DNA of 64,000 nucleotides, taken from Aquirufa ecclesiirivi. Its GTDB lineage: Bacteria; Bacteroidota; Bacteroidia; Cytophagales; Spirosomataceae. Where the stretch lies: positions 310,001-374,000 of the forward strand of contig NZ_JAANOP010000002.1 in assembly GCF_011250515.1 (NCBI RefSeq), in the 5' to 3' direction. Every line of letters starts with the position of its first letter. Position 1 is the stretch's first letter. A program made the position numbers and the translations under genes. This document shows, in pieces, positions 1-64,000 of the stretch. A model generated the notes under the pieces. It did not search any database, had not been told where the DNA came from, and saw only the letters and a program-made list of their open reading frames with translations.

Positions 1-1
1 A

Positions 2-544
2 ACAGCTGAAATTGGTGATAACACAACCATCCGTGAATGTGTCACCATCAATCGAGGTACAGTAGATAAAGATCGTACTGTGGTAGGTAAAAATTGTTTA
101 ATCATGGCTTATGTGCATATCGCTCATGATTGCCAAATAGCTGATCATTGTATTTTGGCCAATGCTGTTCAAATGGCAGGTCATGTCACGGTAGGTGAAT
201 ATGCTATAATTGGTGGTTCTACAGCTATTCATCAATTCGCCAGTATCGGTAAACATGTGATGATTTCAGGGGGCTCACTCGTTCGTAAAGATGTTCCTCC
301 TTATACCAAATCAGGAAGAGAACCTCTTACTTATGCAGGCATCAATTCAGTAGGTTTACGCAGAAGAAATTTTTCAGATGTTCAGATTGCTGATATACAA
401 GAAATCTATCGATATGTTTATCAAAAAGGCCTGAACATACAAACTGCCTTAAGTGAAATCGAAGAACAAATAAGCCCATCTTTAGAAAGAGATGAGATAC
501 TTTCCTTTATTCGTAGCTCCGAACGCGGAATCATGAAAGGATAA
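2..544 (+). CDS. lpxA: UDP-N-acetylglucosamine O-acyltransferase LpxA (3' part)
   Basis: This is the C-terminal 180 residues of LpxA, which moves a 3-hydroxyacyl chain from acyl-ACP to UDP-GlcNAc in the first step of lipid A synthesis in the cytoplasm. The reading frame is open from base 2, so the start lies before the window. Visible are left-handed beta-helix hexapeptide repeats, the IGDNTTIRECVTINRGT segment typical of LpxA, and the catalytic histidine region HIAHDC, followed by the helical C-terminal domain. An ABC ATPase gene follows after 11 bp and may be cotranscribed. In Bacteroidota an lpxC-fabZ fusion usually lies upstream, but that cannot be seen here. Confidence 0.95.
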   Translation, partial: TAEIGDNTTIRECVTINRGTVDKDRTVVGKNCLIMAYVHIAHDCQIADHCILANAVQMAGHVTVGEYAIIGGSTAIHQFASIGKHVMISGGSLVRKDVPPYTKSGREPLTYAGINSVGLRRRNFSDVQIADIQEIYRYVYQKGLNIQTALSEIEEQISPSLERDEILSFIRSSERGIMKG

Positions 545-555
545 CAACTCAATTC

Positions 556-1173
556 ATGAAAATTCTTGCAGCACATGTTGAGAAAAAATTCCGTCAAGAA
601 TGGGTCGTTCGCTCCTTTTCCTATGAATTTAAATCTGGCCAATCCTATGCCTTAACAGGACCCAATGGATCCGGAAAGTCAACCTTACTGCGTATATTAG
701 CCCAATACTCTCTACCTACTAAAGGTAATGTTAACTTCCTTCTAGAAGACCATTCGAGTATAGATTCAGATCAATGTCATTCCTTAGTGGCTTATGCAGC
801 TCCGTATGTTGAATTAATTGAGGAATTTACGTTAGTAGAATTATTGAGCTTCCTGATTCAATTAAAGGCATTACCTGCCCAACTTAGCCTAGAATCCTTT
901 CAAAAATATATTGAATTACAACCTGACAAAAATAAATTCATAAAGAATTATTCGTCAGGCATGCGACAAAAAATCAAGTTGGGAATTGCACTATTAGCCA
1001 ATAAGCCATTTTTGTTTTTCGACGAACCCACGACCAATTTAGATGAAAAAGCTAAAAACTGGTTTTATCAGAAAATCAAGGAACAAAATAACAGCTTGAT
1101 CATTATAGCTTCAAATGAAGCTTCTGAGATTAATTTATGTCAACATCGAATATCGATCCTAGACTTTAAATAA
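556..1173 (+). CDS. ABC transporter ATP-binding protein
   Basis: A 205-residue single-domain ABC ATPase. It has Walker A GPNGSGKS at residues 35-42, a signature YSSGMRQ at 132-138 and Walker B FFDEP at 154-158. The short size and N-terminus look CcmA-like, but no permease lies beside it in the same direction, so the substrate is unknown. It follows lpxA by 11 bp, and its last 15 bp overlap the end of the converging gldF gene. GldA, the ATPase that works with GldF, is longer (about 300 residues), so this is probably not GldA, though pairing with the neighbouring permease cannot be excluded. Confidence 0.85.
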   Translation: MKILAAHVEKKFRQEWVVRSFSYEFKSGQSYALTGPNGSGKSTLLRILAQYSLPTKGNVNFLLEDHSSIDSDQCHSLVAYAAPYVELIEEFTLVELLSFLIQLKALPAQLSLESFQKYIELQPDKNKFIKNYSSGMRQKIKLGIALLANKPFLFFDEPTTNLDEKAKNWFYQKIKEQNNSLIIIASNEASEINLCQHRISILDFK

Positions 1174-1884
1174 ATTCCCTTTCAATCGAAATAAAAGTAG
1201 TCCAACTACCACAAGATTGAATCCTAGAAAATAAGCCACATCAGCTAATCCTAAAACGCCTTTGGATATATTTCGATAGTGGAAATTTAGGCTATATAAG
1301 TCAACATCTAGACTCGCAAAATAGGGAATTAAAGCCAACTCTTGTGGTCCTTGCCAAAATATAAAATTGAATGCTACTCCTAGTACAAAAGCCAATGCTT
1401 GCTTATTCGTTAAAGAAGAAGCCAAGGCACTTAAACACACAAAGGCCAAGCCCAATAAACATATTGAAATATAGCCCCCTAGAATCAATGTTGAATCATA
1501 ATTACCAACTGGACTTCCTAAATTACTCAAAGAGTAAACAAAAAAGAGCGTGGGAACGAGTGAAGTAAGCACTACGGCAAATGTCCCTATAATCTTTCCT
1601 AGAAGTATATCCCAATCTGATAAAGGTAGAGACCGTAGCAAATCATATGTTTTCAAAGCATATTCCTCCGAAAACAAACGCATGCTCAATGCTGGAATAA
1701 AGAACAAGAAAAACCAAGGAGCTAATTCAAAAAAAACACTCAATTCAGCAAAACCAAAGTCCAATACATTTCCTTCAAATACCCAGGTATATAAACCCGT
1801 AAGCATGTAAAATGCTAACATGAGACCTAGGCCAATAAATGAACTGAAAAAGGACTGGTATTCTTTTTGAACTATTGCCCACAT
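1159..1884 (-). CDS. gldF: gliding-motility ABC permease GldF
   Basis: A 241-residue ABC-2 type permease that matches my recollection of GldF in length and in its opening: a short N-terminal stretch, a first membrane helix, then a loop (FEGNVLDFGFAELSVFF) and a second helix ending in the PALSMRLFSEE segment. About six membrane helices are predictable. In the family it acts with GldG and the ATPase GldA in the inner membrane and is needed for gliding in Flavobacterium. It is the last gene of the leftward run, 5 bp after the DUF4199 gene. The usual next gene, gldG, is missing: the ABC ATPase on the other strand lies there instead and overlaps by 15 bp. Confidence 0.8.
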   Translation of the reverse strand: MWAIVQKEYQSFFSSFIGLGLMLAFYMLTGLYTWVFEGNVLDFGFAELSVFFELAPWFFLFFIPALSMRLFSEEYALKTYDLLRSLPLSDWDILLGKIIGTFAVVLTSLVPTLFFVYSLSNLGSPVGNYDSTLILGGYISICLLGLAFVCLSALASSLTNKQALAFVLGVAFNFIFWQGPQELALIPYFASLDVDLYSLNFHYRNISKGVLGLADVAYFLGFNLVVVGLLLFRLKGNLFKV

Positions 1885-1889
1885 ATCAT

Positions 1890-2435
1890 TTACTCAAAAA
1901 ATGGTTTTTCTTTCTTTAAAACAGCAGAAACAATTAAGCCCAATAAAAATAAGAATAATGTAGACATCAGCACGATTAGGACAAATTGAACACCTGGACC
2001 CATCATCATGGAAGACACTTTCATGGCTTCTGAAATTTGACTTTCACTTAATCCCTGCTCCTCCATTTTTTCACGAGCAATATCCATTTGCTTCTGAAGG
2101 ACAGTCGTATCTATAAAATTCAAATAGATATAATTGTAAGCTCCAGCAGCTAAACCCCATATAGCTCCTAGCAAACTAGAAACACCTAGACCTTGGCTAT
2201 ATCCCAAATATCCACCGTTTTGCTCGCGGAACTCTTTCAAGGTCAGAAATAAAACAGAAACATTAATGACTAAAGTAGCCAAAAATGTTATCCAGCCTAA
2301 TGACTCAGAAAATTGATCTTCTAATCCAGTATATTTGGTTAATAAGGTATATAAAAAACTTAAGGTCGCTCCTATTAGGCCCCATTTCAGAGCTAGAAGA
2401 GATGATGAAGGAGTGGTTTCGGTTTGATTTTCCAT
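1890..2435 (-). CDS. DUF4199 family membrane protein
   Basis: A 181-residue protein with four predictable membrane helices, a GGYLGYSQGLGVSSLLG segment after helix 2, and a charged, methionine-rich amphipathic helix (around residues 115-145) before the last helix. This is the layout of DUF4199, a Bacteroidota family of unknown function. It lies 4 bp after the preceding membrane-protein gene and 5 bp before gldF, so the three genes probably share a transcript with the dihydroorotase-like gene. The function is unknown. Confidence 0.8.
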   Translation of the reverse strand: MENQTETTPSSSLLALKWGLIGATLSFLYTLLTKYTGLEDQFSESLGWITFLATLVINVSVLFLTLKEFREQNGGYLGYSQGLGVSSLLGAIWGLAAGAYNYIYLNFIDTTVLQKQMDIAREKMEEQGLSESQISEAMKVSSMMMGPGVQFVLIVLMSTLFLFLLGLIVSAVLKKEKPFFE

Positions 2436-2439
2436 AGAT

Positions 2440-2961
2440 TTAAGAACGTTTATAATATAATGAAATAAGTAGATTGGGTAAAAACGATAAGGCTATTTTT
2501 TGAAAAAAGTCATCTTTGGCAATACTAAAGGCATTAATTTGGGATATACTATTTTTCAATTCCAAAAAATAAGCTTGTCCTTCTTGTTGAACGATAACCT
2601 TTTGATATTGAGCTAGTTCACCTAAGCTTAATCGAATATATTCATTTAATATATCTAAACCAGCACTTGATTGAAAAAACCAATGAAAAAAAGTAAATGT
2701 TAATATACCGACTATAATTACAAAGACATATTGATACACAAACAAATGCAGAAAATGCACGGAATGAGTCGTATTTTGTTTTAAGGTCCTTTGCACCAAA
2801 AACCACTGAAATAATAAGACAATCACATAACTAGGAGCCTTTTTGCCACCAATAGGAATAATGCCATTTTGATGTAATACATAACAATACACCAAAATCA
2901 AGCCCAATACAAGAAAAGCAGATATGACCAACTCTGGCAAGCGTTTGAGGCCTAAGAACAT
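2440..2961 (-). CDS. small membrane protein, possible divergent DUF4199 relative
   Basis: I do not recognise this protein with certainty. From the ATG at 2961 it has 173 residues; the open frame extends to 2988, but that start would overlap the upstream gene by 26 bp, whereas 2961 sits one base after its stop. It has three hydrophobic helices in the first 100 residues, a glutamine-rich amphipathic stretch (LSLGELAQYQKVIVQQEG) and a weak last helix. This layout resembles the DUF4199 gene directly downstream, so an old duplication is possible; that is inference from topology, not from clear sequence identity. Confidence 0.7.
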   Translation of the reverse strand: MFLGLKRLPELVISAFLVLGLILVYCYVLHQNGIIPIGGKKAPSYVIVLLFQWFLVQRTLKQNTTHSVHFLHLFVYQYVFVIIVGILTFTFFHWFFQSSAGLDILNEYIRLSLGELAQYQKVIVQQEGQAYFLELKNSISQINAFSIAKDDFFQKIALSFLPNLLISLYYKRS

Positions 2962-2962
2962 A

Positions 2963-4246
2963 TTAAAATGAGGTATAAATTGAACCATTTAATACCCCAA
3001 CTATCTGATGATCAAAAGTATGATTCAAAAATGCGGAGTTTTTCGATTTGCTTACTATCATGGAAGGTTGATATTCAACTTGCTTTTCAGCGACCAAAAT
3101 ACCCTTAGCCATTTGCCCCTCAACCAATGTCGAAGCATCTATACCCAGTAATTTAGCTGGACCCTGGTGCAACCAAGTATCAACAGATGAAATATTTCTA
3201 TGCTTAGCAGCTTGTAAAAGAGCAGGTAACAAGGTTTCCAAACCAATGATACCGAAACTTGCTTGATCAAATTCAATCTCTTTTAATTCGACTTCAACAG
3301 GATGATGATCAGATACAATAGCATCTACCGTTCCATCTTGTAATCCTTCCCAAAGTGCATCTTGATCCTCTTTTGTTCTAAATGGAGGATTAACCTTTTT
3401 ATTCGTATCAAAATCGAATAAATCTTCCTCCGTAAATATCAATTGATGGATGGCTACATCAGCTGAAACTGCTAGACCTTCTAGCTTTGCCTGCCTAATT
3501 AATTCTACAGATTCTTTACTGGATAAACAGGAAAAATGTAGCCTAAAACCTTCACTCCCATTTCCAAAACTATTGGTTTGAACATACCTCAATAAGTCCA
3601 AATCGCGCTTGATAGACAAGGTTTCCGCTAAAACAGGAATACCTTTTAAACCCATTAAGGTACTTTGTAATCCTTCATGAATTTGTCCATAAAGAGATAG
3701 TCCATCGGTATTGGGTCTGCTAACCAAGGTAACAGGCAAGGTCTGAAGATACTGCAAGCATTTTACCATTAGATCCGTATTCTGTAAAGAACCTGAACCA
3801 TGGCTAAACCAACGAGCACCCGCATAATACAAATCGTATAAATCTGTAAAATTATCCCCTACATTATCTAAGGTCAGCGGAGCTATGGGGAAAAAATTAA
3901 CTTCAGTTGATTGATTGGCAATAAATTGAATGGCTTCGGCTTGCTGAGGTACAGGATTACCTGTAGGCAAAAGCGCTAAATCCAAAACTCCACCTCGCAA
4001 TGCGGCGGATTTCAAGGAATTCCAATCTTCTTTAAATTCTCCTCCAGGTAAAGTATGATGTACACGTAAATCTATGACAGAAGGATGCCAACTCAGATTT
4101 TCACCATCTACCAGTGTATCAGCAGGACTCGAGATTGTTGGTGCTATTTCCTTCCAAAATCCATTTTCAGCCAATAAATCAACTTTCTGTTGATAATAGG
4201 CTGAAGAACTATCTAAAATTAAAACGGACTTAAATAAAATGCGCAT
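2963..4246 (-). CDS. dihydroorotase-family amidohydrolase with altered metal site
   Basis: A 427-residue member of the dihydroorotase/amidohydrolase family. The (beta-alpha)8 domain is visible, with KVNPPFRTKEDQDAL and VDAIVSDHHPVE near the place of the last metal ligand. Dihydroorotase closes the dihydroorotate ring in pyrimidine synthesis, and pyrE is also in this window, far away. The first metal motif, normally DxHxH, reads D-L-R-V-H at residues 59-63, so the first histidine is arginine. The protein may be a non-catalytic or altered homologue; a change at this position also seems to occur in some Bacteroidota PyrC proteins, so activity cannot be judged from this alone. It heads the leftward run to gldF, just after the gcvH terminator. 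Confidence 0.8.
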   Translation of the reverse strand: MRILFKSVLILDSSSAYYQQKVDLLAENGFWKEIAPTISSPADTLVDGENLSWHPSVIDLRVHHTLPGGEFKEDWNSLKSAALRGGVLDLALLPTGNPVPQQAEAIQFIANQSTEVNFFPIAPLTLDNVGDNFTDLYDLYYAGARWFSHGSGSLQNTDLMVKCLQYLQTLPVTLVSRPNTDGLSLYGQIHEGLQSTLMGLKGIPVLAETLSIKRDLDLLRYVQTNSFGNGSEGFRLHFSCLSSKESVELIRQAKLEGLAVSADVAIHQLIFTEEDLFDFDTNKKVNPPFRTKEDQDALWEGLQDGTVDAIVSDHHPVEVELKEIEFDQASFGIIGLETLLPALLQAAKHRNISSVDTWLHQGPAKLLGIDASTLVEGQMAKGILVAEKQVEYQPSMIVSKSKNSAFLNHTFDHQIVGVLNGSIYTSF

Positions 4247-4263
4247 GGCTTTTGGTATAAAAA

Positions 4264-4286
4264 AAAACCCTGAAAATCAGGGTTTT
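4264..4286 (-). terminator. rho-independent terminator after gcvH
   Basis: A 10-bp perfect stem (4264-4273 with 4277-4286) with a 3-nt loop. On the minus strand it is followed by a run of T. It lies 5 bp after the gcvH stop codon and separates gcvH from the dihydroorotase-like gene. Confidence 0.85.
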
Positions 4287-4290
4287 AAAA

Positions 4291-4671
4291 TCAATGTGCA
4301 ACGAATGATTTATAGGTGGCTACATCCATTAATTCGGATAAATCACCAACATTACTTGGTTTTAATTTCACAATCCAACCTTCACCATATGGATCTGAGT
4401 TGATTAATTCTGGGCTATTATTTAAAGCGGTATTAAATTCGATTACTTCTCCTGCAACAGGTAAAAACAAATCAGAAACTGTTTTCACAGCCTCAACAGT
4501 TCCAAATACAGCATCTTTAGCAATATTCTTACCAACTGTTTCCACTTCAACAAAAACGATATCTCCCAACTCACTTTGTGCAAAATCTGTAATTCCTACG
4601 ATAGCCACATCGCCATCTAATCGAATCCACTCGTGTTCTTGGGTATATTTTAATTGTTCTGGAAAATTCAT
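4291..4671 (-). CDS. gcvH: glycine cleavage system H protein
   Basis: GcvH carries the aminomethyl group between the P, T and L proteins of the glycine cleavage system on a lipoyl arm. The 126-residue length is typical. The lipoylation site is Lys63 within [11 protein letters not shown], preceded by the conserved YTQEHEW start and followed by NSDPYGEGW. It lies 75 bp after sprA. The sprA-gcvH order is, as far as I recall, common in Bacteroidota, although the functions are unrelated. No gcvP or gcvT is present in the window. Confidence 0.97.
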
Positions 4672-4746
4672 ATCTGTATATTTAATTTGTTACGCAAAGG
4701 TCATTAAAGTTATCATTTTTTGCAAATCGAATTTACATCCTTTTTG

Positions 4747-7700
4747 CTATTCAGATAAACTATATCGTATCTGGAATCCTCCTGCCACCGTAGAACGGTA
4801 GAACGAGTTTGAAACCAATGGATTATTCATCATCTTATCGAAGTAAGCCGTGACGGATAATTTATTATTGATGGAATATGTTATCTGAGGTCTAAATTGG
4901 AAATTGATAAATCCTTGGGTTACAATGGTCTCTGCATCCAATTTTCTTTGTAAAGTACGGGTATCTCGAATGGTTAAATTCATATTAAACCTCAAATCAT
5001 TCGGTAAGCGAACAAAAGCTCCATTGATTTTAAATGGTATCAACATATTGGCTCGGGTAAACCCTATGGAAACGGTAAAGTCTTTGTTGGACAATTCCGC
5101 TACCTGAGAATTCGACAAATTCAACCCGACATTACGATCTTGGTTATATTCCAAACGCAAAGAAACTCGACTTTTAGTGATGGCATTAAAACCAATAAGG
5201 GGCGAGAATCTTTCTGAAAAAGAGATTGTACTCATCACATATACCGGAATTAGTGTATTCGTTTTAGGGTCAAAACGGGAAGATAATGGATACAATAAGC
5301 TATTTAGCGTTAGGTTAACATAGTCATTTTCGAATTGACCATATTCCAAAGAAGAAATAAAATTACCCACATTATAGGTGCTAGAATACATGTGCGTAAT
5401 GGTAAATGAACTAAATTTCTTTTTCAACCAAGGCATTAAATTTATACCGTTATAATCCACTTTCCAGTTAGGTAAAGGAATATCATAAAAAGGCGAATAC
5501 TTAACGGTTTGTGCTGAAACTCCAGAATATGCCGCAAAAAAGGACGGAATCAATACATCTTGAGAATTAATATTATAACTGCCATCCGCCGCCTTGGCTC
5601 TATTTAGACGTGCCAATAACACTTCACGGTTACTTCTAAATTCATCAAAAACCAATTGAGGGTCTTTGAAAGCAGTTAAAAAGGATAAAAAGGACATGGA
5701 ATAATTACCCGAACGCAATGGATTTTGACTTACAAACTTACCTCCTACTGCGGTAGGTCTAAAAAACTCTTGATAATTATCTCCTCTGTTATAATTTCCT
5801 TCCAATTGAATTCGTAAATCTTTATTGGGTTCCAATTGAGTGATATAACTAAATTTAGTATTTCGCAATTGAGTAAATGGTACATTTTGAACCGTACTCT
5901 TGGTTAACCAGCCCTCCTGAGCCGCTTTGAAACGAATGGCATCGTCTTGACCACCTGTGACAAAATCCAAACCAGGTGCCGAGGTATTACCATTCAATCC
6001 AAAAAGTCCTGGTTGCTGTAAAAAACCGGGTAATGTCGTGGATTCATTGACTGAATAATTCACCTGAATACCCCTAAGCGTTAAAAATAAACGAGCGAAG
6101 CTTTTTAAGAGCGATTTACTTGGAATGGCAATTTCCTCCTCATCACCAGGGTTTCTAGCCACATTTTTTCCGGTTGCTGCTGGTGTATTAGCCCAACGCA
6201 ATGCTCGAATTCGATTGTATAAAGACACGAAATCGACTTTACCACTAATCGCTCTTTCCCTCGTATTTTTAATAATATTTCCAAAAGGCAAATCCAAGGA
6301 ATCACGAATATTGAATGAATTGGCATAGTAATTATAACCAATACGGTGTGTATAATCAGCATTCATCCAATCTGTCAACGGAAGCTTTTGTAGAGGTAAT
6401 CGCCAAACAATACCAGCCTGCTGATCAAAGTTCTTCGCTCTTCCGAATGACTTAATGTTGTTCATCACCGAATCTCTTTTGGCTTGAGTATCAATATCTC
6501 CGAAGGGTTCATCTATGATGGCATTAACCGTCGTGTTATAATTAAAAATTACACTTTTAGTCAAATTCCAATTCAAGGCGTATTGTCGGTTAAAGAACCA
6601 ATACTTTTCAAATTGAGGTGCAACACCATTGATATTTAATTCTTGATTTCTTAATTGAGTTTTAATGAAACTACGGTCCATTTCTGCCCGAACGGTAAAG
6701 GAACTTGGCTTCCAATTGAAATTAAAATCTTTGATAATATCCAACCATGAAGAACTCGTATTCCATTTATTAAATGGCTCCCAAAATGCACTATTGGTGG
6801 TGAATGAGTACAAGATACTAGCTCGTTGGCTGTACTGATTATATGATTGAATCATCGTACTCGTTCTTAACATCTCCGAATAAGCATAAGAGAAAGTGAA
6901 ATTTGAAAAATCCCACAAATAGGCTCGTTTAGATAAATTACTTTTAACTTTTCGCACATTGGTAAAGTTAAAACCTCGACGCTCTGTATTGTCTTCCACC
7001 AATTTAGCATAACCCGGACCTTTTGTTTCTAAAGCATTAGATAAAAATATATCTGGATCTAAAGGATCAAATTGAGGCGAGATATTGCGTTTATCATAGG
7101 TTATAAAGAATGGAATTCGGAAACCCCAATTGGCAGGTAAGAACTTCTCTAAATTTAAATTAGCGGTAATTCCATATTCGATGTAATTCTCTCGAGAACG
7201 GTCAGATATTTTTGATTGAACTCCTCCAAATCCATAATTCTTGAAACTTCCATTCATCATAATGGTCCCTAAATCAGCTAATTTTAAGCCCAACTTTCCC
7301 ACTGCTGCTTCTCCAGAGGTTTGATCAAAATCAGAAGCTCTCAATTCATTCACCCAAATACAGAAACTTTTAGGGCCATCCGTACTGATATTTCGCATAC
7401 CAATCATCATAGTCATACTAGCACTTTGATCTGGTCGACCCATTACAGTCACTAGATATTGTTTTCCTGATGAACTAGTCATAAGAATAGAGAAACGTTC
7501 ATTCAACGTTTTCCCTTGCTTATCTCGCTCCATTTTGGCCCGTTTTAGCAAGTCAAACTCAATATCAAACTCATTTTCCATGGGCCAAATTTCCAAATCC
7601 AAACTTTGACCTTTTTGAGTTTGAGTTAATCCCACCGATTGAACTTCATAGTAGTTGTCCGTCAAATCTGTACCAATTCTTATAAATGCAGCAACTTTAC

Positions 7701-10700
7701 CATTGATTTGTTCTTGACTCTGCATGGATACAAACATGCGCAGTCGTTTATAATTGATGAAGTCAAAACTGGTATTTTTAAATACCGCACGAGCATCACC
7801 TGGACGTAAATTGTCCACACATAAACTCATCGATTGCTCATTTAAACGAGCATTATTTATAGTTGTGATATCTTGATCTCGTACAAAACCTGGTGGAACT
7901 ACGTAGGGAATCGTATTAGTTCCTTTAGAAGCAGGACCATTTTCCTCAATATTCACAGAGGAAACTTTGAACTTAGCATCATATGGTTCAGGAAGATCCA
8001 CTCCATTTTTCTTGTCCAAATCACCTAAAAACTTACGGTATGAATAGCCTGAAAGCTGTAGTTGAGCAAAACGCAATACCACTGGTTCTTGGAATTGAGT
8101 CAACAACATGCGGAAAAAACGAATGGATTTAAAACTGTTCATTCCGCCCACTGCCGTAGGTTTATCTTTGATTGGAATACGGAATAAATACCAATCAACC
8201 CCATTTTCAGTCACTCGATCCACTATATAGCCTTTACCTACCTCCAACTGACCTGGTTTTAAATCCACTTCATATTTAAAATACGATTCTACTTCGTTCA
8301 CCGTATTATCAGTATTTAAATCTTCCCGATCTGGAACCATGCTATTGGCTTCCGTAAAATTGACATTACTAGGATTAGCTGTTGTAGGAGAGTTATTTTC
8401 AAGCCCCATAAAGTTCTTATAACGCTCAATTAAACTTTCTGTACCGTTAAACTTCTCATTCAAATAATAATCAAAATCGTCTCCTGCTGGATCTTTAACT
8501 AATTTAGTAAGAGCTGTTTGATCCGTAACTTTAGTTCTTACTTGATTTAAATACTCTTTAAAATAAGTTTCCTCTGAAACACTGGTCCCTTCAGAAACCT
8601 GATTGGATAATCCATCCAATCCAACATCTTGCGTAGACCTTCCAGCTTGATTATCAAATGCATTAATAACAAATTGTCTTTTAGGTGCTATACCCCATTG
8701 AGTTACCTCGACATTCTGTGAAGGTCCTGTGGTTATTTTTTCACCTGCTGGAATTCCATTTTCAAAGTTGGAGAATCCATCCGGAATAAAGTCTTCTGAA
8801 ATATCTCCCAAATGAAAAACTAATTTACCTCCTGTTTCATTATTCTTGTTAATAATTCCATCACGTACCTTTCCTTGTTCACCAGCCACAAATGGATTCA
8901 TTAACCAAAATTCAATTTGCTCTACGTTTGCATTATCGAAATCTGTATCTGAATTGATAGCTCGCGTAATGGCACCAAAATTATTCTTTGGATCTCCAGC
9001 CAATAATCCTTTGCTTGTCAAGTCTGTATTGAAATTATAAATTCCTCGCTCTTGAGGAAAATAAGCAACATCTAGCACCCCTAGCGGTAAATTGGTGATA
9101 TTATTAGCAAAGTCTTTATTGGGAAATAATCCCTTGGGAGTTACGACCCTTTCATAGGCATAGGCATTGACTTTATTAGGATCTATACCCGGAACATCTA
9201 AACCAAAGCCTCCTTGACCATAAATACTAGCATCTACATTGTAAGCAGAAATCTTAGCACGTTTAAAATTTGAAGTTAAATCTCTGGGATTACCTGCAAT
9301 AAACTCCTTAGGTGTTGAAGCAGGTTTCCAAAGTGTCGGTTGAGAAGAAAAATTATATACCACACGTGCTGCCTCAAAATCATCAATAAAAGCATTTCCT
9401 TGAACGCGATCATTGACATTAGGAATTAATTTGGCTACCTCTCCTTGAAAATCAATGACCGATGCCTCTTTTGTCGATACAATCGGCAAAGCATCCAAAG
9501 CTCGGGTAAGCGCCATTGATTTACGAAATAAACTGGCATCAAATCCAATCAGCGTATTATTAACGGGCTCATTACCGATAGCCACTCGACGAAAAAACGC
9601 TGGTGGACTTTCACTCATATTTTGAAAAGTCGCTCCTAAGTGAAAATCAGAACCTAAATTATAATCCAATCGAGTACCCAATAAGGTACGTACTTGATTA
9701 GAAAACAAATCAGGCTTCTCGTAACAAATCTTCAACTCTCTACCCGATGAAAAGATGCTTTCATTGATGATTTTCAACCTTCCAGACATCCCTTCTACAA
9801 TGAAATCTGTACCTGAGGTAAGTAATTGCCCACCAGCAGAAACTGTAACTGATTTCGCTTCCACCCCAAATGGCAACATGATATCACTGCCCATGCCTGA
9901 CTGGAATGAACCTTTTAGAAAGAACTTGTTTTTTCCAGCTAATTGTAAAGCATCCGACTGCGTTTTTCGGTATAACTCATCAAAAACGTATTTACTTTCT
10001 AAATTAGATTCCGTTGGACCAAAATTGGATTTTAAATTTCTTCCAAAAGGTTCTAAAACAGGAAAAATGATACGCCCATTTTTGGCATCAATGGTCAATT
10101 CCTCCACAAAGTCAAAATTACCATCAGGTTGTGGGTCTCCCGCAAAGTTCAACTTGTCCAATCCCAATACTTTCACCAAAGGAATATCTTTCAATTTTTC
10201 TCCCTCAATCAAATTGGAATTATCGATACCTGTGGCATCATCCTTATAAACAATGCGTAATTGAAAATTTTGCTTAGCTAAACCATTGGTATTCAATGAA
10301 TAAATATTCTTCATCATCAAATCCCACATGGGATGATACAAATTATTACGGATCGTGGACGACTTTAACATTTTCAACACCAACACCTCATCATCTCTGC
10401 GAGCTTGATAATCCTCAGTCAACTCGCCAACTTTATATTTTCTCCCATTCAAGGTGTATTCATAGGCCACAGCCAAAACTTCATCGTTTCTCAAAGGAGA
10501 AACCAAGGATAAATAACCTAGGGTTGGATGAAATTTAAATTCTCTTTCATTTAAACGCTTGGCACCTTTCAACATATCAAAATCAGTCCCTCTTTGTAAA
10601 TTATAGGCCGACTCCAAACGATAAGAAGCTTGATCCGATTTTCTGATTTCAGCGTCATTGACCAACTTATCATACAAACCATTGTTTTTGTTGTCAACAG

Positions 10701-11868
10701 GTTGATTGGGAATGATGGGGCTTAGAGTAGGATTATTGGCGCTATATGGAGTAGATTCCCCTAAATCTGAGAGAGAAATCAAATTACGTAAAGTCTCGGT
10801 ACTTTGAGTTCGGTTGGTAACATATACTTCTACACGGGTAATGGCAATACCAGAGGAAAGCATTGGCACATTTTTTAATGCTTGTTCGTATTGATTTCTA
10901 AAATAGCTCGACAAGAAAAAATGTCGATTCTCATCATACTGATCTGCTCTTATTTCAAAGGATTTACCTTGTGCACCTCCTTTTAAGGTAATGCAATCTT
11001 GTTTGGAACGTTGTTGAGCTGCCACCACAGTCACATCCAAATTACCGAACCTCATCAAGGTCTTTAAACCAAATAAATTTTGGACTCCAGGAATTAATTG
11101 AGAATTTAATGTCCAGGAGGTATTGCCCAATTCAATATTTTGTAAAATATCTTCTTCTTGGGTCTTCCAATTTAATTTTAGTTGATTTTGAAAGTTAAAA
11201 CTAGCTTTAGTATCAAAATTGGTATTCAAATTTAGCTTTTCGCCAATTTTACCTTGAAAGTTAATTTGTGCTTGCTCGTTGAAAAATAAATTTCCTACAT
11301 ACCGTAATTGGACTGGAATCGCAGGATTATCAACAAACTGGCCCATATAACCTATATCCAATAATAAACTACCATTGGGTTTAAAATAGACTTCATTTCC
11401 GCCAAATATTCGATCGATTGCTGGTGGTAATTCTATCTTAGGAAAAAGTCCACGAGATTGCAAGGAGCTACTTCCATCTAAACTTTTCGAATAAGCATTC
11501 CAAAAACTTCGGTTGACTTGTCGGTCCTGTTCTCTAGCATATTCTTGAAAGGAAAATGGACGAACAGGCTGAACAGATATATTTCCTAATTCTTGGGATT
11601 GAACTAATTGATTTTGATCTTGAAATGAAAAGGCAGACTTAGCACCTTTGATGGAGTAGATGGAAAAAGGAGACTTCGACTGATTTTGGAATAGACTAAA
11701 AGGATTGGTTGACTTGAGAGAAAATCTTGGCCTTTTCCCACTTTTTTCTAAGGTAGTATCCTCTGTAATGGACGTGTTCTTATGAACATGAGCACCCTTT
11801 GCAACCTTAGTAAGAAGCAAAAAAGCGAACAAAGTAATCAGAACACGAGATGCAATTTGTTTATGCAC
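4747..11868 (-). CDS. sprA: cell-surface translocon protein SprA (Sov) of type IX secretion
   Basis: A very long protein (2373 residues) that matches SprA/Sov, the outer-membrane translocon of the type IX secretion system, a giant beta-barrel through which cargo with C-terminal sorting domains leaves the cell. A signal peptide is visible at residues 1-26 (hydrophobic LITLFAFLLLTKVAKGA). Aromatic, alternating beta-strand segments run through the whole protein, and it ends in a short strand, GGFQIRYSLSE, as barrel proteins do. Length and the ruvA (29 bp upstream) and gcvH neighbours fit SprA. No other T9SS core gene (gldK-N, porV) is in the window. The frame is intact. Confidence 0.93.
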   Translation of the reverse strand: MHKQIASRVLITLFAFLLLTKVAKGAHVHKNTSITEDTTLEKSGKRPRFSLKSTNPFSLFQNQSKSPFSIYSIKGAKSAFSFQDQNQLVQSQELGNISVQPVRPFSFQEYAREQDRQVNRSFWNAYSKSLDGSSSLQSRGLFPKIELPPAIDRIFGGNEVYFKPNGSLLLDIGYMGQFVDNPAIPVQLRYVGNLFFNEQAQINFQGKIGEKLNLNTNFDTKASFNFQNQLKLNWKTQEEDILQNIELGNTSWTLNSQLIPGVQNLFGLKTLMRFGNLDVTVVAAQQRSKQDCITLKGGAQGKSFEIRADQYDENRHFFLSSYFRNQYEQALKNVPMLSSGIAITRVEVYVTNRTQSTETLRNLISLSDLGESTPYSANNPTLSPIIPNQPVDNKNNGLYDKLVNDAEIRKSDQASYRLESAYNLQRGTDFDMLKGAKRLNEREFKFHPTLGYLSLVSPLRNDEVLAVAYEYTLNGRKYKVGELTEDYQARRDDEVLVLKMLKSSTIRNNLYHPMWDLMMKNIYSLNTNGLAKQNFQLRIVYKDDATGIDNSNLIEGEKLKDIPLVKVLGLDKLNFAGDPQPDGNFDFVEELTIDAKNGRIIFPVLEPFGRNLKSNFGPTESNLESKYVFDELYRKTQSDALQLAGKNKFFLKGSFQSGMGSDIMLPFGVEAKSVTVSAGGQLLTSGTDFIVEGMSGRLKIINESIFSSGRELKICYEKPDLFSNQVRTLLGTRLDYNLGSDFHLGATFQNMSESPPAFFRRVAIGNEPVNNTLIGFDASLFRKSMALTRALDALPIVSTKEASVIDFQGEVAKLIPNVNDRVQGNAFIDDFEAARVVYNFSSQPTLWKPASTPKEFIAGNPRDLTSNFKRAKISAYNVDASIYGQGGFGLDVPGIDPNKVNAYAYERVVTPKGLFPNKDFANNITNLPLGVLDVAYFPQERGIYNFNTDLTSKGLLAGDPKNNFGAITRAINSDTDFDNANVEQIEFWLMNPFVAGEQGKVRDGIINKNNETGGKLVFHLGDISEDFIPDGFSNFENGIPAGEKITTGPSQNVEVTQWGIAPKRQFVINAFDNQAGRSTQDVGLDGLSNQVSEGTSVSEETYFKEYLNQVRTKVTDQTALTKLVKDPAGDDFDYYLNEKFNGTESLIERYKNFMGLENNSPTTANPSNVNFTEANSMVPDREDLNTDNTVNEVESYFKYEVDLKPGQLEVGKGYIVDRVTENGVDWYLFRIPIKDKPTAVGGMNSFKSIRFFRMLLTQFQEPVVLRFAQLQLSGYSYRKFLGDLDKKNGVDLPEPYDAKFKVSSVNIEENGPASKGTNTIPYVVPPGFVRDQDITTINNARLNEQSMSLCVDNLRPGDARAVFKNTSFDFINYKRLRMFVSMQSQEQINGKVAAFIRIGTDLTDNYYEVQSVGLTQTQKGQSLDLEIWPMENEFDIEFDLLKRAKMERDKQGKTLNERFSILMTSSSGKQYLVTVMGRPDQSASMTMMIGMRNISTDGPKSFCIWVNELRASDFDQTSGEAAVGKLGLKLADLGTIMMNGSFKNYGFGGVQSKISDRSRENYIEYGITANLNLEKFLPANWGFRIPFFITYDKRNISPQFDPLDPDIFLSNALETKGPGYAKLVEDNTERRGFNFTNVRKVKSNLSKRAYLWDFSNFTFSYAYSEMLRTSTMIQSYNQYSQRASILYSFTTNSAFWEPFNKWNTSSSWLDIIKDFNFNWKPSSFTVRAEMDRSFIKTQLRNQELNINGVAPQFEKYWFFNRQYALNWNLTKSVIFNYNTTVNAIIDEPFGDIDTQAKRDSVMNNIKSFGRAKNFDQQAGIVWRLPLQKLPLTDWMNADYTHRIGYNYYANSFNIRDSLDLPFGNIIKNTRERAISGKVDFVSLYNRIRALRWANTPAATGKNVARNPGDEEEIAIPSKSLLKSFARLFLTLRGIQVNYSVNESTTLPGFLQQPGLFGLNGNTSAPGLDFVTGGQDDAIRFKAAQEGWLTKSTVQNVPFTQLRNTKFSYITQLEPNKDLRIQLEGNYNRGDNYQEFFRPTAVGGKFVSQNPLRSGNYSMSFLSFLTAFKDPQLVFDEFRSNREVLLARLNRAKAADGSYNINSQDVLIPSFFAAYSGVSAQTVKYSPFYDIPLPNWKVDYNGINLMPWLKKKFSSFTITHMYSSTYNVGNFISSLEYGQFENDYVNLTLNSLLYPLSSRFDPKTNTLIPVYVMSTISFSERFSPLIGFNAITKSRVSLRLEYNQDRNVGLNLSNSQVAELSNKDFTVSIGFTRANMLIPFKINGAFVRLPNDLRFNMNLTIRDTRTLQRKLDAETIVTQGFINFQFRPQITYSINNKLSVTAYFDKMMNNPLVSNSFYRSTVAGGFQIRYSLSE

Positions 11869-11897
11869 AATGATACGGGAAACAATTTTAAACCAAT

Positions 11898-12485
11898 TTA
11901 ACGAAGAGCCAACTTAATTAATTGCTCAATTGAAGCATCTGGATTACTTTTTAGTAAACTATCCAAACTTTTCTCAGCAACACCCCTAGCAATTCCCAAA
12001 GTAACAAGTGCTGCTAAAGCTTCTTGTTTTACCCCATATGTATGATCGTGAGAAGCTAAACCTGCCTCAACAAACAAGGCATCCTTTTTGCATTTGTCTT
12101 TCAATTCCAAAATAACACGCTGCGCCGTTTTAGAACCAATACCTTTAATCGATTGAATCAAACCAATATTTTCATTCATAATGGCAGCTCGAATTTCTCC
12201 AGAGGAAAAAGAAGATAACATCACCAGTGCAGTGCTTAAACCAATACCTGAAACACTGATTAAATCTAAAAACAAAAACTTTTCATCCATACTATGAAAA
12301 CCAACCAAGGTATGGGAATCTTCTTTTATCTGTAAATGAGTGAAAAGTTTAATGGATTCATTCCCATTTGCCAAATTGTCATAGGTTTGAAGTGAAATTT
12401 TAACCTCATACCCGACTCCGTTCACATCGATGATAACATGAGTACGGTCTTTATGAGCTAGTTTACCTTGCAAATATGCAATCAT
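11898..12485 (-). CDS. ruvA: Holliday junction branch-migration protein RuvA
   Basis: A 195-residue RuvA, which binds four-way junctions and loads the RuvB motor in recombination repair. The N-terminal OB fold begins MIAYLQGKLAHKD, the helix-hairpin-helix motifs SVSGIGLSTAL and SIKGIGSKTAQR follow, and a C-terminal three-helix domain ends SIEQLIKLALR. It lies 2 bp after the transglycosylase gene and 29 bp before sprA, in the same leftward unit. ruvB and ruvC are not in the window. Confidence 0.97.
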   Translation of the reverse strand: MIAYLQGKLAHKDRTHVIIDVNGVGYEVKISLQTYDNLANGNESIKLFTHLQIKEDSHTLVGFHSMDEKFLFLDLISVSGIGLSTALVMLSSFSSGEIRAAIMNENIGLIQSIKGIGSKTAQRVILELKDKCKKDALFVEAGLASHDHTYGVKQEALAALVTLGIARGVAEKSLDSLLKSNPDASIEQLIKLALR

Positions 12486-12487
12486 CT

Positions 12488-13918
12488 TTAGGATATTCTA
12501 AGACGCATCCCTGGTCGTAATACCACAGAACGCAATCGATTTAATTTTTTGATTTTAGCTACTGTCAAACCGTCATGCTTTTCAGCTATATCGGATAAAG
12601 TATCTCCAGAACGAACTAAATAGTACTTAACTTTTTTCTTTTTAGAGACTAATTGCTTACTCGTTAATTTAATGCTTGAAGTATCCGCTACTTTAGCCAC
12701 AGAATTTACTGGAAACCATTGCTTTTCCAAAACAAACAAATTTTGACCTTTTTTCAAGCGATTTCTCCTTAAACGGTTAATCCTTTTTAATTCAAAAACG
12801 GATATTTCAAACTTGCGGGCTACTTCATAAATCGTTTCTCCTTTTTTAACCTTATAGCGTACCTTAACCATACGCATTTTCATACTTGCACTGGTATCTG
12901 TTGCAAATACAGGTTGTATGGAAATTGATGCTAGTCCAGCAGAATCCAAGATTTGTTTTCGATTTACTTGGAAAAAGTCAGATCTATTTTTAGGGATTTT
13001 TAATACAAATGACTTAGAATCTTTAGGCAAATAATGGGTCAATACATGTGGATTTAGCTTTTTCAAGGTATCCATGGATATCTTGGCTAAAGAAGCAAAA
13101 ACGCTCAAATTCAAATAACCACTAATTTGTAAGGTATCAGATGGAACATGACTAGCCCAAGTTTCCGGATGTATGGCATGGTCCCAATGATAATTCATCA
13201 TGTAGGCCATCGCTATAAACTGAGGCACATAGGCTCGGGTTTGTTTAGGCAAACAGGGATAAATACCCCAAAAATCATCAGAACCTTTGCAATTTCGAAT
13301 GGCGCGTTTCACATTTCCTGGCCCCGTATTATACGCAGCCAAAGCTAAATGCCAATCGCCAAAAATGCGATACAATTGACGTAAATACTTACTTGCTGCT
13401 TCCGTAGCTCGTTCAGGATCAAATCGTTCATCAATGTATGAATCTACTCGAAGTCCAAAATCACCACGAGCAGTATAAGGCATAAATTGCCACAATCCAC
13501 CAGCACCTTTATTAGATAAGGCTTTAGGATCAAGGCCCGATTCTATTAAGGATAAATATTTTAGTTCGTCAGGAAGGTTGTATTGATTTAAATATTTCTC
13601 ATAAATAGGAAAATACAAATCACGCTTTTCCAACATGCGCTGAGTAAAGTCAGACTTCCTAAAAGCAAAGTATTCAACAAACTGATGCACATAGAAATTA
13701 TAAGGCAGCGGAATTTGATTCTTCATCTGCTTCAAACGTCCTTCAATCAAAGCCGGATCAATCATCCAAGCTGTCGGGGAACCTTGTTCATATTGAGCTA
13801 AAGAATCAATGACACGCTCATCTAGAATAGGTTTGAATGAATTCCATACTTGAGCCTTCCCTATTGTGCTAACAATAAGGAGTAAAAAGAATACAATATG
13901 TAAGCTCTTCTTATTCAA
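12488..13918 (-). CDS. MltD-like lytic transglycosylase with two LysM domains
   Basis: A 476-residue secreted murein hydrolase. It has an N-terminal signal peptide (residues 1-22), then an SLT domain with the catalytic glutamate in LSLIESGLDPKA and the motifs GGLWQFMPYTA and ALAAYNTGPGNV. Two LysM peptidoglycan-binding domains follow at the C-terminus, one beginning YKVKKGETIYEVA and one beginning YLVRSGDTLSDIA. This layout matches MltD. It lies 4 bp after gatA and 2 bp before ruvA. Family knowledge places it in the periplasm or outer membrane, cutting glycan strands during cell-wall turnover. I see no lipobox cysteine. Confidence 0.92.
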   Translation of the reverse strand: MNKKSLHIVFFLLLIVSTIGKAQVWNSFKPILDERVIDSLAQYEQGSPTAWMIDPALIEGRLKQMKNQIPLPYNFYVHQFVEYFAFRKSDFTQRMLEKRDLYFPIYEKYLNQYNLPDELKYLSLIESGLDPKALSNKGAGGLWQFMPYTARGDFGLRVDSYIDERFDPERATEAASKYLRQLYRIFGDWHLALAAYNTGPGNVKRAIRNCKGSDDFWGIYPCLPKQTRAYVPQFIAMAYMMNYHWDHAIHPETWASHVPSDTLQISGYLNLSVFASLAKISMDTLKKLNPHVLTHYLPKDSKSFVLKIPKNRSDFFQVNRKQILDSAGLASISIQPVFATDTSASMKMRMVKVRYKVKKGETIYEVARKFEISVFELKRINRLRRNRLKKGQNLFVLEKQWFPVNSVAKVADTSSIKLTSKQLVSKKKKVKYYLVRSGDTLSDIAEKHDGLTVAKIKKLNRLRSVVLRPGMRLRIS

Positions 13919-13922
13919 TGTA

Positions 13923-15338
13923 TTAAACTAATTCTTTGGCTAAATTCAGCATGGCTTCTTCTTGAAAAACATCTGCCATAATTTGAAATCCCATAGGCAT
14001 TGATTGTGTGTCCTCACCCATAGGAATGGAAATAGCAGGTAAACCTGCCACATTGGCCTGAACGGTAAATAAATCTCCTAAATACATTTGGAGTGGATCT
14101 AGTGTTTTCTCTCCCAAACGGTAAGCAGTAGCAGATGTTGTCGGAGAAACTAAAAAATCGTTTTCCACTAATAAACCTTGCGTAAATTCTTTGATCAATC
14201 GACGAACCTTTTGTGCCTTTGTATAATAAGCATCATAATAATCGGCACTTAAGACAAACGTTCCCAGCATGATTCTTCGCTTGACTTCTTCTCCAAATGC
14301 CTCATCACGTGTCTTTTTATACATGTCCAACAAATCTTTGGTAGCAACAGATGTCCTATGACCAAATTTTACACCATCAAATCGAGATAAATTAGAACTA
14401 GCTTCTGCCGTTGTAAGGATATAATAAGTAGGCAATAAAGCATCTACAAAAGGAAAATCTACCGGAATAATCTCATAACCTTTTGTTTTCAATTGTTCTA
14501 ATCTCTCAAAAAAGGCAATTTTTATATCAGCTTGTAGACTTGGATGTTCAGCCATTTCTTTGATATAAGCGATTCGTTTACCAGTACTTGGCTTTTTATC
14601 CGAAAACTCGGACATAGAAATAACAGTGCTATCTTGCCCATCAGCCCCTGCAATATATTTCAACACTAAAGCTAGGTCATCAACATGGCGAGCCATTGGT
14701 CCAATCGTGTCAAATGAAGAAGCATAAGCAATTAATCCCCAACGAGAAACACGACCGTAAGTAGGTTTCAAACCCATAACACCACAAAAGGCAGCCGGCA
14801 TACGAATAGATCCGCCAGTGTCCGTTCCTAAAGAAATATGGCACATGTTGGCTTGGACAGCAACAGCAGAACCACCTGAACTTCCACCAGCAACGTGAGC
14901 TGTATTTTTGAAATTCAAAACAGGACCAAAAGCTGAGTTTTCATTGGTAGAGCCCATACCAAACTCATCACAATTTTGTCTACCAATGACAATGGCATCG
15001 TGATCTAGTAGTCGCTGAACTGCAGTTGCAGAAAAAGTAGACTTAAAAGAATGTAAAATTTTACTTCCGGCATAAGAATGATGATCTTCAAAACAAAGTA
15101 AGTCTTTGATTCCAATGACCAAGCCGGCTAATTCACCTGCCGTTCCAGCTTGAAACTTAAGATCAATTTGCTCCGCTTTTTCTAATGCCTCTGAAGCATA
15201 AACTTCTAAAAAGGCATTCAGCTTGGAATTATGTGCCTCTATTTGAGACAAATAATACTTTACGATGTCCACACAGGTCAGTTGACCTTGGTCCAACAAT
15301 TTCCTTAAATCACTGTATTTTAACTGGGATATATTCAT
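13923..15338 (-). CDS. gatA: Asp-tRNA(Asn)/Glu-tRNA(Gln) amidotransferase subunit A
   Basis: GatA is the glutaminase subunit of GatCAB, which converts misacylated Glu-tRNA(Gln) or Asp-tRNA(Asn) to the amide form. Starting at the ATG at 15338 gives 471 residues; the open frame extends to 15371, but the extra 11 residues do not resemble the family start. The amidase Ser-cisSer-Lys triad is visible: Lys78 in VIGIKDL, Ser153 in GGSSGGSAVA and Ser177 in GTDTGGSIRM. The gene lies 78 bp downstream of tatA and 4 bp before the transglycosylase. gatB and gatC are elsewhere, as is usual in Bacteroidota. Confidence 0.95.
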   Translation of the reverse strand: MNISQLKYSDLRKLLDQGQLTCVDIVKYYLSQIEAHNSKLNAFLEVYASEALEKAEQIDLKFQAGTAGELAGLVIGIKDLLCFEDHHSYAGSKILHSFKSTFSATAVQRLLDHDAIVIGRQNCDEFGMGSTNENSAFGPVLNFKNTAHVAGGSSGGSAVAVQANMCHISLGTDTGGSIRMPAAFCGVMGLKPTYGRVSRWGLIAYASSFDTIGPMARHVDDLALVLKYIAGADGQDSTVISMSEFSDKKPSTGKRIAYIKEMAEHPSLQADIKIAFFERLEQLKTKGYEIIPVDFPFVDALLPTYYILTTAEASSNLSRFDGVKFGHRTSVATKDLLDMYKKTRDEAFGEEVKRRIMLGTFVLSADYYDAYYTKAQKVRRLIKEFTQGLLVENDFLVSPTTSATAYRLGEKTLDPLQMYLGDLFTVQANVAGLPAISIPMGEDTQSMPMGFQIMADVFQEEAMLNLAKELV

Positions 15339-15416
15339 CCAAATGGGGTATTCAATAAAACACAAAAGCATAGTTGGACAAGTCCAACTATGCAGATAAA
15401 TAAGTAAAACGAAGAA

Positions 15417-15626
15417 TTACTTCTTAGTCTCGTCTAGTTCTTTATTGATTTGATCTTTCACTTCATTTTTAGCATCCTGAAATTCACGGATACCTTTACC
15501 TAGTCCACGCATTAACTCAGGTAACTTCTTTCCACCAAAGAACAATAGTATGGCTAAACCGATTAATAAAAGTTCTCCACCACCTAAACCGTTCAAAAAC
15601 AACAATATACTTGCTATGCTCATCAT
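15417..15626 (-). CDS. tatA: twin-arginine translocase subunit TatA/TatE
   Basis: A 69-residue TatA-family protein with one N-terminal membrane helix (GELLLIGLAILLFFGG), the hinge KKLPELMRGLGKG and an amphipathic helix (IREFQDAKNEV) with a charged tail. TatA oligomerises to form the Tat pore for folded proteins. tatC is not in the window. One clear Tat substrate candidate is encoded here: the Gfo/Idh/MocA oxidoreductase at 56329, with an SRRQFI signal. The gene lies upstream of gatA in the same direction. Confidence 0.93.
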   Translation of the reverse strand: MMSIASILLFLNGLGGGELLLIGLAILLFFGGKKLPELMRGLGKGIREFQDAKNEVKDQINKELDETKK

Positions 15627-15694
15627 TTTCTGTATTTAAAAATTTTGTAAATATATTCAATACTAATTAAAAATCCTTCTCTAAGGGTTAAAGA

Positions 15695-16132
15695 TTACAT
15701 TTGTTTTTCAAATTCATCTAGTTCTTGTTTGATTGATTTTCCTACCCAAAGAACTAAGGCCAAATCATCTGTAAAACCAACAATAGGCAATAAATCGGGA
15801 ATGAAATCAAAAGGTGATATAAAATAAATCAACACGGCAGCAATTTTTGCTAGAGTTATCGCAGGTAATTTCCGATAAGTTCCTTGTACATACGCCTTAA
15901 TCAACTGACTAAACAATACAATGTAATGATTTAATAAACGAACCACAGAAAGATTGCTTTGGGCGGCTGTTTCATTCACTTTTTGTAACGCTTTTTTCAC
16001 CAAATTCAATAAACCATATTTATTGTCAGCCATTAAATCCTCCCCTTTATCCAAAGCTTCTTTGAAAAATTGGGAGCTAATTATGCGATCAATAAAAGTG
16101 ATTTTTCTAGTCATAAACATTGATTTATCCAT
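15695..16132 (-). CDS. YkvA/DUF1232 family membrane protein
   Basis: A 145-residue protein whose last third carries the DUF1232 (YkvA) motif: a hydrophobic helix, then ISPFDFIPDLLPIVGFTDD, then a second hydrophobic stretch. The N-terminal part is soluble and probably helical. The function of the family is unknown. It lies 68 bp upstream of tatA and diverges from mdh across a 138-bp gap. I see no perfect TAnnTTTG element for either gene in that gap; TAATTTAG near 16214 is a one-mismatch candidate for mdh. Confidence 0.85.
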   Translation of the reverse strand: MDKSMFMTRKITFIDRIISSQFFKEALDKGEDLMADNKYGLLNLVKKALQKVNETAAQSNLSVVRLLNHYIVLFSQLIKAYVQGTYRKLPAITLAKIAAVLIYFISPFDFIPDLLPIVGFTDDLALVLWVGKSIKQELDEFEKQM

Positions 16133-16270
16133 AAATATACAAATTGAATACCAAAATCTAGCAGGCCTTGTCCTTATTTATATAATCCGACTACTTTTAC
16201 AAATATGTAAGTGTTTTGTCGTAATTTAGGGGAGTTTTTTGCTCATAAGAATCATTAAAATCACACAACA

Positions 16271-17206
16271 ATGAAAATTACCGTAGTTGGAGCTGGTGCT
16301 GTAGGTGCTACATGTGCTGACAACATCGCTAGAAAAGAATTAGCAGATGAATTAGTTTTATTGGACATCAAAGAAGGAATTGCTGAAGGCAAAACCTTGG
16401 ATATGTTCCAAACTGCCTCCCTATTAGGTTTTGATACCAAATTAGTAGGATCTACCAATGATTATGCTAAAACAGCTAATTCAGATGTGGTAGTCATTAC
16501 TTCTGGTTTACCAAGAAAACCGGGTATGACACGTGAAGAATTAATTGGGGTTAACGCTGGTATCGTTAAGAGTGTCGTAGAGAATATTTTAAAATTTTCT
16601 AAAAATCCAATTATTGTGATTATTTCTAATCCAATGGATACTATGACTTATTTAGCGAAGTCGGTAGCTGGAATAGACAAGCATCGCATCATTGGTATGG
16701 GTGGTACGTTGGACTCAGCTCGTTTCAAATGTTATTTAGCAAAAGCTATGGATGTCTCAATCAATGATATCCATGGAACTGTCATTGGTGGACACGGAGA
16801 TACCACCATGATTCCATTGAAACGTTTAGCTACCTACAATGGTGTTCCAGTAAGTCAATTCCTATCTACTGAAACCTTAGATAAAGTAGCTGCTGATACA
16901 ATGGTTGGAGGAGCTACATTAACTGGCTTGTTAGGAACTTCTGCTTGGTACGCGCCAGGTGCAGCTGGAGCAGCTTTAGTTGAAGCAATAGTTCGTGATG
17001 AGAAAAAAATCATGGCTTGCTGCGTTTCTCTTGATGGAGAATATGGCCAATCAGACATTTGCTTAGGTGTACCCGTTGTTTTAGGTAAAAACGGATGGGA
17101 GAAAATCGTTGATTATCAATTAACTGAAGATGAGCAAGCTGCTTTCAATAAATCAGCTGATGCTGTACGTAATATGAACTCCGTTTTAAGTACCTTGAGT
17201 TTATAA
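16271..17206 (+). CDS. mdh: malate dehydrogenase
   Basis: A 311-residue NAD-dependent malate dehydrogenase of the LDH-like group, oxidising malate to oxaloacetate in the TCA cycle. The Rossmann motif GAGAVG is at residues 7-12, and Asp32 favours NAD. The substrate arginines are R82 (GLPRKPGMTR), R88 and R151, and the catalytic His175 lies in GGHGDTTM. Arg at position 82 in this motif fits malate rather than lactate. A rho-independent terminator follows after 21 bp, so the gene is probably transcribed alone. Confidence 0.96.
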   Translation: MKITVVGAGAVGATCADNIARKELADELVLLDIKEGIAEGKTLDMFQTASLLGFDTKLVGSTNDYAKTANSDVVVITSGLPRKPGMTREELIGVNAGIVKSVVENILKFSKNPIIVIISNPMDTMTYLAKSVAGIDKHRIIGMGGTLDSARFKCYLAKAMDVSINDIHGTVIGGHGDTTMIPLKRLATYNGVPVSQFLSTETLDKVAADTMVGGATLTGLLGTSAWYAPGAAGAALVEAIVRDEKKIMACCVSLDGEYGQSDICLGVPVVLGKNGWEKIVDYQLTEDEQAAFNKSADAVRNMNSVLSTLSL

Positions 17207-17227
17207 TACCATCAATATATGAAATTA

Positions 17228-17251
17228 AAAGGCCATCTTTCGATGGCCTTT
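17228..17251. terminator. terminator between mdh and the FtsX-type permease gene
   Basis: A 10-bp perfect stem (17228-17237 with 17242-17251) and a 4-nt loop, followed by more T on the plus strand. It ends 2 bp before the stop codon of the converging permease gene, so it may serve both directions, with the better T tract on the plus strand. Confidence 0.85.
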
Positions 17252-17253
17252 TT

Positions 17254-18498
17254 CTATTTAGAGCGGATTGCAATTACAGGATCCATCTTAGCTGCCACCC
17301 AAGCTGGGATAATACCAGACAATATTCCGATAAAACTAGATATCATTAAACCACTAAGGATATTTTTAAAACTTAAACTTAATGGCAAAGCCTCTTGTGG
17401 GATGAGGGTAATTAAGACTACTAAACCAATTCCCACTATCCCTCCAATTAGACTTAAGAATACAGCTTCAAATAAAAACTGAAACATGATGAAATAATTT
17501 TTAGCTCCCAAAGACTTTTGAATACCGATAATATTGGTTCTTTCTTTTACCGAAACAAACATAATATTGGCAATTCCAAAACCTCCAACTAATAAAGAAA
17601 AACCAGCAATTAAAGCTCCAGCTATATTGAGCACGGAAAAAATTCCATCAAAAAACTGATTCAGACCATCCATTCGATTGATAGAAAAAGAATCCTCTTG
17701 TTTAGGTTTAATCGAACGCAAACTACGCATCATCCCTGAAATATCTCCTTCCAAATTTTGCTGATTCACATCATCCTCAAATGCTTTAATCGAAATATCT
17801 GGCTGAGGTCGATCTTTTTGAAAAATAGTAGCATAAGTAATGTAAGGAATAATCACTTTCTCGTCTGGAGTACCACCAAAACCAAGCATATCATTCCCCT
17901 TCTTTTCGATGACACCTATCACCGAAAATTTAATTCCGTTTAATTTAATTACTTGCCCTATGATTGATTCCCCATTGGAAAGATTTTCTGCTACTTTGGA
18001 ACCAATAATGGCCACATTCAGACCATTATCTGATTCTATGGGTAAAAAATACCTTCCCTCATTAATAGGACAACTAGTAACTTGATTGTAATCATAACTA
18101 GCCCCTGTGATATTGACATCCATACTACTACTACCCCGATTAACAGAGGCGGTTCTACCCCCATCAATGATGGCTACCGCTTGGGCTGAGGTCAAATTTT
18201 CTTTTAAGTACTTAAATTCCGAATATTTCATCTCAGGACGATTCAAATATTTCCACCAAGGGTAATTATTTTGCATCAACCAGGGCCATTTACCCACATA
18301 TAACACTCCTGAACCTGCAAAAGAATCAATCTCCGAACGTATTTTACCATTCAATGAATCTACTGCAGTAAAAACAGCGACTATGGCAAAAATACCTACG
18401 CTAACCCCTAACAAGGACAAGGTGGTACGCATGATATTAGAACGAAGTGCCTGGTAGGCAAAAACTAAACTTTCAAATACTTGTCTTAGAAATTTCAT
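17254..18498 (-). CDS. MacB-like ABC transporter permease (FtsX family)
   Basis: The ATG at 18498 gives 414 residues; an in-frame TTG at 18516 would add six. The layout is that of MacB/FtsX permeases: an N-terminal membrane helix (LLGVSVGIFAIVAVF), a periplasmic MacB-PCD-like domain of about 230 residues, then three C-terminal helices with SVKERTNIIGIQKSLGAKN and the final segment IPAWVAAKMDPVIAIRSK. Such permeases work with a LolD/MacB-type ATPase as mechanotransmitters for export, not as channels. No ATPase or membrane-fusion gene lies nearby, so the partner and substrate are unknown. Confidence 0.88.
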   Translation of the reverse strand: MKFLRQVFESLVFAYQALRSNIMRTTLSLLGVSVGIFAIVAVFTAVDSLNGKIRSEIDSFAGSGVLYVGKWPWLMQNNYPWWKYLNRPEMKYSEFKYLKENLTSAQAVAIIDGGRTASVNRGSSSMDVNITGASYDYNQVTSCPINEGRYFLPIESDNGLNVAIIGSKVAENLSNGESIIGQVIKLNGIKFSVIGVIEKKGNDMLGFGGTPDEKVIIPYITYATIFQKDRPQPDISIKAFEDDVNQQNLEGDISGMMRSLRSIKPKQEDSFSINRMDGLNQFFDGIFSVLNIAGALIAGFSLLVGGFGIANIMFVSVKERTNIIGIQKSLGAKNYFIMFQFLFEAVFLSLIGGIVGIGLVVLITLIPQEALPLSLSFKNILSGLMISSFIGILSGIIPAWVAAKMDPVIAIRSK

Positions 18499-18643
18499 AG
18501 CTATGAATTTGGGCAATAAGCTTAAAGTTACTAAGCTATTTCAATTTATATTCTTCTAATTGTATGAATAGATGGTATAAACTTTGAATGGCAATATGAT
18601 GGTAAGACTGGATTTTTGTAATTTTATATCTTAATTCATACCC

Positions 18644-21604
18644 ATGGCTTGGAGTCAACGAGAATATCACCTATTATCTGCTCATTTTGAGGGTAAATTG
18701 TATTTCGATACCTCTCAATCTTCACAAATTGCGCGTAAAATATATGCCACCGACGCCTCGGTATACCAAGTTCAGCCTAAAGCCGTTGCCATTCCAGCTT
18801 CTTCCAAAGACATTAAACGTCTCATTCAATTTGCTAGAAATAATAAATTAGGCATCATTCCTCGTGGCGCAGGTACATCATTGGCCGGCCAAGTCGTAGG
18901 TGAAGGTATCGTGATGGAAGTTTCTTCTTCCATGAGTAAAATCATTTCGCTTAATAAGAAAGAAAAAACAGTTTGGGTAGAACCTGGTATAGTCAGGGAT
19001 GATTTAAATTCATCCATAAAAAAAACAAGTCTATTCTTCGGACCAGAAACCTCCACCGCCAATAGGGCTCTTTTAGGTGGCATGGTAGGCAATAATTCTT
19101 GTGGATTACATTCTATTGTCTGGGGTAATGTACGTGACCACTTGATTGAAACAAAAGCTATTTTAGCCGATGGTACAGACATATACACGCATCCATTAAG
19201 TAATGAAGAATTTTATAAAAAAACGACTCTACAAAATTTAGAAGGTAACATCTACAGGGAATTGCACCGGATTTTGAATAATCCTGCTTTACAAGAATTA
19301 ATCAGAAACAAATTTCCCAAACCCAGCATCAAACGAAGAAATACGGGCTACGCTTTAGATGCGTTGGTAGAAATGCAACCTTTCAATCCCCAAGGAAAGC
19401 CTTTTAATCTTTCTGCGTTAATAGCTGGTTCTGAAGGTACCTTAGCCGTGGTTCATTCCCTTCGTCTTCAATTATTAGATATTCCTTCTGCTGATGTTTG
19501 TTTAGTTTGCGTACACTGCCATTCCATTCAAGAATCTCTGCAAGCCAATTTAGTAGCACTATCTTGTCATCCTACTGCCTCAGAATTGGTAGATGATTTC
19601 ATTCTATCATTTACAGAAGGCCATCCTCAGTTCCAAAAAGATCGAGATTTTATTCAAGGTAAGCCCGAGGCAATTTTAATGGTTGAGTTTCGAGGAGACG
19701 AAGCGTCTAGTTGTGAAAATAAAGCCAATCAATTTATTGAAAAATTAAATGCCCAGAGCATAGGTTATGCCTGTCCTACTTTATTTGGAGAAGAAATTTC
19801 CAAAGGATGGGATATTCGAAAAGCAGGATTAGGTTTGATACGAAATATTCTTGGCGATAAACAAGCCGTCAATTTAATTGAGGATTGTGCAGTAGATCCA
19901 GAAGATTTGCCCAATTATGTTGCTGATATTCAAAATCTTCTACAAAAACATCAAGTACAAGCCGCATTTTATGCTCATGCAGGTGCTGGGGAATTGCATA
20001 TTGAACCATTTCTAGATTTGAAAGCGGAGGAAGGGAAAAAACTATTCCGCCTTTTATTACAAGAAACAGTTCAGATTCTTAAAAAATATCAAGGATCATT
20101 AAGCGGCGAACATGGAGATGGCAGGCTTCGTGGAGAGTTTATTCCTGAAATCATGGGGCCCGAAATTTATGAACTTTTTCAAGAAATCAAACATATTTTT
20201 GACCCAATCAATACACTTAATCCAGGAAAAATAGTCCATACTCCTCCTATGGATGAGGCATTTAGAATTCAAACTAAAATTCCTCAAAAAAGAACTTATT
20301 TCTTTGATTATGGTGCATTAAATGACCCAATGACCTTAGCCGAAAAATGTTCGGGTTCAGGCGATTGTAAAAAAACAGCCCTATCAGGTGGAACCATGTG
20401 TCCGAGTTTTATGGCTACCCAACAAGAAAAGGATAGTACCCGAGCAAGAGCCAATATGCTGCGGCAAATTCTTAGTTCTGAAGTAGAAAAACCATTTTCG
20501 GATCCGCAATTGAAAGACATTTTGGATTTATGTCTTTCCTGTAAGGGATGTCAAACAGAATGTCCTTCGGGAGTTGATATTAGTAAATTAAAAGCAGAAA
20601 CGCTTCAACAAAGTTATATCGAACAAGGTACTCCTTGGAGAACTCAATTAATAGGTCATTTTCCTCGAATACAAAACTGGGTTAGAAAAATTTCTCCCCT
20701 ATATAATTTTGCCATCGAATTCCCTTTAAGCAGCATCATCATCAAAAGCTTCATGGGATTTTCTTGGGAAAGAAGTATCCCCAAAGTTTCATTTACCAGC
20801 CTTGAAGAATGGTTTTCAACCTTCAAAAAGAAGGTGAACCAAAAAGATATGCCTTTGGGGATGGTATACTTTTTTGCTGATGAATTTACCAACTACAATG
20901 ATGTTTTGATCGGTAAAAAGGCCATAGTCTTATTAAATGAACTTGGCTATGGTGTAGAAATACCCCAAGGAATCATTAGCGGCAGAAGTTATTTATCGAA
21001 AGGCATGCTCATAGAAGCCAAAAAACTTGCTAACCGCAATGTCTTGTTACTTAAAGATATCATTCATACAAACACTCCTTTCATTGGGTTGGAGCCAAGT
21101 GCTATATTAAGTTTTCGAGATGAGATACCTGATTTAGTAGATGTTGAACTCAGTAATGATGCGGCTAAATTAAAAGAAAACTGTTTGTTAATAGATGAAT
21201 TCTTAGCTAGGGAAATCAAAGCCAAGCGAATTCAAAAATCATCATTTGGAACAAAAAGCAGAAAAATAGTCTTGCATGGGCATTGCCACCAAAAATCCAT
21301 TGCTGGCTTAAGCTCTACACGACAGGTTTTATCATTTCCAGAAGGACATGAAGTAGAATTAATACCTTCAGGATGCTGCGGTATGGCAGGTTCTTTTGGT
21401 TATGAAAAAAAACATTTCAAGATTTCTAAACAAATAGCCAATCTAGTGCTTTTCCCCACTATTTTATCTAAACCAAGCTCGACCATCGTAGCTAGTAATG
21501 GAACTTCTTGTCGGCATCAAATCAAAGATGGTATTGATAAACATGCTTATCATACTGTTGAAATTCTACACCAATCCTTGGCCAATCCCCAGATAAAAAT
21601 ATGA
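18644..21604 (+). CDS. FAD-linked oxidase fused to Fe-S/CCG domains (D-lactate/glycolate dehydrogenase type)
   Basis: A 986-residue fusion of a GlcD-like flavoprotein and a GlcF-like iron-sulfur protein. The N-terminal half has the PCMH FAD-binding motif IIPRGAGTSLAGQVVGEG and the FAD-oxidase C-terminal motifs YAHAGAGELHIEP and GEHGDGRLRGEFIP, ending NPGKIV. Then come two cysteine-rich iron-sulfur segments (CSGSGDC with a later CP, and CLSCKGCQTECP) and a CCG domain (HGHCHQKSIAG and SGCCGMAGSFG). This is the build of D-2-hydroxyacid dehydrogenases that pass electrons to the respiratory chain. D-lactate or glycolate is a likely substrate, but the sequence does not decide it. The next gene overlaps by 4 bp. 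Confidence 0.88.
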   Translation: MAWSQREYHLLSAHFEGKLYFDTSQSSQIARKIYATDASVYQVQPKAVAIPASSKDIKRLIQFARNNKLGIIPRGAGTSLAGQVVGEGIVMEVSSSMSKIISLNKKEKTVWVEPGIVRDDLNSSIKKTSLFFGPETSTANRALLGGMVGNNSCGLHSIVWGNVRDHLIETKAILADGTDIYTHPLSNEEFYKKTTLQNLEGNIYRELHRILNNPALQELIRNKFPKPSIKRRNTGYALDALVEMQPFNPQGKPFNLSALIAGSEGTLAVVHSLRLQLLDIPSADVCLVCVHCHSIQESLQANLVALSCHPTASELVDDFILSFTEGHPQFQKDRDFIQGKPEAILMVEFRGDEASSCENKANQFIEKLNAQSIGYACPTLFGEEISKGWDIRKAGLGLIRNILGDKQAVNLIEDCAVDPEDLPNYVADIQNLLQKHQVQAAFYAHAGAGELHIEPFLDLKAEEGKKLFRLLLQETVQILKKYQGSLSGEHGDGRLRGEFIPEIMGPEIYELFQEIKHIFDPINTLNPGKIVHTPPMDEAFRIQTKIPQKRTYFFDYGALNDPMTLAEKCSGSGDCKKTALSGGTMCPSFMATQQEKDSTRARANMLRQILSSEVEKPFSDPQLKDILDLCLSCKGCQTECPSGVDISKLKAETLQQSYIEQGTPWRTQLIGHFPRIQNWVRKISPLYNFAIEFPLSSIIIKSFMGFSWERSIPKVSFTSLEEWFSTFKKKVNQKDMPLGMVYFFADEFTNYNDVLIGKKAIVLLNELGYGVEIPQGIISGRSYLSKGMLIEAKKLANRNVLLLKDIIHTNTPFIGLEPSAILSFRDEIPDLVDVELSNDAAKLKENCLLIDEFLAREIKAKRIQKSSFGTKSRKIVLHGHCHQKSIAGLSSTRQVLSFPEGHEVELIPSGCCGMAGSFGYEKKHFKISKQIANLVLFPTILSKPSSTIVASNGTSCRHQIKDGIDKHAYHTVEILHQSLANPQIKI

Positions 21605-21897
21605 TTCAATTTAATTTATCGCTCTTTTTTGAAAATTCATCAGAAGAAAAGGCTCTTATTGCTTTACAAAAAATCATTGTTCCAGAAATAGAAAAACAAT
21701 CATTTATTTCTCGCGTTTATTTATTTGAAATCACCTCACATCAAGAGCCCGACTCTAAAGGTTTTAGCTTACAATGCTGGGTAGAACCAGAATTTGAGAA
21801 ACAATTGGCTATTATAGAGACCCTTGTATCCGGGTTCTTATTGGAAGAATTCCCCAATCAACATGTCTATTTCCCCAGTCAATTGAAGAAGTTATAA
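21601..21897 (+). CDS. DUF4286-like small protein
   Basis: A 98-residue soluble protein whose ATG overlaps the stop of the oxidoreductase by 4 bp (ATGA), so the two are translationally coupled. The pattern of a first beta-strand (MIQFNLSLFF), a helix with IIVPEIEKQSFISRVYLFEI and a later strand SLQCWVE resembles DUF4286, a small Bacteroidota ferredoxin-fold-like family of unknown function. The assignment rests on length and motif order only. Its last 6 bp overlap the end of converging ung. Confidence 0.6.
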   Translation: MIQFNLSLFFENSSEEKALIALQKIIVPEIEKQSFISRVYLFEITSHQEPDSKGFSLQCWVEPEFEKQLAIIETLVSGFLLEEFPNQHVYFPSQLKKL

Positions 21898-22596
21898 CCA
21901 ATTGATCGCTTTCTTTCGATGGGCGATCAAGTAATCATTGGTTTTTGAAAACACTTTATTCCCAAACCAACCTCCCCTGTTGGCCGACAATGGTGAAGGA
22001 TGTGAAGAATACAAAAGTAAGTGCTTTTGTGAATCTACATTTTTCGCCAATTTTTGAGCAAAATTACCCCACAACAAAAATACCACATGTTCTTTTTCTT
22101 CACTGATTTTTTCAATGGCGAGGGAAGTTAATTGTTGCCACCCTAAATCTTCATGTGAACCGGGTTTAGCCTCAGAAACAGTTAAAATCGAATTCAGCAA
22201 GAGTACACCTTGTTTTGCCCACGGACTCAAATCCCCATCTTTGTTTATCAAAAAAGCATCGAGATCTAGATGCAACTCCTTTTTTATATTACGTAATGAA
22301 GGCGGTATTGACATTCCCTGGGGTACTGAAAAACACAATCCATGAGCTTGACCTTTTCCATGGTAGGGGTCCTGACCAATAATGACTACTTGGGTATCGG
22401 CAAAAGAACATAAATTAAATGCTTGGAAAATTGTTTCTCGAGGAGGGAACACCTCTTCCGTCTGCATTTTTTCATCTAATTTTTCCTGTATGGATTCAAA
22501 ATATGATTCACCTAATTCAGAAAGGAAAATATTTTTCCAATCATTCATTAGTAAATCAGGTAATTTTCGAACTATTTTACTCTCGATTTGATCCAT
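21892..22596 (-). CDS. ung: uracil-DNA glycosylase (family 1)
   Basis: Ung removes uracil from DNA. Motifs present are GQDPYHG (residues 74-80, with catalytic Asp76), LLNSILTVSEAKPGSHEDLGW, LLWGNFAQ and the DNA-intercalation loop HPSPLSANRG. The start is unsure: an ATG at 22596 gives 234 residues and places the start codon only 4 bp from that of the divergent apaG gene; a GTG at 22617 would overlap apaG, and an ATG at 22548 (MNDWKN) is also possible. Core identification does not depend on this. Confidence 0.95.
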   Translation of the reverse strand: MDQIESKIVRKLPDLLMNDWKNIFLSELGESYFESIQEKLDEKMQTEEVFPPRETIFQAFNLCSFADTQVVIIGQDPYHGKGQAHGLCFSVPQGMSIPPSLRNIKKELHLDLDAFLINKDGDLSPWAKQGVLLLNSILTVSEAKPGSHEDLGWQQLTSLAIEKISEEKEHVVFLLWGNFAQKLAKNVDSQKHLLLYSSHPSPLSANRGGWFGNKVFSKTNDYLIAHRKKAINWL

Positions 22597-22600
22597 ACTT

Positions 22601-22987
22601 ATGACTGAAGCTATCACAAATGGTTTTTATATTTCAGTAGAGACACAACACATGTCGGAATACGAAATTCAAAAGCCCTACCAGCATTTTTTTTCATACC
22701 AAATTACAATCAAAAACCTCAGTAAGCAACCTGCTCAATTAGTCAGTAGATTTTGGAAAATTCAAGATGGATCAGGAAAAACGGAACATGTAAATGGCCT
22801 AGGGGTAGTAGGACAACAACCCATCATTGAACCAAATCAATCCTTTACTTATACTTCAGGATGCCCTATAATCGGTAATTTAGGCAAAATGAGTGGTCAT
22901 TATACCTTTCTGAATTTAGAAAACCAATCCACCTTTTCCGTTAAGATTCCACCCTTTGAATTAGCTCCTACTTTTATTTTAAATTAA
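22601..22987 (+). CDS. apaG: ApaG domain protein
   Basis: A 128-residue ApaG protein (DUF525), an immunoglobulin-like fold. The typical N-terminus ITNGFYISVET is followed by HFFSYQITIKNLS, then RFWKIQDGSG and the conserved GVVGQQPIIEPNQSFTYTSGCPI. The biochemical role is not firmly known; in enterobacteria it is linked to cobalt/magnesium efflux. Its start is 4 bp from that of ung on the other strand, and its last base is the first base of the next gene. Confidence 0.93.
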   Translation: MTEAITNGFYISVETQHMSEYEIQKPYQHFFSYQITIKNLSKQPAQLVSRFWKIQDGSGKTEHVNGLGVVGQQPIIEPNQSFTYTSGCPIIGNLGKMSGHYTFLNLENQSTFSVKIPPFELAPTFILN

Positions 22988-23433
22988 TGCGTTTATTTCA
23001 AAAATTCTTCTTTTTATTACAAGCTCAAACAAGTCATGGATTACACTCCCCCTCTGTATTTAAATTATATACGGAGGTAATCAATCCGATATTACAAAAG
23101 CGAATTTCATCGAATGATAAAACGAATGAACTCATCCAAGAGGTGAGTCAATTTTATGCCCATGAAATCGATTCAGGGAAAGTTTTTCCTTTGGTCATTC
23201 CACATTTAAATCCAGAAGTTTATCAACAAATAGATCAAGATTTAATTCCAAAAGCCCAATCTAATTCCATTTTGTTTATTCTTCATCCCTATGAATCTAC
23301 ACTAAGTCAGGATATTTGGGATACTTTAGTAGATGACCCACGAGTAATTCACAGCATTGATCTATTTGATATAGGTATTTTACGATTTAATCAGCTAGCT
23401 AGTAAACAGCATTTTATGTTGAAAAAATCTTAG
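22987..23433 (+). CDS. shortened relative of a Bacteroidota SAM-methyltransferase family
   Basis: A 148-residue protein. Its start (HGLHSPSVFKLYTEVI) and its end (DPRVIHSIDLFDIGILRF, then SKQHFMLK) match the ends of a Bacteroidota class I methyltransferase family of about 230-260 residues that I recall with an HSPFVF start and an IDLF-G-FF-KQHF end. The middle, where the SAM-binding ELG and GD motifs should be, is absent; only a HPYESTLSQDIWD segment near the end recalls the family. The single open frame shows no frameshift, so this is an internal deletion or a shrunken, probably non-catalytic homologue. It is coupled to apaG by a 1-bp overlap. Confidence 0.6.
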   Translation: MRLFQKFFFLLQAQTSHGLHSPSVFKLYTEVINPILQKRISSNDKTNELIQEVSQFYAHEIDSGKVFPLVIPHLNPEVYQQIDQDLIPKAQSNSILFILHPYESTLSQDIWDTLVDDPRVIHSIDLFDIGILRFNQLASKQHFMLKKS

Positions 23434-23439
23434 ATATAA

Positions 23440-23465
23440 AAAAAGGCGACCGAAGCCGCCTTTTT
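23440..23465. terminator. bidirectional terminator
   Basis: A 9-bp stem (23440-23448 with 23457-23465) whose outer part is A5/T5, so either strand gives a GC hairpin followed by T. It lies between the converging methyltransferase-like gene (stop at 23433) and the helicase gene (stop at 23484). Confidence 0.85.
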
Positions 23466-23483
23466 CATCAAATTCTAAAAAAA

Positions 23484-25283
23484 TTAAACTGGCTTAGCAA
23501 TTTCTACTAAAACGCGTTTTCCTTTAATTTGAGCTCCAGCCATTTTTTCTAAAACGACATTCGCATATTCTTTAGGCACATCTACATAGGTATGCTTATT
23601 TTCAATTTGAATTTGCCCTAATACATTACCAGGGATTCCAGATTCACCTGCAAAAGCCCCAACGATGTTAGATGGAGAAATTTTCTCGTTGAAACCAATG
23701 TTAACAAACATACGAACCATATTTTCATCAGAACGATAAGGCTTGCCTTCTTTGTCACTTCTTGGTCCACGTGGTCCACGATCTCTGTCGCCACCACGGT
23801 CATCACGTCCACCGTAACGAGAATCTCTCTCGAAACGACCAGCGCCACGACGGCCATCACGTTCACCGCCACGATCACCCCGGTATCCTCCACGGTCACC
23901 ACCGCGATCACTACCACGGTCATCACGACCATATTTACGAGATTGACGTTCTAATTCACCTTCGAGATTTTCATCACCAAACTCATTCTTTTGAACTCCC
24001 ATGCTAATTTTCACTAAGGCAGCAACAATTTGCTCCGTAGTAAACCCAGCATGATGTAGGTTTGTCAATGCATCGTTAAATACATCTAAATCACCTTCTT
24101 GAATTGTAGCAGCGACACGTTCAATAAACATGCCTTTTTTAACACCAACTACATCCGTGAACGTAGGAATAACTCCTTTTTCAATCTTCACTTTCGTGTA
24201 ATTCATGATTTCGCGTAAACGATTTCTTTCTGAACCAACGACTAAAGTAAAAGCTTTACCGAATTTTCCAGCTCTACCTGTACGACCGATACGGTGTACA
24301 TAATATTCTTCATCTAATGGGATATCATAATTAATAACCGCATCTACATTTTCCACATCCAAACCACGAGCAGCCACGTCAGTAGCAACCAAGAAACCTA
24401 CATTTCCATTACGGAAACGGTTCATCACTTGTGTACGTTGAGATTGACGTAAGTCGCCATGTAAACCTTCGGCAGCATATCCACGCATTACCAATTCTTC
24501 CACCACTTCATCTACCCTTTTCTTCTGATTACAGAAAATAAGAACCAATTTCAGGTTATAAAAATCAATCAAACGTGTTGTTACTTCCATTTTCGCACGT
24601 CCTTTGACATCAAAGTACAATTGCTCAATGTTGACGTTTGTAATTTCGTTTTTAACAACCTTTACTAATTTAGGATTAGTTAAATAACGATTCGTTAAAG
24701 CCATGATAGGCTTTGACATCGTAGCCGAAAATAATACTACTTGGCGTTCTTCTGGAATTTCTTGTAAGATACTTTCAATATCTTCTCTAAAACCCATATC
24801 TAACATTTCATCAGCCTCATCCAATACAATCATGGAAGCTTGACCTAATTTCAATGCACGACGTTCGATTAAGTCAATCACACGACCAGGAGTACCTACA
24901 ACGATGTTGGCACCAGCCTTTAATGACTTGATTTGACGATCAATGGAGTCTCCACCATAAACAGTTGTAACCCAAACACCTTTAGTAAATTTGGATAATT
25001 TCTTTAATTCTTCAGTTACCTGAAGAGCTAATTCACGCGTAGGACATAACACGATGGCCTGCACGTATTTCTCGAATGGAGCTACATGCTCGATCATTGG
25101 AATACCAAACGCGGCCGTTTTACCTGTACCCGTTTGTGCTTGGCCGATTACATCACGACCTTCTAAAATAAATGGAATAGCTTCTGATTGAATGGGAGAA
25201 GCGAATTCAAAGCCCATTTCGTTAACAGCAGCCAGGATTCCTTCCGAAAACGGAAGCGAATCAAAGCGAATTTGATTACTCAT
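23484..25283 (-). CDS. DEAD-box RNA helicase with RGG-rich tail and DbpA-like RNA-binding domain
   Basis: From the ATG at 25283 (MSNQIRF) the protein has 599 residues; an ATG at 25316 is open but probably lies in the leader. Present are the Q motif region (FEFASPIQSEAIP), AQTGTGKT at 49-56, VLDEADEM, LFSATM and HRIGRTGRAG. After the two RecA folds comes a tail of repeated G, R and D (roughly residues 450-520), then a C-terminal DbpA-type RNA-binding domain (FVNIGFNEKISPSNI to the end). This is the CsdA/DeaD layout, unwinding RNA in ribosome assembly and cold adaptation. It has its own promoter and an unusually structured leader. Confidence 0.95.
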   Translation of the reverse strand: MSNQIRFDSLPFSEGILAAVNEMGFEFASPIQSEAIPFILEGRDVIGQAQTGTGKTAAFGIPMIEHVAPFEKYVQAIVLCPTRELALQVTEELKKLSKFTKGVWVTTVYGGDSIDRQIKSLKAGANIVVGTPGRVIDLIERRALKLGQASMIVLDEADEMLDMGFREDIESILQEIPEERQVVLFSATMSKPIMALTNRYLTNPKLVKVVKNEITNVNIEQLYFDVKGRAKMEVTTRLIDFYNLKLVLIFCNQKKRVDEVVEELVMRGYAAEGLHGDLRQSQRTQVMNRFRNGNVGFLVATDVAARGLDVENVDAVINYDIPLDEEYYVHRIGRTGRAGKFGKAFTLVVGSERNRLREIMNYTKVKIEKGVIPTFTDVVGVKKGMFIERVAATIQEGDLDVFNDALTNLHHAGFTTEQIVAALVKISMGVQKNEFGDENLEGELERQSRKYGRDDRGSDRGGDRGGYRGDRGGERDGRRGAGRFERDSRYGGRDDRGGDRDRGPRGPRSDKEGKPYRSDENMVRMFVNIGFNEKISPSNIVGAFAGESGIPGNVLGQIQIENKHTYVDVPKEYANVVLEKMAGAQIKGKRVLVEIAKPV

Positions 25284-25407
25284 TTGTTGTTTTTTAATTA
25301 CGTTGCCCGAACACATCCGTAATTAACTCTTGCCCATAGCCCTTTACCAGGGAAAAGAATTTTACAATTAATGTAAAAAAGAGTTGTGAGGATGTATTTG
25401 TATTTCT
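25284..25407 (-). promoter_or_regulatory. structured 5' leader of the helicase gene
   Basis: About 125 nt separate the inferred transcription start from the helicase ATG. Inside, an outer 7-bp pairing (25325-25331 with 25379-25385) encloses two hairpins: a 4-bp GC stem (25340-25343 with 25349-25352) and a 6-bp stem (25361-25366 with 25372-25377). Together they could form a three-way junction. Regulation by cold or by the helicase itself is plausible from what is known of CsdA-type genes but is inference here. Confidence 0.45.
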
Positions 25408-25413
25408 AAAGCA

Positions 25414-25445
25414 CAAAAGTACTTTAATAAAAAATGAGAAGCAAA
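25414..25445 (-). promoter_or_regulatory. promoter of the helicase gene
   Basis: Read on the minus strand, TTTG (25442-25445), a 20-nt spacer and TACTTTTG (25414-25421) match the Bacteroidota sigma-A form TTG/TAnnTTTG. Transcription would start near 25407. Confidence 0.7.
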
Positions 25446-25454
25446 TAAATTGTA

Positions 25455-26705
25455 TTATTTTAATACCGACTTCTTAGACAATATCAGTAACACCTGAGAA
25501 TTGATGGGTACAGAAGCTTCTGGACTTATGTTATTTCCTGCTGCTTTCACCTCGATTCGATTGGGTGAAATACCCTCACCTACCAAACGATTCTTAACGA
25601 CAAAACCACGTTTTAAGCCAGATTTGGCATCATTTTCAGCAAATGCAAAAATACGAATTTGAACATCTTTGTACTTATTTAAACCCTCGGCCATCTTCTT
25701 GAAAAAGGCATCAAAAGGAGAAACTAATTGATTGGTTTCTGCATCAAAAGAAATTTCACTGACGCGCAATTCACTCGATTCTGTATTCGTCGTATCCGTT
25801 AAATACTCAAACATCGGAACTAAGGCAGAGGTTTTAGGTACATCATATGCCTTACCGTCGGGCCAACTCAAATGTGTCAAAGAATCGGACGCTATTCTGG
25901 CAGAATCTGCACTCAATTTAGACAAACTATCCCGTAGCTTAGCCAAACTGTCAATAGGAATAATTTCCTCCGTATCAGCACTGACTACCTCATCCTCTTT
26001 GGTCATTTTAGTATATACAAACCAAGCGATAGCGGACGCTAAAACCAATGAACCTAGAATAAGCCCAATTACTTTCCAATTGGTCGAGGAACCACCTTCT
26101 TCATCCGAATTCAATTCGAATTCCTCTGAATTAATTGGAAACGAACTGGACTCATGTTTAAATACATCGGATAAAAGTAAAATTTCAGAAATTGAGCCTT
26201 GTAATTTAGGAGGACATAAAGAGGCAAAATCATGCTTTTGAGCAAAAAAATGTTCCCCAAAAGAATTCCAATCTTTCATGCAAGCGATATCAACAAGTTT
26301 CAATCGATTCCCATACATGGCGAAACAAATACTCAAACCTTTAACAACCAAAGAACTTTTACACTTCAATTCCCGAGAAACCAATAAGGCAATGGCACTT
26401 TTTTTATCTGGCATTAATATGCCAAATAATCCTTCTCCGTAGGATATGATTTTGTCCCAGTTTACACTGGCCGTTGAACTAGAAAAAATAACTTCTATCT
26501 CTTTACTGGGCACGGATTTGTGCTGAATAAAATTGGATAAAGCATTGAAACGAATCTGATTTCGTATCAACTTTAAGGATGAACCTAATATAATGGATTC
26601 CCAAACAGGTAATAACTCCTGTATTTTTTCAACTCGCTCGTTGGTTAATTGTGCTACACGTTCAATAAAAATCTCTCTCTCGCCAGCTTCCAAAATTGTA
26701 AACAT
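25455..26705 (-). CDS. single-pass membrane protein with C-terminal OmpA-like domain
   Basis: A 416-residue protein I cannot name. Its N-terminal 200 residues are soluble and probably cytoplasmic. One membrane helix follows an acidic stretch (WKVIGLILGSLVLASAIAWF, near residues 209-230). Next is a serine/aspartate/leucine coiled segment (SLAKLRDSLSKLSADSAR). The C-terminal part, with VQIRIFAFAENDAKSG and RGFVVKNRLVGEGISPNRIEVKAAG, has the strand-helix pattern of OmpA-type peptidoglycan-binding domains. A link from cytoplasm to cell wall is a reasonable guess. It diverges from hisB across 120 bp. Confidence 0.7.
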   Translation of the reverse strand: MFTILEAGEREIFIERVAQLTNERVEKIQELLPVWESIILGSSLKLIRNQIRFNALSNFIQHKSVPSKEIEVIFSSSTASVNWDKIISYGEGLFGILMPDKKSAIALLVSRELKCKSSLVVKGLSICFAMYGNRLKLVDIACMKDWNSFGEHFFAQKHDFASLCPPKLQGSISEILLLSDVFKHESSSFPINSEEFELNSDEEGGSSTNWKVIGLILGSLVLASAIAWFVYTKMTKEDEVVSADTEEIIPIDSLAKLRDSLSKLSADSARIASDSLTHLSWPDGKAYDVPKTSALVPMFEYLTDTTNTESSELRVSEISFDAETNQLVSPFDAFFKKMAEGLNKYKDVQIRIFAFAENDAKSGLKRGFVVKNRLVGEGISPNRIEVKAAGNNISPEASVPINSQVLLILSKKSVLK

Positions 26706-26813
26706 CTGCCTCTTTGGGTATAATTATCCCCTAAATTACATTAGTATCCTCACTTTTAGCACATATTGATTCGTATTTTTTTCATATTTCTTACATCGAT
26801 GAAAATGTATCAT

Positions 26814-26821
26814 TAACTTTG
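26814..26821 (+). promoter_or_regulatory. -7 element almost on the hisB start
   Basis: A perfect TAACTTTG (TAnnTTTG) ends only 4 nt before the hisB ATG, so the transcript would begin at or next to the start codon. No TTG is found at the usual distance upstream, which lowers confidence. Confidence 0.5.
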
Positions 26822-26825
26822 TTCA

Positions 26826-27938
26826 ATGAAGAAAGTATTATTCATTGACCGAGATGGAACCATTATTATTGAACCCATCATTGACCAGCAGGTGGATAGC
26901 TATGAAAAACTAGCCTTTTTACCACATGTCATTTCCAATTTGAAAAAAATCACCGAAATCACCGATTATGAATTGGTGATGGTGACCAATCAAGATGGCT
27001 TAGGTACCTCCTCTTTTCCAGAAGATACGTTTTGGCCAGCTCAAAATAAAATGTTGGAAATTCTTGCCTCAGAAGGAATTACTTTTTCTCAAATTCATAT
27101 CGATAAAAGTTTTCCTCATGAAAATTTACCGACAAGAAAACCAGGGATTGGACTATTAACCCAGTACTTTTCTTCCGAATACGATTTATCGAATTCTTAT
27201 GTGATAGGTGATCGCCTAACGGATGTACAATTAGCTAAAAACTTAGGATGTCAGGGAATTTTAATTGGGGCATTGGAAGTCCCATCAGCATTACAATCTT
27301 CCTTGGCTCTACAATGTGAAGATTGGAATCAGATATTTCAATTTTTCCAATTACCCGTAAGAAAGGTATCCCACGATAGAAACACACACGAAACCAAAAT
27401 CCATATTGAATTAAACTTGGATGGCAGTGGAAAGGCTAATAACCAAACTGGCCTAGGTTTTTTTGATCATATGCTTGACCAAATTGCTAAGCATGCCAAC
27501 ATGGACTTATCGGTACAAGTACAAGGTGATTTACACATTGATGAGCATCATACGATCGAAGACACGGGAATTGCTTTGGGAGAAGCATTTGCCATCGCCT
27601 TAGGGAATAAGCGAGGAATCAATCGATATGGTTTTTTATTGCCTATGGATGATTGTTTAGCTCAGGTGGCGATCGACTTCTCTGGCCGTAATTGGTTGGT
27701 TTGGGAAGCCAATTTCAAAAGAGAAAAAATTGGAGAAATGCCAACTGAAATGTTCTCTCATTTTTTCAAATCTTTTTCCGATGCCTCTAAGTCCAATTTA
27801 AACATTAAGGCAGAAGGAGAAAATGAACACCATAAAATAGAGGCCATTTTTAAAGCTTTTGCTAAGTCGATTCGATTAGCAGTCCAAAGAGACGTAAATA
27901 ATTTAAATTCTTTACCCAGTACTAAAGGCCTGCTTTAA
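26826..27938 (+). CDS. hisB: bifunctional histidinol-phosphatase / imidazoleglycerol-phosphate dehydratase
   Basis: A 370-residue fusion that catalyses the sixth and eighth steps of histidine synthesis. The N-terminal HAD phosphatase domain has FIDRDGT (residues 6-12) and [16 protein letters not shown]. The C-terminal dehydratase begins near residue 182 ([18 protein letters not shown]) and carries the metal-binding motifs [29 protein letters not shown] and [15 protein letters not shown]. The start is fixed by the HAD motif, which must lie a few residues from the N-terminus. No other his gene is near, so it stands outside a his operon in this window. Confidence 0.96.
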
Positions 27939-27947
27939 ATTTTTTAG

Positions 27948-27955
27948 TATTTTTG
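27948..27955 (+). promoter_or_regulatory. -7 element upstream of the 32-residue ORF
   Basis: A perfect TATTTTTG (TAnnTTTG) lies 21 bp before the small ORF's ATG and just after the hisB stop. No clear TTG is present at the -33 position. Confidence 0.6.
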
Positions 27956-27976
27956 CACGTCATTAAACATACAACT

Positions 27977-28075
27977 ATGGGTTATTCAGGAGCAGCATTT
28001 TTTATTATTTTGTTCGCAATTTCAATTGTTATTGGTTCAAAACTTCAAAAAATTTATAAAGAAAGAGGTAAATAA
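27977..28075 (+). CDS. 32-residue single-helix membrane protein
   Basis: This is a short open frame (M-G-Y-S-G-A, then FFIILFAISIVIGSKL, ending K-E-R-G-K). It has one membrane helix and a basic tail, as in bacterial small membrane proteins. Support comes from the perfect -7 element 21 bp upstream, its complete fit between hisB and a terminator, and the stop codon lying inside the terminator loop. I recall similar tiny ORFs in Cytophagales but cannot name a function. It is too short for statistical proof. Confidence 0.6.
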   Translation: MGYSGAAFFIILFAISIVIGSKLQKIYKERGK

Positions 28076-28090
28076 GCCTCTTTCTTTATA
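28055..28090. terminator. 14-bp terminator stem shared by the small ORF and radC
   Basis: A perfect 14-bp inverted repeat (28055-28068 with 28077-28090) with an 8-nt loop. The small ORF's stop codon (28073-28075) is in the loop, and radC's stop codon (28086-28088) is in the right arm, so the same bases code for the tail of the small ORF and end both genes. Confidence 0.75.
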
Positions 28091-28787
28091 AACAGCCTTC
28101 ATCGGCAAAACTGAAATATCCTTGAGCAGTGATGATGACATGGTCCAAAACCTGTATATCCAACATTTTACCTGCTTCTAAAATTCGCTGCGTTAATTCC
28201 CGATCTGCTTTACTTGGTTTTAATTGTCCAGATGGATGGTTATGAGCAATGATCAAAGAACTTGATATCGTATCTAATGCGGACTTAAATAATAATTTTA
28301 AGTCGACCGATGTCCCCGCCACTCCTCCCATGCTTAATCGTTGCATTTTCAGTACACTGGATGCCCGATTTAAATGCATCACCCAAAACTCTTCATGATT
28401 CAAATCAAATAGATGGGGATGAAATAAACGATATGCATCTTTGGAGCTTTGAATAACTTGGATAGCCTGAGAAGCTTCGTATGACATCCTCCTACGTCCC
28501 AATTCCAGCGCTGCAACGAGCACGGTTGCTTTGGCTTTTCCCATCCCCTTGAACTTCATAAAATCATGCAAGGAAAAACGGCCCAAAGTACTTAAATTTC
28601 CACCTATAGAATTTAGTATTTCATTTGCCATCTGCAAAGCAGATTTATTGGGAATACCGGAATGAATCAAAATGGCTAAGAGTTCATCCACGCCTAATAA
28701 ATCCTTTCCTACTAAATTCAATTTCTCTCTAGGTCTATCTTCTACCTTAAGCTCTTTGATTGCAAAGCTTTGTCCTTCATACTTCAT
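28086..28787 (-). CDS. radC: RadC family JAB-domain protein
   Basis: A 233-residue RadC protein. The N-terminal helix-hairpin-helix part (GRFSLHDFMKFKGMGKAKA) is followed by the JAB/MPN metalloprotease-like domain, with the zinc motif IIAHNHPSGQLKPSKAD (HxH...D). The name comes from an old genetic link to repair; its true function is not established. It ends inside the shared terminator stem and begins 37 bp beyond the rpsT terminator. Confidence 0.94.
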   Translation of the reverse strand: MKYEGQSFAIKELKVEDRPREKLNLVGKDLLGVDELLAILIHSGIPNKSALQMANEILNSIGGNLSTLGRFSLHDFMKFKGMGKAKATVLVAALELGRRRMSYEASQAIQVIQSSKDAYRLFHPHLFDLNHEEFWVMHLNRASSVLKMQRLSMGGVAGTSVDLKLLFKSALDTISSSLIIAHNHPSGQLKPSKADRELTQRILEAGKMLDIQVLDHVIITAQGYFSFADEGCL

Positions 28788-28824
28788 TGGCTTTTTTAAG
28801 CGAATGTAAGGTCCTAAAACGAAA

Positions 28825-28847
28825 AAACCCCGCCATAGGCAGGGTTT
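28825..28847 (-). terminator. terminator after rpsT
   Basis: A 10-bp stem with one mismatch (28825-28834 with 28838-28847) and a 3-nt loop, followed on the minus strand by T residues. It lies 24 bp after the rpsT stop. Confidence 0.8.
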
Positions 28848-28871
28848 ATCAAGTATATGATAATCGCGTTA

Positions 28872-29129
28872 TTAAGCTGCGACTTTGTTAACCAACTTAG
28901 CTAATTTAGACTTCTGGTTGGCTGCTTTATTCTTGTGGATGATGTTCTTCTTCGCCAATTTATCTAAAGCTGAAGAAACTTGTTTGAACAAATCTACCAC
29001 TACAGATGAGTCCGTAGTCAATCTCAATTTCTTGATCAATGTACGAGTAGATTTATGCTGATAACGATTGCGCAAACGCTTTGCTTCATTTGCCCGAATA
29101 CGCTTTAGTGCTGATTTATGATTTGCCAT
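28872..29129 (-). CDS. rpsT: 30S ribosomal protein S20
   Basis: An 85-residue, highly basic helical protein with the conserved start MANHKSALKRIRANEAKRLR and the HKNKAANQKSKLAKLV end. S20 binds 16S rRNA early in 30S assembly. It has its own promoter and terminator, so it is a single-gene unit. Confidence 0.97.
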   Translation of the reverse strand: MANHKSALKRIRANEAKRLRNRYQHKSTRTLIKKLRLTTDSSVVVDLFKQVSSALDKLAKKNIIHKNKAANQKSKLAKLVNKVAA

Positions 29130-29169
29130 TTTTAACTAAAAAATTTCTATTCTTTTGAAAATTGAAATG

Positions 29170-29200
29170 CAAAAGTAAACAATATGATTTATACTCACAA
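29170..29200 (-). promoter_or_regulatory. rpsT promoter
   Basis: On the minus strand: TTG (29198-29200), a 20-nt spacer and TACTTTTG (29170-29177), matching TAnnTTTG. It overlaps the first codons of the divergent gene at 29184, so the two 5' ends are intertwined. Confidence 0.75.
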
Positions 29201-30080
29201 GGTTTTACCCAAAAAAAGCCAGATAATTTACTGGATTTTTAGCCTCTTTTTATTCATCAGTCCTAAACTATTGGCAAATCCATGGGGATTCTTCGCTCAT
29301 AAAAAAATCAACAAGCTGGCAATCTTCACCTTACCTCCTACTCTGAGTAAATTTTTCAAAAGACATATCTCCCAAATGGAAGAATGGGCCGTGCTTCCCG
29401 ACCAAAGAAGGTATATTCTAGATATAGAGGCCGCTCGTCATTACATTGACCTAGATCAATACACTCAAACCTTGCAACACACTTCTTGGGAGCAAGCAAT
29501 CAAACTAGTTTCTGAAGATAGTCTTCAAAAACATGGCATCGTCGTTTGGCATATTCCTAAAACACATCAACGATTAATTCAAGCTTTTAAACGGCATGAT
29601 ACACTACAAATCATCAAATTATCAGCAGAATTAGGCCATTATGTAGCAGATGCCCACGTTCCTTTACATACTACCTCCAATTACGATGGACAAAAAACAG
29701 GGCAACAGGGTTTACATAGTTTTTGGGAATCTCGTATCCCTGAATTAATGGGAGACGCAATAGAGGATTGGGTAGGACCCGCAAAATATGTGGCAAACAC
29801 CCAACAATCTGCTTGGGAGTGGGTATTAAATGCAAACCAATTAATTCCAACTTTATTGAAAAAAGAAAAAGACCTAAATCAAATAACTGCGGAGAACAAA
29901 AAATACAGCTTTGAAAAAAAGGGGAATTCCTTGATCAAAACTTACAGTAAATCCTATAGCTTAGCCTATCATCAATCTCTAAATCAACAGATCGAAAATC
30001 AATTTAAATATGCCATTCAACACCTAGGAGATTTACTATTTACTGCATGGATATTAGGTGGACAAAGTGATTTCAAATAA
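29184..30080 (+). CDS. zinc-dependent phospholipase C / S1-P1 nuclease-like protein
   Basis: A 298-residue secreted protein. A hydrophobic signal segment at about residues 13-31 (IIYWIFSLFLFISPKLLA) is followed by N-P-W-G-F-F, where the mature protein would begin with the tryptophan used as a zinc ligand in this family. Other ligands are visible: H in WGFFAHKKIN, D in LPDQRR, H in AARHYIDLD, H in HGIVVWHI, the motif ELGHYVADAHVPLHTTSNYDG, and LHSFWESRIPE. Whether it cuts lipids or nucleic acids cannot be told. The start overlaps the rpsT promoter. Confidence 0.82.
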   Translation: MIYTHKVLPKKSQIIYWIFSLFLFISPKLLANPWGFFAHKKINKLAIFTLPPTLSKFFKRHISQMEEWAVLPDQRRYILDIEAARHYIDLDQYTQTLQHTSWEQAIKLVSEDSLQKHGIVVWHIPKTHQRLIQAFKRHDTLQIIKLSAELGHYVADAHVPLHTTSNYDGQKTGQQGLHSFWESRIPELMGDAIEDWVGPAKYVANTQQSAWEWVLNANQLIPTLLKKEKDLNQITAENKKYSFEKKGNSLIKTYSKSYSLAYHQSLNQQIENQFKYAIQHLGDLLFTAWILGGQSDFK

Positions 30081-30099
30081 AAAAGTGCAATTTTGCAAC

Positions 30100-31281
30100 A
30101 TGATAACAGAGCAAAGCATACATTTGAAACGAGGCAAAGATGCCCCAGTTAGAAGGTTTCACCCTTGGATATTTTCTGGTGCGATTTACCAACAAAGCCC
30201 AAACTTGCAAGATGGGGATTGGGTTAATGTTTTAAGTGACAAAGATGAATTTCTAGGATTAGGTCATTACCATGCTGGGAGTATCGCCGTAAAAATTGTA
30301 TCGTTTACACCTGTAGAGGACATACAAGATTTATGGGTTCATAAAATAGCCAGAGCTTGGGAACTAAGGCAACAATTAAACTTTACCGATACCAATGCTT
30401 TTAGGTTAATTCATGGAGAAGGCGACGGCTGCCCTGGATTAATCATTGATGTGTATCAAGACGTATTTGTTTTTCAAGCGCATACCATTGGTATGTATCG
30501 CAATAGAGAAGCGATTGTCAATGCCCTTAAAATTGTCTTTGGGGACTTATTGAAAGCTGTATATGATAAAAGTAAAGAAACATTACCTCCTAACTTTGCG
30601 GCAAATTGTCAGAATGACTATGTGTTTGGAACAGCCACAGTTCCTTATGATATTCAAGAAAATGGAGTCAAATTTTCGGTCAACTGGATTACAGGACAAA
30701 AGACGGGCTTCTTCTTGGATCAAAGAGATAATCGTGCTTTATTAGCCCATTACGCCAAGGATAAGCACATACTAAATACATTTTGTTATTCAGGAGGCTT
30801 TTCCATGTATGCATTAAAAGCAGGAGCCGCCTCCGTTGTTTCCTTAGATGCATCTGCCAAAGCCATTGATTTGGTCAATGCCAATATTAGCTTGAATAAG
30901 TTGGGGAAAAAGAAACACGAAGCCATTGTAGGAGAAACACTTCCCTATCTTAAAAACAATCAAGATGAATTTGATATCATCATCTTGGACCCTCCTGCCT
31001 TTGCTAAGTCCATCAGTACCAAACACAAGGCTCTTCAAGGTTATCAAAAAATCAACCAGCTAGCGATTCAACAAATCAAGAAAAATGGTTTAATTTTTAC
31101 CTATTCTTGTTCGCAAGTGATAACAAGAGAATTGTTCTTAAATATGTTGGTGGCTGCGGGAATAGCGGCAGGAAGAGAAATTCAAGTGATTCATCAAATG
31201 ACCCAAGCACCTGATCATCCTATCAACCTGTTTCATCCCGAAAGTAATTACCTAAAAGGATTTGTTTTACGAGTTATATAA
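30100..31281 (+). CDS. RlmI-type class I SAM-dependent rRNA methyltransferase
   Basis: The ATG at 30100 (MITEQSIHLKRGKDA) gives 393 residues; a GTG further upstream at 30058 would overlap the previous gene by 23 bp. The N-terminal PUA domain (RFHPWIFSGAI) is followed by an RlmI-like central domain and a Rossmann methyltransferase with GQKTGFFLDQRDNR, LNTFCYSGGFSMYAL and the catalytic-site motif LDPPAFAKS. RlmI methylates C1962 of 23S rRNA to m5C; related RlmK/YwbD proteins have close layouts, so the exact target is inferred. A strong terminator follows at once. Confidence 0.9.
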   Translation: MITEQSIHLKRGKDAPVRRFHPWIFSGAIYQQSPNLQDGDWVNVLSDKDEFLGLGHYHAGSIAVKIVSFTPVEDIQDLWVHKIARAWELRQQLNFTDTNAFRLIHGEGDGCPGLIIDVYQDVFVFQAHTIGMYRNREAIVNALKIVFGDLLKAVYDKSKETLPPNFAANCQNDYVFGTATVPYDIQENGVKFSVNWITGQKTGFFLDQRDNRALLAHYAKDKHILNTFCYSGGFSMYALKAGAASVVSLDASAKAIDLVNANISLNKLGKKKHEAIVGETLPYLKNNQDEFDIIILDPPAFAKSISTKHKALQGYQKINQLAIQQIKKNGLIFTYSCSQVITRELFLNMLVAAGIAAGREIQVIHQMTQAPDHPINLFHPESNYLKGFVLRVI

Positions 31282-31318
31282 AAAAAGCCATCTGAATTCT
31301 AAATCAGATGGCTTTTTT
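31281..31318. terminator. strong bidirectional terminator
   Basis: A 15-bp perfect stem (31281-31295 with 31304-31318), an 8-nt loop and A6/T6 at the outside, so it works on both strands. It starts at the last base of the methyltransferase stop codon and lies 16 bp beyond the end of converging lepB. Confidence 0.9.
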
Positions 31319-31334
31319 CTTCGATAAAATCTAT

Positions 31335-32480
31335 TTAGTCAACAAAGCGAAAGATTCTACTCCAACGAATTTTGCCAGAGAATAAACCTTTGTTGGGATC
31401 CAAGGACATCCACACAAATACCGCCTTACCCACGATGTGATCAGCAGGTACAAAGCCCCAAAAACGAGAATCGGCAGAGTTATGGCGATTATCTCCCATC
31501 ATAAAATAGTAATTTTGTTTGAAGGTATAGGATGTCAAAACCTTTCCATCTTTCATTAATTTTCCGCCTTCCAAGGTGATATCTTTATTTCCTTCGTAAC
31601 TTCTAATCGCCTCTTGATACAAAGGGGTAGATTTTCCATCCAATTGAACTGTCCATCCTTCTTTTGGAACCTGTAAAGGGCCAAAGAAGTCCCTATTCCA
31701 TTTAAACTGAACGGTATCATGAGGGAAAATGTCTAAATACGTAACACCTTTGGGATCCTTAAATGAATTATAGTCGATTTCCTTTTTGAAAGGCAATTTC
31801 ATGATTTCATCTAAATGCTTCTTGCTGGTATTTAGCTTATAACCTACCAATTGATTCGTAGAATCTGCTAATGGCAACCAGTCCGAAGATTCAAAACTAG
31901 CATCAGCCGAATTTCTGATTCCATATTGATCAAAAAACGTTTCGTCCAAATCTTCTTTTGTCTTTAAGAATACAGGATGCTGCATTCTTTCTGGATTATC
32001 TAATGCCTTTCCGTTAATAAATACTTGTTGATCTCTGAGCTCTAAAACATCACCTGGAGTAGCCACACAACGCTTTACATAAAAGGTACGTAAATCGAGA
32101 GGTGCATCACCATCTTCCTCCCAATTGGGGGCATTAAATACAACGGCATCTCCTTTTTTCACATCAGTAAAACCAGGTAAACGGAATACAGGTAAATCCA
32201 ACCAGCGTAGGTACGAAGGTAAATTGGTAAACCAAATTTTCTGATGAGTTAAAGGAAGCTGCAAAGGTGTTTTAGGAGTTCGAACGCCATAATGCATTTT
32301 ACTTACAAATAGAAAATCACCGACCATCAAAGAGCTTTCCATGGATGGTGTGGGAATGGTATAGGCTTCAAATAAGAAGAATCTGATCAGGGTAGCAGCT
32401 ACCACAGCAAAGGCTACAGAATCAAGCCATTCTCTAAAAGCTGACTTTTGTTTAGGATGTTTAGTTTCCTCTTGTTTCAT
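31335..32480 (-). CDS. lepB: signal peptidase I
   Basis: A 381-residue signal peptidase of the large Bacteroidota form. One N-terminal membrane helix (AFAVVAATLIRFFLFEAY) precedes the catalytic Ser46 (IPTPSMESSL). Lys136 in FYVKRCVATPGD is the general base, and MGDNRHNSADSRFWGFVP is the conserved box E region. An insertion of about 150 residues separates the last two boxes, as in relatives. It cleaves signal peptides of exported proteins at the inner membrane. It is the last gene of the par-dapB operon, 1 bp after the PhyH gene. Confidence 0.96.
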   Translation of the reverse strand: MKQEETKHPKQKSAFREWLDSVAFAVVAATLIRFFLFEAYTIPTPSMESSLMVGDFLFVSKMHYGVRTPKTPLQLPLTHQKIWFTNLPSYLRWLDLPVFRLPGFTDVKKGDAVVFNAPNWEEDGDAPLDLRTFYVKRCVATPGDVLELRDQQVFINGKALDNPERMQHPVFLKTKEDLDETFFDQYGIRNSADASFESSDWLPLADSTNQLVGYKLNTSKKHLDEIMKLPFKKEIDYNSFKDPKGVTYLDIFPHDTVQFKWNRDFFGPLQVPKEGWTVQLDGKSTPLYQEAIRSYEGNKDITLEGGKLMKDGKVLTSYTFKQNYYFMMGDNRHNSADSRFWGFVPADHIVGKAVFVWMSLDPNKGLFSGKIRWSRIFRFVD

Positions 32481-32481
32481 T

Positions 32482-33264
32482 TTATTTCTTTTTCAAAAAT
32501 TTATCAATCAACTCTTGTGATGGTTTGTGTATGTATGGATGCGGAAACCCTCTTTCAATAAAGTCAGGATCCAGCATGTTCGTATAACGGAAATGACATG
32601 ACCAGCGTATTTCATTATTAGTAATTACACCCGATTCATGTACTAACATGGTTGAAAAAACAGCAATATCACCCGCTTTCAACTCAGGTTGTAGCCTTGG
32701 GTATGAATTTCGATCAAAAGGCACTTCCGCAAAACCATTATCGATTTTATCTGTCAAAGGACCTAGTTTATGGGATCCTGGATAAAAAACAACGGGGCCA
32801 TGCTCCACTTGAACGTCCATCAAAGGTATCCAAACAACCACAGAATCAGCCGAGGATAACATAGATACCCAATCTTGATGCAAAGGCGTTTTGTAAAAAT
32901 GCTCTGATTTAGCTAGTGATGGATGATTAAAAAACAAAACTGGACGAGTACACATATTAGGCACTTGCATCCCTATTTCATGCATCAATTGAACCAAATC
33001 AGGATGAACAGCAATTTGATATAATTCAATCAAACCCGTTTGAATCAATTTTCCACAATTGATAAATTCGTCCAAATGGTTTTCAAACAATTGTACCATT
33101 TGGCTTAAATAATCCCCTTCAATACCAAAATAATCAAATTGGATTTGAAAAATTTGTTTAGCCGCCTCCTGCAATTTTTGTATTAATGAAGGATCAAAAA
33201 AACCGGGTATCACCACTACCCCTTGTTCATCTAATTCCTTTTTTATGAATTCGATATCGTGCAT
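32482..33264 (-). CDS. phytanoyl-CoA dioxygenase (PhyH) family protein
   Basis: A 260-residue Fe(II)/2-oxoglutarate-dependent oxygenase fold. The iron motif HxD is in LHQDWVSM, and a distal histidine lies in STMLVHESGV. The 2-oxoglutarate-binding arginine is probably in NEIRWSCHFRY. GPVVFYPGSHKLGPL is the typical PhyH strand. Substrate is unknown; PhyH proteins hydroxylate lipids, amino acids or natural products. It sits with 1-bp gaps between dapB and lepB, an unusual place within a conserved operon. Confidence 0.85.
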   Translation of the reverse strand: MHDIEFIKKELDEQGVVVIPGFFDPSLIQKLQEAAKQIFQIQFDYFGIEGDYLSQMVQLFENHLDEFINCGKLIQTGLIELYQIAVHPDLVQLMHEIGMQVPNMCTRPVLFFNHPSLAKSEHFYKTPLHQDWVSMLSSADSVVVWIPLMDVQVEHGPVVFYPGSHKLGPLTDKIDNGFAEVPFDRNSYPRLQPELKAGDIAVFSTMLVHESGVITNNEIRWSCHFRYTNMLDPDFIERGFPHPYIHKPSQELIDKFLKKK

Positions 33265-33265
33265 A

Positions 33266-33985
33266 TTAATCTAATTTTAACATATCTCCCATCCCCAAAA
33301 CACCTTTCTTATCTTTTACCCATTCTGCCGCAATGACGGCACCCAAAGCAAATCCCTCTCGACTAAATGCCTCATGAGTAATTTCTATTTGATCCACTTT
33401 GGATATATACTTCACGGTATGAGTTCCAGGTTTAGTGGATTCTCTTTGTGACCAAATGGCCACCTCGTTACTTTGAGGAATCTCATTGTTTACCCAAGAA
33501 TCTTTGGCTGGAAAAGCAGACATAATACCTTCTGCTATAGTAATGGCCGTTCCACTTGGTGAATCCTTTTTCTCTGTATGATGAATTTCATTGGTATAAA
33601 TATCATACTGATGGTGAGGAGCCATTAATTTGGCTAAATGCTTATTTAAAGCAAAAAACAAATTAACTCCAATGGAATAATTGGAAGCATAGAAGAAGGT
33701 TGAATCATATTTTTTTGTCAAAGATTCTACTTCTGCCTTTTTTTCTAACCAACCAGTAGTACCGCAAACTATAGGAATTTGCTTTTCTAAACATATTAAG
33801 ATATTGGTATAAGCTGATTGTGGATTTGAAAATTCAATAGCCACATCTACCTCTTGATTGCTCAATCCAAGCAAATCATTGGGGTTATCAATATCAATTT
33901 TAGCTACAATTTGATGGCCTCTACTTAGAGCAATACGCTCAATTTCCTTACCCATCTTACCATAACCAATCAAAACTATTTTCAT
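33266..33985 (-). CDS. dapB: 4-hydroxy-tetrahydrodipicolinate reductase
   Basis: The ATG at 33985 (MKIVLIGYGKMG) gives 239 residues; the longer open frame to 34057 adds residues that come before the nucleotide-binding motif and overlap the upstream gene. DapB reduces dihydrodipicolinate in the lysine/diaminopimelate pathway. Motifs: GYGKMGKEI (NAD(P)-binding), VCGTTGW, ASNYSIGVNLFF and the substrate motif EIHHTEKKDSPSGTA. The 4-bp gap to the DUF5683 gene upstream and 1-bp gap to phyH downstream indicate one transcript. Confidence 0.95.
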   Translation of the reverse strand: MKIVLIGYGKMGKEIERIALSRGHQIVAKIDIDNPNDLLGLSNQEVDVAIEFSNPQSAYTNILICLEKQIPIVCGTTGWLEKKAEVESLTKKYDSTFFYASNYSIGVNLFFALNKHLAKLMAPHHQYDIYTNEIHHTEKKDSPSGTAITIAEGIMSAFPAKDSWVNNEIPQSNEVAIWSQRESTKPGTHTVKYISKVDQIEITHEAFSREGFALGAVIAAEWVKDKKGVLGMGDMLKLD

Positions 33986-33989
33986 TCCT

Positions 33990-34646
33990 TTACTTTTTAA
34001 AATTAAACGACAAAGATACACCAGAAACCAAGCCATTTGAATAAGACTGATATTCAAAAGTGGGTTTTATTTTCAAGGTAATATCATCTGATACATCAAA
34101 GGTCTTTAAATGGGCACTTACATTGGCATCTACCACATTAAACGCCCAAGCCAAAACCATCCCAATATAAGTATAATCTCTATTTCTTCGGTAACCGTCG
34201 TTTAATCGTTTTAATTGATTAACATCTAAATCACGAATTAATCCATCTTCATAAGGGACAGCTACTGTCGCAGGAGGAACATAAGTAGGATCATCAGGAT
34301 GAGGTGAAGCGATGTAATAATAGGCTCGATACTTCTCATACCGTACATTATTAAAATTTGCAATGATACCTAAGGTAATGAAGGCACCTGCAACTAAGGG
34401 CATCTTCCAATATTGACGATTATAATACTGTCCCCAGCCCGGAATCATCAAGGATTTTAAAGTGGCTTCACGTGGGATAATTTTATAAGGAATTGATTTT
34501 TTCTTTGGCAAACTATCTATCTTCAACTCTTGTACTTTAGCCACAGTATCTAACGCAACGTGGTTGGCTTTAGATGCCCAAGAGCAAAGCAAAAAAAGAG
34601 AAAAATAAATAAATACCCGAAATACGGGAATAGTGGCATGCCTCAT
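33990..34646 (-). CDS. DUF5683 family membrane protein
   Basis: A 218-residue protein with a signal-like N-terminal helix (residues 8-26) and the conserved block SLMIPGWGQYYNRQYWKMPLV, which names the DUF5683 family. A second hydrophobic segment follows, and the C-terminus is beta-rich (TLKIKPTFEYQS, GVSLSFNFKK). The function is unknown. It is conserved next to parB and dapB in Bacteroidota, consistent with its place here with 4-8 bp gaps on both sides. Confidence 0.88.
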   Translation of the reverse strand: MRHATIPVFRVFIYFSLFLLCSWASKANHVALDTVAKVQELKIDSLPKKKSIPYKIIPREATLKSLMIPGWGQYYNRQYWKMPLVAGAFITLGIIANFNNVRYEKYRAYYYIASPHPDDPTYVPPATVAVPYEDGLIRDLDVNQLKRLNDGYRRNRDYTYIGMVLAWAFNVVDANVSAHLKTFDVSDDITLKIKPTFEYQSYSNGLVSGVSLSFNFKK

Positions 34647-34653
34647 GGGTCTA

Positions 34654-35574
34654 CTATTGTACTGCTTTCAATAGTTTTAAAAGCTCTTCTTTCGATTTAA
34701 AACTAACTTTCAACTCGCCTTTCCCTTCTTCATTCATTTTGAAAGTTACCGGTGATTGAAAGAAACTTGCAAAGGTTTGTTGAATTTGTTGCATTTCTGC
34801 CAGAGGAAGTGTTTTAGACTCATCTGGTTTACCTAGGTTAGGGTGTGCTGACTGCCTTACCGCATCTTCTAATTTACGAACCGACCACTCTTCTGAAATG
34901 GTCTTTTGAAAAAGCACATGTTGTAATTCAGGATTTTCAACAGACACCAAACAACGGGCGTGACCCATTGATAATTTGGCATCACGAATTGCAGCTTGGA
35001 TAGCAATGGGCAATTTCAACAAGCGCATGTAATTGGTGACATTGGAACGACTCTTCCCTACTCGATTACCTAAATCTTCTTGTTTTAATTGGCATTCATC
35101 CATCAAACGTTTATAGGATAATGCAATTTCAATGGCATTTAAATTTTCTCTTTGAATGTTCTCAATCAAAGCCATTTCAATCATTTGCTGATCGTCTGCT
35201 GTTCTTACGTAAGCAGGAATACTTTTCAATCCCGCTAATTTAGAAGCTTGTAAACGGCGCTCTCCAGAAATCAATTGAAATTTCTTAGGTGCAATTTTTC
35301 TAACTGTAATAGGCTGAATAATTCCTTGAACACGGATAGATTCAGCAAGATCAGCTAATGCTTCCTGCTCAAAATGCTCGCGAGGTTGATAGGGATTGGT
35401 TTCAATGTATTCCAATGGAATTTCATCCATTAAATTTACCCCTTCTAAACTTCCAGCAAACTCTGAAGAATGCTTGGATGTATGGGACACATTTTCAGAA
35501 TCTTCAAGCAAAGCGCCTAAACCTCTACCCAAACCTATTCTTTTTTTTGAATTTGATTCTTGCTTTGCACTCAT
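34654..35574 (-). CDS. parB: chromosome-partitioning protein ParB
   Basis: A 306-residue ParB, which binds parS and spreads as a CTP-dependent clamp. The start has RIGLGRGLGALLED; the N-terminal domain has IETNPYQPREHFEQEAL and the CTPase motif region LISGERRLQASKLAG. The helix-turn-helix is in the segment LGNRVGKSRSNVTNYMRLLKLP. A dimerisation domain ends the protein. It lies 13 bp after parA. I found no perfect parS in this window. Confidence 0.96.
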   Translation of the reverse strand: MSAKQESNSKKRIGLGRGLGALLEDSENVSHTSKHSSEFAGSLEGVNLMDEIPLEYIETNPYQPREHFEQEALADLAESIRVQGIIQPITVRKIAPKKFQLISGERRLQASKLAGLKSIPAYVRTADDQQMIEMALIENIQRENLNAIEIALSYKRLMDECQLKQEDLGNRVGKSRSNVTNYMRLLKLPIAIQAAIRDAKLSMGHARCLVSVENPELQHVLFQKTISEEWSVRKLEDAVRQSAHPNLGKPDESKTLPLAEMQQIQQTFASFFQSPVTFKMNEEGKGELKVSFKSKEELLKLLKAVQ

Positions 35575-35587
35575 ATGATATAATCTG

Positions 35588-36367
35588 CTAAACAGCCTGT
35601 AATAAACCGTTTTTGGTGATAATTTCTTTTGCCAAATTGAGGTAGCTTATCGCTCCTTTGCTTTCTGCATCATGCAAAATAGCAGGTATTCCAAAACTTG
35701 GTGACTCCGACAAACGGATATTTCTTGGTATAATCGTTTCAAACACCATGTTTTTAAAGTGACTGTTGACTTCATTGACTACCTGGTTCGACAAACGTAA
35801 GCGTAAGTCATACATAGTCAATAAGATACCCTCAATCATTAAATTAGGGTTTAAACGAGATTGAATAATTTTTATGGTATTCAGTAATTTGCCTAAACCT
35901 TCTAAGGCATAATATTCGCATTGAACGGGGATAATCACCGAATCTGCTGCCGTCAAGCAGTTGATCGTAATCAATCCCAAAGAAGGAGAACAATCCATGA
36001 TAATGAAATCATATAAATCCTTGATTTCTGCTAACGCGTCTCGCATTCTCGCTTCTCGATTATTCAAATTGATCATCTCAATTTCTGCTCCTACTAAATC
36101 AATATGAGAAGGAATAATGTCTAAAAAATCAAGTTCCGTAGATACAATGCTTTCTTTTACTTTAGCCAAACCCACCATGCACTCATAAATACTTTGCGTG
36201 ATGTCTTTTGGGTTTAAACCTAACCCAGAAGTTGAATTTGCCTGGGGATCAGCATCTATGATCAATGTCTTAAATTCTAAAGCTGCTAAGGAGGCAGCTA
36301 AATTAATAGCTGTGGTCGTTTTACCAACTCCACCTTTTTGATTAGCGATAGCAATGATCTTACCCAT
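35588..36367 (-). CDS. parA: chromosome-partitioning ATPase ParA (Soj)
   Basis: A 259-residue ParA-type ATPase with the deviant Walker [10 protein letters not shown] (catalytic Lys11 and Lys16), the second motif [15 protein letters not shown] and the A' region [12 protein letters not shown]. It drives segregation of the origin with ParB. It is the first gene of the six-gene leftward operon. A half parS-like sequence (TGTTTCAC, 36421-36428) lies 53 bp upstream. Confidence 0.96.
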
Positions 36368-36531
36368 GATTAAAAATCTGAAGAATTATACGGACAAATG
36401 AAGGACAATATTACAAAATATGTTTCACATCTGAGTTCATTTTTTTATGTGCGGTTTCAAGATTAAATCAATTATGGAGTATCAATTTTTGCAACATTCT
36501 TGTAACTTGGTATTTGTATTCATCAACCAAT

Positions 36532-38121
36532 ATGTCCGAAAACACAAGCAGTCATCCGAAAGGCCTTTATGTTTTGTATTCCACTGAAATGTGGGAACGA
36601 TTCAATTTTTATGGGATGAGAGCCTTGCTCTCTCTATTCTTAGTAAACGCCCTAGCTTTCAAACAAACTGACGCATCCATCCTTTACGGTGGATTTTTAG
36701 GTTTAAGCTATTTGACTACCATGGCAGGTGGATATATATCAGACCGTTACCTAGGGAATCGAAATTGTATCCTTATAGGTGGATTTATCATGGCCATTGG
36801 TCAAATATTCATGTTCTCATCAGCCAGTACGTTTGAAATGGATATTAGTCTAGCTCAAAATTTAATGTGGGGAGGATTGTTCTTTTTAATCATTGGAAAT
36901 GGTTTTTTCAAACCTAATATATCTTCCATGGTAGGGCAATTGTACCGCAAAGGGGATAATCGACTAGATGCAGCTTTTACCATATTTTACATGGGTATTA
37001 ATACGGGGGCATTATTAGGCATGCTTATTTGTCCTTTTTTAGGTGATGTCAAAGTGGATGGAATTCGTGTATTGGATGCTTTTAAATGGGGTTTCTTGGC
37101 AGCAGGAACAGCTATGTTAATTGGGACTGTTTCCTTTTATTTTCTCAAAAACAAATTTATTGTTGATCCCGATGGCCTTCCAGTAGGAGAAAAACCATTT
37201 TCGAATCAAAAGGCTATTTCGATCGATGGGGAAACAGAAAAAGCAGAGTTTAGCTCTAAATCCATTTTTACTGCTGTTATTTTATTTATCATTCTGATTT
37301 TTACTTTCCATTATTTATTCATCACAGAAGAACCTAATATCATCAAAGATTGGATTTATCCAGTCATTTATTCATCAGGACTAAGTTTGGCATTTTTGAT
37401 AATTACCGATAAAACCATAACTAATATTGAAAGAAACAGGATCTTAGTCATGTACATCATTTCCTTTTTTGTCATCTTCTTTTGGGCTTCTTTCGAACAA
37501 GCTGGTTCTTCACTAACCTTCATTGCAGATCAACAAACTGATTTACATTTCCTAGGGATTGAACTTCCTCCTAGTTCGGTTCAAAATGCCAATTCATTTT
37601 TCATTATATTACTTGCCTTCCCTTTTTCATGGCTTTGGATTTGGCTCAATAAACGAGGATTAGAACCCAATTCCCCTGCGAAACAAGCCATTGGATTATT
37701 ATTGCTTTCCATGGGATACTTCATTATAGCTTCACAAATCAAAGATTTAGGAAATAACAAATTAGGGGTCATTTGGCTGATTGTCATGTACTTATTTCAT
37801 ACCATGGGTGAATTATGCTTATCTCCTATCGGCTTATCACTTGTTTCTAAATTAGCTCCAAAGCGCTTTTCTTCTTTGCTAATGGGAGTTTGGTTTTTAG
37901 CTAATGCAGCAGGATATGCGCTGGCAGGAACTTTAGGGGCCTTATTGCCTCCAGCCGAAGCAGTTGTTGGACAAATGAACTTTCCTAGTTTTTTAGGATT
38001 TGAAATTCATAACTTATACGAATTCTTTATGCTATTTGTCACCTTAACGGGCATAGCAGCTATTATACTTTATATGTTAGCCATTGGACCTTTAAAACGT
38101 ATGATGCACGGCATCCGATAA
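36532..38121 (+). CDS. proton-dependent oligopeptide transporter (POT/PTR family)
   Basis: The ATG at 36532 gives 529 residues; the open frame extends to 36514. This is a 12-14 helix major-facilitator protein. The proton-coupling motif ExxER is seen in STEMWERFNFYGMRALL, the family motif GGYISDRYLG follows, and FFWASFEQAGSSLTF is the second PTR signature. It imports di- and tripeptides with protons at the inner membrane. It lies 4 bp upstream of the VIT-type gene, so the two may be cotranscribed. Confidence 0.93.
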   Translation: MSENTSSHPKGLYVLYSTEMWERFNFYGMRALLSLFLVNALAFKQTDASILYGGFLGLSYLTTMAGGYISDRYLGNRNCILIGGFIMAIGQIFMFSSASTFEMDISLAQNLMWGGLFFLIIGNGFFKPNISSMVGQLYRKGDNRLDAAFTIFYMGINTGALLGMLICPFLGDVKVDGIRVLDAFKWGFLAAGTAMLIGTVSFYFLKNKFIVDPDGLPVGEKPFSNQKAISIDGETEKAEFSSKSIFTAVILFIILIFTFHYLFITEEPNIIKDWIYPVIYSSGLSLAFLIITDKTITNIERNRILVMYIISFFVIFFWASFEQAGSSLTFIADQQTDLHFLGIELPPSSVQNANSFFIILLAFPFSWLWIWLNKRGLEPNSPAKQAIGLLLLSMGYFIIASQIKDLGNNKLGVIWLIVMYLFHTMGELCLSPIGLSLVSKLAPKRFSSLLMGVWFLANAAGYALAGTLGALLPPAEAVVGQMNFPSFLGFEIHNLYEFFMLFVTLTGIAAIILYMLAIGPLKRMMHGIR

Positions 38122-38125
38122 TTCT

Positions 38126-38827
38126 ATGCATGGACCAGATCACCACCTTCACGAAAAACATTTAAAAAGTTCCGATTTTCTGACCGATGTAGTCATTGGC
38201 ATGTCGGACGGCTTAACGGTACCCTTTGCTCTAGCAGCTGGACTTTCTGGCGCTGTTTCCAGCAATGATATTGTTACTACAGCTGGTGTAGCTGAAATTG
38301 TAGCTGGGTCTATCGCTATGGGATTAGGAGGCTATTTAGCTGGGATGACTGAAAAAGAACATTATGAAGCCGAATTAGCTCGAGAATATGACGAGGTAGA
38401 AAGAGTGCCAGATCGAGAAAAAGAAGAAATTAGGGAAGTCTTTGAGGATTATGGTTTAAGCCCTGAGGCTCAGGAAATGGTGGTTAATTGCATTGCTAGC
38501 GACAAAGACAAATGGGTGGACTTTATGATGCGATTTGAATTGGGCTTAGAAAAACCCAATCCCAATCGTGCCAGAAATTCAGCATTAACCATTGGCATTT
38601 CCTATGCCATTGGTGGTTTAATTCCATTGATCCCCTATTTTTATTTAGAAAAACCTGAAGATGGATTAATCTATTCGGCCATTATCACCTTGTTCGCCTT
38701 ATTTGTCTTTGGTTTTTTCAAAAGCAAAATGACAGGCCAACAACCTTTCATAGGAGCTCTCAAAGTGATGTCCATTGGGGCAGCCGCAGCCGGAGCAGCC
38801 TTTATGGTAGCTAAATTAATAGGCTGA
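38126..38827 (+). CDS. VIT1/CCC1-family transporter
   Basis: A 233-residue membrane protein of the vacuolar iron transporter family. It has five predictable helices, the motif VVIGMSDGLTVPFALAAGLSGA and an acidic cytoplasmic helical segment (EKEHYEAELAREYDEVERVP) that in VIT1 binds metal. It probably exports Fe(II) and/or Mn(II) from the cytoplasm. The last 12 bp overlap the end of converging ggt. Confidence 0.9.
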   Translation: MHGPDHHLHEKHLKSSDFLTDVVIGMSDGLTVPFALAAGLSGAVSSNDIVTTAGVAEIVAGSIAMGLGGYLAGMTEKEHYEAELAREYDEVERVPDREKEEIREVFEDYGLSPEAQEMVVNCIASDKDKWVDFMMRFELGLEKPNPNRARNSALTIGISYAIGGLIPLIPYFYLEKPEDGLIYSAIITLFALFVFGFFKSKMTGQQPFIGALKVMSIGAAAAGAAFMVAKLIG

Positions 38828-40507
38828 TACCGTATCATCTCCTCTGGAATCTGCTCCTCCTTGCAGTTTTCCAGAGGGTAATACTAAAATACCTTCTACT
38901 AATCCCAATCCATTGAATGGCATCATTTTGTATTTCTTTTCGTTCAAACGATTCAATTGCTCAGAACCAAAACGATTTTTTTCAAACAATACTTGATCGG
39001 GTAACCATTGATGGTGAAAACGAGGATACTCAACAGCTTGTTGCATATTCATTCCCATTTCTAGCGTATTCAAAATCACTTGAAAAACCGAAGTAATAAT
39101 GGTCGAACCACCTGGCGTTCCAACCACCATTTTCAATTTCCCATTTTCTTCAACGATTGTTGGTGTCATACTAGAGAGCATCCGTTTCCCCGGTTGAATC
39201 TCATTAGCTTTTGACCCAATTAAACCAAACATATTGGGTGAACCAGCTTTTGCAGAAAAATCATCCATTTCATCATTTAAAAGAAATCCAGCTCCCCCTA
39301 CAAATACCTTACTTCCATAACTATTATTCAACGTAGTCGTAATAGATACGGCATTCCCTTCTTCGTCTACAATGGAATAATGGGTGGTTTCTGTACTTTC
39401 ATATCCTGGAAATTGACCTGCTGAAATGGACGTACTTAAGGATGCTTGACCAAAACTAAAATCCTTCATTCGCTGTTGAATGTAAGATGGATTCACTAAT
39501 TCAGTCTGCGGAACTTTCACAAAATCAGGATCTCCTAACCATTTAGATCGATCTGCATAAACCCGTCTTTCCGCCTCTACCATCACTTGAATCGTAGAAT
39601 CAGACTGTGGGCCCCATTGGGAAATCGGGAATGGTTCTACCATTTTCATCAGTTGGTTCAATGCGATGCCACCACTTGAAGGAGGAGGCATACTGATGAT
39701 TTTCTTTCCTTTGTAGTCAAAATTAACCGTATTTCTCCAAGCCGCTTGATACGATTTCAAATCTTTCTTTGTCATGATTCCTCCTTGACGCTTCATTTCC
39801 TTAACTAAAAGTCTGGCCGTTTTACCCCGATAAAAACCTTTTGATTTTCTTTTAGCAATACGTTCCAATGATTGTGCCAAATCTTCTTGAACCAGTAAAT
39901 CTCCTTTTTCCCATTTTTGATCTTGGGATTTAATCATATAATTTTTACCCACATTAAATTTCTGAAAATCAAGCTTTTGACTATTCAATCCTCTAGCTTC
40001 TTTTTCCGTCAAGATAACACCATTTCTGGCTAAATCGATAGCCGGTTTGACAAGCTCATACCACGGTAATTTTCCGAATTTCTGATGCATCGCTTCCATG
40101 CCAGCAACTGCACCTGGTACTCCAACTGAAAATATACCAGCCAGACTTTTACCCGGAATAATAGCCCCATTTTCATCTAAATACATATCTCTAAATGCTT
40201 TCAAAGGAGCTTTTTCTCTAAAATCCAATGCATAGGATTGAGCTTGTTTATCTCGATAGACCAAAAATCCTCCTCCACCAATATTTCCGGCTGCAGGGTG
40301 ACAAACAGCTAAGGCAAAATTGACAGCCACAGCTGCATCAATGGCATTACCTCCTTTTTTCAGAATGGCTAAACCTATTTCACTGGAAGCAGGATGCGTA
40401 GATACCACCATTCCTTTGGAAGATTCCACTAAAGGTTTACTAGTTTGTGCAAAAGTAGCATTGCCCATAAATAAGGCAATAAGAAGAATAAGCTTAGGTT
40501 GTTGCAT
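38816..40507 (-). CDS. ggt: gamma-glutamyltransferase
   Basis: A 563-residue periplasmic Ntn-hydrolase that cleaves the gamma-glutamyl bond of glutathione and related peptides. A signal peptide is visible at residues 1-20 (ending ATFAQ). The proenzyme cuts itself before the catalytic threonine in ETTHYSIVDEEGNAVSIT. Other family motifs are GGNAIDAAVAVNFAL, PAAGNIGGGGFLVY and MPPPSSGGIAL near the small-subunit boundary. The stop overlaps the VIT-type gene by 12 bp. Confidence 0.95.
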   Translation of the reverse strand: MQQPKLILLIALFMGNATFAQTSKPLVESSKGMVVSTHPASSEIGLAILKKGGNAIDAAVAVNFALAVCHPAAGNIGGGGFLVYRDKQAQSYALDFREKAPLKAFRDMYLDENGAIIPGKSLAGIFSVGVPGAVAGMEAMHQKFGKLPWYELVKPAIDLARNGVILTEKEARGLNSQKLDFQKFNVGKNYMIKSQDQKWEKGDLLVQEDLAQSLERIAKRKSKGFYRGKTARLLVKEMKRQGGIMTKKDLKSYQAAWRNTVNFDYKGKKIISMPPPSSGGIALNQLMKMVEPFPISQWGPQSDSTIQVMVEAERRVYADRSKWLGDPDFVKVPQTELVNPSYIQQRMKDFSFGQASLSTSISAGQFPGYESTETTHYSIVDEEGNAVSITTTLNNSYGSKVFVGGAGFLLNDEMDDFSAKAGSPNMFGLIGSKANEIQPGKRMLSSMTPTIVEENGKLKMVVGTPGGSTIITSVFQVILNTLEMGMNMQQAVEYPRFHHQWLPDQVLFEKNRFGSEQLNRLNEKKYKMMPFNGLGLVEGILVLPSGKLQGGADSRGDDTVSAY

Positions 40508-40559
40508 GATGTTGAATTAAAATTGAAAACATTCAAGTAGTAAAAGCTCTTGCGGAGCG

Positions 40560-40589
40560 TTGTCATAACAAAAATATAATTTAACTTTG
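40560..40589 (+). promoter_or_regulatory. promoter of the alpha-oxoamine synthase gene
   Basis: TTG (40560-40562), a 19-nt spacer and a perfect TAACTTTG (40582-40589) match the Bacteroidota consensus. The inferred start lies about 35 nt before the GTG at 40630. Confidence 0.8.
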
Positions 40590-40629
40590 TGAATATTTTA
40601 AGTTTTTTTAATTAAAACAGATACTTACA

Positions 40630-41883
40630 GTGGATATTTTCGAGAAAGTTGTTAAAAACATGGGGCCAATCGGTGCTCATGCGCATTACTCCCACCATTA
40701 TTTTTCATTTCCAAAGTTAACTGGAGAACTTGGCCCAAGAATGACTTTCATGGGAAAAGAGATGCTCAACTGGTCATTAAATAATTATTTAGGTCTAGCT
40801 AACCATCCTGAAGTAAGAAAAGCAGATGCTGATGCTGCAGCTAAATATGGTTTAGCCTACCCGATGGGTGCTCGAATGATGTCTGGTAATACGGACGAAC
40901 ATGAAGAATTTGAAAGACAATTAGCAGAATTCGTCGGAAAAGAAGATTGCTTCCTTCTAAACTATGGATACCAAGGTGTTATGTCCATCATTGAATGTAT
41001 GGTAGATCACCGTGATATCATTGTATATGATGCTGAGTCACATGCTTGTTTGATTGATGGTATCCGTCTACATAAAGCTAAAATGGGCGATTATTATAAG
41101 TTCAACCACAATGACATGGATTCATTGCGTAAGAATTTAGAACGTGCTACGAAAAAGACTCAAGAAACTGGAGGTGGAATTTTAGTGATTACGGAAGGAG
41201 TTTTTGGTATGTCAGGAAAAGTGGGATCATTGGATAAAATTGTGGAGATGAAGAAAGACTTTAATTTCCGTTTATTAGTGGATGATGCACATGGATTTGG
41301 AACAATGGGTGCTCATGGTAAAGGAGTAGGTGAATTTTTAAATTGTACGGACGGTATTGATTTATATTTTTCAACATTTGCAAAATCCATGGCTGCCATT
41401 GGAGCATTTGTAGCTGCACCTAAGGACATCATCATGTACTTAAAATACAACATGCGTTCTCAAACCTATGCCAAGGCTTTACCTATGCCATTTGTGATTG
41501 GAGGGATGAAGCGCTTAGAATTAATTAAAAAACACCCTGAATTAAGAGAACGTTTATGGGAAAACGTACGCTCCTTACAAAAAGGATTAAAGGAAAAAGG
41601 ATTTGATATCGGTGAAACCCAATCACCTGTTACACCTGTATTCTTACATGGTGAATATGATATTGCAGCCGTTACTTCTTTGGTTAGAGATTTACGTGAA
41701 AACATGGGTATTTTCTGCAGTATTGTGGTATACCCTGTTGTTCCTAAGGGACAGATTATGTTGAGAATTATCCCAACATCTTCACATACACAAGCCGATA
41801 TTGAATATACGACGGATTGTTTTGCTGAAGTTCAAAAAAGATTAAAAGACGGTTATTATAAGGTTTTAAATGCTGCAAAATAA
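40630..41883 (+). CDS. alpha-oxoamine synthase family enzyme (serine palmitoyl- or cysteate fatty-acyltransferase type)
   Basis: A 417-residue PLP enzyme that would condense an amino acid with an acyl-CoA or acyl-ACP. The start codon is GTG, supported by a full promoter upstream and by the conserved MDIFEKVVKN opening. Visible are WSLNNYLGLANHPEV, LVDDAHGFGTMGAHG (Asp218 for the PLP ring) and the PLP lysine Lys252 in STFAKSMAAIGAF. In Bacteroidota such enzymes make the base of sphingolipids (serine substrate) or of capnine-type sulfonolipids (cysteate substrate). The N-terminal part differs from what I recall of Bacteroides SPT, so the substrate remains open; AKB ligase or biotin synthesis is less likely. 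Confidence 0.8.
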   Translation: MDIFEKVVKNMGPIGAHAHYSHHYFSFPKLTGELGPRMTFMGKEMLNWSLNNYLGLANHPEVRKADADAAAKYGLAYPMGARMMSGNTDEHEEFERQLAEFVGKEDCFLLNYGYQGVMSIIECMVDHRDIIVYDAESHACLIDGIRLHKAKMGDYYKFNHNDMDSLRKNLERATKKTQETGGGILVITEGVFGMSGKVGSLDKIVEMKKDFNFRLLVDDAHGFGTMGAHGKGVGEFLNCTDGIDLYFSTFAKSMAAIGAFVAAPKDIIMYLKYNMRSQTYAKALPMPFVIGGMKRLELIKKHPELRERLWENVRSLQKGLKEKGFDIGETQSPVTPVFLHGEYDIAAVTSLVRDLRENMGIFCSIVVYPVVPKGQIMLRIIPTSSHTQADIEYTTDCFAEVQKRLKDGYYKVLNAAK

Positions 41884-41941
41884 GATTTATGAACCATTTT
41901 TAACTTTTTTAACTTTTTTTTGGGTTTTTTCGTAGAAATAG

Positions 41942-41972
41942 TTTGTATGGATTAAGTTTTTTGTTAAATTTC
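41942..41972 (+). promoter_or_regulatory. promoter of the Hc1 histone-like gene
   Basis: TTTG (41942-41945), a 19-nt spacer and TAAATTTC (41965-41972), which differs from TAnnTTTG only in the last base. It lies 67 bp before the ATG. Confidence 0.6.
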
Positions 41973-42039
41973 GCCTTATAAGCGCTTCAAACAGCGAAAT
42001 AAGACAATCTATTTTTACAACCTACAAAATCAAATTATT

Positions 42040-42219
42040 ATGAGCAGATTTGCACAAGTGAAAGACCTCGTTTTGTCATTAGAATCAGATTTCGAAAAAT
42101 TCTACGATAAAGGAAACCAAGCAGCAGGAACACGCGTTAGAGGTGGCTTACAGCAACTAAAAACTTTAGCTCAAGAAATTCGTACTGAAGTTCAGAATCA
42201 AAAGAACTCAGGAAAATAA
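42040..42219 (+). CDS. Hc1-like histone H1 family protein
   Basis: A 59-residue helical protein (starting MSRFAQVKDLVLSLESDFEK, then FYDKGNQAAGTRVRGGLQQL). It matches the short Bacteroidota histone H1/Hc1-like proteins, which are thought to bind DNA in the nucleoid. The charge is only mildly positive here, without the lysine/alanine tail seen in chlamydial Hc1. A promoter upstream and a terminator 21 bp downstream make it a single-gene unit. Confidence 0.85.
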   Translation: MSRFAQVKDLVLSLESDFEKFYDKGNQAAGTRVRGGLQQLKTLAQEIRTEVQNQKNSGK

Positions 42220-42240
42220 TTAGTTTAATTTCTTGATTAA

Positions 42241-42271
42241 AAAAAGCCCGTTACTAAGTATCGGGCTTTTT
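42241..42271. terminator. terminator after the Hc1-like gene
   Basis: A 10-bp outer stem (42241-42250 with 42262-42271), one mismatch, then 3 bp and a 3-nt loop; A5/T5 at the outside. It lies 4 bp before the converging MaoC gene's stop and may serve both genes. Confidence 0.85.
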
Positions 42272-42275
42272 TATG

Positions 42276-42680
42276 TTAAAACTTTTCAGCGTTCATCGCT
42301 TTAGCTATGCCATCAACCATTAATTTGCCTCTTTCTTTGTCGAACACTTGGGTTTGAATTTCAGCTGTGTGCTTTACAGGATCAATGCTGATTACCGTAA
42401 ACTTCGCTTGATACACTAGATCAACAAAAAGTGGACGTTTAAATTCCGACAATTGGCTTAAATATACACTTCCTTGACCAGGGAAATCCATACCCATGAC
42501 ACGAGAAAAAACACTAGCAATGAGTGCGCCGTGAATAATAGGCTTTTTAAATACTGTTTGCGCCGCAAATGACTCATCCCAATGCAAGGGATTAAAATCT
42601 CCCGATATTTTACAGAAGTCATTTACTTGCTCCTGATTAAAACTAAATTCAATTTCGTGACTATCTCCAACTGAATACAT
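42276..42680 (-). CDS. MaoC-family hot-dog dehydratase
   Basis: A 134-residue single hot-dog domain. The hydratase motif is visible: SGDFNPLHWDESFA, followed by KPIIHGALIASVFSRV. This is the R-specific enoyl-CoA/ACP hydratase signature, with Asp and His as catalytic pair. The substrate is probably an acyl thioester; the pathway is not shown by context. It diverges from the lipid kinase gene. Confidence 0.87.
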   Translation of the reverse strand: MYSVGDSHEIEFSFNQEQVNDFCKISGDFNPLHWDESFAAQTVFKKPIIHGALIASVFSRVMGMDFPGQGSVYLSQLSEFKRPLFVDLVYQAKFTVISIDPVKHTAEIQTQVFDKERGKLMVDGIAKAMNAEKF

Positions 42681-42696
42681 ATTGTAGGTATATTAA

Positions 42697-42725
42697 TTGT
42701 TAATAAAAAATAGAGGCTAACTTTG
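42697..42725 (+). promoter_or_regulatory. promoter of the diacylglycerol kinase-family gene
   Basis: TTG (42697-42699), an 18-nt spacer and a perfect TAACTTTG (42718-42725). It overlaps the TTG codon at 42723, which would otherwise be a possible start, and so supports the ATG at 42744. Confidence 0.75.
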
Positions 42726-42743
42726 CAATTGAAATTAAAAGGC

Positions 42744-43595
42744 ATGATCCACTTTATTTACAATCCCAATTCTGGAAGCAAAAGTAATGCAAGTAAAAAG
42801 CAAATGCTTCAAAAATTAGAAAAGATTGAAAATAGTCAACTTCATTTGACAGAATATGCGGGTCATGCGCACCAATTAGCCAAACAAGCTATACAGCAAG
42901 GTGCTCAAAAAGTAATTGCCATTGGTGGAGATGGCACGATTCATGAGATCGCCAGTGCATTAGTAGGAACTAAAACGGCATTAGGAATTATTCCCATTGG
43001 ATCAGGAAATGGATTAGCAAGGCATTTAGGCATACAATTGACATTTTCCAAGGCATTGCAACAGGCCATTTATGGCCACGAAATCTCCATAGATGTAGCT
43101 TATTGGAATCAAGATGCTTTTTTCTGCACCGCAGGAATTGGCTTTGACGCCTATGTTGCTCATCAATTTGCCCAAGGTAAAAAAAGAGGTTTGGTCAATT
43201 ACGTCAAAGCCTCATTTAATTCCATACTGAAATACGATGCTATTGCAGTTCAACATAGGGATTCAATTCATGAGTCCATTTTTTCCATGACTTTTGCCAA
43301 TGCGAATCAATTTGGCAATAATGCCTTCATTTCTCCATTTTCTAATTTACAAGATGGGAACTTTGAAGTAGTGAAGGTAAAACCGCTAACTATTTGGGAA
43401 TCAGCCCAACTTGGAATTAGCCTATTTTTTAAAAATATTACCCAGCATAAAAAAGTAACGATACAATCTTATCAAAGATATGAATTCAGCGTTCCTATAG
43501 GTACTTTATACCATATGGATGGAGAAAATTTACAAACAAAAGAATTACAACATACCATTAAAATAATTCCAAATTATTTGCACGTTATTGTGTAG
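42744..43595 (+). CDS. diacylglycerol kinase-family lipid kinase (YegS/DagK-like)
   Basis: The ATG at 42744 (MIHFIYNPNSGSK) gives 283 residues; the TTG at 42723 lies in the promoter. Motifs of the family: YNPNSGSK at the start, AIGGDGTIHEIASAL (the GGDG active site) and GIIPIGSGNGLARHL. It would phosphorylate diacylglycerol or a sphingoid base at the membrane. The sphingolipid/sulfonolipid enzyme 2 kb upstream makes a sphingosine-like substrate a tempting but unproven idea. Confidence 0.85.
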   Translation: MIHFIYNPNSGSKSNASKKQMLQKLEKIENSQLHLTEYAGHAHQLAKQAIQQGAQKVIAIGGDGTIHEIASALVGTKTALGIIPIGSGNGLARHLGIQLTFSKALQQAIYGHEISIDVAYWNQDAFFCTAGIGFDAYVAHQFAQGKKRGLVNYVKASFNSILKYDAIAVQHRDSIHESIFSMTFANANQFGNNAFISPFSNLQDGNFEVVKVKPLTIWESAQLGISLFFKNITQHKKVTIQSYQRYEFSVPIGTLYHMDGENLQTKELQHTIKIIPNYLHVIV

Positions 43596-44025
43596 AACAA
43601 AAAACACGAACAAGGGCCCTCTTTCTAAATTAAATCTTATAAGTGATTGATTTACAATAAATTATATTAAATTTTTGCAATTCAAATTTAGACCCTGTGT
43701 AAATAACTACGTTTTTGATTCAAAATATTTTTATTTTTTTTTCTTATATTTTTTCAAGGCAAACCACACCTGAAGTACATAAAAATTGAACAATTTTTAG
43801 TTCCAAATTTTAATGCACTTTTTTTGCAAAAAATAAGTTGAAAATATTTTTTTTTAGATTTGGAACGACCTTGAATTTTACTATTTTTGTCTCCCCGCTT
43901 TAGTGAGGCTTTATCGTTTCGCTAGGTACCCAAACCATTATTTGAAATTTTAAACATTTGAAGTATGTCTTCTATGGCTAATACTTCAACGAGGAATTTT
44001 TGACCCTAAAAAAAAGGATATTTAT
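43596..44025 (+). other. 430-bp AT-rich gap before dnaA
   Basis: This is the longest gap in the window. It is rich in T and A runs (43720-43760, 43800-43860). It holds the dnaA promoter at 43859-43889, a weaker promoter-like pair at 43647-43677 (TTG-N20-AATTTTTG), and a 12-codon open frame at 43965-44003. I found no exact DnaA box (TTATNCACA) and no gene. It may include an unwinding element, but origin function is not shown. Confidence 0.6.
43859..43889 (+). promoter_or_regulatory. dnaA promoter
   Basis: TTTG (43859-43862), a 19-nt spacer and a perfect TATTTTTG (43882-43889). The start would be near 43896, giving a leader of about 130 nt before the dnaA ATG. Confidence 0.75.
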
Positions 44026-45444
44026 ATGCAAATGGAAGTAACTGAATTGTGGAATAAATGCTTGAATATCATCCGTGATGATATTTCTGAGCAAAGTTTC
44101 ACGACTTGGTTCAGCCCAATAGTCCCATTAAAATTTCAAAACAATACACTTACAATTCAGGTCCCTTCTCAGTTTTTCTATGAATGGTTAGAAGAAAACT
44201 TTGTTTCTTCATTAAGAAAGGCAATAGATCATACCATTGGTCGACAAGGCATGTTGGAGTATTCCATCATTGTAGACAAAGGGGATCGCAAAAACCCTCC
44301 TTTATCATTTAACCTTCCGACAACTAACCAACAGCATACAAGTAAAGATTTCAATCAGAATCAAGCTGCAAAAAGTCCTTTTCAGTTTAAAAATCTAGAT
44401 TCATTAGAGTTAGATTCCTACTTAATTCCCAAATATACCTTTGATAAATTCATAGAAGGAGATTGCAATCGCTTAGGACGTGCAGCAGGAATGGCCGTGG
44501 CTAACAAACCTGGTTTGACCTCATTCAACCCTTTAATGATTTACGGAGGCGTAGGATTAGGTAAGACTCACTTGATTCAAGCCATTGGAAATGAAATCAA
44601 ACAACAGTTTCCAGAGAAATTTGTTCTTTACGTTTCTACTGAGAAATTTACCAATCAATTTGTCAATGCCATTCGGAATAATTCCATCGAAGCATTTACC
44701 AATTTCTATTTGCAAGTGGATGTCCTAATTATAGATGACGTTCAGTTCTTATCGGGAAAAGAGAAGACACAAGAAACATTCTTTAATATCTTTAATCACC
44801 TGCATCAATCCGGTAAACAAATCATTTTGTCTTCTGACCGCGCTCCACGTGATTTAGCTGGTATGGAAGATCGTTTATTAAGTCGATTCAAATGGGGCTT
44901 AACAGCAGATCTTCAACAGCCTGATTTTGAAACACGTATTGCCATTATTCAAAAGAAATTGCAAGATGATGGTATCCAAATCGATTTCGAAGTATTAGAA
45001 TACCTAGCACATTCCATTCAGACGAACGTAAGAGAACTAGAAGGAGTGATTATTTCATTGATGGCTCAAGCATCATTAACTAGAAAAGAAATTGATTTAG
45101 ATTTGGCAAAAGCTACCTTAAAAAGCATTGTCAACGAACAAGAAAAAGAATTAAGCGTTGAAAATATTCTAGAAGCAGTAACTCACCATTTTTCAGTTGA
45201 ATTGAGCACGTTACAAGGAAAATGTCGCAAAAAAGAAAATGTATTTCCACGACAGGTTGCCATGTACATGTTAAAGGAATTAACCAACCTTCCTTTGAAG
45301 TCGATTGGCTATCATTTTGGCGGGAGAGATCACAGTACTGTTATTCATGCCGTTCAATCCATTTCAGAAGCTATGGAAACAGATAAAACCGTTGAAAAAA
45401 CAGTTAAAAAATTATTCAATCGGTTTAATCTTAATGCTAACTAA
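44026..45444 (+). CDS. dnaA: chromosomal replication initiator DnaA
   Basis: A 472-residue DnaA. Domain I begins MQMEVTELWNKCLN; domain II is a short, glutamine-rich linker (about 90-135). Domain III has Walker A GGVGLGKT at 174-181 and Walker B VLIIDDVQFL. Domain IV ends with the DnaA-box-reading helix-turn-helix, FGGRDHSTVIHA. It unwinds the origin in its ATP form. A terminator shared with recA follows. Confidence 0.98.
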   Translation: MQMEVTELWNKCLNIIRDDISEQSFTTWFSPIVPLKFQNNTLTIQVPSQFFYEWLEENFVSSLRKAIDHTIGRQGMLEYSIIVDKGDRKNPPLSFNLPTTNQQHTSKDFNQNQAAKSPFQFKNLDSLELDSYLIPKYTFDKFIEGDCNRLGRAAGMAVANKPGLTSFNPLMIYGGVGLGKTHLIQAIGNEIKQQFPEKFVLYVSTEKFTNQFVNAIRNNSIEAFTNFYLQVDVLIIDDVQFLSGKEKTQETFFNIFNHLHQSGKQIILSSDRAPRDLAGMEDRLLSRFKWGLTADLQQPDFETRIAIIQKKLQDDGIQIDFEVLEYLAHSIQTNVRELEGVIISLMAQASLTRKEIDLDLAKATLKSIVNEQEKELSVENILEAVTHHFSVELSTLQGKCRKKENVFPRQVAMYMLKELTNLPLKSIGYHFGGRDHSTVIHAVQSISEAMETDKTVEKTVKKLFNRFNLNAN

Positions 45445-45475
45445 AAAAGTCTCTCGATTACCGAGAGACTTTTTT
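45443..45475. terminator. bidirectional terminator between dnaA and recA
   Basis: A 14-bp perfect stem (45443-45456 with 45462-45475), a 5-nt loop and A6/T8 flanks; it begins at the last two bases of the dnaA stop codon and lies 20 bp past the end of converging recA. Confidence 0.9.
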
Positions 45476-45495
45476 TATGATTAAAACCTTATTTC

Positions 45496-46557
45496 CTACT
45501 CCTCTTTAGCTCCTTCTTTATCTAATAAGACGGAGTCATCCCCTTTTACTTTCTCTTTAATTTTAGCTTCCAGTTCATCCATCAACTCTGGATTATCCTT
45601 GATTAGGTCTTTCACAGCATCGCGTCCTTGACCTAAACGGTTTCCGTTATAAGAAAACCAAGAACCTGATTTATCAATCACACCCAAATCAACACCCAAA
45701 TCCAAAATCTCACCAGCTTTTGAAATACCTTCACCATACATAATATCAAACTCGACTACTTTAAATGGAGGGGCCAATTTGTTTTTAACCACTTTTACAC
45801 GAGTACGGTTACCTGTGATAGAGTCGGCACTTTCTTTGATTTGACCTGCCCTACGAATATCTAAACGAACCGAAGCATAAAACTTCAAAGCGTTACCACC
45901 TGTAGTTGTTTCAGGGCTTCCAAACATCACACCAATTTTATCACGCAATTGGTTAATGAAAATACAGCAACATCCTGTTTTATTGATGGTTCCAGTTAAT
46001 TTACGTAATGCCTGAGACATCAAACGAGCCTGTAGACCCATTTTTGAATCACCCATCTCTCCTTCTATCTCCGCTTTAGGAACCAATGCGGCTACCGAGT
46101 CAATAACGATGATATCAATCGCGCCAGAACTAATTAAGTGTTCAGCAATTTCCAAGGCTTGTTCCCCATTATCAGGTTGAGATATTAATAAATTTTGCGT
46201 ATCAATACCCAATTTCTCGGCATAAGAACGATCAAATGCGTGTTCAGCATCTACAAATGCAGCAATACCTCCAGCTTTTTGCGCTTCAGCAATGCAATGC
46301 AAGGTTAAGGTTGTTTTACCGGAAGACTCTGGTCCATAAATCTCAACCACCCTTCCTCTTGGTACACCACCAATTCCTAATGCTAAATCTAAACCTAAAG
46401 ATCCTGTTGAAATAACAGGTACATCCATGACTTTACTATCTGAAAGGCGCATGACCGTCCCCTTTCCATAAGCTTTATCTAATTTTTCTAAAGTGGTTTG
46501 TAAGGCTTTTAATTTTTCAGATGTTATGCCTTGAGCTTCGCTCGCTTGTTTTGCCAT
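45496..46557 (-). CDS. recA: recombinase RecA
   Basis: A 353-residue RecA with Walker A GPESSGKT at residues 75-82, Walker [13 protein letters not shown], the L1/L2 DNA-binding loops ([18 protein letters not shown] and [14 protein letters not shown]) and an acidic C-terminal tail. It coats single-stranded DNA and drives strand exchange. Its own promoter lies upstream; I saw no obvious LexA operator. It converges with dnaA. Confidence 0.98.
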
Positions 46558-46618
46558 GGTATGTCGATTGATAAAATTTTATTTGTAGCTTCTAAAATTT
46601 GTTTTGTATTTAGCTAAA

Positions 46619-46653
46619 CAAAAATAGGAAATAGCCACTAATATTTAATCAAA
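46619..46653 (-). promoter_or_regulatory. recA promoter
   Basis: On the minus strand: TTTG (46650-46653), a 23-nt spacer and TATTTTTG (46619-46626). The spacer is at the long end of the usual range. The leader would be about 55 nt. Confidence 0.6.
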
Positions 46654-46719
46654 TTACTTGATATTCTGTACTCTTATTTCTTTAATACTTATCTTGCCAA
46701 TAATTGAGCCTTCTACCCT

Positions 46720-47508
46720 TTGAAAACAAACATTTTTGCCTATTTCTTTTTACTATTTTGCCTATCCATTACGTTAAAAGCACAAGATAAGGACGTACTT
46801 TTAGGTGGTGAACAGTTAAAATACCGAATTCACTTAGGTTTTATTAATGCGGCCGAGGCCAATATAAAAAGTAGTCCCAATTTGGGGTCAATTCGACAGA
46901 TTCCAACTAGAAAAATCGAGATTGAAGGGAAAACCGTAGGTATATTCAATGTATTCAGTCCGCTATTAGACATATGGGTTTCCTACATGGATCCTACTAC
47001 TCTCTTGCCCATCAAAGCCGAAATGAATAAGCGTGAAGGTCGTTACAAAAAACAAGAAGTAATTGATTTTTACCATGACAAAGGAATAGCGCAAATTTCC
47101 TCTCCTCAAAATACACCCAAAGACAAAAGCCTAAGTATTTCAAATTCCATGTTGGATTTAATATCTGGTTATTATTTTCTACGTAAAAAGAATTTACAGG
47201 AATTAGAAATTGGTCAAAAAATGAGTGCTAAAATACTCGTGGATGGTCAAGTTTATGAAGTCTGGTGTATTGTAAAAGGCTTTGAGAAAGTGGATAGCAA
47301 ATTTGGTAGTAAGAACTGTATTCGTACTTCCTTGGTTTTGCCAAAAAATAATTTGTTTCAAGATAAAGACGCAATCCGATTGTGGATTAGTCAAGATAAC
47401 TACCAAATTCCATTCAAAATGGAAGTAAACTTAAAAATTGGTTTCTTGAGTATCGATTTGGAAGATTACAAAATAGCGGGTAAAACCATTTACACCGCTT
47501 TACCCTAA
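46720..47508 (+). CDS. DUF3108 family secreted protein
   Basis: A 262-residue exported protein of unknown function. The start is TTG at 46720: an in-frame stop lies at 46705-46707, and the residues right after the TTG form a good signal peptide (FAYFFLLFCLSITLKAQ), so no later start fits. The mature part is beta-rich (GGEQLKYRIHLGFINAAEA, YKKQEVIDFYHD), as in DUF3108. The last 9 bp overlap the end of the converging photolyase gene. Confidence 0.8.
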   Translation: MKTNIFAYFFLLFCLSITLKAQDKDVLLGGEQLKYRIHLGFINAAEANIKSSPNLGSIRQIPTRKIEIEGKTVGIFNVFSPLLDIWVSYMDPTTLLPIKAEMNKREGRYKKQEVIDFYHDKGIAQISSPQNTPKDKSLSISNSMLDLISGYYFLRKKNLQELEIGQKMSAKILVDGQVYEVWCIVKGFEKVDSKFGSKNCIRTSLVLPKNNLFQDKDAIRLWISQDNYQIPFKMEVNLKIGFLSIDLEDYKIAGKTIYTALP

Positions 47509-48795
47509 AGCCTCTTTATAAGCAGCTAATACTCGTTTTCTAGCAAATTCATGATCTACTATGGGTTTAGGATAATGTAATTCTTGAAACTCAGGAACCC
47601 ATTTCCGAATATAAATTAGGTCTTTATCAAACTTCTGAGTTTGTAAATAGGGATTAAAAACTCGAAAATAGGGAGCTGCATCGCAACCTGAACCTGCTGC
47701 CCATTGCCAACCACCATTGTTGGCCGAAAAATCAAAATCCAATAATTTTTCAGCAAAATATGCTTCTCCCCATCGCCAATCAATTAAAAGATGCTTTACT
47801 AAAAAACTCGCTACAATCATTCGAACGCGGTTGTGCATGAATCCAGTTTGATTCAACTCGCGCATGCCAGCATCTACGATTGGATAGCCAGTTTGTCCGT
47901 TTTTCCAAGCCTCAAATTCAAGTTCTTGATTGCGCCAATTTATTCGATCATACTCTTTCCTGAAGGCAATTCCTTGACTAATATGGGGGAAATGATACGT
48001 GATATTAAAGTAGAAATCCCTCCAAATTAGTTCATTTAACCAAGTTTCGGATTTACCTAGCGCCCTTTTTACTAGATTTCGAATTGAAATGGTTCCAAAA
48101 CGTAAATGAACAGAAACATGGGAAGTGGCATCAAGTCCAGGAAAATCACGTTTGAAAGAATATTGTTGAATTAAGTCATCCGAAAACATCAATGAAGGAA
48201 ATTTTATCCCTGTTGATTGAAAACCCAATTCACTTAAAGTAGGCATTTTAAATGAGCCTTGGACATAATTCACTAAATTCTCTGATTCAAATTGCCTCCA
48301 TTCGGTATTGGCTAATTTTTCTTTCCACTTTCTTGAGTAAGGAGTAAAAACTGTGTAAGGTGTATTTTGACCCGATAATACCTCATGCTTCTCAAAAATG
48401 ACTTGATCTTTAAAACTTTGAAATACTATTCCTAGATCTTTTGCCCATAAACTAATGGTTGAATCCCTTTGAATGGCATAATTTTGATAGTCATGGTTAG
48501 TGATTATTTGCTTAATCTGGTATTGTTGAGCCAATGATTTAAATGCGTCCAAAGGATTAGCATGTAATATCAACAGGTCCCCACCACGTTTTTGGATTTC
48601 ACTTTTTAAATGCGCGAGTGCTTCATGAATAAATTCAACTCGGGCATCTTTTTTATTTTCTAAATTATCTAAAATTAAAGGATCAAAAATAAATATTGGT
48701 AAAACTGGAAACGGACCACTTAAAGCAGCAAAAAGTCCAGCATTATCCTCTAAACGCAAATCGCGACGAAACCAAAAGACAGAAATTTCATTCAT
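47500..48795 (-). CDS. phr: deoxyribodipyrimidine photolyase / cryptochrome family
   Basis: The ATG at 48795 (MNEISVFWFRRDLRLEDN) gives 431 residues; an ATG 18 bp upstream is possible. The N-terminal antenna domain and C-terminal FAD domain are clear: SVHLRFGTISIRNLV, WRDFYFNITYHFP, the FAD-binding TGYPIVDAGMRELNQTGFMHNR and DFDFSANNGGWQWAAGSGCDA. This fits a class I CPD photolyase, which repairs UV dimers with blue light; a cryptochrome role is possible. Confidence 0.92.
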   Translation of the reverse strand: MNEISVFWFRRDLRLEDNAGLFAALSGPFPVLPIFIFDPLILDNLENKKDARVEFIHEALAHLKSEIQKRGGDLLILHANPLDAFKSLAQQYQIKQIITNHDYQNYAIQRDSTISLWAKDLGIVFQSFKDQVIFEKHEVLSGQNTPYTVFTPYSRKWKEKLANTEWRQFESENLVNYVQGSFKMPTLSELGFQSTGIKFPSLMFSDDLIQQYSFKRDFPGLDATSHVSVHLRFGTISIRNLVKRALGKSETWLNELIWRDFYFNITYHFPHISQGIAFRKEYDRINWRNQELEFEAWKNGQTGYPIVDAGMRELNQTGFMHNRVRMIVASFLVKHLLIDWRWGEAYFAEKLLDFDFSANNGGWQWAAGSGCDAAPYFRVFNPYLQTQKFDKDLIYIRKWVPEFQELHYPKPIVDHEFARKRVLAAYKEALG

Positions 48796-48852
48796 AATTT
48801 TCAATATACTCATTTAAACCACCTTTGCTTTTGATTGTTTCGAAAAATTACC

Positions 48853-48884
48853 TTGACAAGCCCCCCTTGAAAAGTGTATATTTG
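48853..48884 (+). promoter_or_regulatory. queA operon promoter
   Basis: TTG (48853-48855, within TTGACA), a 21-nt spacer and a perfect TATATTTG (48877-48884). The leader before queA would be about 85 nt. Confidence 0.75.
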
Positions 48885-48977
48885 CAAATTGTTTATTAAG
48901 TCCAAAAATAAATGAACGATTGAATTAATTATTTACCCTAACTAATTCAACGTTTTTCATTTTCAAACCCCATACGA

Positions 48978-50030
48978 ATGAAATTATCTGAATTCAGATT
49001 CGATTTACCTCAAAGTTTAATTGCCTTACATCCAACTGATAACCGCGAAGACGCTCGCATGATGGTTGTAAATAGAAAAAACAAAACCATTGAACACAAA
49101 AAATTCACTGATATCGTTGATTACTTCGGAGAAGGAGATGTGCTAGTAACCAATAACACTAAAGTTTTTCCTGCTAGATTGTATGGAAATAAGGAAAAAA
49201 CGGGTGCTCAAATTGAAGTATTTTTACTTAGAGAACTAAACCGTGAACATCGTCTATGGGATGTTTTGGTAGATCCTGCTCGAAAAATCCGTGTAGGGAA
49301 TAAATTATATTTTGGAGATTCAGACTTGGTTGCGGAGGTTATTGACAACACGACATCACGTGGAAGAACGATTCGTTTCTTATATGATGGTGACCATGAT
49401 GCTCTAATGGCAGCAATTCACGAATTAGGTGAAACTCCACTTCCAGAAGAAATTCGTTCGAAAAGAGAGGCTACACCTGACGATGCTGAGCGTTTTCAAA
49501 CCATTTATGCAGAGCATGTAGGTGCAGTGGCTGCTCCAACGGCAGGTTTGCACTTCTCTAAGATCATCATGAAAAGAATGGAGCTCAATGGCTCGCAGTT
49601 TACTCCTATTACTTTGCACGTTGGTTTAGGTACATTCCGTCAGGTTGATGTAGAAGATTTAACCAAACATAAAACAGATTCGGAGCACTTTATCATCAAT
49701 CAAGATACATGTGATTATGTGAATCAAGCGATTGATAATAAAAAACATGTTTTATCGGTAGGTACAACAGTTATGAAAGCTTTAGAGTCATCTGTTTCAG
49801 CTAGTGGCCATTTAAAGCCGATCAATAGCTGGACAGATAAATTCATATTCCCTCCTTACGAATTTAAAATTCCTACTGCTTTATTGACTAATTTTCATTT
49901 ACCCGAATCTATCTTATTGATGATGACCTCAGCGTTTGGTGGATATGAATTAATTCATGAAGCATATCAACAAGCCATTAAAGAGAAATACCGTTTCTTT
50001 AGTTATGGTGACGTAATGTTAATCATTTAA
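48978..50030 (+). CDS. queA: tRNA preQ1(34) ribosyltransferase-isomerase QueA
   Basis: A 350-residue QueA, which builds epoxyqueuosine on tRNA from preQ1 and the ribosyl part of SAM. Conserved blocks are [17 protein letters not shown] at the start, [39 protein letters not shown] and [21 protein letters not shown]. It heads a rightward run of five genes with very small gaps or overlaps. I looked for a preQ1 riboswitch in the leader but did not find a match. Confidence 0.96.
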
Positions 50031-50048
50031 TTAAAAATTGGGTTTGTT

Positions 50049-50744
50049 TTGAAGAAATATGCCATTATTGTAGCGGGAGGTACTGGACAGCGAATGAAAA
50101 GTGCCGTTCCTAAACAATTTTTGCTCCTTCAAGGCAAACCCATTTTATTCCATACACTTTTACAATTCAAAAAAGCATTTGCTGAGATTGAATTGATATT
50201 AGTTTTGCCACGTGATCAATTCTCTACTTGGCAATTACTTTGTCAAGAATATCCAGAAATAATTCAAGCGTGTCCACATCACTTAGTAGAAGGTGGTGCT
50301 ACACGGTTTCATTCGAGTCAACAAGGTATTCTGGCTATTCCAGTAGAAATACAAGCTCTTGTGGCCATACATGATGGTGTTAGGCCATTGGTTTCTGTGG
50401 ATTGCATACGGCATGCATATCAGTCTGCCGAGGAATATGGAAATGCCGTATTGGCTGTTTCTAGTAAGGATTCGATCCGTCAATGGGATACGAATGAAAA
50501 TGTTTATCTTCCACTAGATCGAACTCACATTAAGATAATTCAAACACCTCAGATTTTTGAAATATCCATTCTAAAAAGAGCATTCCAACAAGAATATCAA
50601 GACTTTTTTACGGATGATGCTAGTGTCGTAGAAGTATTAGGTATCGATATTCACTTGGTGGAAGGAAACTATTCCAACATTAAAATTACAACTCCTGAGG
50701 ATATGCTGATCGCCGAAGCATTGACTCAAAATGCATCAACATGA
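50049..50744 (+). CDS. ispD: 2-C-methyl-D-erythritol 4-phosphate cytidylyltransferase
   Basis: A 231-residue IspD of the non-mevalonate isoprenoid pathway, joining CTP and MEP. The start is TTG at 50049, giving MKKYAIIVAGGTGQRM, the expected N-terminus. The nucleotide-binding loop AGGTGQRMKSAVPKQF, HDGVRPLVS and the end NIKITTPEDMLIAEAL are typical. It follows queA by 18 bp, and its stop overlaps the next start by 4 bp (ATGA). Confidence 0.95.
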   Translation: MKKYAIIVAGGTGQRMKSAVPKQFLLLQGKPILFHTLLQFKKAFAEIELILVLPRDQFSTWQLLCQEYPEIIQACPHHLVEGGATRFHSSQQGILAIPVEIQALVAIHDGVRPLVSVDCIRHAYQSAEEYGNAVLAVSSKDSIRQWDTNENVYLPLDRTHIKIIQTPQIFEISILKRAFQQEYQDFFTDDASVVEVLGIDIHLVEGNYSNIKITTPEDMLIAEALTQNAST

Positions 50745-53113
50745 GAAACGCTTGGGATTGGATTGGATCCAATATTTTAAAACATAAAATCGCTATTCTT
50801 TTTGTTTTGGCCCTTCTGACTGGAGGACTCATTTACAAGGCATCTCAAATTCAATTAAGTTATGAATTAGCCAAAATTTTACCCAAAACTGATGAGCGCT
50901 TTCAACTTTATGAAAGCTTCAAAAAGAAATACGGGGAAGATGGAAACGTGATGGTGATAGGTTTAGAAAACCCACAGCTTTTCACACCTTCGGAATTTGA
51001 TGCTTGGAAAAATCTAAGTACAGATATCAAACAATTAGCTGGGATTAAAAACATTTTATCCTTATCGAATCTTCCAGAAGTCTACATTGACAGTTTGGAC
51101 AAAAAGTTCAAAACTAGAATCATTTGGGATGCTAGTTTACCGACAACACAGGAACGATTAAACACCCTTAAAAGTAAAATTAGTCGATTGCCTATTTTTA
51201 CTAATTTCATCTATACAGAAGACCTCAAGGTTCATTTACTGCTAATTACGCTTGATCAAAAGACCATTAATGATAAAGGCCGGATCACTTTGGTCAAAAA
51301 AATCAAGCAATTAGGAGAAGCGTATCAGGTAAAAACAAAGCGAGATATTCATTATTCAGGTATGCCGTTTATTCGTACGGAATACACTTCACAAGTAACC
51401 AAGGAACTGATTATTTTTCTTGGTTTGGCTATACTGGTGACTTCACTCATCTTGTTGTTCTTTTTCAGATCCATACAAGTGGTATTTTTTGCATTAATTG
51501 TGATATTGATAGGTATACTTGCGTCCTTGGCTACCATTGTCATTTTTGGATTTAAAATAACCCTACTTTCTGGGTTAATTCCTCCGCTGATTGTGGTGAT
51601 AGGTATACCGAATGTCATTTTCTTATTGAACAAGTACCATGAGACATACATCGAAACACAAGACAAGCTCTTTTCTTTAAGAGAAAGTGCCTCTAAAGTG
51701 GGAAGAACCTTGTTTTTAGCCAATTTAACGACTTCCATTGGCTTTGGTGTATTTAGTTTCACGGGTTCAGGACTATTGGTTGAATTTGGAATTGTGGCAT
51801 CTATCAATGTCATGATTACCTTTTTATTGTCCTTACTTTTAATCCCGATTTTCTTCAGCTACTTGGCTCCTCCCCGTCCAAAAGACTTAGCTCATTTTGA
51901 ATCAAAAAGAGTCAATTTATTCTTAATTCGAATTGAAAATTGGGTATTAAATCATAGAAAATCCATTTATGGAACAGTGCTTGTGTTGCTGATGATCTCT
52001 GTTTATGGCCTATTACAAATTAAAGCCATTGGATTCATTGTTGATGATTTACCTAGAGAAAATGCCATATATTCCGATTTAAAATTCATAGAAAAACATT
52101 TTCATGGGATCATACCTTTTGAAATTTCGGTAGATGCAAAAAGTCCAGGAAAGGCTTTAAGTCCAGAAATTTTATCCAAAATGAAAAGAACAGAAAAGCT
52201 CATGGCTAAATACCCTGAATTTACTGCTGGTCTTTCTATTTTAACGGCTACCAAATATTTGTACCAAGTATATCGAGGTGGAGACCCTAAATATTTCACC
52301 CTTCCTGGAATTGATGAATTGAATAAATTGAAAGACTTTCAATCGAGTTTATCCGGAAAGAGTAACTTATTTGCAGGTTTCATCGATAAAGAAAAGCAGT
52401 ATACCCGAATATCTTACCAAATGGCGGATGCGGGAACTGTTAGAACAAAAGAATTATACCAGATTTTGCAGCCAAAAATTGATAGTATTTTTAGAACAGA
52501 TCCTGATACTGGGGAAATACTGGCAAAAGATAATCCCAATGCTTATCAAGCAGATGTCACAGGAAATGCGGTTATCAACACATTTAACACAGAATATTTA
52601 CAGAAAAACTTAATAGAAAGTACCATAACGGCCATTGTATTAATTTGTCTATTGATGGCATTTTTATTTAGGTCTTGGAAAATGGTATTGATTTCGACCT
52701 TACCTAGTTTAATTCCATTGATCATTACAGCAGGCTTGATGGGCTATTTTAACATTGCATTAAAACCAAGTACTATCCTTATTTTCTCGATTGCCTTTGG
52801 TATTTCCAGTGATGGAACCATTTATTTCTTAACTAGGTACAAGGAAGAGTGGTTTAAGAATCAAATGAATGTAAAAAGAGCGGTTCAGATAACCATTCAG
52901 AAAACGGGGGTTTCAATGTTTTATACTGCCATGATCTTGTTTTTTGGATTCTTCATATTTACAGCTTCCACCTTTAAAGGCACTCAAGCTCTGGGTATTT
53001 TGGTATCTATCACCTTATTGATGGCCATGATTTGTAATCTGATTTTATTGCCAGCCTTCTTGATGGGATTAAATAAAAAAGAAGTTGATACCTTAATAGA
53101 AGAGGAGATTTAG
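50741..53113 (+). CDS. RND-superfamily (MMPL-type) transporter
   Basis: A 790-residue inner-membrane protein with two similar halves, each made of one helix, a large periplasmic loop (about residues 45-220 and 420-620) and a block of five helices. This is the MMPL/hydrophobic-exporter build, which moves lipids or other hydrophobic substrates. Conserved segments are GLIPPLIVVIGIPNVIFLLNK and SIAFGISSDGTIYFLTRYKEE. It is translationally coupled to ispD and followed after 1 bp by an MFS gene. The substrate is unknown. Confidence 0.85.
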   Translation: MRNAWDWIGSNILKHKIAILFVLALLTGGLIYKASQIQLSYELAKILPKTDERFQLYESFKKKYGEDGNVMVIGLENPQLFTPSEFDAWKNLSTDIKQLAGIKNILSLSNLPEVYIDSLDKKFKTRIIWDASLPTTQERLNTLKSKISRLPIFTNFIYTEDLKVHLLLITLDQKTINDKGRITLVKKIKQLGEAYQVKTKRDIHYSGMPFIRTEYTSQVTKELIIFLGLAILVTSLILLFFFRSIQVVFFALIVILIGILASLATIVIFGFKITLLSGLIPPLIVVIGIPNVIFLLNKYHETYIETQDKLFSLRESASKVGRTLFLANLTTSIGFGVFSFTGSGLLVEFGIVASINVMITFLLSLLLIPIFFSYLAPPRPKDLAHFESKRVNLFLIRIENWVLNHRKSIYGTVLVLLMISVYGLLQIKAIGFIVDDLPRENAIYSDLKFIEKHFHGIIPFEISVDAKSPGKALSPEILSKMKRTEKLMAKYPEFTAGLSILTATKYLYQVYRGGDPKYFTLPGIDELNKLKDFQSSLSGKSNLFAGFIDKEKQYTRISYQMADAGTVRTKELYQILQPKIDSIFRTDPDTGEILAKDNPNAYQADVTGNAVINTFNTEYLQKNLIESTITAIVLICLLMAFLFRSWKMVLISTLPSLIPLIITAGLMGYFNIALKPSTILIFSIAFGISSDGTIYFLTRYKEEWFKNQMNVKRAVQITIQKTGVSMFYTAMILFFGFFIFTASTFKGTQALGILVSITLLMAMICNLILLPAFLMGLNKKEVDTLIEEEI

Positions 53114-53114
53114 C

Positions 53115-54299
53115 ATGGAAATTCAAGAGGAAAAAATCTACACCATTCCCTTCTGGTTATTATGCACGAGCAACTTTTTATTTGCAGCAAGTTTTTCCAT
53201 GATTATCCCAGAATTGCCAGATTATTTGGCTTCTATGGGAGGAAGTGAATACATTGGATACATTATAGCGCTGTTTACTTTAACTGCAGGGCTTAGTAGA
53301 CCATTTTCAGGTAAACTTACCGACCACATCGGACGTGTGCCGGTTATGGCATTTGGTTCAATTGTGTGTTTCATTTGTGGTGGAATATATCCCATGGTAC
53401 ATACTGTTCAAGGATTTTTATTTTTACGATTTATCCATGGCATGTCAACAGGTACCAAACCAACTGCAACGGCAGCCTATGTGGCTGATATCATACCGGA
53501 ACATCGACGTGGAGAAGCACAAGGGACTTTGGGAATATTTACAGCCACAGGTATGTCGATTGGCCCTAGTATAGGTTCTGGATTGGCTAATTCCATTGGC
53601 TTACAGCCTATGTTTTATGTTTCATCACTTTTTGCATTAGCCTCCATTGTCATTTTAATGAAATTGGAAGAAACATTACCCAAAAGCATGAAAAGTAAAT
53701 TTTCCTTGAAATTATTCAAAATCAATTGGAAAGATGTATTTGAACCCAAAGTGATACAAGTATTTTGGATAATGGTATTGATATCATTTTCTTATGGCGT
53801 GGTATTAACGTTAATACCAGATACGACCAAATTGGTAGGTTGGTATAACAAAGGACTATATTTTACTATTTACACCGTCGCTTCTATATTTGTTCGTTTT
53901 TTCTTTTCAAAAAGCTCTGATGAACATGGTAGAATTCCAATTTTAATCATTTCTTGTTTCTTTTTATTAGTTTCGATGTTCATATTGGTATTCCCAATTA
54001 ATGAAATTAATATGGTTATTTCAGCCATATTATTTGGAATTTCAGCAGGGTTTTCAACTCCAACGCTTGCGGCTTGGACTTCAGATTTGGCTGATAAGAA
54101 TCATATGGGAAGAGCCATGGCCACCATGTATATTGCCTTAGAAATTGGTATAGGAATTGGAGCTCTTTTTTCAGGCTATATATATAAAGGATTAAGCCAA
54201 ATGATACCACTCCCCTTTTTCATTGCTGGATTATTTTCTACTATTGCATTCGTCGTATTGTTGAGCTTTAGAAAAAACTGGACTAGAAATGGAATTTGA
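53115..54299 (+). CDS. MFS transporter
   Basis: A 394-residue, 12-helix major-facilitator transporter. The loop-2 motif A is visible as GKLTDHIGRVPVM, and a second partner motif is at SKSSDEHGRIPIL between helices 8 and 9. The segment GEAQGTLGIFTATGMSIGPSIGSGLA is motif C-like, as in drug-proton antiporters. Substrate unknown; an efflux role is likely. It follows the RND gene by 1 bp. Confidence 0.87.
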   Translation: MEIQEEKIYTIPFWLLCTSNFLFAASFSMIIPELPDYLASMGGSEYIGYIIALFTLTAGLSRPFSGKLTDHIGRVPVMAFGSIVCFICGGIYPMVHTVQGFLFLRFIHGMSTGTKPTATAAYVADIIPEHRRGEAQGTLGIFTATGMSIGPSIGSGLANSIGLQPMFYVSSLFALASIVILMKLEETLPKSMKSKFSLKLFKINWKDVFEPKVIQVFWIMVLISFSYGVVLTLIPDTTKLVGWYNKGLYFTIYTVASIFVRFFFSKSSDEHGRIPILIISCFFLLVSMFILVFPINEINMVISAILFGISAGFSTPTLAAWTSDLADKNHMGRAMATMYIALEIGIGIGALFSGYIYKGLSQMIPLPFFIAGLFSTIAFVVLLSFRKNWTRNGI

Positions 54300-54480
54300 A
54301 ACCTATTTATTAAGTAAAAAAATAGATGCGCTGACTTTTAAAGTCAATGACATCGAACTCTTTTCTACCTGGCTTTACGAATTTAGTCAATTACACGAAG
54401 CCAGTTTTACAGATCAAAAGCGATTTCAAATTAATCGAATCAGGAGAAAATATCCCTTGAATTCGGAAATTAACCAATAG
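54289..54480 (+). CDS. 63-residue protein of unknown function
   Basis: I do not recognise this protein. It starts inside the last codons of the MFS gene (11-bp overlap), so it would be translationally coupled. It is soluble, with a likely strand-helix start (ETYLLSKKIDALTFK), an aromatic patch (STWLYEFSQLHEASF) and a basic end. The next gene is 117 bp away. It is probably real because it fills the end of the operon before a weak terminator, but the evidence is positional. Confidence 0.55.
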   Translation: MEFETYLLSKKIDALTFKVNDIELFSTWLYEFSQLHEASFTDQKRFQINRIRRKYPLNSEINQ

Positions 54481-54493
54481 CTATTTTGCTATT
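54476..54493 (+). terminator. weak terminator-like hairpin
   Basis: A 6-bp stem (54476-54481 with 54488-54493) that includes the stop codon of the 63-residue ORF, followed by T-rich sequence. AT-rich and short, so weak. Confidence 0.4.
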
Positions 54494-54597
54494 TTTATAA
54501 TAATTTTTAAAAATAGTATTACTATTCAAATATTACATGCCATGAATTCTTTGAATAGTTCAAATAGCTGAAATTTGCGACCATAAAAATATAACCT

Positions 54598-56220
54598 ATG
54601 CAATCGAGTGAATTAGAAAAACTGTTTCCCAAAGAAGGAGAAATTCCAAAAGAATATGATTTGGTCAAACCGATCGAACAAAAAGAATATTTAGTGAATG
54701 GAGAGATGCGCCAATGGAAAGGCAAAACTCAAGATGTTTGGTCTCCGATTTATATCAAATCAGATAAAGGATTTGAACCGAAGCGAATTGGTTCATACCC
54801 TATTACGGATGCTACTGATGCCATGGAGGTGCTTTATGCAGGTGTCAAAGCCTACTCAAATGGCCGAGGAGAATGGCCATCTATGTCAGTTGATAAGCGT
54901 ATAGAATGTGTGGAGAAATTCACACAAAAGATGATATTGAAGCGTGATGAAGTCGTTAAATTATTGATGTGGGAAATCGGTAAATCATTGACTGACTCTC
55001 AAAAAGAATTTGACAGAACAGTTCAATACATTTACGATACCATAGGAGCTTTAAAAGATATTGATAGAAATTCTTCCACATTTTTAATTGAAGAAGGTAT
55101 TATCGGTCAGGTTCGCCGTTCCCCTTTAGGTGTGGTATTGTGTATGGGACCTTTTAATTACCCATTGAATGAAACTTTTACCACCTTGATCCCAGCATTA
55201 ATCATGGGTAATACGGTTTTATTCAAACCACCGAAACACGGTACTTTATTACACTACCCATTATTAGAAGCATTTAGAGAATCATTCCCTGCAGGTGTAA
55301 TTAATACCTTATACGGTCGTGGAAATTCCATCATTCCACAATTGATGGAGTCGGGTAAAATTGATGTTTTAACGTTAATTGGATCATCTAAAGTAGCAGA
55401 TAAATTAAAGAAAATGCACCCTAAGGTGAATCGTTTACGTGCCATTTTAGGTTTAGATGCTAAAAATGCGGCCATTGTGACAGAAAGTGCACAATTGGAT
55501 AATGCGATAAATGAATGTTTATTAGGTTCATTATCTTTCAATGGTCAACGTTGTACAGCTATTAAAATCATCTTTGTTCATAGCAGCTTGGCAGATGCAT
55601 TTAATAAAGGATTAGCGGAAAAAATCGAAGCTATCAAAGTAGGAATGGTCTGGGAACCAGGTGTTCAAATCACCCCTCTTCCTGAGCCGAATAAGCCTGC
55701 CTATTTGAAGGAATTGATTGAGGACGCTAAATTACATGGAGCTAAAGTATTGAATAAACATGGTGGAGAAAATGCTAAATCATTATTCTTCCCGGCTTTA
55801 TTGTATCCAGTAAATAAGAAAATGAAAGTATGGTCTGAAGAGCAATTTGGACCTGTGGTTCCCGTAGTACCATTTGATGATATCAATGTACCTATAGACT
55901 ACATACATGAATCTTCACATGGACAGCAAGTAGCTATATTTGGAACAGATCCTAATCAGATTTCTGCTTTGATTGATGAAACCGTAAATCAAGTATCTCG
56001 TGTTAATATCAATGCTCAATGTCAGCGTGGACCGGATTCTTTCCCATTCACAGGTCGTAAAGATTCTGCTGAAGGTACATTATCCGTTACAGCGGCATTA
56101 CGTTCCTTCTCCATTCGTACAGTAGTAGCGACTAAAGCGACTCAGGCGAATAAGGACATTGTGAATCAAATTGTTGAAAACCAACAATCTAACTTCTTGT
56201 CTACTCGATTTATTCTATAA
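54598..56220 (+). CDS. GapN-like aldehyde dehydrogenase
   Basis: A 540-residue aldehyde dehydrogenase resembling NADP-dependent non-phosphorylating glyceraldehyde-3-phosphate dehydrogenase, which yields 3-phosphoglycerate and NADPH. The oxyanion asparagine is Asn187 (GPFNYPLN), and the nucleophile is Cys319 (NGQRCTAIK). In most ALDHs a glutamate (ELGG) lies 34 residues before the cysteine; here that position is Gly285 (ILGLDAKN), so the usual general base is missing. I recall the G-L-[DE]-A-K-N form in other Bacteroidota GapN-like enzymes, so this is probably a subfamily trait. It is a single-gene unit with a terminator. Confidence 0.85.
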   Translation: MQSSELEKLFPKEGEIPKEYDLVKPIEQKEYLVNGEMRQWKGKTQDVWSPIYIKSDKGFEPKRIGSYPITDATDAMEVLYAGVKAYSNGRGEWPSMSVDKRIECVEKFTQKMILKRDEVVKLLMWEIGKSLTDSQKEFDRTVQYIYDTIGALKDIDRNSSTFLIEEGIIGQVRRSPLGVVLCMGPFNYPLNETFTTLIPALIMGNTVLFKPPKHGTLLHYPLLEAFRESFPAGVINTLYGRGNSIIPQLMESGKIDVLTLIGSSKVADKLKKMHPKVNRLRAILGLDAKNAAIVTESAQLDNAINECLLGSLSFNGQRCTAIKIIFVHSSLADAFNKGLAEKIEAIKVGMVWEPGVQITPLPEPNKPAYLKELIEDAKLHGAKVLNKHGGENAKSLFFPALLYPVNKKMKVWSEEQFGPVVPVVPFDDINVPIDYIHESSHGQQVAIFGTDPNQISALIDETVNQVSRVNINAQCQRGPDSFPFTGRKDSAEGTLSVTAALRSFSIRTVVATKATQANKDIVNQIVENQQSNFLSTRFIL

Positions 56221-56241
56221 ATAGTTTTCGAATGTTTTCCT

Positions 56242-56279
56242 AAACCCTAATTTTTCCTTAGCAGGTTAGATTAGGGTTT
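56242..56279. terminator. terminator after the aldehyde dehydrogenase gene
   Basis: A 10-bp perfect stem (56242-56251 with 56270-56279), an 18-nt loop that can pair further, and a run of T on the plus strand, 21 bp after the stop codon. Confidence 0.8.
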
Positions 56280-56328
56280 TTTATTTCCAGATAATTTGTA
56301 ATTTGGAAAACACAAAAGCTTCAAACAC

Positions 56329-57720
56329 ATGGAAAAAAGTAGACGACAATTTATTCAATCGCTCAGTGCTGGTACTTCACTCCTATTGGGAGGGATTCCA
56401 TTGCTTGGAGCTGATGAAAGACCTTTAGCTCAGATATTAGAAAAGATCAAAGTTAGTCCAAATGATACAATTCGTATAGGATTGATTGGATCGGGTATTA
56501 TTGGACATTACGATACGACTACTGCACTTAAAGTCCCTGGGGTAGAACTTGTAGCTGTTGCTGATTTATACCAAGGAAGATTAGATAGAGCTCAGGAAAA
56601 ATGGGGTAAAGATATTTTTGTCACTAGAAATTACAAAGAAATTTTAGCCCGAAAAGATATCGATGCTGTGTTAGTTTGTACCAGTGACCATTGGCATGAT
56701 CATATCACCATAGACGCACTTAAAGCAGGCAAACATGTGTATTGTGAAAAACCCATGGTACACCATGTAGAGGAGGGCTTAGCTGTAGTGGCTGCACAAA
56801 AAGCCAGTGGTAAAGTTTTGCAAGTTGGATCTCAGCGAGCAAGCTCTGTTGTATTTCAAGAGGCTCGAAAGCATTATCAACAAGGAACCATAGGTGAGAT
56901 TACTTATGTAGAAGCATATACAGATCGAAATTCAGCCAATGGTGCATGGCAATATTCCATTCCTACGGATGCTAGTTTAAATACAGTATCCTGGGATATG
57001 TTTTTAGGAGATGCTCCAAAAGTAGCATTTGATCCTGTCCGATTTTTCCGTTGGAGAAATTACAAAGCATATGGTACAGGGGTAGCTGGTGATTTATTTG
57101 TTCATAATGTGACGGGTTTACATACGGTAACTAATTCATTAGGGCCTGAACGAATTTATGCTCAAGGAGCTCTTAATTATTGGAAAGATGGACGTGATGC
57201 TTATGATTTACTAACTGGTTTTATGACCTACGGTAAAACAGAAAATCATAATGCATTTCAATTCATGACCCGCGTTAATTTAGCCGATGGTGCAGGAGGA
57301 GGAGAAGGAACTCGATTAATTGGTACCGAGGGAGTAATTGAAGTAAAAAATAGAGGTATTAAAATCAAGCATTTTAAAAGAGCAAAAGTAGCAAGTATGG
57401 GAGGATACGATTCCTTAGAAAGTTTCCCAAAAGCCATGCAAGATGCCATGTTGGCTGATTATAATGCCAAGTATAGTCCAGATGATAGAAGAATGAAAGT
57501 ACTTGACGAAATAGAATTCAATGCACCTCAAGGTTACGATGACCGTTTAGACCACTTTATTAATTTCTTTGATTCGATTAGAACAGGAAAACCTGTATTT
57601 GAAGATGCTTCTTTTGGATTGAGAGCGGCAGGGCCTTCGGTATTATGTAACACTTCTGTAGAAATTGGTAAGCCAATTGAATGGGATGCTTTGAATATGA
57701 AAGTGAAGAAATCCAAGTAA
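56329..57720 (+). CDS. Gfo/Idh/MocA family oxidoreductase with Tat signal
   Basis: A 463-residue NAD(P)-dependent oxidoreductase. The N-terminus has a twin-arginine signal (SRRQFIQSLSAG, then a hydrophobic stretch SLLLGGIPLLG), so it is exported folded through Tat, for which tatA is at 15.4 kb. The Rossmann motif GLIGSGIIGHYD follows, then VLVCTSDHWHDHITIDALKAGKHVYCEKPM, with EKP the family catalytic lysine motif. Members act on sugars or inositols; the substrate is unknown. It is a single gene before the repeat cluster. Confidence 0.88.
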   Translation: MEKSRRQFIQSLSAGTSLLLGGIPLLGADERPLAQILEKIKVSPNDTIRIGLIGSGIIGHYDTTTALKVPGVELVAVADLYQGRLDRAQEKWGKDIFVTRNYKEILARKDIDAVLVCTSDHWHDHITIDALKAGKHVYCEKPMVHHVEEGLAVVAAQKASGKVLQVGSQRASSVVFQEARKHYQQGTIGEITYVEAYTDRNSANGAWQYSIPTDASLNTVSWDMFLGDAPKVAFDPVRFFRWRNYKAYGTGVAGDLFVHNVTGLHTVTNSLGPERIYAQGALNYWKDGRDAYDLLTGFMTYGKTENHNAFQFMTRVNLADGAGGGEGTRLIGTEGVIEVKNRGIKIKHFKRAKVASMGGYDSLESFPKAMQDAMLADYNAKYSPDDRRMKVLDEIEFNAPQGYDDRLDHFINFFDSIRTGKPVFEDASFGLRAAGPSVLCNTSVEIGKPIEWDALNMKVKKSK

Positions 57721-57730
57721 TCGATACTGA

Positions 57731-57771
57731 TTATCAATATGTTACAATAAAATTATCGAGGATATTGATAA
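57731..57771. repeat. 10-bp inverted repeat with 21-nt spacer
   Basis: TTATCAATAT (57731-57740) and its exact complement ATATTGATAA (57762-57771) lie just after the oxidoreductase stop. It may be a terminator-like hairpin or an operator; the arm sizes do not decide this. A plus-strand TAACTTTG overlaps its right end. Confidence 0.6.
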
Positions 57772-57784
57772 CTTTGTGAACTTT

Positions 57785-57831
57785 CAACTTAGAGATTTGT
57801 CAACTTTTTAAAAGTTGACAAATCTAAGTTG
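57785..57831. repeat. 22-bp near-perfect inverted repeat behind the ABC-F gene
   Basis: The arms are 57793-57808 and 57810-57825 (16 bp exact, 1-nt spacer) extended by 57785-57790 with 57826-57831, with a 2-nt bulge (57791-57792). It has no T tail on either strand, so it is not a classical terminator. Transcripts from either neighbour would carry a very stable hairpin. Confidence 0.75.
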
Positions 57832-57854
57832 ACAATACTAAGTTTACAAATTAA
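57813..57854. repeat. three 14-bp direct repeats
   Basis: Units at 57813-57826 (AGTTGACAAATCTA), 57827-57840 (AGTTGACAATACTA) and 57841-57854 (AGTTTACAAATTAA). The first is part of the inverted repeat, and the third contains the ABC-F stop codon, so the tandem array runs into the gene's 3' end. Confidence 0.65.
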
Positions 57855-59457
57855 CTCGTTGTAATTTTACTGTATTATCACTAATGAATTCATCATAGGT
57901 CATTAATTTATCCAAACAAGATTTTGCACCTAGTTCAATGACACGATTGGCCACTGTATTCGTTAATTGGTGGTCATGACAAGTGAATAAAATAGTACCT
58001 TGAAACTCCATCATTCCGTTGTTCAAAGCCGTAATTGATTCCAAATCCAAGTGATTGGTTGGCTCATCAAACAATAAGACGTTCGCGCCTGATAACATCA
58101 TTCGAGAGAACATACAACGTTGCTTTTCTCCTCCAGAAATTACCGTACATTTTTTCAAGGCTTCATCTCCCGAAAACAACATTCTTCCAAGGAAACCACG
58201 GATAAAACTTTCATCTTTTTCACTTGAATATTGGCGTAACCAATCCACTAAATTCAAAGAATCATCTTTAAAATAGGACGCATTATCGTTGGGTAAATAG
58301 GTTTGTGTTGTTGTTACTCCCCATTTAAAATCTCCTGCACTGGCTTTTCTTTCTCCCATCAAAATATCAAATAAAGCAGTAATAGCTAAGGAATCTTTCG
58401 CTAAAAAGGCCACTTTATCTCCTTTATTAATGGTAAAAGATAAATTAGAGAACAAAGTAATTCCTTCCTCTGTTTTATATGACAAATTTTCTACACTCAA
58501 TAACTGATCACCAGCTTCACGCTCTGGCTTAAAATTGATGAAGGGATATTTTCGGGAAGAAGGTTTAATATCCTCCACTTGTAGTTTATCCAACATTTTC
58601 TGGCGTGCCGTAGCCTGTTTGGATTTAGCCACGTTTGCAGAGAATCGGCGAATGAATTCTTCCAATTCTTTACGTTTCTCGTCCGTTTTCTTATTTTGAT
58701 CAGTACGCTGTCTTGCAGCTAATTGAGATGATTCATACCAAAATGTATAGGTTCCACCATACAACTGAATCTTTCCAAAATCTAGGTCAGCAATGTGCGT
58801 ACATACATTATCTAAAAAGTGTCTGTCGTGCGAAACAACAATCACCGTATTTTTAAAATTCTGCAAATACCCTTCCAACCACATGATGGAATCAATATCC
58901 AAGTTGTTGGTAGGCTCATCTAACAATAATATATCCGGGTTACCGAATAAAGCTTGAGCTAATAGCACCTTCACCTTCTCCGATCCATTGATATCCTTTA
59001 ATAAAGAATAATGAATATCCTCTTTGATCCCTAAACCACTCAATAAAGTAGCCGCCTCTGATTCTGCTTCCCATCCGTTTAACTCAGCAAATTCGGCTTC
59101 TAAATCAGCCGCTTTATTTCCATCAGCTTCTGTAAAGTCCTCCTTCATATAGATGGCGTCCTTTTCCAACATGATATCATACAAACGCTTATTTCCCATA
59201 ATCACCGTTTGTAATACAGGGAAATCTTCGAATTCAAAGTGATTCTGTTTAAGAATCGACATACGCTCACCAGGATTCATGCTAATACTTCCTGTTTGAG
59301 AATCTATTTCACCAGAAAGTATCTTTAAAAACGTCGATTTACCTGCTCCATTGGCGCCGATTAATCCATAACAGTTCCCTTCCGTAAATTTGATATTTAC
59401 CTCTTCAAATAACACTCTTTTCCCAAATCTTAGGGAAACATTAGACACCTGCAACAT
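57844..59457 (-). CDS. ABC-F family ATPase (YbiT-like)
   Basis: The ATG at 59457 (MLQVSNVSLRFGKR) gives 537 residues; the frame extends 36 bp further. Two ABC domains without membrane segments are joined by a charged linker (about 268-292, RRFSANVAKSKQATARQKML), the P-site tRNA-interaction motif of ABC-F translation factors. Domain 1 has Walker A GANGAGKS (34-41) but a changed signature, INGSEKVK (156-163). Domain 2 has a degraded Walker A (AKDSLAIT, 353-360) but an intact signature ISGGEKQR (440-447) and Walker B LLFDEP (461-466). One ATP site would thus be canonical and the other degenerate. It acts on ribosomes by family analogy. Confidence 0.92.
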   Translation of the reverse strand: MLQVSNVSLRFGKRVLFEEVNIKFTEGNCYGLIGANGAGKSTFLKILSGEIDSQTGSISMNPGERMSILKQNHFEFEDFPVLQTVIMGNKRLYDIMLEKDAIYMKEDFTEADGNKAADLEAEFAELNGWEAESEAATLLSGLGIKEDIHYSLLKDINGSEKVKVLLAQALFGNPDILLLDEPTNNLDIDSIMWLEGYLQNFKNTVIVVSHDRHFLDNVCTHIADLDFGKIQLYGGTYTFWYESSQLAARQRTDQNKKTDEKRKELEEFIRRFSANVAKSKQATARQKMLDKLQVEDIKPSSRKYPFINFKPEREAGDQLLSVENLSYKTEEGITLFSNLSFTINKGDKVAFLAKDSLAITALFDILMGERKASAGDFKWGVTTTQTYLPNDNASYFKDDSLNLVDWLRQYSSEKDESFIRGFLGRMLFSGDEALKKCTVISGGEKQRCMFSRMMLSGANVLLFDEPTNHLDLESITALNNGMMEFQGTILFTCHDHQLTNTVANRVIELGAKSCLDKLMTYDEFISDNTVKLQRVNL

Positions 59458-59480
59458 AGCGTAATTAATTAAATAAGGCG

Positions 59481-59488
59481 CAAAATTA
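59481..59488 (-). promoter_or_regulatory. -7 element for the ABC-F gene
   Basis: A perfect TAATTTTG on the minus strand, 23 bp upstream of the ABC-F ATG at 59457. No clear TTG is seen at -33. It lies just before the start of the DUF3822 gene. Confidence 0.5.
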
Positions 59489-59494
59489 CTCATT

Positions 59495-60286
59495 TTGAGC
59501 CTAGAAAAAAATGAATATTTTTATTCCTATCCCATATTTTTTTTGCAATTTCAACCTCTATACCAATCAAATGCCTTGGAAAATTTGAATAATGCTACTT
59601 CTGCTAACAACATCCATACGCTTCATGTCTATTTACATAAGGATGGGTTGGCGTTTAATGATGGCTTAGGCGTCCTTCAAGGGCATATTGAGTGGAATAA
59701 ATCGACCAAAATTCAAAAAGATTTTTGGGAGAAAAAAGGTATTTCACCTTCCCAATTAAATTTTGTCCGAGTTCATATTTGTCATCAACATTTTTTACTT
59801 ATTCCTCAAAAATACGATAGCCCCATCTATCGAATCGGTTTTTTGGAAAAAGCTTTAGGAGAAGAAACCTTAGTGGGTCAAGAAATTCAAGTTCAAAATA
59901 TCGCTTCTGAAGCTGCCAATTTGCTTTTTTTAGTTCCCAGTGAATGGAAGGATTTACTGAGTTACTGGTTTCCATTATCCCAAATTACTTATCAGCATCC
60001 ATTAGAAGATTTAATTAATAATTCTCAAGAAAACGGATTAAGTATATATATACATCAGCAACAAGCATACATTGTTCTTCGGAAATCTGGAAAATTGACT
60101 TTAGCCAATATTTTCACCTTTTCTAAGGCAACTGAACTCGCTTTTTACATCCATTCGATACGAGATAGTTATTTGATAAAATGGAATTCATCCAGCATAC
60201 AATGGTTGGGTGAAGTTGATGCAACTTTGGCTGAGGAATTAATTCCACTCAGGATTTACACCCCAACTTATTCACATGAAGCATAG
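59495..60286 (+). CDS. DUF3822 family protein
   Basis: A 263-residue protein, probably DUF3822, a Bacteroidota family with an actin-like (ASKHA-type) pattern and unknown function. It is usually found before rsmD and coaD; here coaD follows directly with an 11-bp overlap and no rsmD. The start is uncertain: the TTG at 59495 precedes about 40 residues of unusual sequence before the first conserved strand (HTLHVYLHKDGLAFND), and a TTG at 59576 would remove most of it. Confidence 0.65.
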   Translation: MSLEKNEYFYSYPIFFLQFQPLYQSNALENLNNATSANNIHTLHVYLHKDGLAFNDGLGVLQGHIEWNKSTKIQKDFWEKKGISPSQLNFVRVHICHQHFLLIPQKYDSPIYRIGFLEKALGEETLVGQEIQVQNIASEAANLLFLVPSEWKDLLSYWFPLSQITYQHPLEDLINNSQENGLSIYIHQQQAYIVLRKSGKLTLANIFTFSKATELAFYIHSIRDSYLIKWNSSSIQWLGEVDATLAEELIPLRIYTPTYSHEA

Positions 60287-60746
60287 AACAGCTTTTTTTC
60301 CAGGTTCTTTTGATCCTTTCACCAAAGGCCATGAAGATATCGTTTTAAGGGCATTAGCTCTGTTTGATGAAATTGTCATTGGAATAGGTCATAATTCCAG
60401 TAAGGCCCGCTATTTTTCATTGGAAAAAATGAAAGAAGCAATCGAAAAGTCATTTGAAGGAAAACCCATTCGGGTGGTTACCTATCAAAATTTAACAGCT
60501 ACCGTGGCTAAAGAGGTAGGAGCAAGATTCATTATCAGAGGGTTAAGAAATACCACTGATTTTGAATATGAAAACTCCATTTCGCAAGTAAATAGGCATA
60601 TCAATGAAGAATTAGAGACCGTATTTTTAATTACTTCTCCACACTTGGCACCTATTAGCTCTACCATCATTCGAGATTTACATCGATATGGGAGCTCCAT
60701 CAATCAATATTTACCTTATAATTTGGAAGAAGAACAAAGCAATTGA
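60276..60746 (+). CDS. coaD: phosphopantetheine adenylyltransferase
   Basis: A 156-residue CoaD, the fourth enzyme of coenzyme A synthesis. The nucleotidyltransferase motif FFPGSFDPFTKGHEDI (TxGH) is at the start, and the second motif SSTIIRDL is near the end. Length is normal. It overlaps the DUF3822 gene by 11 bp, and its last 31 bp overlap the converging NUDIX gene. Confidence 0.96.
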   Translation: MKHRTAFFPGSFDPFTKGHEDIVLRALALFDEIVIGIGHNSSKARYFSLEKMKEAIEKSFEGKPIRVVTYQNLTATVAKEVGARFIIRGLRNTTDFEYENSISQVNRHINEELETVFLITSPHLAPISSTIIRDLHRYGSSINQYLPYNLEEEQSN

Positions 60747-61411
60747 AATCGATGAATAACATAACGTATTGAGCTATATGTATTCGTCATGGCTTTATTC
60801 ATAGCTGCTGTTCCCAACCACTCTACTTTTTCAATATTTTCCTCCTTTTGTGGAATCAGTTTCGTATTCCCAATGGAACTCATTAAATACCATTTCGTTC
60901 TCTTTAAAATACGCTGGTTTTTATGGGTATAGGTATGATAAGTTGTACAAAGTTTTTGTTCTAACACAGCCTTTACATTACATTCCTCCTCCACTTCCCT
61001 AACTGCTGCTTTTTTAAATTTCTCTCCTTTTTCTAATTTCCCTTTGGGTAAATCCCATTTACCTAAGCGCAACATCCACAGAACTTTATCTTCTGAATTG
61101 AGTACCACACCTCCTGCAGCTTCCAGTAATTGATACATACCAAAAATACGCTGCTTAAATGGCTTAATATCTTGAACGAGGATATAAACTGAATCAAAAG
61201 AAGCACCTGATTTTTGATGCAATCCATGTATCAACTTTTCCATCTGATCTAAGGTCAAATTTAAAATACAAGTATGACCTTTAAAATCTGCCAATCGTAC
61301 TGGCTGAAGGCGCGCATCAATCACCAATTCAAATTCATCACCCATCGGAATGGCATGTTTTTTAGATTCCTTGTAAATGCGAATCGGACGGTCGTCAATA
61401 AACAGTATCAT
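60716..61411 (-). CDS. NUDIX hydrolase
   Basis: A 231-residue protein with a full Nudix box, GKLEKGEKFKKAAVREVEEECN, in the C-terminal half, preceded by an N-terminal extension of about 100 residues (MILFIDDRPIRIYKESKK). Such enzymes hydrolyse nucleoside diphosphates linked to another group; the substrate is not shown. It converges on coaD with a 31-bp overlap. A minus-strand TATTTTTG (61437-61444) lies 26 bp upstream. Confidence 0.9.
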   Translation of the reverse strand: MILFIDDRPIRIYKESKKHAIPMGDEFELVIDARLQPVRLADFKGHTCILNLTLDQMEKLIHGLHQKSGASFDSVYILVQDIKPFKQRIFGMYQLLEAAGGVVLNSEDKVLWMLRLGKWDLPKGKLEKGEKFKKAAVREVEEECNVKAVLEQKLCTTYHTYTHKNQRILKRTKWYLMSSIGNTKLIPQKEENIEKVEWLGTAAMNKAMTNTYSSIRYVIHRFQLLCSSSKL

Positions 61412-61436
61412 GTATGGATTTCAGAATTTAAGTTGG

Positions 61437-61444
61437 CAAAAATA
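61437..61444 (-). promoter_or_regulatory. -7 element for the NUDIX gene
   Basis: A perfect TATTTTTG on the minus strand at a normal distance from the start codon. No TTG is found at -33. Confidence 0.5.
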
Positions 61445-61476
61445 GAATTAAATAATGAAAGATAACTTGAATAAAC

Positions 61477-61484
61477 TATTTTTG
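61477..61484 (+). promoter_or_regulatory. -7 element for pyrE
   Basis: A perfect TATTTTTG, 28 bp before the ATG at 61512. The inferred start near 61491 leaves little room for the TTG codon at 61497 and so supports the ATG. Confidence 0.6.
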
Positions 61485-61511
61485 TACATATAATCTTTGA
61501 AACAAATTCAT

Positions 61512-62150
61512 ATGCCTGATTTTACCATTTCACAAGAAGTAGCCCAACATTTATTAAGCGTAAAAGCGATTCAATTAAGACCTGATCAACCATTTAAATG
61601 GGCTTCTGGATGGAATTCACCGATTTATTGTGACAATCGCATTTCTCTATCCTATCCAACAGTTAGAACTTACATCAAAAATTGTTTATCAGCTGCTGTA
61701 AAGGCCTATTTTTCGGACGTAGAAATTATTGCTGGTGTAGCTACCGCAGGTATTGCTCAAGGAGCATTGGTTGCCGATTATTTAGATCTTCCATTTTGTT
61801 ATGTTCGACCTGAGCCTAAAAAACATGGCATGGGTAATCAGATTGAAGGTCATATTGAAAAGGGTCAAAAAGTAGTTTTAATCGAAGACTTAATTTCTAC
61901 AGGAGGTAGTTCCTTAAAAGCGGCGGCAGCCTTACAAGAAGCAGGCGCTGAAGTTTTGGGAATGGTAGCCATCTTTACCTATGGTTTCCAAATTGCAGAA
62001 GAAAATTTCAAAAACCACGGGATACCTTGTATCACACTAAGTAACTATGATGTATTAATTGATGAGGCCGTTAAATTAAATCACGTCACTGAAACTCAAT
62101 TAATGACATTACAAGATTGGCGAATTAACCCTAGCGAGTGGCGCAAATAA
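61512..62150 (+). CDS. pyrE: orotate phosphoribosyltransferase
   Basis: PyrE joins orotate and PRPP to give OMP in pyrimidine synthesis. The ATG at 61512 (MPDFTISQEVAQHLL) gives 212 residues; a TTG at 61497 would add five. Motifs: FKWASGWNSPIYCDNR near the start, and the PRPP-binding loop VVLIEDLISTGGSSLKA. A dihydroorotase-like gene is present at 3 kb but not adjacent. The stop lies 1 bp from that of converging dprA. Confidence 0.96.
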   Translation: MPDFTISQEVAQHLLSVKAIQLRPDQPFKWASGWNSPIYCDNRISLSYPTVRTYIKNCLSAAVKAYFSDVEIIAGVATAGIAQGALVADYLDLPFCYVRPEPKKHGMGNQIEGHIEKGQKVVLIEDLISTGGSSLKAAAALQEAGAEVLGMVAIFTYGFQIAEENFKNHGIPCITLSNYDVLIDEAVKLNHVTETQLMTLQDWRINPSEWRK

Positions 62151-62151
62151 A

Positions 62152-63252
62152 TCATTTTAGTCCATATCGATGCCCTGGCAATGTTTTTATAAAACCTTGA
62201 AACTCCAAGTTTAATAAAAGCATTGCCAGTTGATTGACTCCTTTCTGCAACTTCCAAGCTATTTCATCCAAAGCCAATACCTTCTCTTGATGAAGTAAAG
62301 ACAAAATTTGACTTTCATCATCCGTCAATCTACTCCATAACAAGCTTTTATTTTTAACTATTTTATCTGGATTGGATTGCCAGTTAAGCTGCTCCTTACA
62401 AGTCTCCCAATCTGTATAAATGGTTGCCTGATTTTTTAGAATCAACCGATTGCAGCCTTCTGAAAATACTTTTTGTAAATTCCCAGGAACAGCAAACACA
62501 TCACGATGGTAATTATTAGCATATTCTGCAGTGATCAAAGCTCCTCCTTTTTCCGCTGCTTCGACCACAATGGTGGCATCTGACATACCCGCAATAATTC
62601 GATTTCGCAAAGGAAAAAATCTTGGGTCGGGCTTTTGATGAAATGGATGTTCTGACAAAATACCTCCCATTTCCATCATTTGATGGGCATATTTAATATG
62701 TAAAGAGGGATAAATGCGTTGAAAGCCTCCTGCCAAAACCGCAATGGTAGGGACTTTTAATTCAATGCAAGCTTGATGTAAAGCGATATCGATTCCATAA
62801 GCTAAGCCACTCACAAAAATTACCTCATCATCGACAGAATCCTTCACAATTTGATAGGTCATTTCACGACCATATTCGGTGGCTTTCCTTGTTCCCACCA
62901 AAGCCATCACTTTATCATGCTGAAAATTCACATTCCCTTTAAAATACAGCAATAAGGGAGCGTCGTATAATTGCTTTAATCGATTTGGATATCCTTCATC
63001 CAAATAAAAAAATAGCCTTATTTGCTCCTTTTGACAATCCGAATATATCTTTTCTGCCTCGCTCAAGACCTGATTGAACTTGATTTCATGAGCAATCATG
63101 GGTCCGATATGCGGAACTTTCTGCAAAGTGGAAGTAGTTGAAAGGAAAACTTGTTTGGCAGAACCTATGTAGGAGATTAATCGTCGAGCATGTACGATTC
63201 CAATCTGAGGAACTAAACTAAGGGCAATTTGGAATACTTTTTCTTCTTCCAT
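62152..63252 (-). CDS. dprA: DNA-processing protein DprA
   Basis: A 366-residue DprA (Smf), which loads RecA on incoming single-stranded DNA in transformation. An N-terminal SAM-like helical part is followed by the Rossmann-like core, with ALVGTRKATEYGREM, SGLAYGIDIALHQ, the FPLRNRIIAGMSDA segment and EKGGALITAEYA. The C-terminal winged helix (LDEIAWKLQKGVNQLAMLLLNLE) is present. It lies 36 bp downstream of the MerR gene. Confidence 0.94.
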   Translation of the reverse strand: MEEEKVFQIALSLVPQIGIVHARRLISYIGSAKQVFLSTTSTLQKVPHIGPMIAHEIKFNQVLSEAEKIYSDCQKEQIRLFFYLDEGYPNRLKQLYDAPLLLYFKGNVNFQHDKVMALVGTRKATEYGREMTYQIVKDSVDDEVIFVSGLAYGIDIALHQACIELKVPTIAVLAGGFQRIYPSLHIKYAHQMMEMGGILSEHPFHQKPDPRFFPLRNRIIAGMSDATIVVEAAEKGGALITAEYANNYHRDVFAVPGNLQKVFSEGCNRLILKNQATIYTDWETCKEQLNWQSNPDKIVKNKSLLWSRLTDDESQILSLLHQEKVLALDEIAWKLQKGVNQLAMLLLNLEFQGFIKTLPGHRYGLK

Positions 63253-63288
63253 CGGGCTTTAAATGAAACATTTCCCGAAAGAAAAAAA

Positions 63289-64000
<712 letters not shown>

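Follow-up and report, generated by a model that had tools for sequence, protein, structure and literature searches.

One consensus and one degenerate ATP site in a YkpA-type ABC-F protein of Aquirufa ecclesiirivi

ABC-F proteins are usually described as two-ATP machines, and the gene at positions 57844 to 59457 of the window (the whole stretch of Aquirufa ecclesiirivi DNA analysed here, 64,000 nucleotides) raises the question of whether both ATP sites are needed. In ABC proteins, each site combines the Walker A, Q-loop, Walker B and H-switch of one domain with the signature of the other. We use site I for the domain-1 Walker A together with the domain-2 signature, and site II for the domain-2 Walker A together with the domain-1 signature. 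The composite build of ABC ATP sites is also given in a review of degenerate ABC exporters (PMC7756269).

The gene and the two ATP sites of its product

An alternative start lies 36 nt upstream of the gene's start, at 59493; the alignment of relatives begins at the Met chosen in the preliminary description of this DNA. Pfam assigned PF00005 (ABC_tran), in two stretches, and PF12848 to the product, with no membrane family among the four reported. The protein has the composition by which we recognized ABC-F members, namely tandem ABC domains and an ABC_tran_Xtn/PtIM linker with no membrane domain. In other ABC-F proteins, the PtIM linker is the segment that reaches the P-site tRNA. The AlphaFold model of the window protein (mean pLDDT 87.8) shows ordinary ABC folds for both domains, and its best 28 Foldseek matches are all of ABC-F or eEF3 type. 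Among solved structures, E. coli YbiT on the ribosome (9njf) comes nearest, with 42% identity and an E value of 4.1e-148 by sequence and a TM score of 0.82 over 531 alignment columns relative to the model. The nearest curated model, the NCBIfam YbiT equivalog NF011646, scored 629.3 bits, which is below its cut-off of 762 and places the protein outside that equivalog. Judged by its sequence, the gene is a Bacteroidota member of a YkpA-type ABC-F clade and close kin of E. coli YbiT. Its features are listed below, with counts taken from the survey described in the next section, in which "clade" denotes the YkpA-type proteins.

57844..59457, minus strand: ABC-F ATPase gene, YkpA/YbiT-like, 537 aa plus stop (translation, Pfam, tree)
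59335..59358, minus strand: domain-1 Walker A GANGAGKS (34-41), site I, intact; canonical in 171/171 of the clade
59245..59247, minus strand: domain-1 Q-loop Gln71, site I, intact; 171/171 of the clade
58969..58992, minus strand: domain-1 signature INGSEKVK (156-163), site II, degenerate; SGG core in 2/171 of the clade, 12/66 YbiT-type and 29/29 other ABC-F
58906..58929, minus strand: domain-1 Walker B LLLDEPTN (177-184), site I, intact; DE in 171/171 of the clade
58828..58830, minus strand: domain-1 H-switch His210, site I, intact; 171/171 of the clade
58531..58788, minus strand: inter-domain linker / PtIM, Pfam ABC_tran_Xtn, residues 224-309; 68.1 bits, cut-off 25.9
58468..58470, minus strand: domain-2 A-loop aromatic position (Glu330), site II, lost; aromatic in 8/171 of the clade, 66/66 YbiT-type and 29/29 other ABC-F
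58378..58401, minus strand: domain-2 P-loop position AKDSLAIT (353-360), site II, degenerate; canonical in 0/171 of the clade, 66/66 YbiT-type and 29/29 other ABC-F
58288..58290, minus strand: domain-2 Q-loop position (Asn390), site II, lost; Gln in 5/171 of the clade, 66/66 YbiT-type and 29/29 other ABC-F
58117..58140, minus strand: domain-2 signature ISGGEKQR (440-447), site I, intact; SGG in 171/171 of the clade
58054..58077, minus strand: domain-2 Walker B LLFDEPTN (461-468), site II, kept here; in the clade, Asp in 169/171, Glu in 126/171 and Gln in 22/171
57976..57978, minus strand: domain-2 H-switch His494, site II, kept here; His in 139/171 of the clade

The preliminary description had reported the motifs GANGAGKS, INGSEKVK, AKDSLAIT and ISGGEKQR and an intact Walker B, all of which are present at the residues it named when 57844-59457 is translated. 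It had also reasoned that the two losses fall on a single composite site, formed by the domain-2 Walker A and the domain-1 signature, and spare the other, which is borne out. It was right to name the P-loop and the signature, but the list was incomplete: site II of the window protein lacks a P-loop, the Q-loop Gln (N390 instead), the A-loop aromatic (E330 instead) and the SGG core (NGS instead), and it retains the Walker B Asp-Glu pair and the H-switch His. The AKDSLAIT motif is common to the three closest relatives, at 95-98% identity, and to a fourth protein, L005, at 89%. Sequencing error or chance was rejected as the source of this motif, which is found in four relatives within a clade that has no canonical P-loop at this position.

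The decay of site II is not general to the ABC-F proteins of this organism, because three others encoded in the same genome (L277, L278 and L279) have two canonical sites, each with two GxxGxGK[S/T] motifs, two SGG cores and two Walker B motifs ending in DEPT. Elsewhere in the genome, outside the window, weak split ABC_tran matches occur at G000:C26:190807-192195 and G000:C32:151362-153884, within frames of 954 and 947 aa that are possibly UvrA-like proteins.

A YkpA-type clade with the same pattern

Relatives were collected by whole-genome searches. In the window's family, 57 of 61 genomes contained a match, one in each (E<=1e-100; the match in G023 is partial), and in its phylum 87 of 296 genomes did (E<=1e-90). 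The gene is near-universal in the family, yet 209 of the 296 sampled genomes of the phylum are without a match at E<=1e-90, so that it looks patchy at that depth. At E<=1e-95, matches were found in 36/149 genomes of the phylum of a Bacillus genome, 53/120 of that of a Spirochaetia genome, 71/199 of that of a Shewanella genome and 17/118 of that of a Desulfobulbaceae genome, where the phylum assigned to the surveyed genomes is that of the named locus at the centre of each search. These limits let in YbiT-type as well as YkpA-type matches; the best match in the Shewanella phylum, L208, is 50% identical and has a site II that is canonical save for the signature. We read as sequence 30 of the 57 family rows, 28 more from the window's phylum (8 new loci and 20 fetched), 36/36 rows of the Bacillus phylum (two surveys of which covered nearly the same genomes and were counted once), 44/58 of the Spirochaetia phylum, 30/77 of the Shewanella phylum and 18/18 of the Desulfobulbaceae phylum. 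At least 80 named loci were added from a collection scan with the patterns [LM]DEPTNxLD and SHDRHFL[ND], together with nine annotated records. Reading frames were chosen by BLAST. Removal of five partial or broken loci of 276 (L014, which has an in-frame stop, and the incomplete L117, L250, L255 and L256) and of six duplicates left 266 non-redundant proteins, and the counts derived from them refer to sampled species rather than independent events.

The domain-2 P-loop divided this set into 171 proteins in which it is not canonical and 95 in which it is, comprising 66 YbiT-type and 29 other ABC-F proteins. The 171 form exactly one clade in a FastTree phylogeny of all 266 rows from which the motif columns had been removed (support 0.81), and the same clade was recovered with 87 representatives, 53 of them clade rows (IQ-TREE LG+C20, motif columns removed, support 100/99). 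Since the clade was first picked by its non-canonical P-loop, the P-loop count alone is circular; the motif-free tree and the counts for the Q-loop, A-loop, Glu and His are not. The window protein (P0001) and the Bacillus protein L039 group together, apart from E. coli YbiT (100/99 without motif columns), which makes the window protein YkpA-type. Named members come from Bacteroidota, Bacillota (B. velezensis), Spirochaetota, Fusobacteriota, Mycoplasmatota and Thermodesulfobacteriota, at least these six phyla, and this breadth is a lower bound, as the collection scan used two patterns and covers the matches listed. By inference, B. subtilis YkpA would also belong to the clade, given the position of B. 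velezensis L039 and the report that YbiT of B. subtilis goes by the name YkpA (PMC6723617). E. coli YbiT and a spirochaete group join at 93/61 in the IQ-TREE phylogeny, such that a sister relation of the clade to them is moderately supported, and the older fork that unites E. coli-type YbiT, the spirochaete group and the YkpA clade is at 100/99.

Two sets of genomes carry further relatives. Five Bacteroidota genomes (L048-L052, families f28, f47 and f48) encode a YbiT-type protein with roughly 40% identity, in which the domain-2 P-loop is intact and the domain-1 signature is PTD or PND; the two of these included in the 87-row tree group with Chlamydiota and Acidobacteriota rows. Four genomes of the phylum of the Spirochaetia locus L089 (G526, G598, G613 and G622) have two matches each, one at 58-59% identity, which is YkpA-type (the sequences read were those of G526 and G598), and one at 37-43% with canonical sites (L262-L265), which indicates that the two kinds can share one genome.

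We then compared the two sites across the set. Each of five site-I elements (Walker A, Q-loop, Walker B DE, H-switch and domain-2 SGG) is canonical in every clade member. The domain-1 A-loop aromatic is present in 165/171 clade members but in only 20/29 other ABC-F proteins, which makes it a weak control. At the site-II P-loop, no clade member is canonical; Gly1 is kept in 98, Gly4 in 29, Gly6 in 2, Lys in 67 and Ser/Thr in 165. Lys is found in 1 of 65 Bacteroidota clade members (a list compiled by hand from kinship and titles) versus 66 of the 106 others. We scored six site-II elements: the P-loop glycines, Lys, Q-loop, signature, Walker B Glu and H-switch His. Clade members have lost three (47 proteins), four (76), five (46) or all six (2), whereas YbiT-type proteins have lost none (11) or one (55, one of which is a C-terminal gap in L119) and none of the 29 other ABC-F proteins has lost any. 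In all 171 proteins, then, site II has lost at least three of six elements next to a consensus site I, and the changes are confined to one composite site, which matches the motif pattern of ABC ATPases with a degenerate site. A comparison of columns, which is less circular, points the same way. YbiT-type and other ABC-F proteins share 39 columns with a uniformity of at least 97% in each group, and 11 of these drop below 90% in the clade; nine of the 11 are site-II motif columns and two lie elsewhere (284 and 487), with 0/16 from site I (Fisher p ~1e-5, columns not being independent).

By these counts, the motif loss is a trait of a whole lineage and not peculiar to one genome, although its reach differs from what the preliminary description had suggested. 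A pattern general in Bacteroidota is too narrow an account, given the five further phyla, and a feature of YbiT-type ABC-F proteins generally is too wide, as all 66 YbiT-type proteins outside the clade, including E. coli YbiT, keep the domain-2 P-loop. The co-occurrence of the two losses holds for nearly all of the clade, where the full SGG domain-1 signature remains in L047 and L069 only, but not beyond it, where the signature core is non-SGG in 54 of 66 YbiT-type proteins with an intact P-loop. The preliminary description had named a lack of co-occurrence across species as evidence against its interpretation, and such a lack is seen in part.

Readings of the degenerate site

The explanation that we favour, and consider probable, is that the protein is a housekeeping E-site ABC-F factor of the YkpA clade that would run on one hydrolytic ATP site. 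As judged from its motifs, site II is almost certainly dead in catalysis, and in the lineage of the window protein we lean towards weak or no nucleotide binding at this site. Several observations count against this explanation: the catalytic Walker B Glu and the H-switch His persist in most clade members (126/171 and 139/171) and in the window protein itself, the P-loop Lys is retained in 67/171, and the predicted Mg ligands of site II are mostly kept, with Ser/Thr in the P-loop of 165/171 proteins and the Walker B Asp in 169/171, which fits residual nucleotide binding.

The same ligands and Lys residues lend some support to a tentative alternative, that site II binds Mg-ATP tightly without hydrolysing it and that this static ATP glues the domains together, as has been proposed for degenerate sites of ABC exporters. 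The exporter review describes MgATP as a stationary hub and includes Pdr5, which has Cys in place of Lys (PMC7756269). However, very few clade members retain the A-loop aromatic (8/171), the Q-loop Gln (5/171) or Gly6 of the P-loop (2/171), Lys survives in a single Bacteroidota member of 65, and the exporter pattern consists mostly of changes to the signature and Walker B, with Walker A changes named in the cited part of that review for ABCG5/G8 and Pdr5. We therefore regard a static ATP as possible but doubtful.

Repurposing of site II, whether to bind a different ligand or to serve as a fixed structural contact that is itself selected for, is unlikely. It would account for some residues that are common in the clade at the decayed site, such as Ala at P-loop position 6 in 136/171 proteins, a His two residues after the H-switch His in 156/171 and a Lys after the signature core in 171/171, although YbiT-type proteins share this last residue (62/66). 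Across the entire protein, only five columns combine at least 95% uniformity in the clade with a frequency below 10% in YbiT-type proteins, and V162 is the only one of the five in a site-II motif. Moreover, Ser356 and Ile359 rank in the 90th and 88th entropy percentiles within their domain, and signature positions 157 and 159 in the 95th-96th, which fits drift; Glu465 (54th), His494 (45th) and A358 (46th) are middling.

Decay of the gene as a whole, in which case the motif losses would mean little, is very improbable. The motifs of one site are lost and 5 of 276 loci are partial or broken, but one match each in 57 of 61 family genomes and the intact site I throughout the clade speak against it, as does conservation that is no lower than in YbiT-type proteins (mean entropy 1.09 bits in domain 1 and 1.10 in the linker versus 1.21 and 1.36). 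A second P-loop that is intact but displaced, or an error in the sequence, found no supporting point and is refuted: the alignment of homologues revealed no shifted P-loop, with GxxGxGK[S/T] in the C-terminal part of 0/171 clade proteins and a stretch around 353-360 that is gap-free in most alignment rows. The AlphaFold models had seemed to offer a structural counterpart, a collapse of the domain-2 P-loop into a helix, which we rejected because motif position 4 is where the helix begins both in the window protein (residue 356) and in L109 (residue 354), a YbiT-type control with the canonical GPNGAGKT. These models were built without nucleotide from alignments largely common to both proteins, and they say little for or against nucleotide binding.

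Under the single-site explanation, the protein would be a soluble factor for which homology predicts binding to the ribosomal E site, with the PtIM linker pushed towards the peptidyl-transferase centre so as to help stalled ribosomes; for the window protein, E-site binding is inferred from YbiT structures on the ribosome (9njf). ATP would close the dimer, hydrolysis would occur at site I only, and site II would act as a protein-protein hinge. The two sites of M. tuberculosis EttA take turns in engaging nucleotide, with rotation of the 30S subunit, and NBD2 moves by about 5 degrees in closing NBS-II (PMC8782954). A YkpA-type factor would go without the site-II half of that cycle: the nucleotide-dependent half of the NBS-II step is not expected in it, and one ATP would time closure and release. 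For the fuller proposition, in which site II is nucleotide-free, a single ATP at site I times both the ribosome-bound closed state and release, and EttA-type alternation is dispensable in at least six phyla, we see the case as evenly balanced.

The window gene most likely encodes a housekeeping E-site factor for difficult nascent chains, because L039 is 66% identical with the same decayed site II and because of data on B. subtilis YkpA and E. coli YbiT. Loss of YkpA/YbiT in B. subtilis causes mild stalling on poly-Lys and poly-Glu, with poly-Arg stalling the most (PMC11381351), and the EQ2 variant of E. coli YbiT inhibits protein synthesis (PMC6723617). L039 (B. velezensis WP_104843312.1) resembles the window protein over its full length and, as a member of the same clade, combines an intact site I with a decayed site II, although the residues differ (LGGSEKVK and GRNELAVT versus INGSEKVK and AKDSLAIT). 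The functional data on stalls at charged motifs belong to B. subtilis YkpA (PMC11381351), whereas the window gene is known from sequence.

Other systems share parts of this pattern. E. coli YbiT (9njf, NP_415341.1) has the same domain plan and a degenerate domain-1 signature but retains the domain-2 P-loop, the Q-loop Gln and the A-loop aromatic. M. tuberculosis EttA is likewise an ABC-F E-site factor with tandem ABC domains, but all six motifs are described at both of its sites, and both bind nucleotide (PMC8782954). Pdr5-type transporters pair one consensus site with one that is altered in all four of Walker A, Walker B, H-loop and signature (PMC7756269); they differ in being membrane exporters and in that NBS1, with the domain-1 Walker A, is degenerate rather than NBS2. 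Degenerate ATP sites are common among ABC exporters, and in human full-length ABC proteins the degenerate site is said in the same source to be always NBS1 (PMC7756269). ABCE, which the preliminary description had cited as a canonical/dead pair, does not serve as a precedent, as the sites of ABCE1 are described as both consensus and unequal in function (PMC12937102; PMC6124641). In the openly accessible literature, we found no description of a degenerate site in YbiT, YkpA or another ABC-F protein; earlier notice is possible, including in the primary paper for 9njf, and the site-II pattern is readily visible to an experienced eye in any YkpA alignment. What appears to be new is a degenerate NBS2 in a soluble translation factor, degenerate sites as such being already known from ABC transporters.

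A clade with a dismantled site II challenges the usual two-ATP description of ABC-F proteins and makes it testable whether entry to and exit from the ribosome take one or two ATP hydrolysis events. A change of Glu to Gln at Walker B is the EQ trap used in laboratories. The single-site explanation predicts that an EQ substitution in site I alone would trap the protein and that one in site II would be without effect. The latter change is natural in 22 of the 171 clade members, L043, L047, L056, L067, L085 and L197 among them; at the same position, twelve have Asp and four have Thr, among them L042 of Bacteroides finegoldii.

Order of loss

In the IQ-TREE phylogeny, rows outside the YkpA clade that have an SGG signature (L266, L119, L251, L252, L264 and L262) branch early. 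They are followed by a group of Acidobacteria (QGG) and Chlamydia/Bacteroidota (PTD) and then by E. coli-type YbiT (APG), the spirochaete group (TGG) and the YkpA clade. From this branching order of signature types in a motif-free tree, it appears most likely that the SGG core of domain 1 was lost first, before the split from E. coli YbiT and while the domain-2 P-loop was still intact; E. coli YbiT itself has the signature VAPGWK alongside an intact GTNGVGKS P-loop. The P-loop glycines, A-loop and Q-loop of domain 2 were likely lost on the YkpA stem, and Lys, the catalytic Glu and His of site II likely changed repeatedly thereafter, with 17, 14 and 10 changes inside the clade, respectively (Fitch parsimony on the FastTree topology). 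The order applies to the SGG core only. A clean first-step loss of the signature Ser did not hold up, as 27/171 proteins of the clade have Ser at that position, and Fitch parsimony counts 19 changes of it within the clade. Such graded decay, in which E. coli YbiT represents the step with only the signature changed, constitutes a natural series of intermediates.

A looser pattern, G-x4-GK[S/T], has four matches in the C-terminal parts of the 171 clade proteins. Two of them, in L098 and L102, lie elsewhere than the P-loop position (GTVxxGKT). The other two fall at the P-loop position itself: L153 and L156, which come from the phylum to which the Bacillus locus L069 belongs and are nested in a group of 18, have GPNSIGKT there, near to a generic Walker A. 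This motif may reflect either slow decay or partial restoration, and site II of the two proteins may bind ATP.
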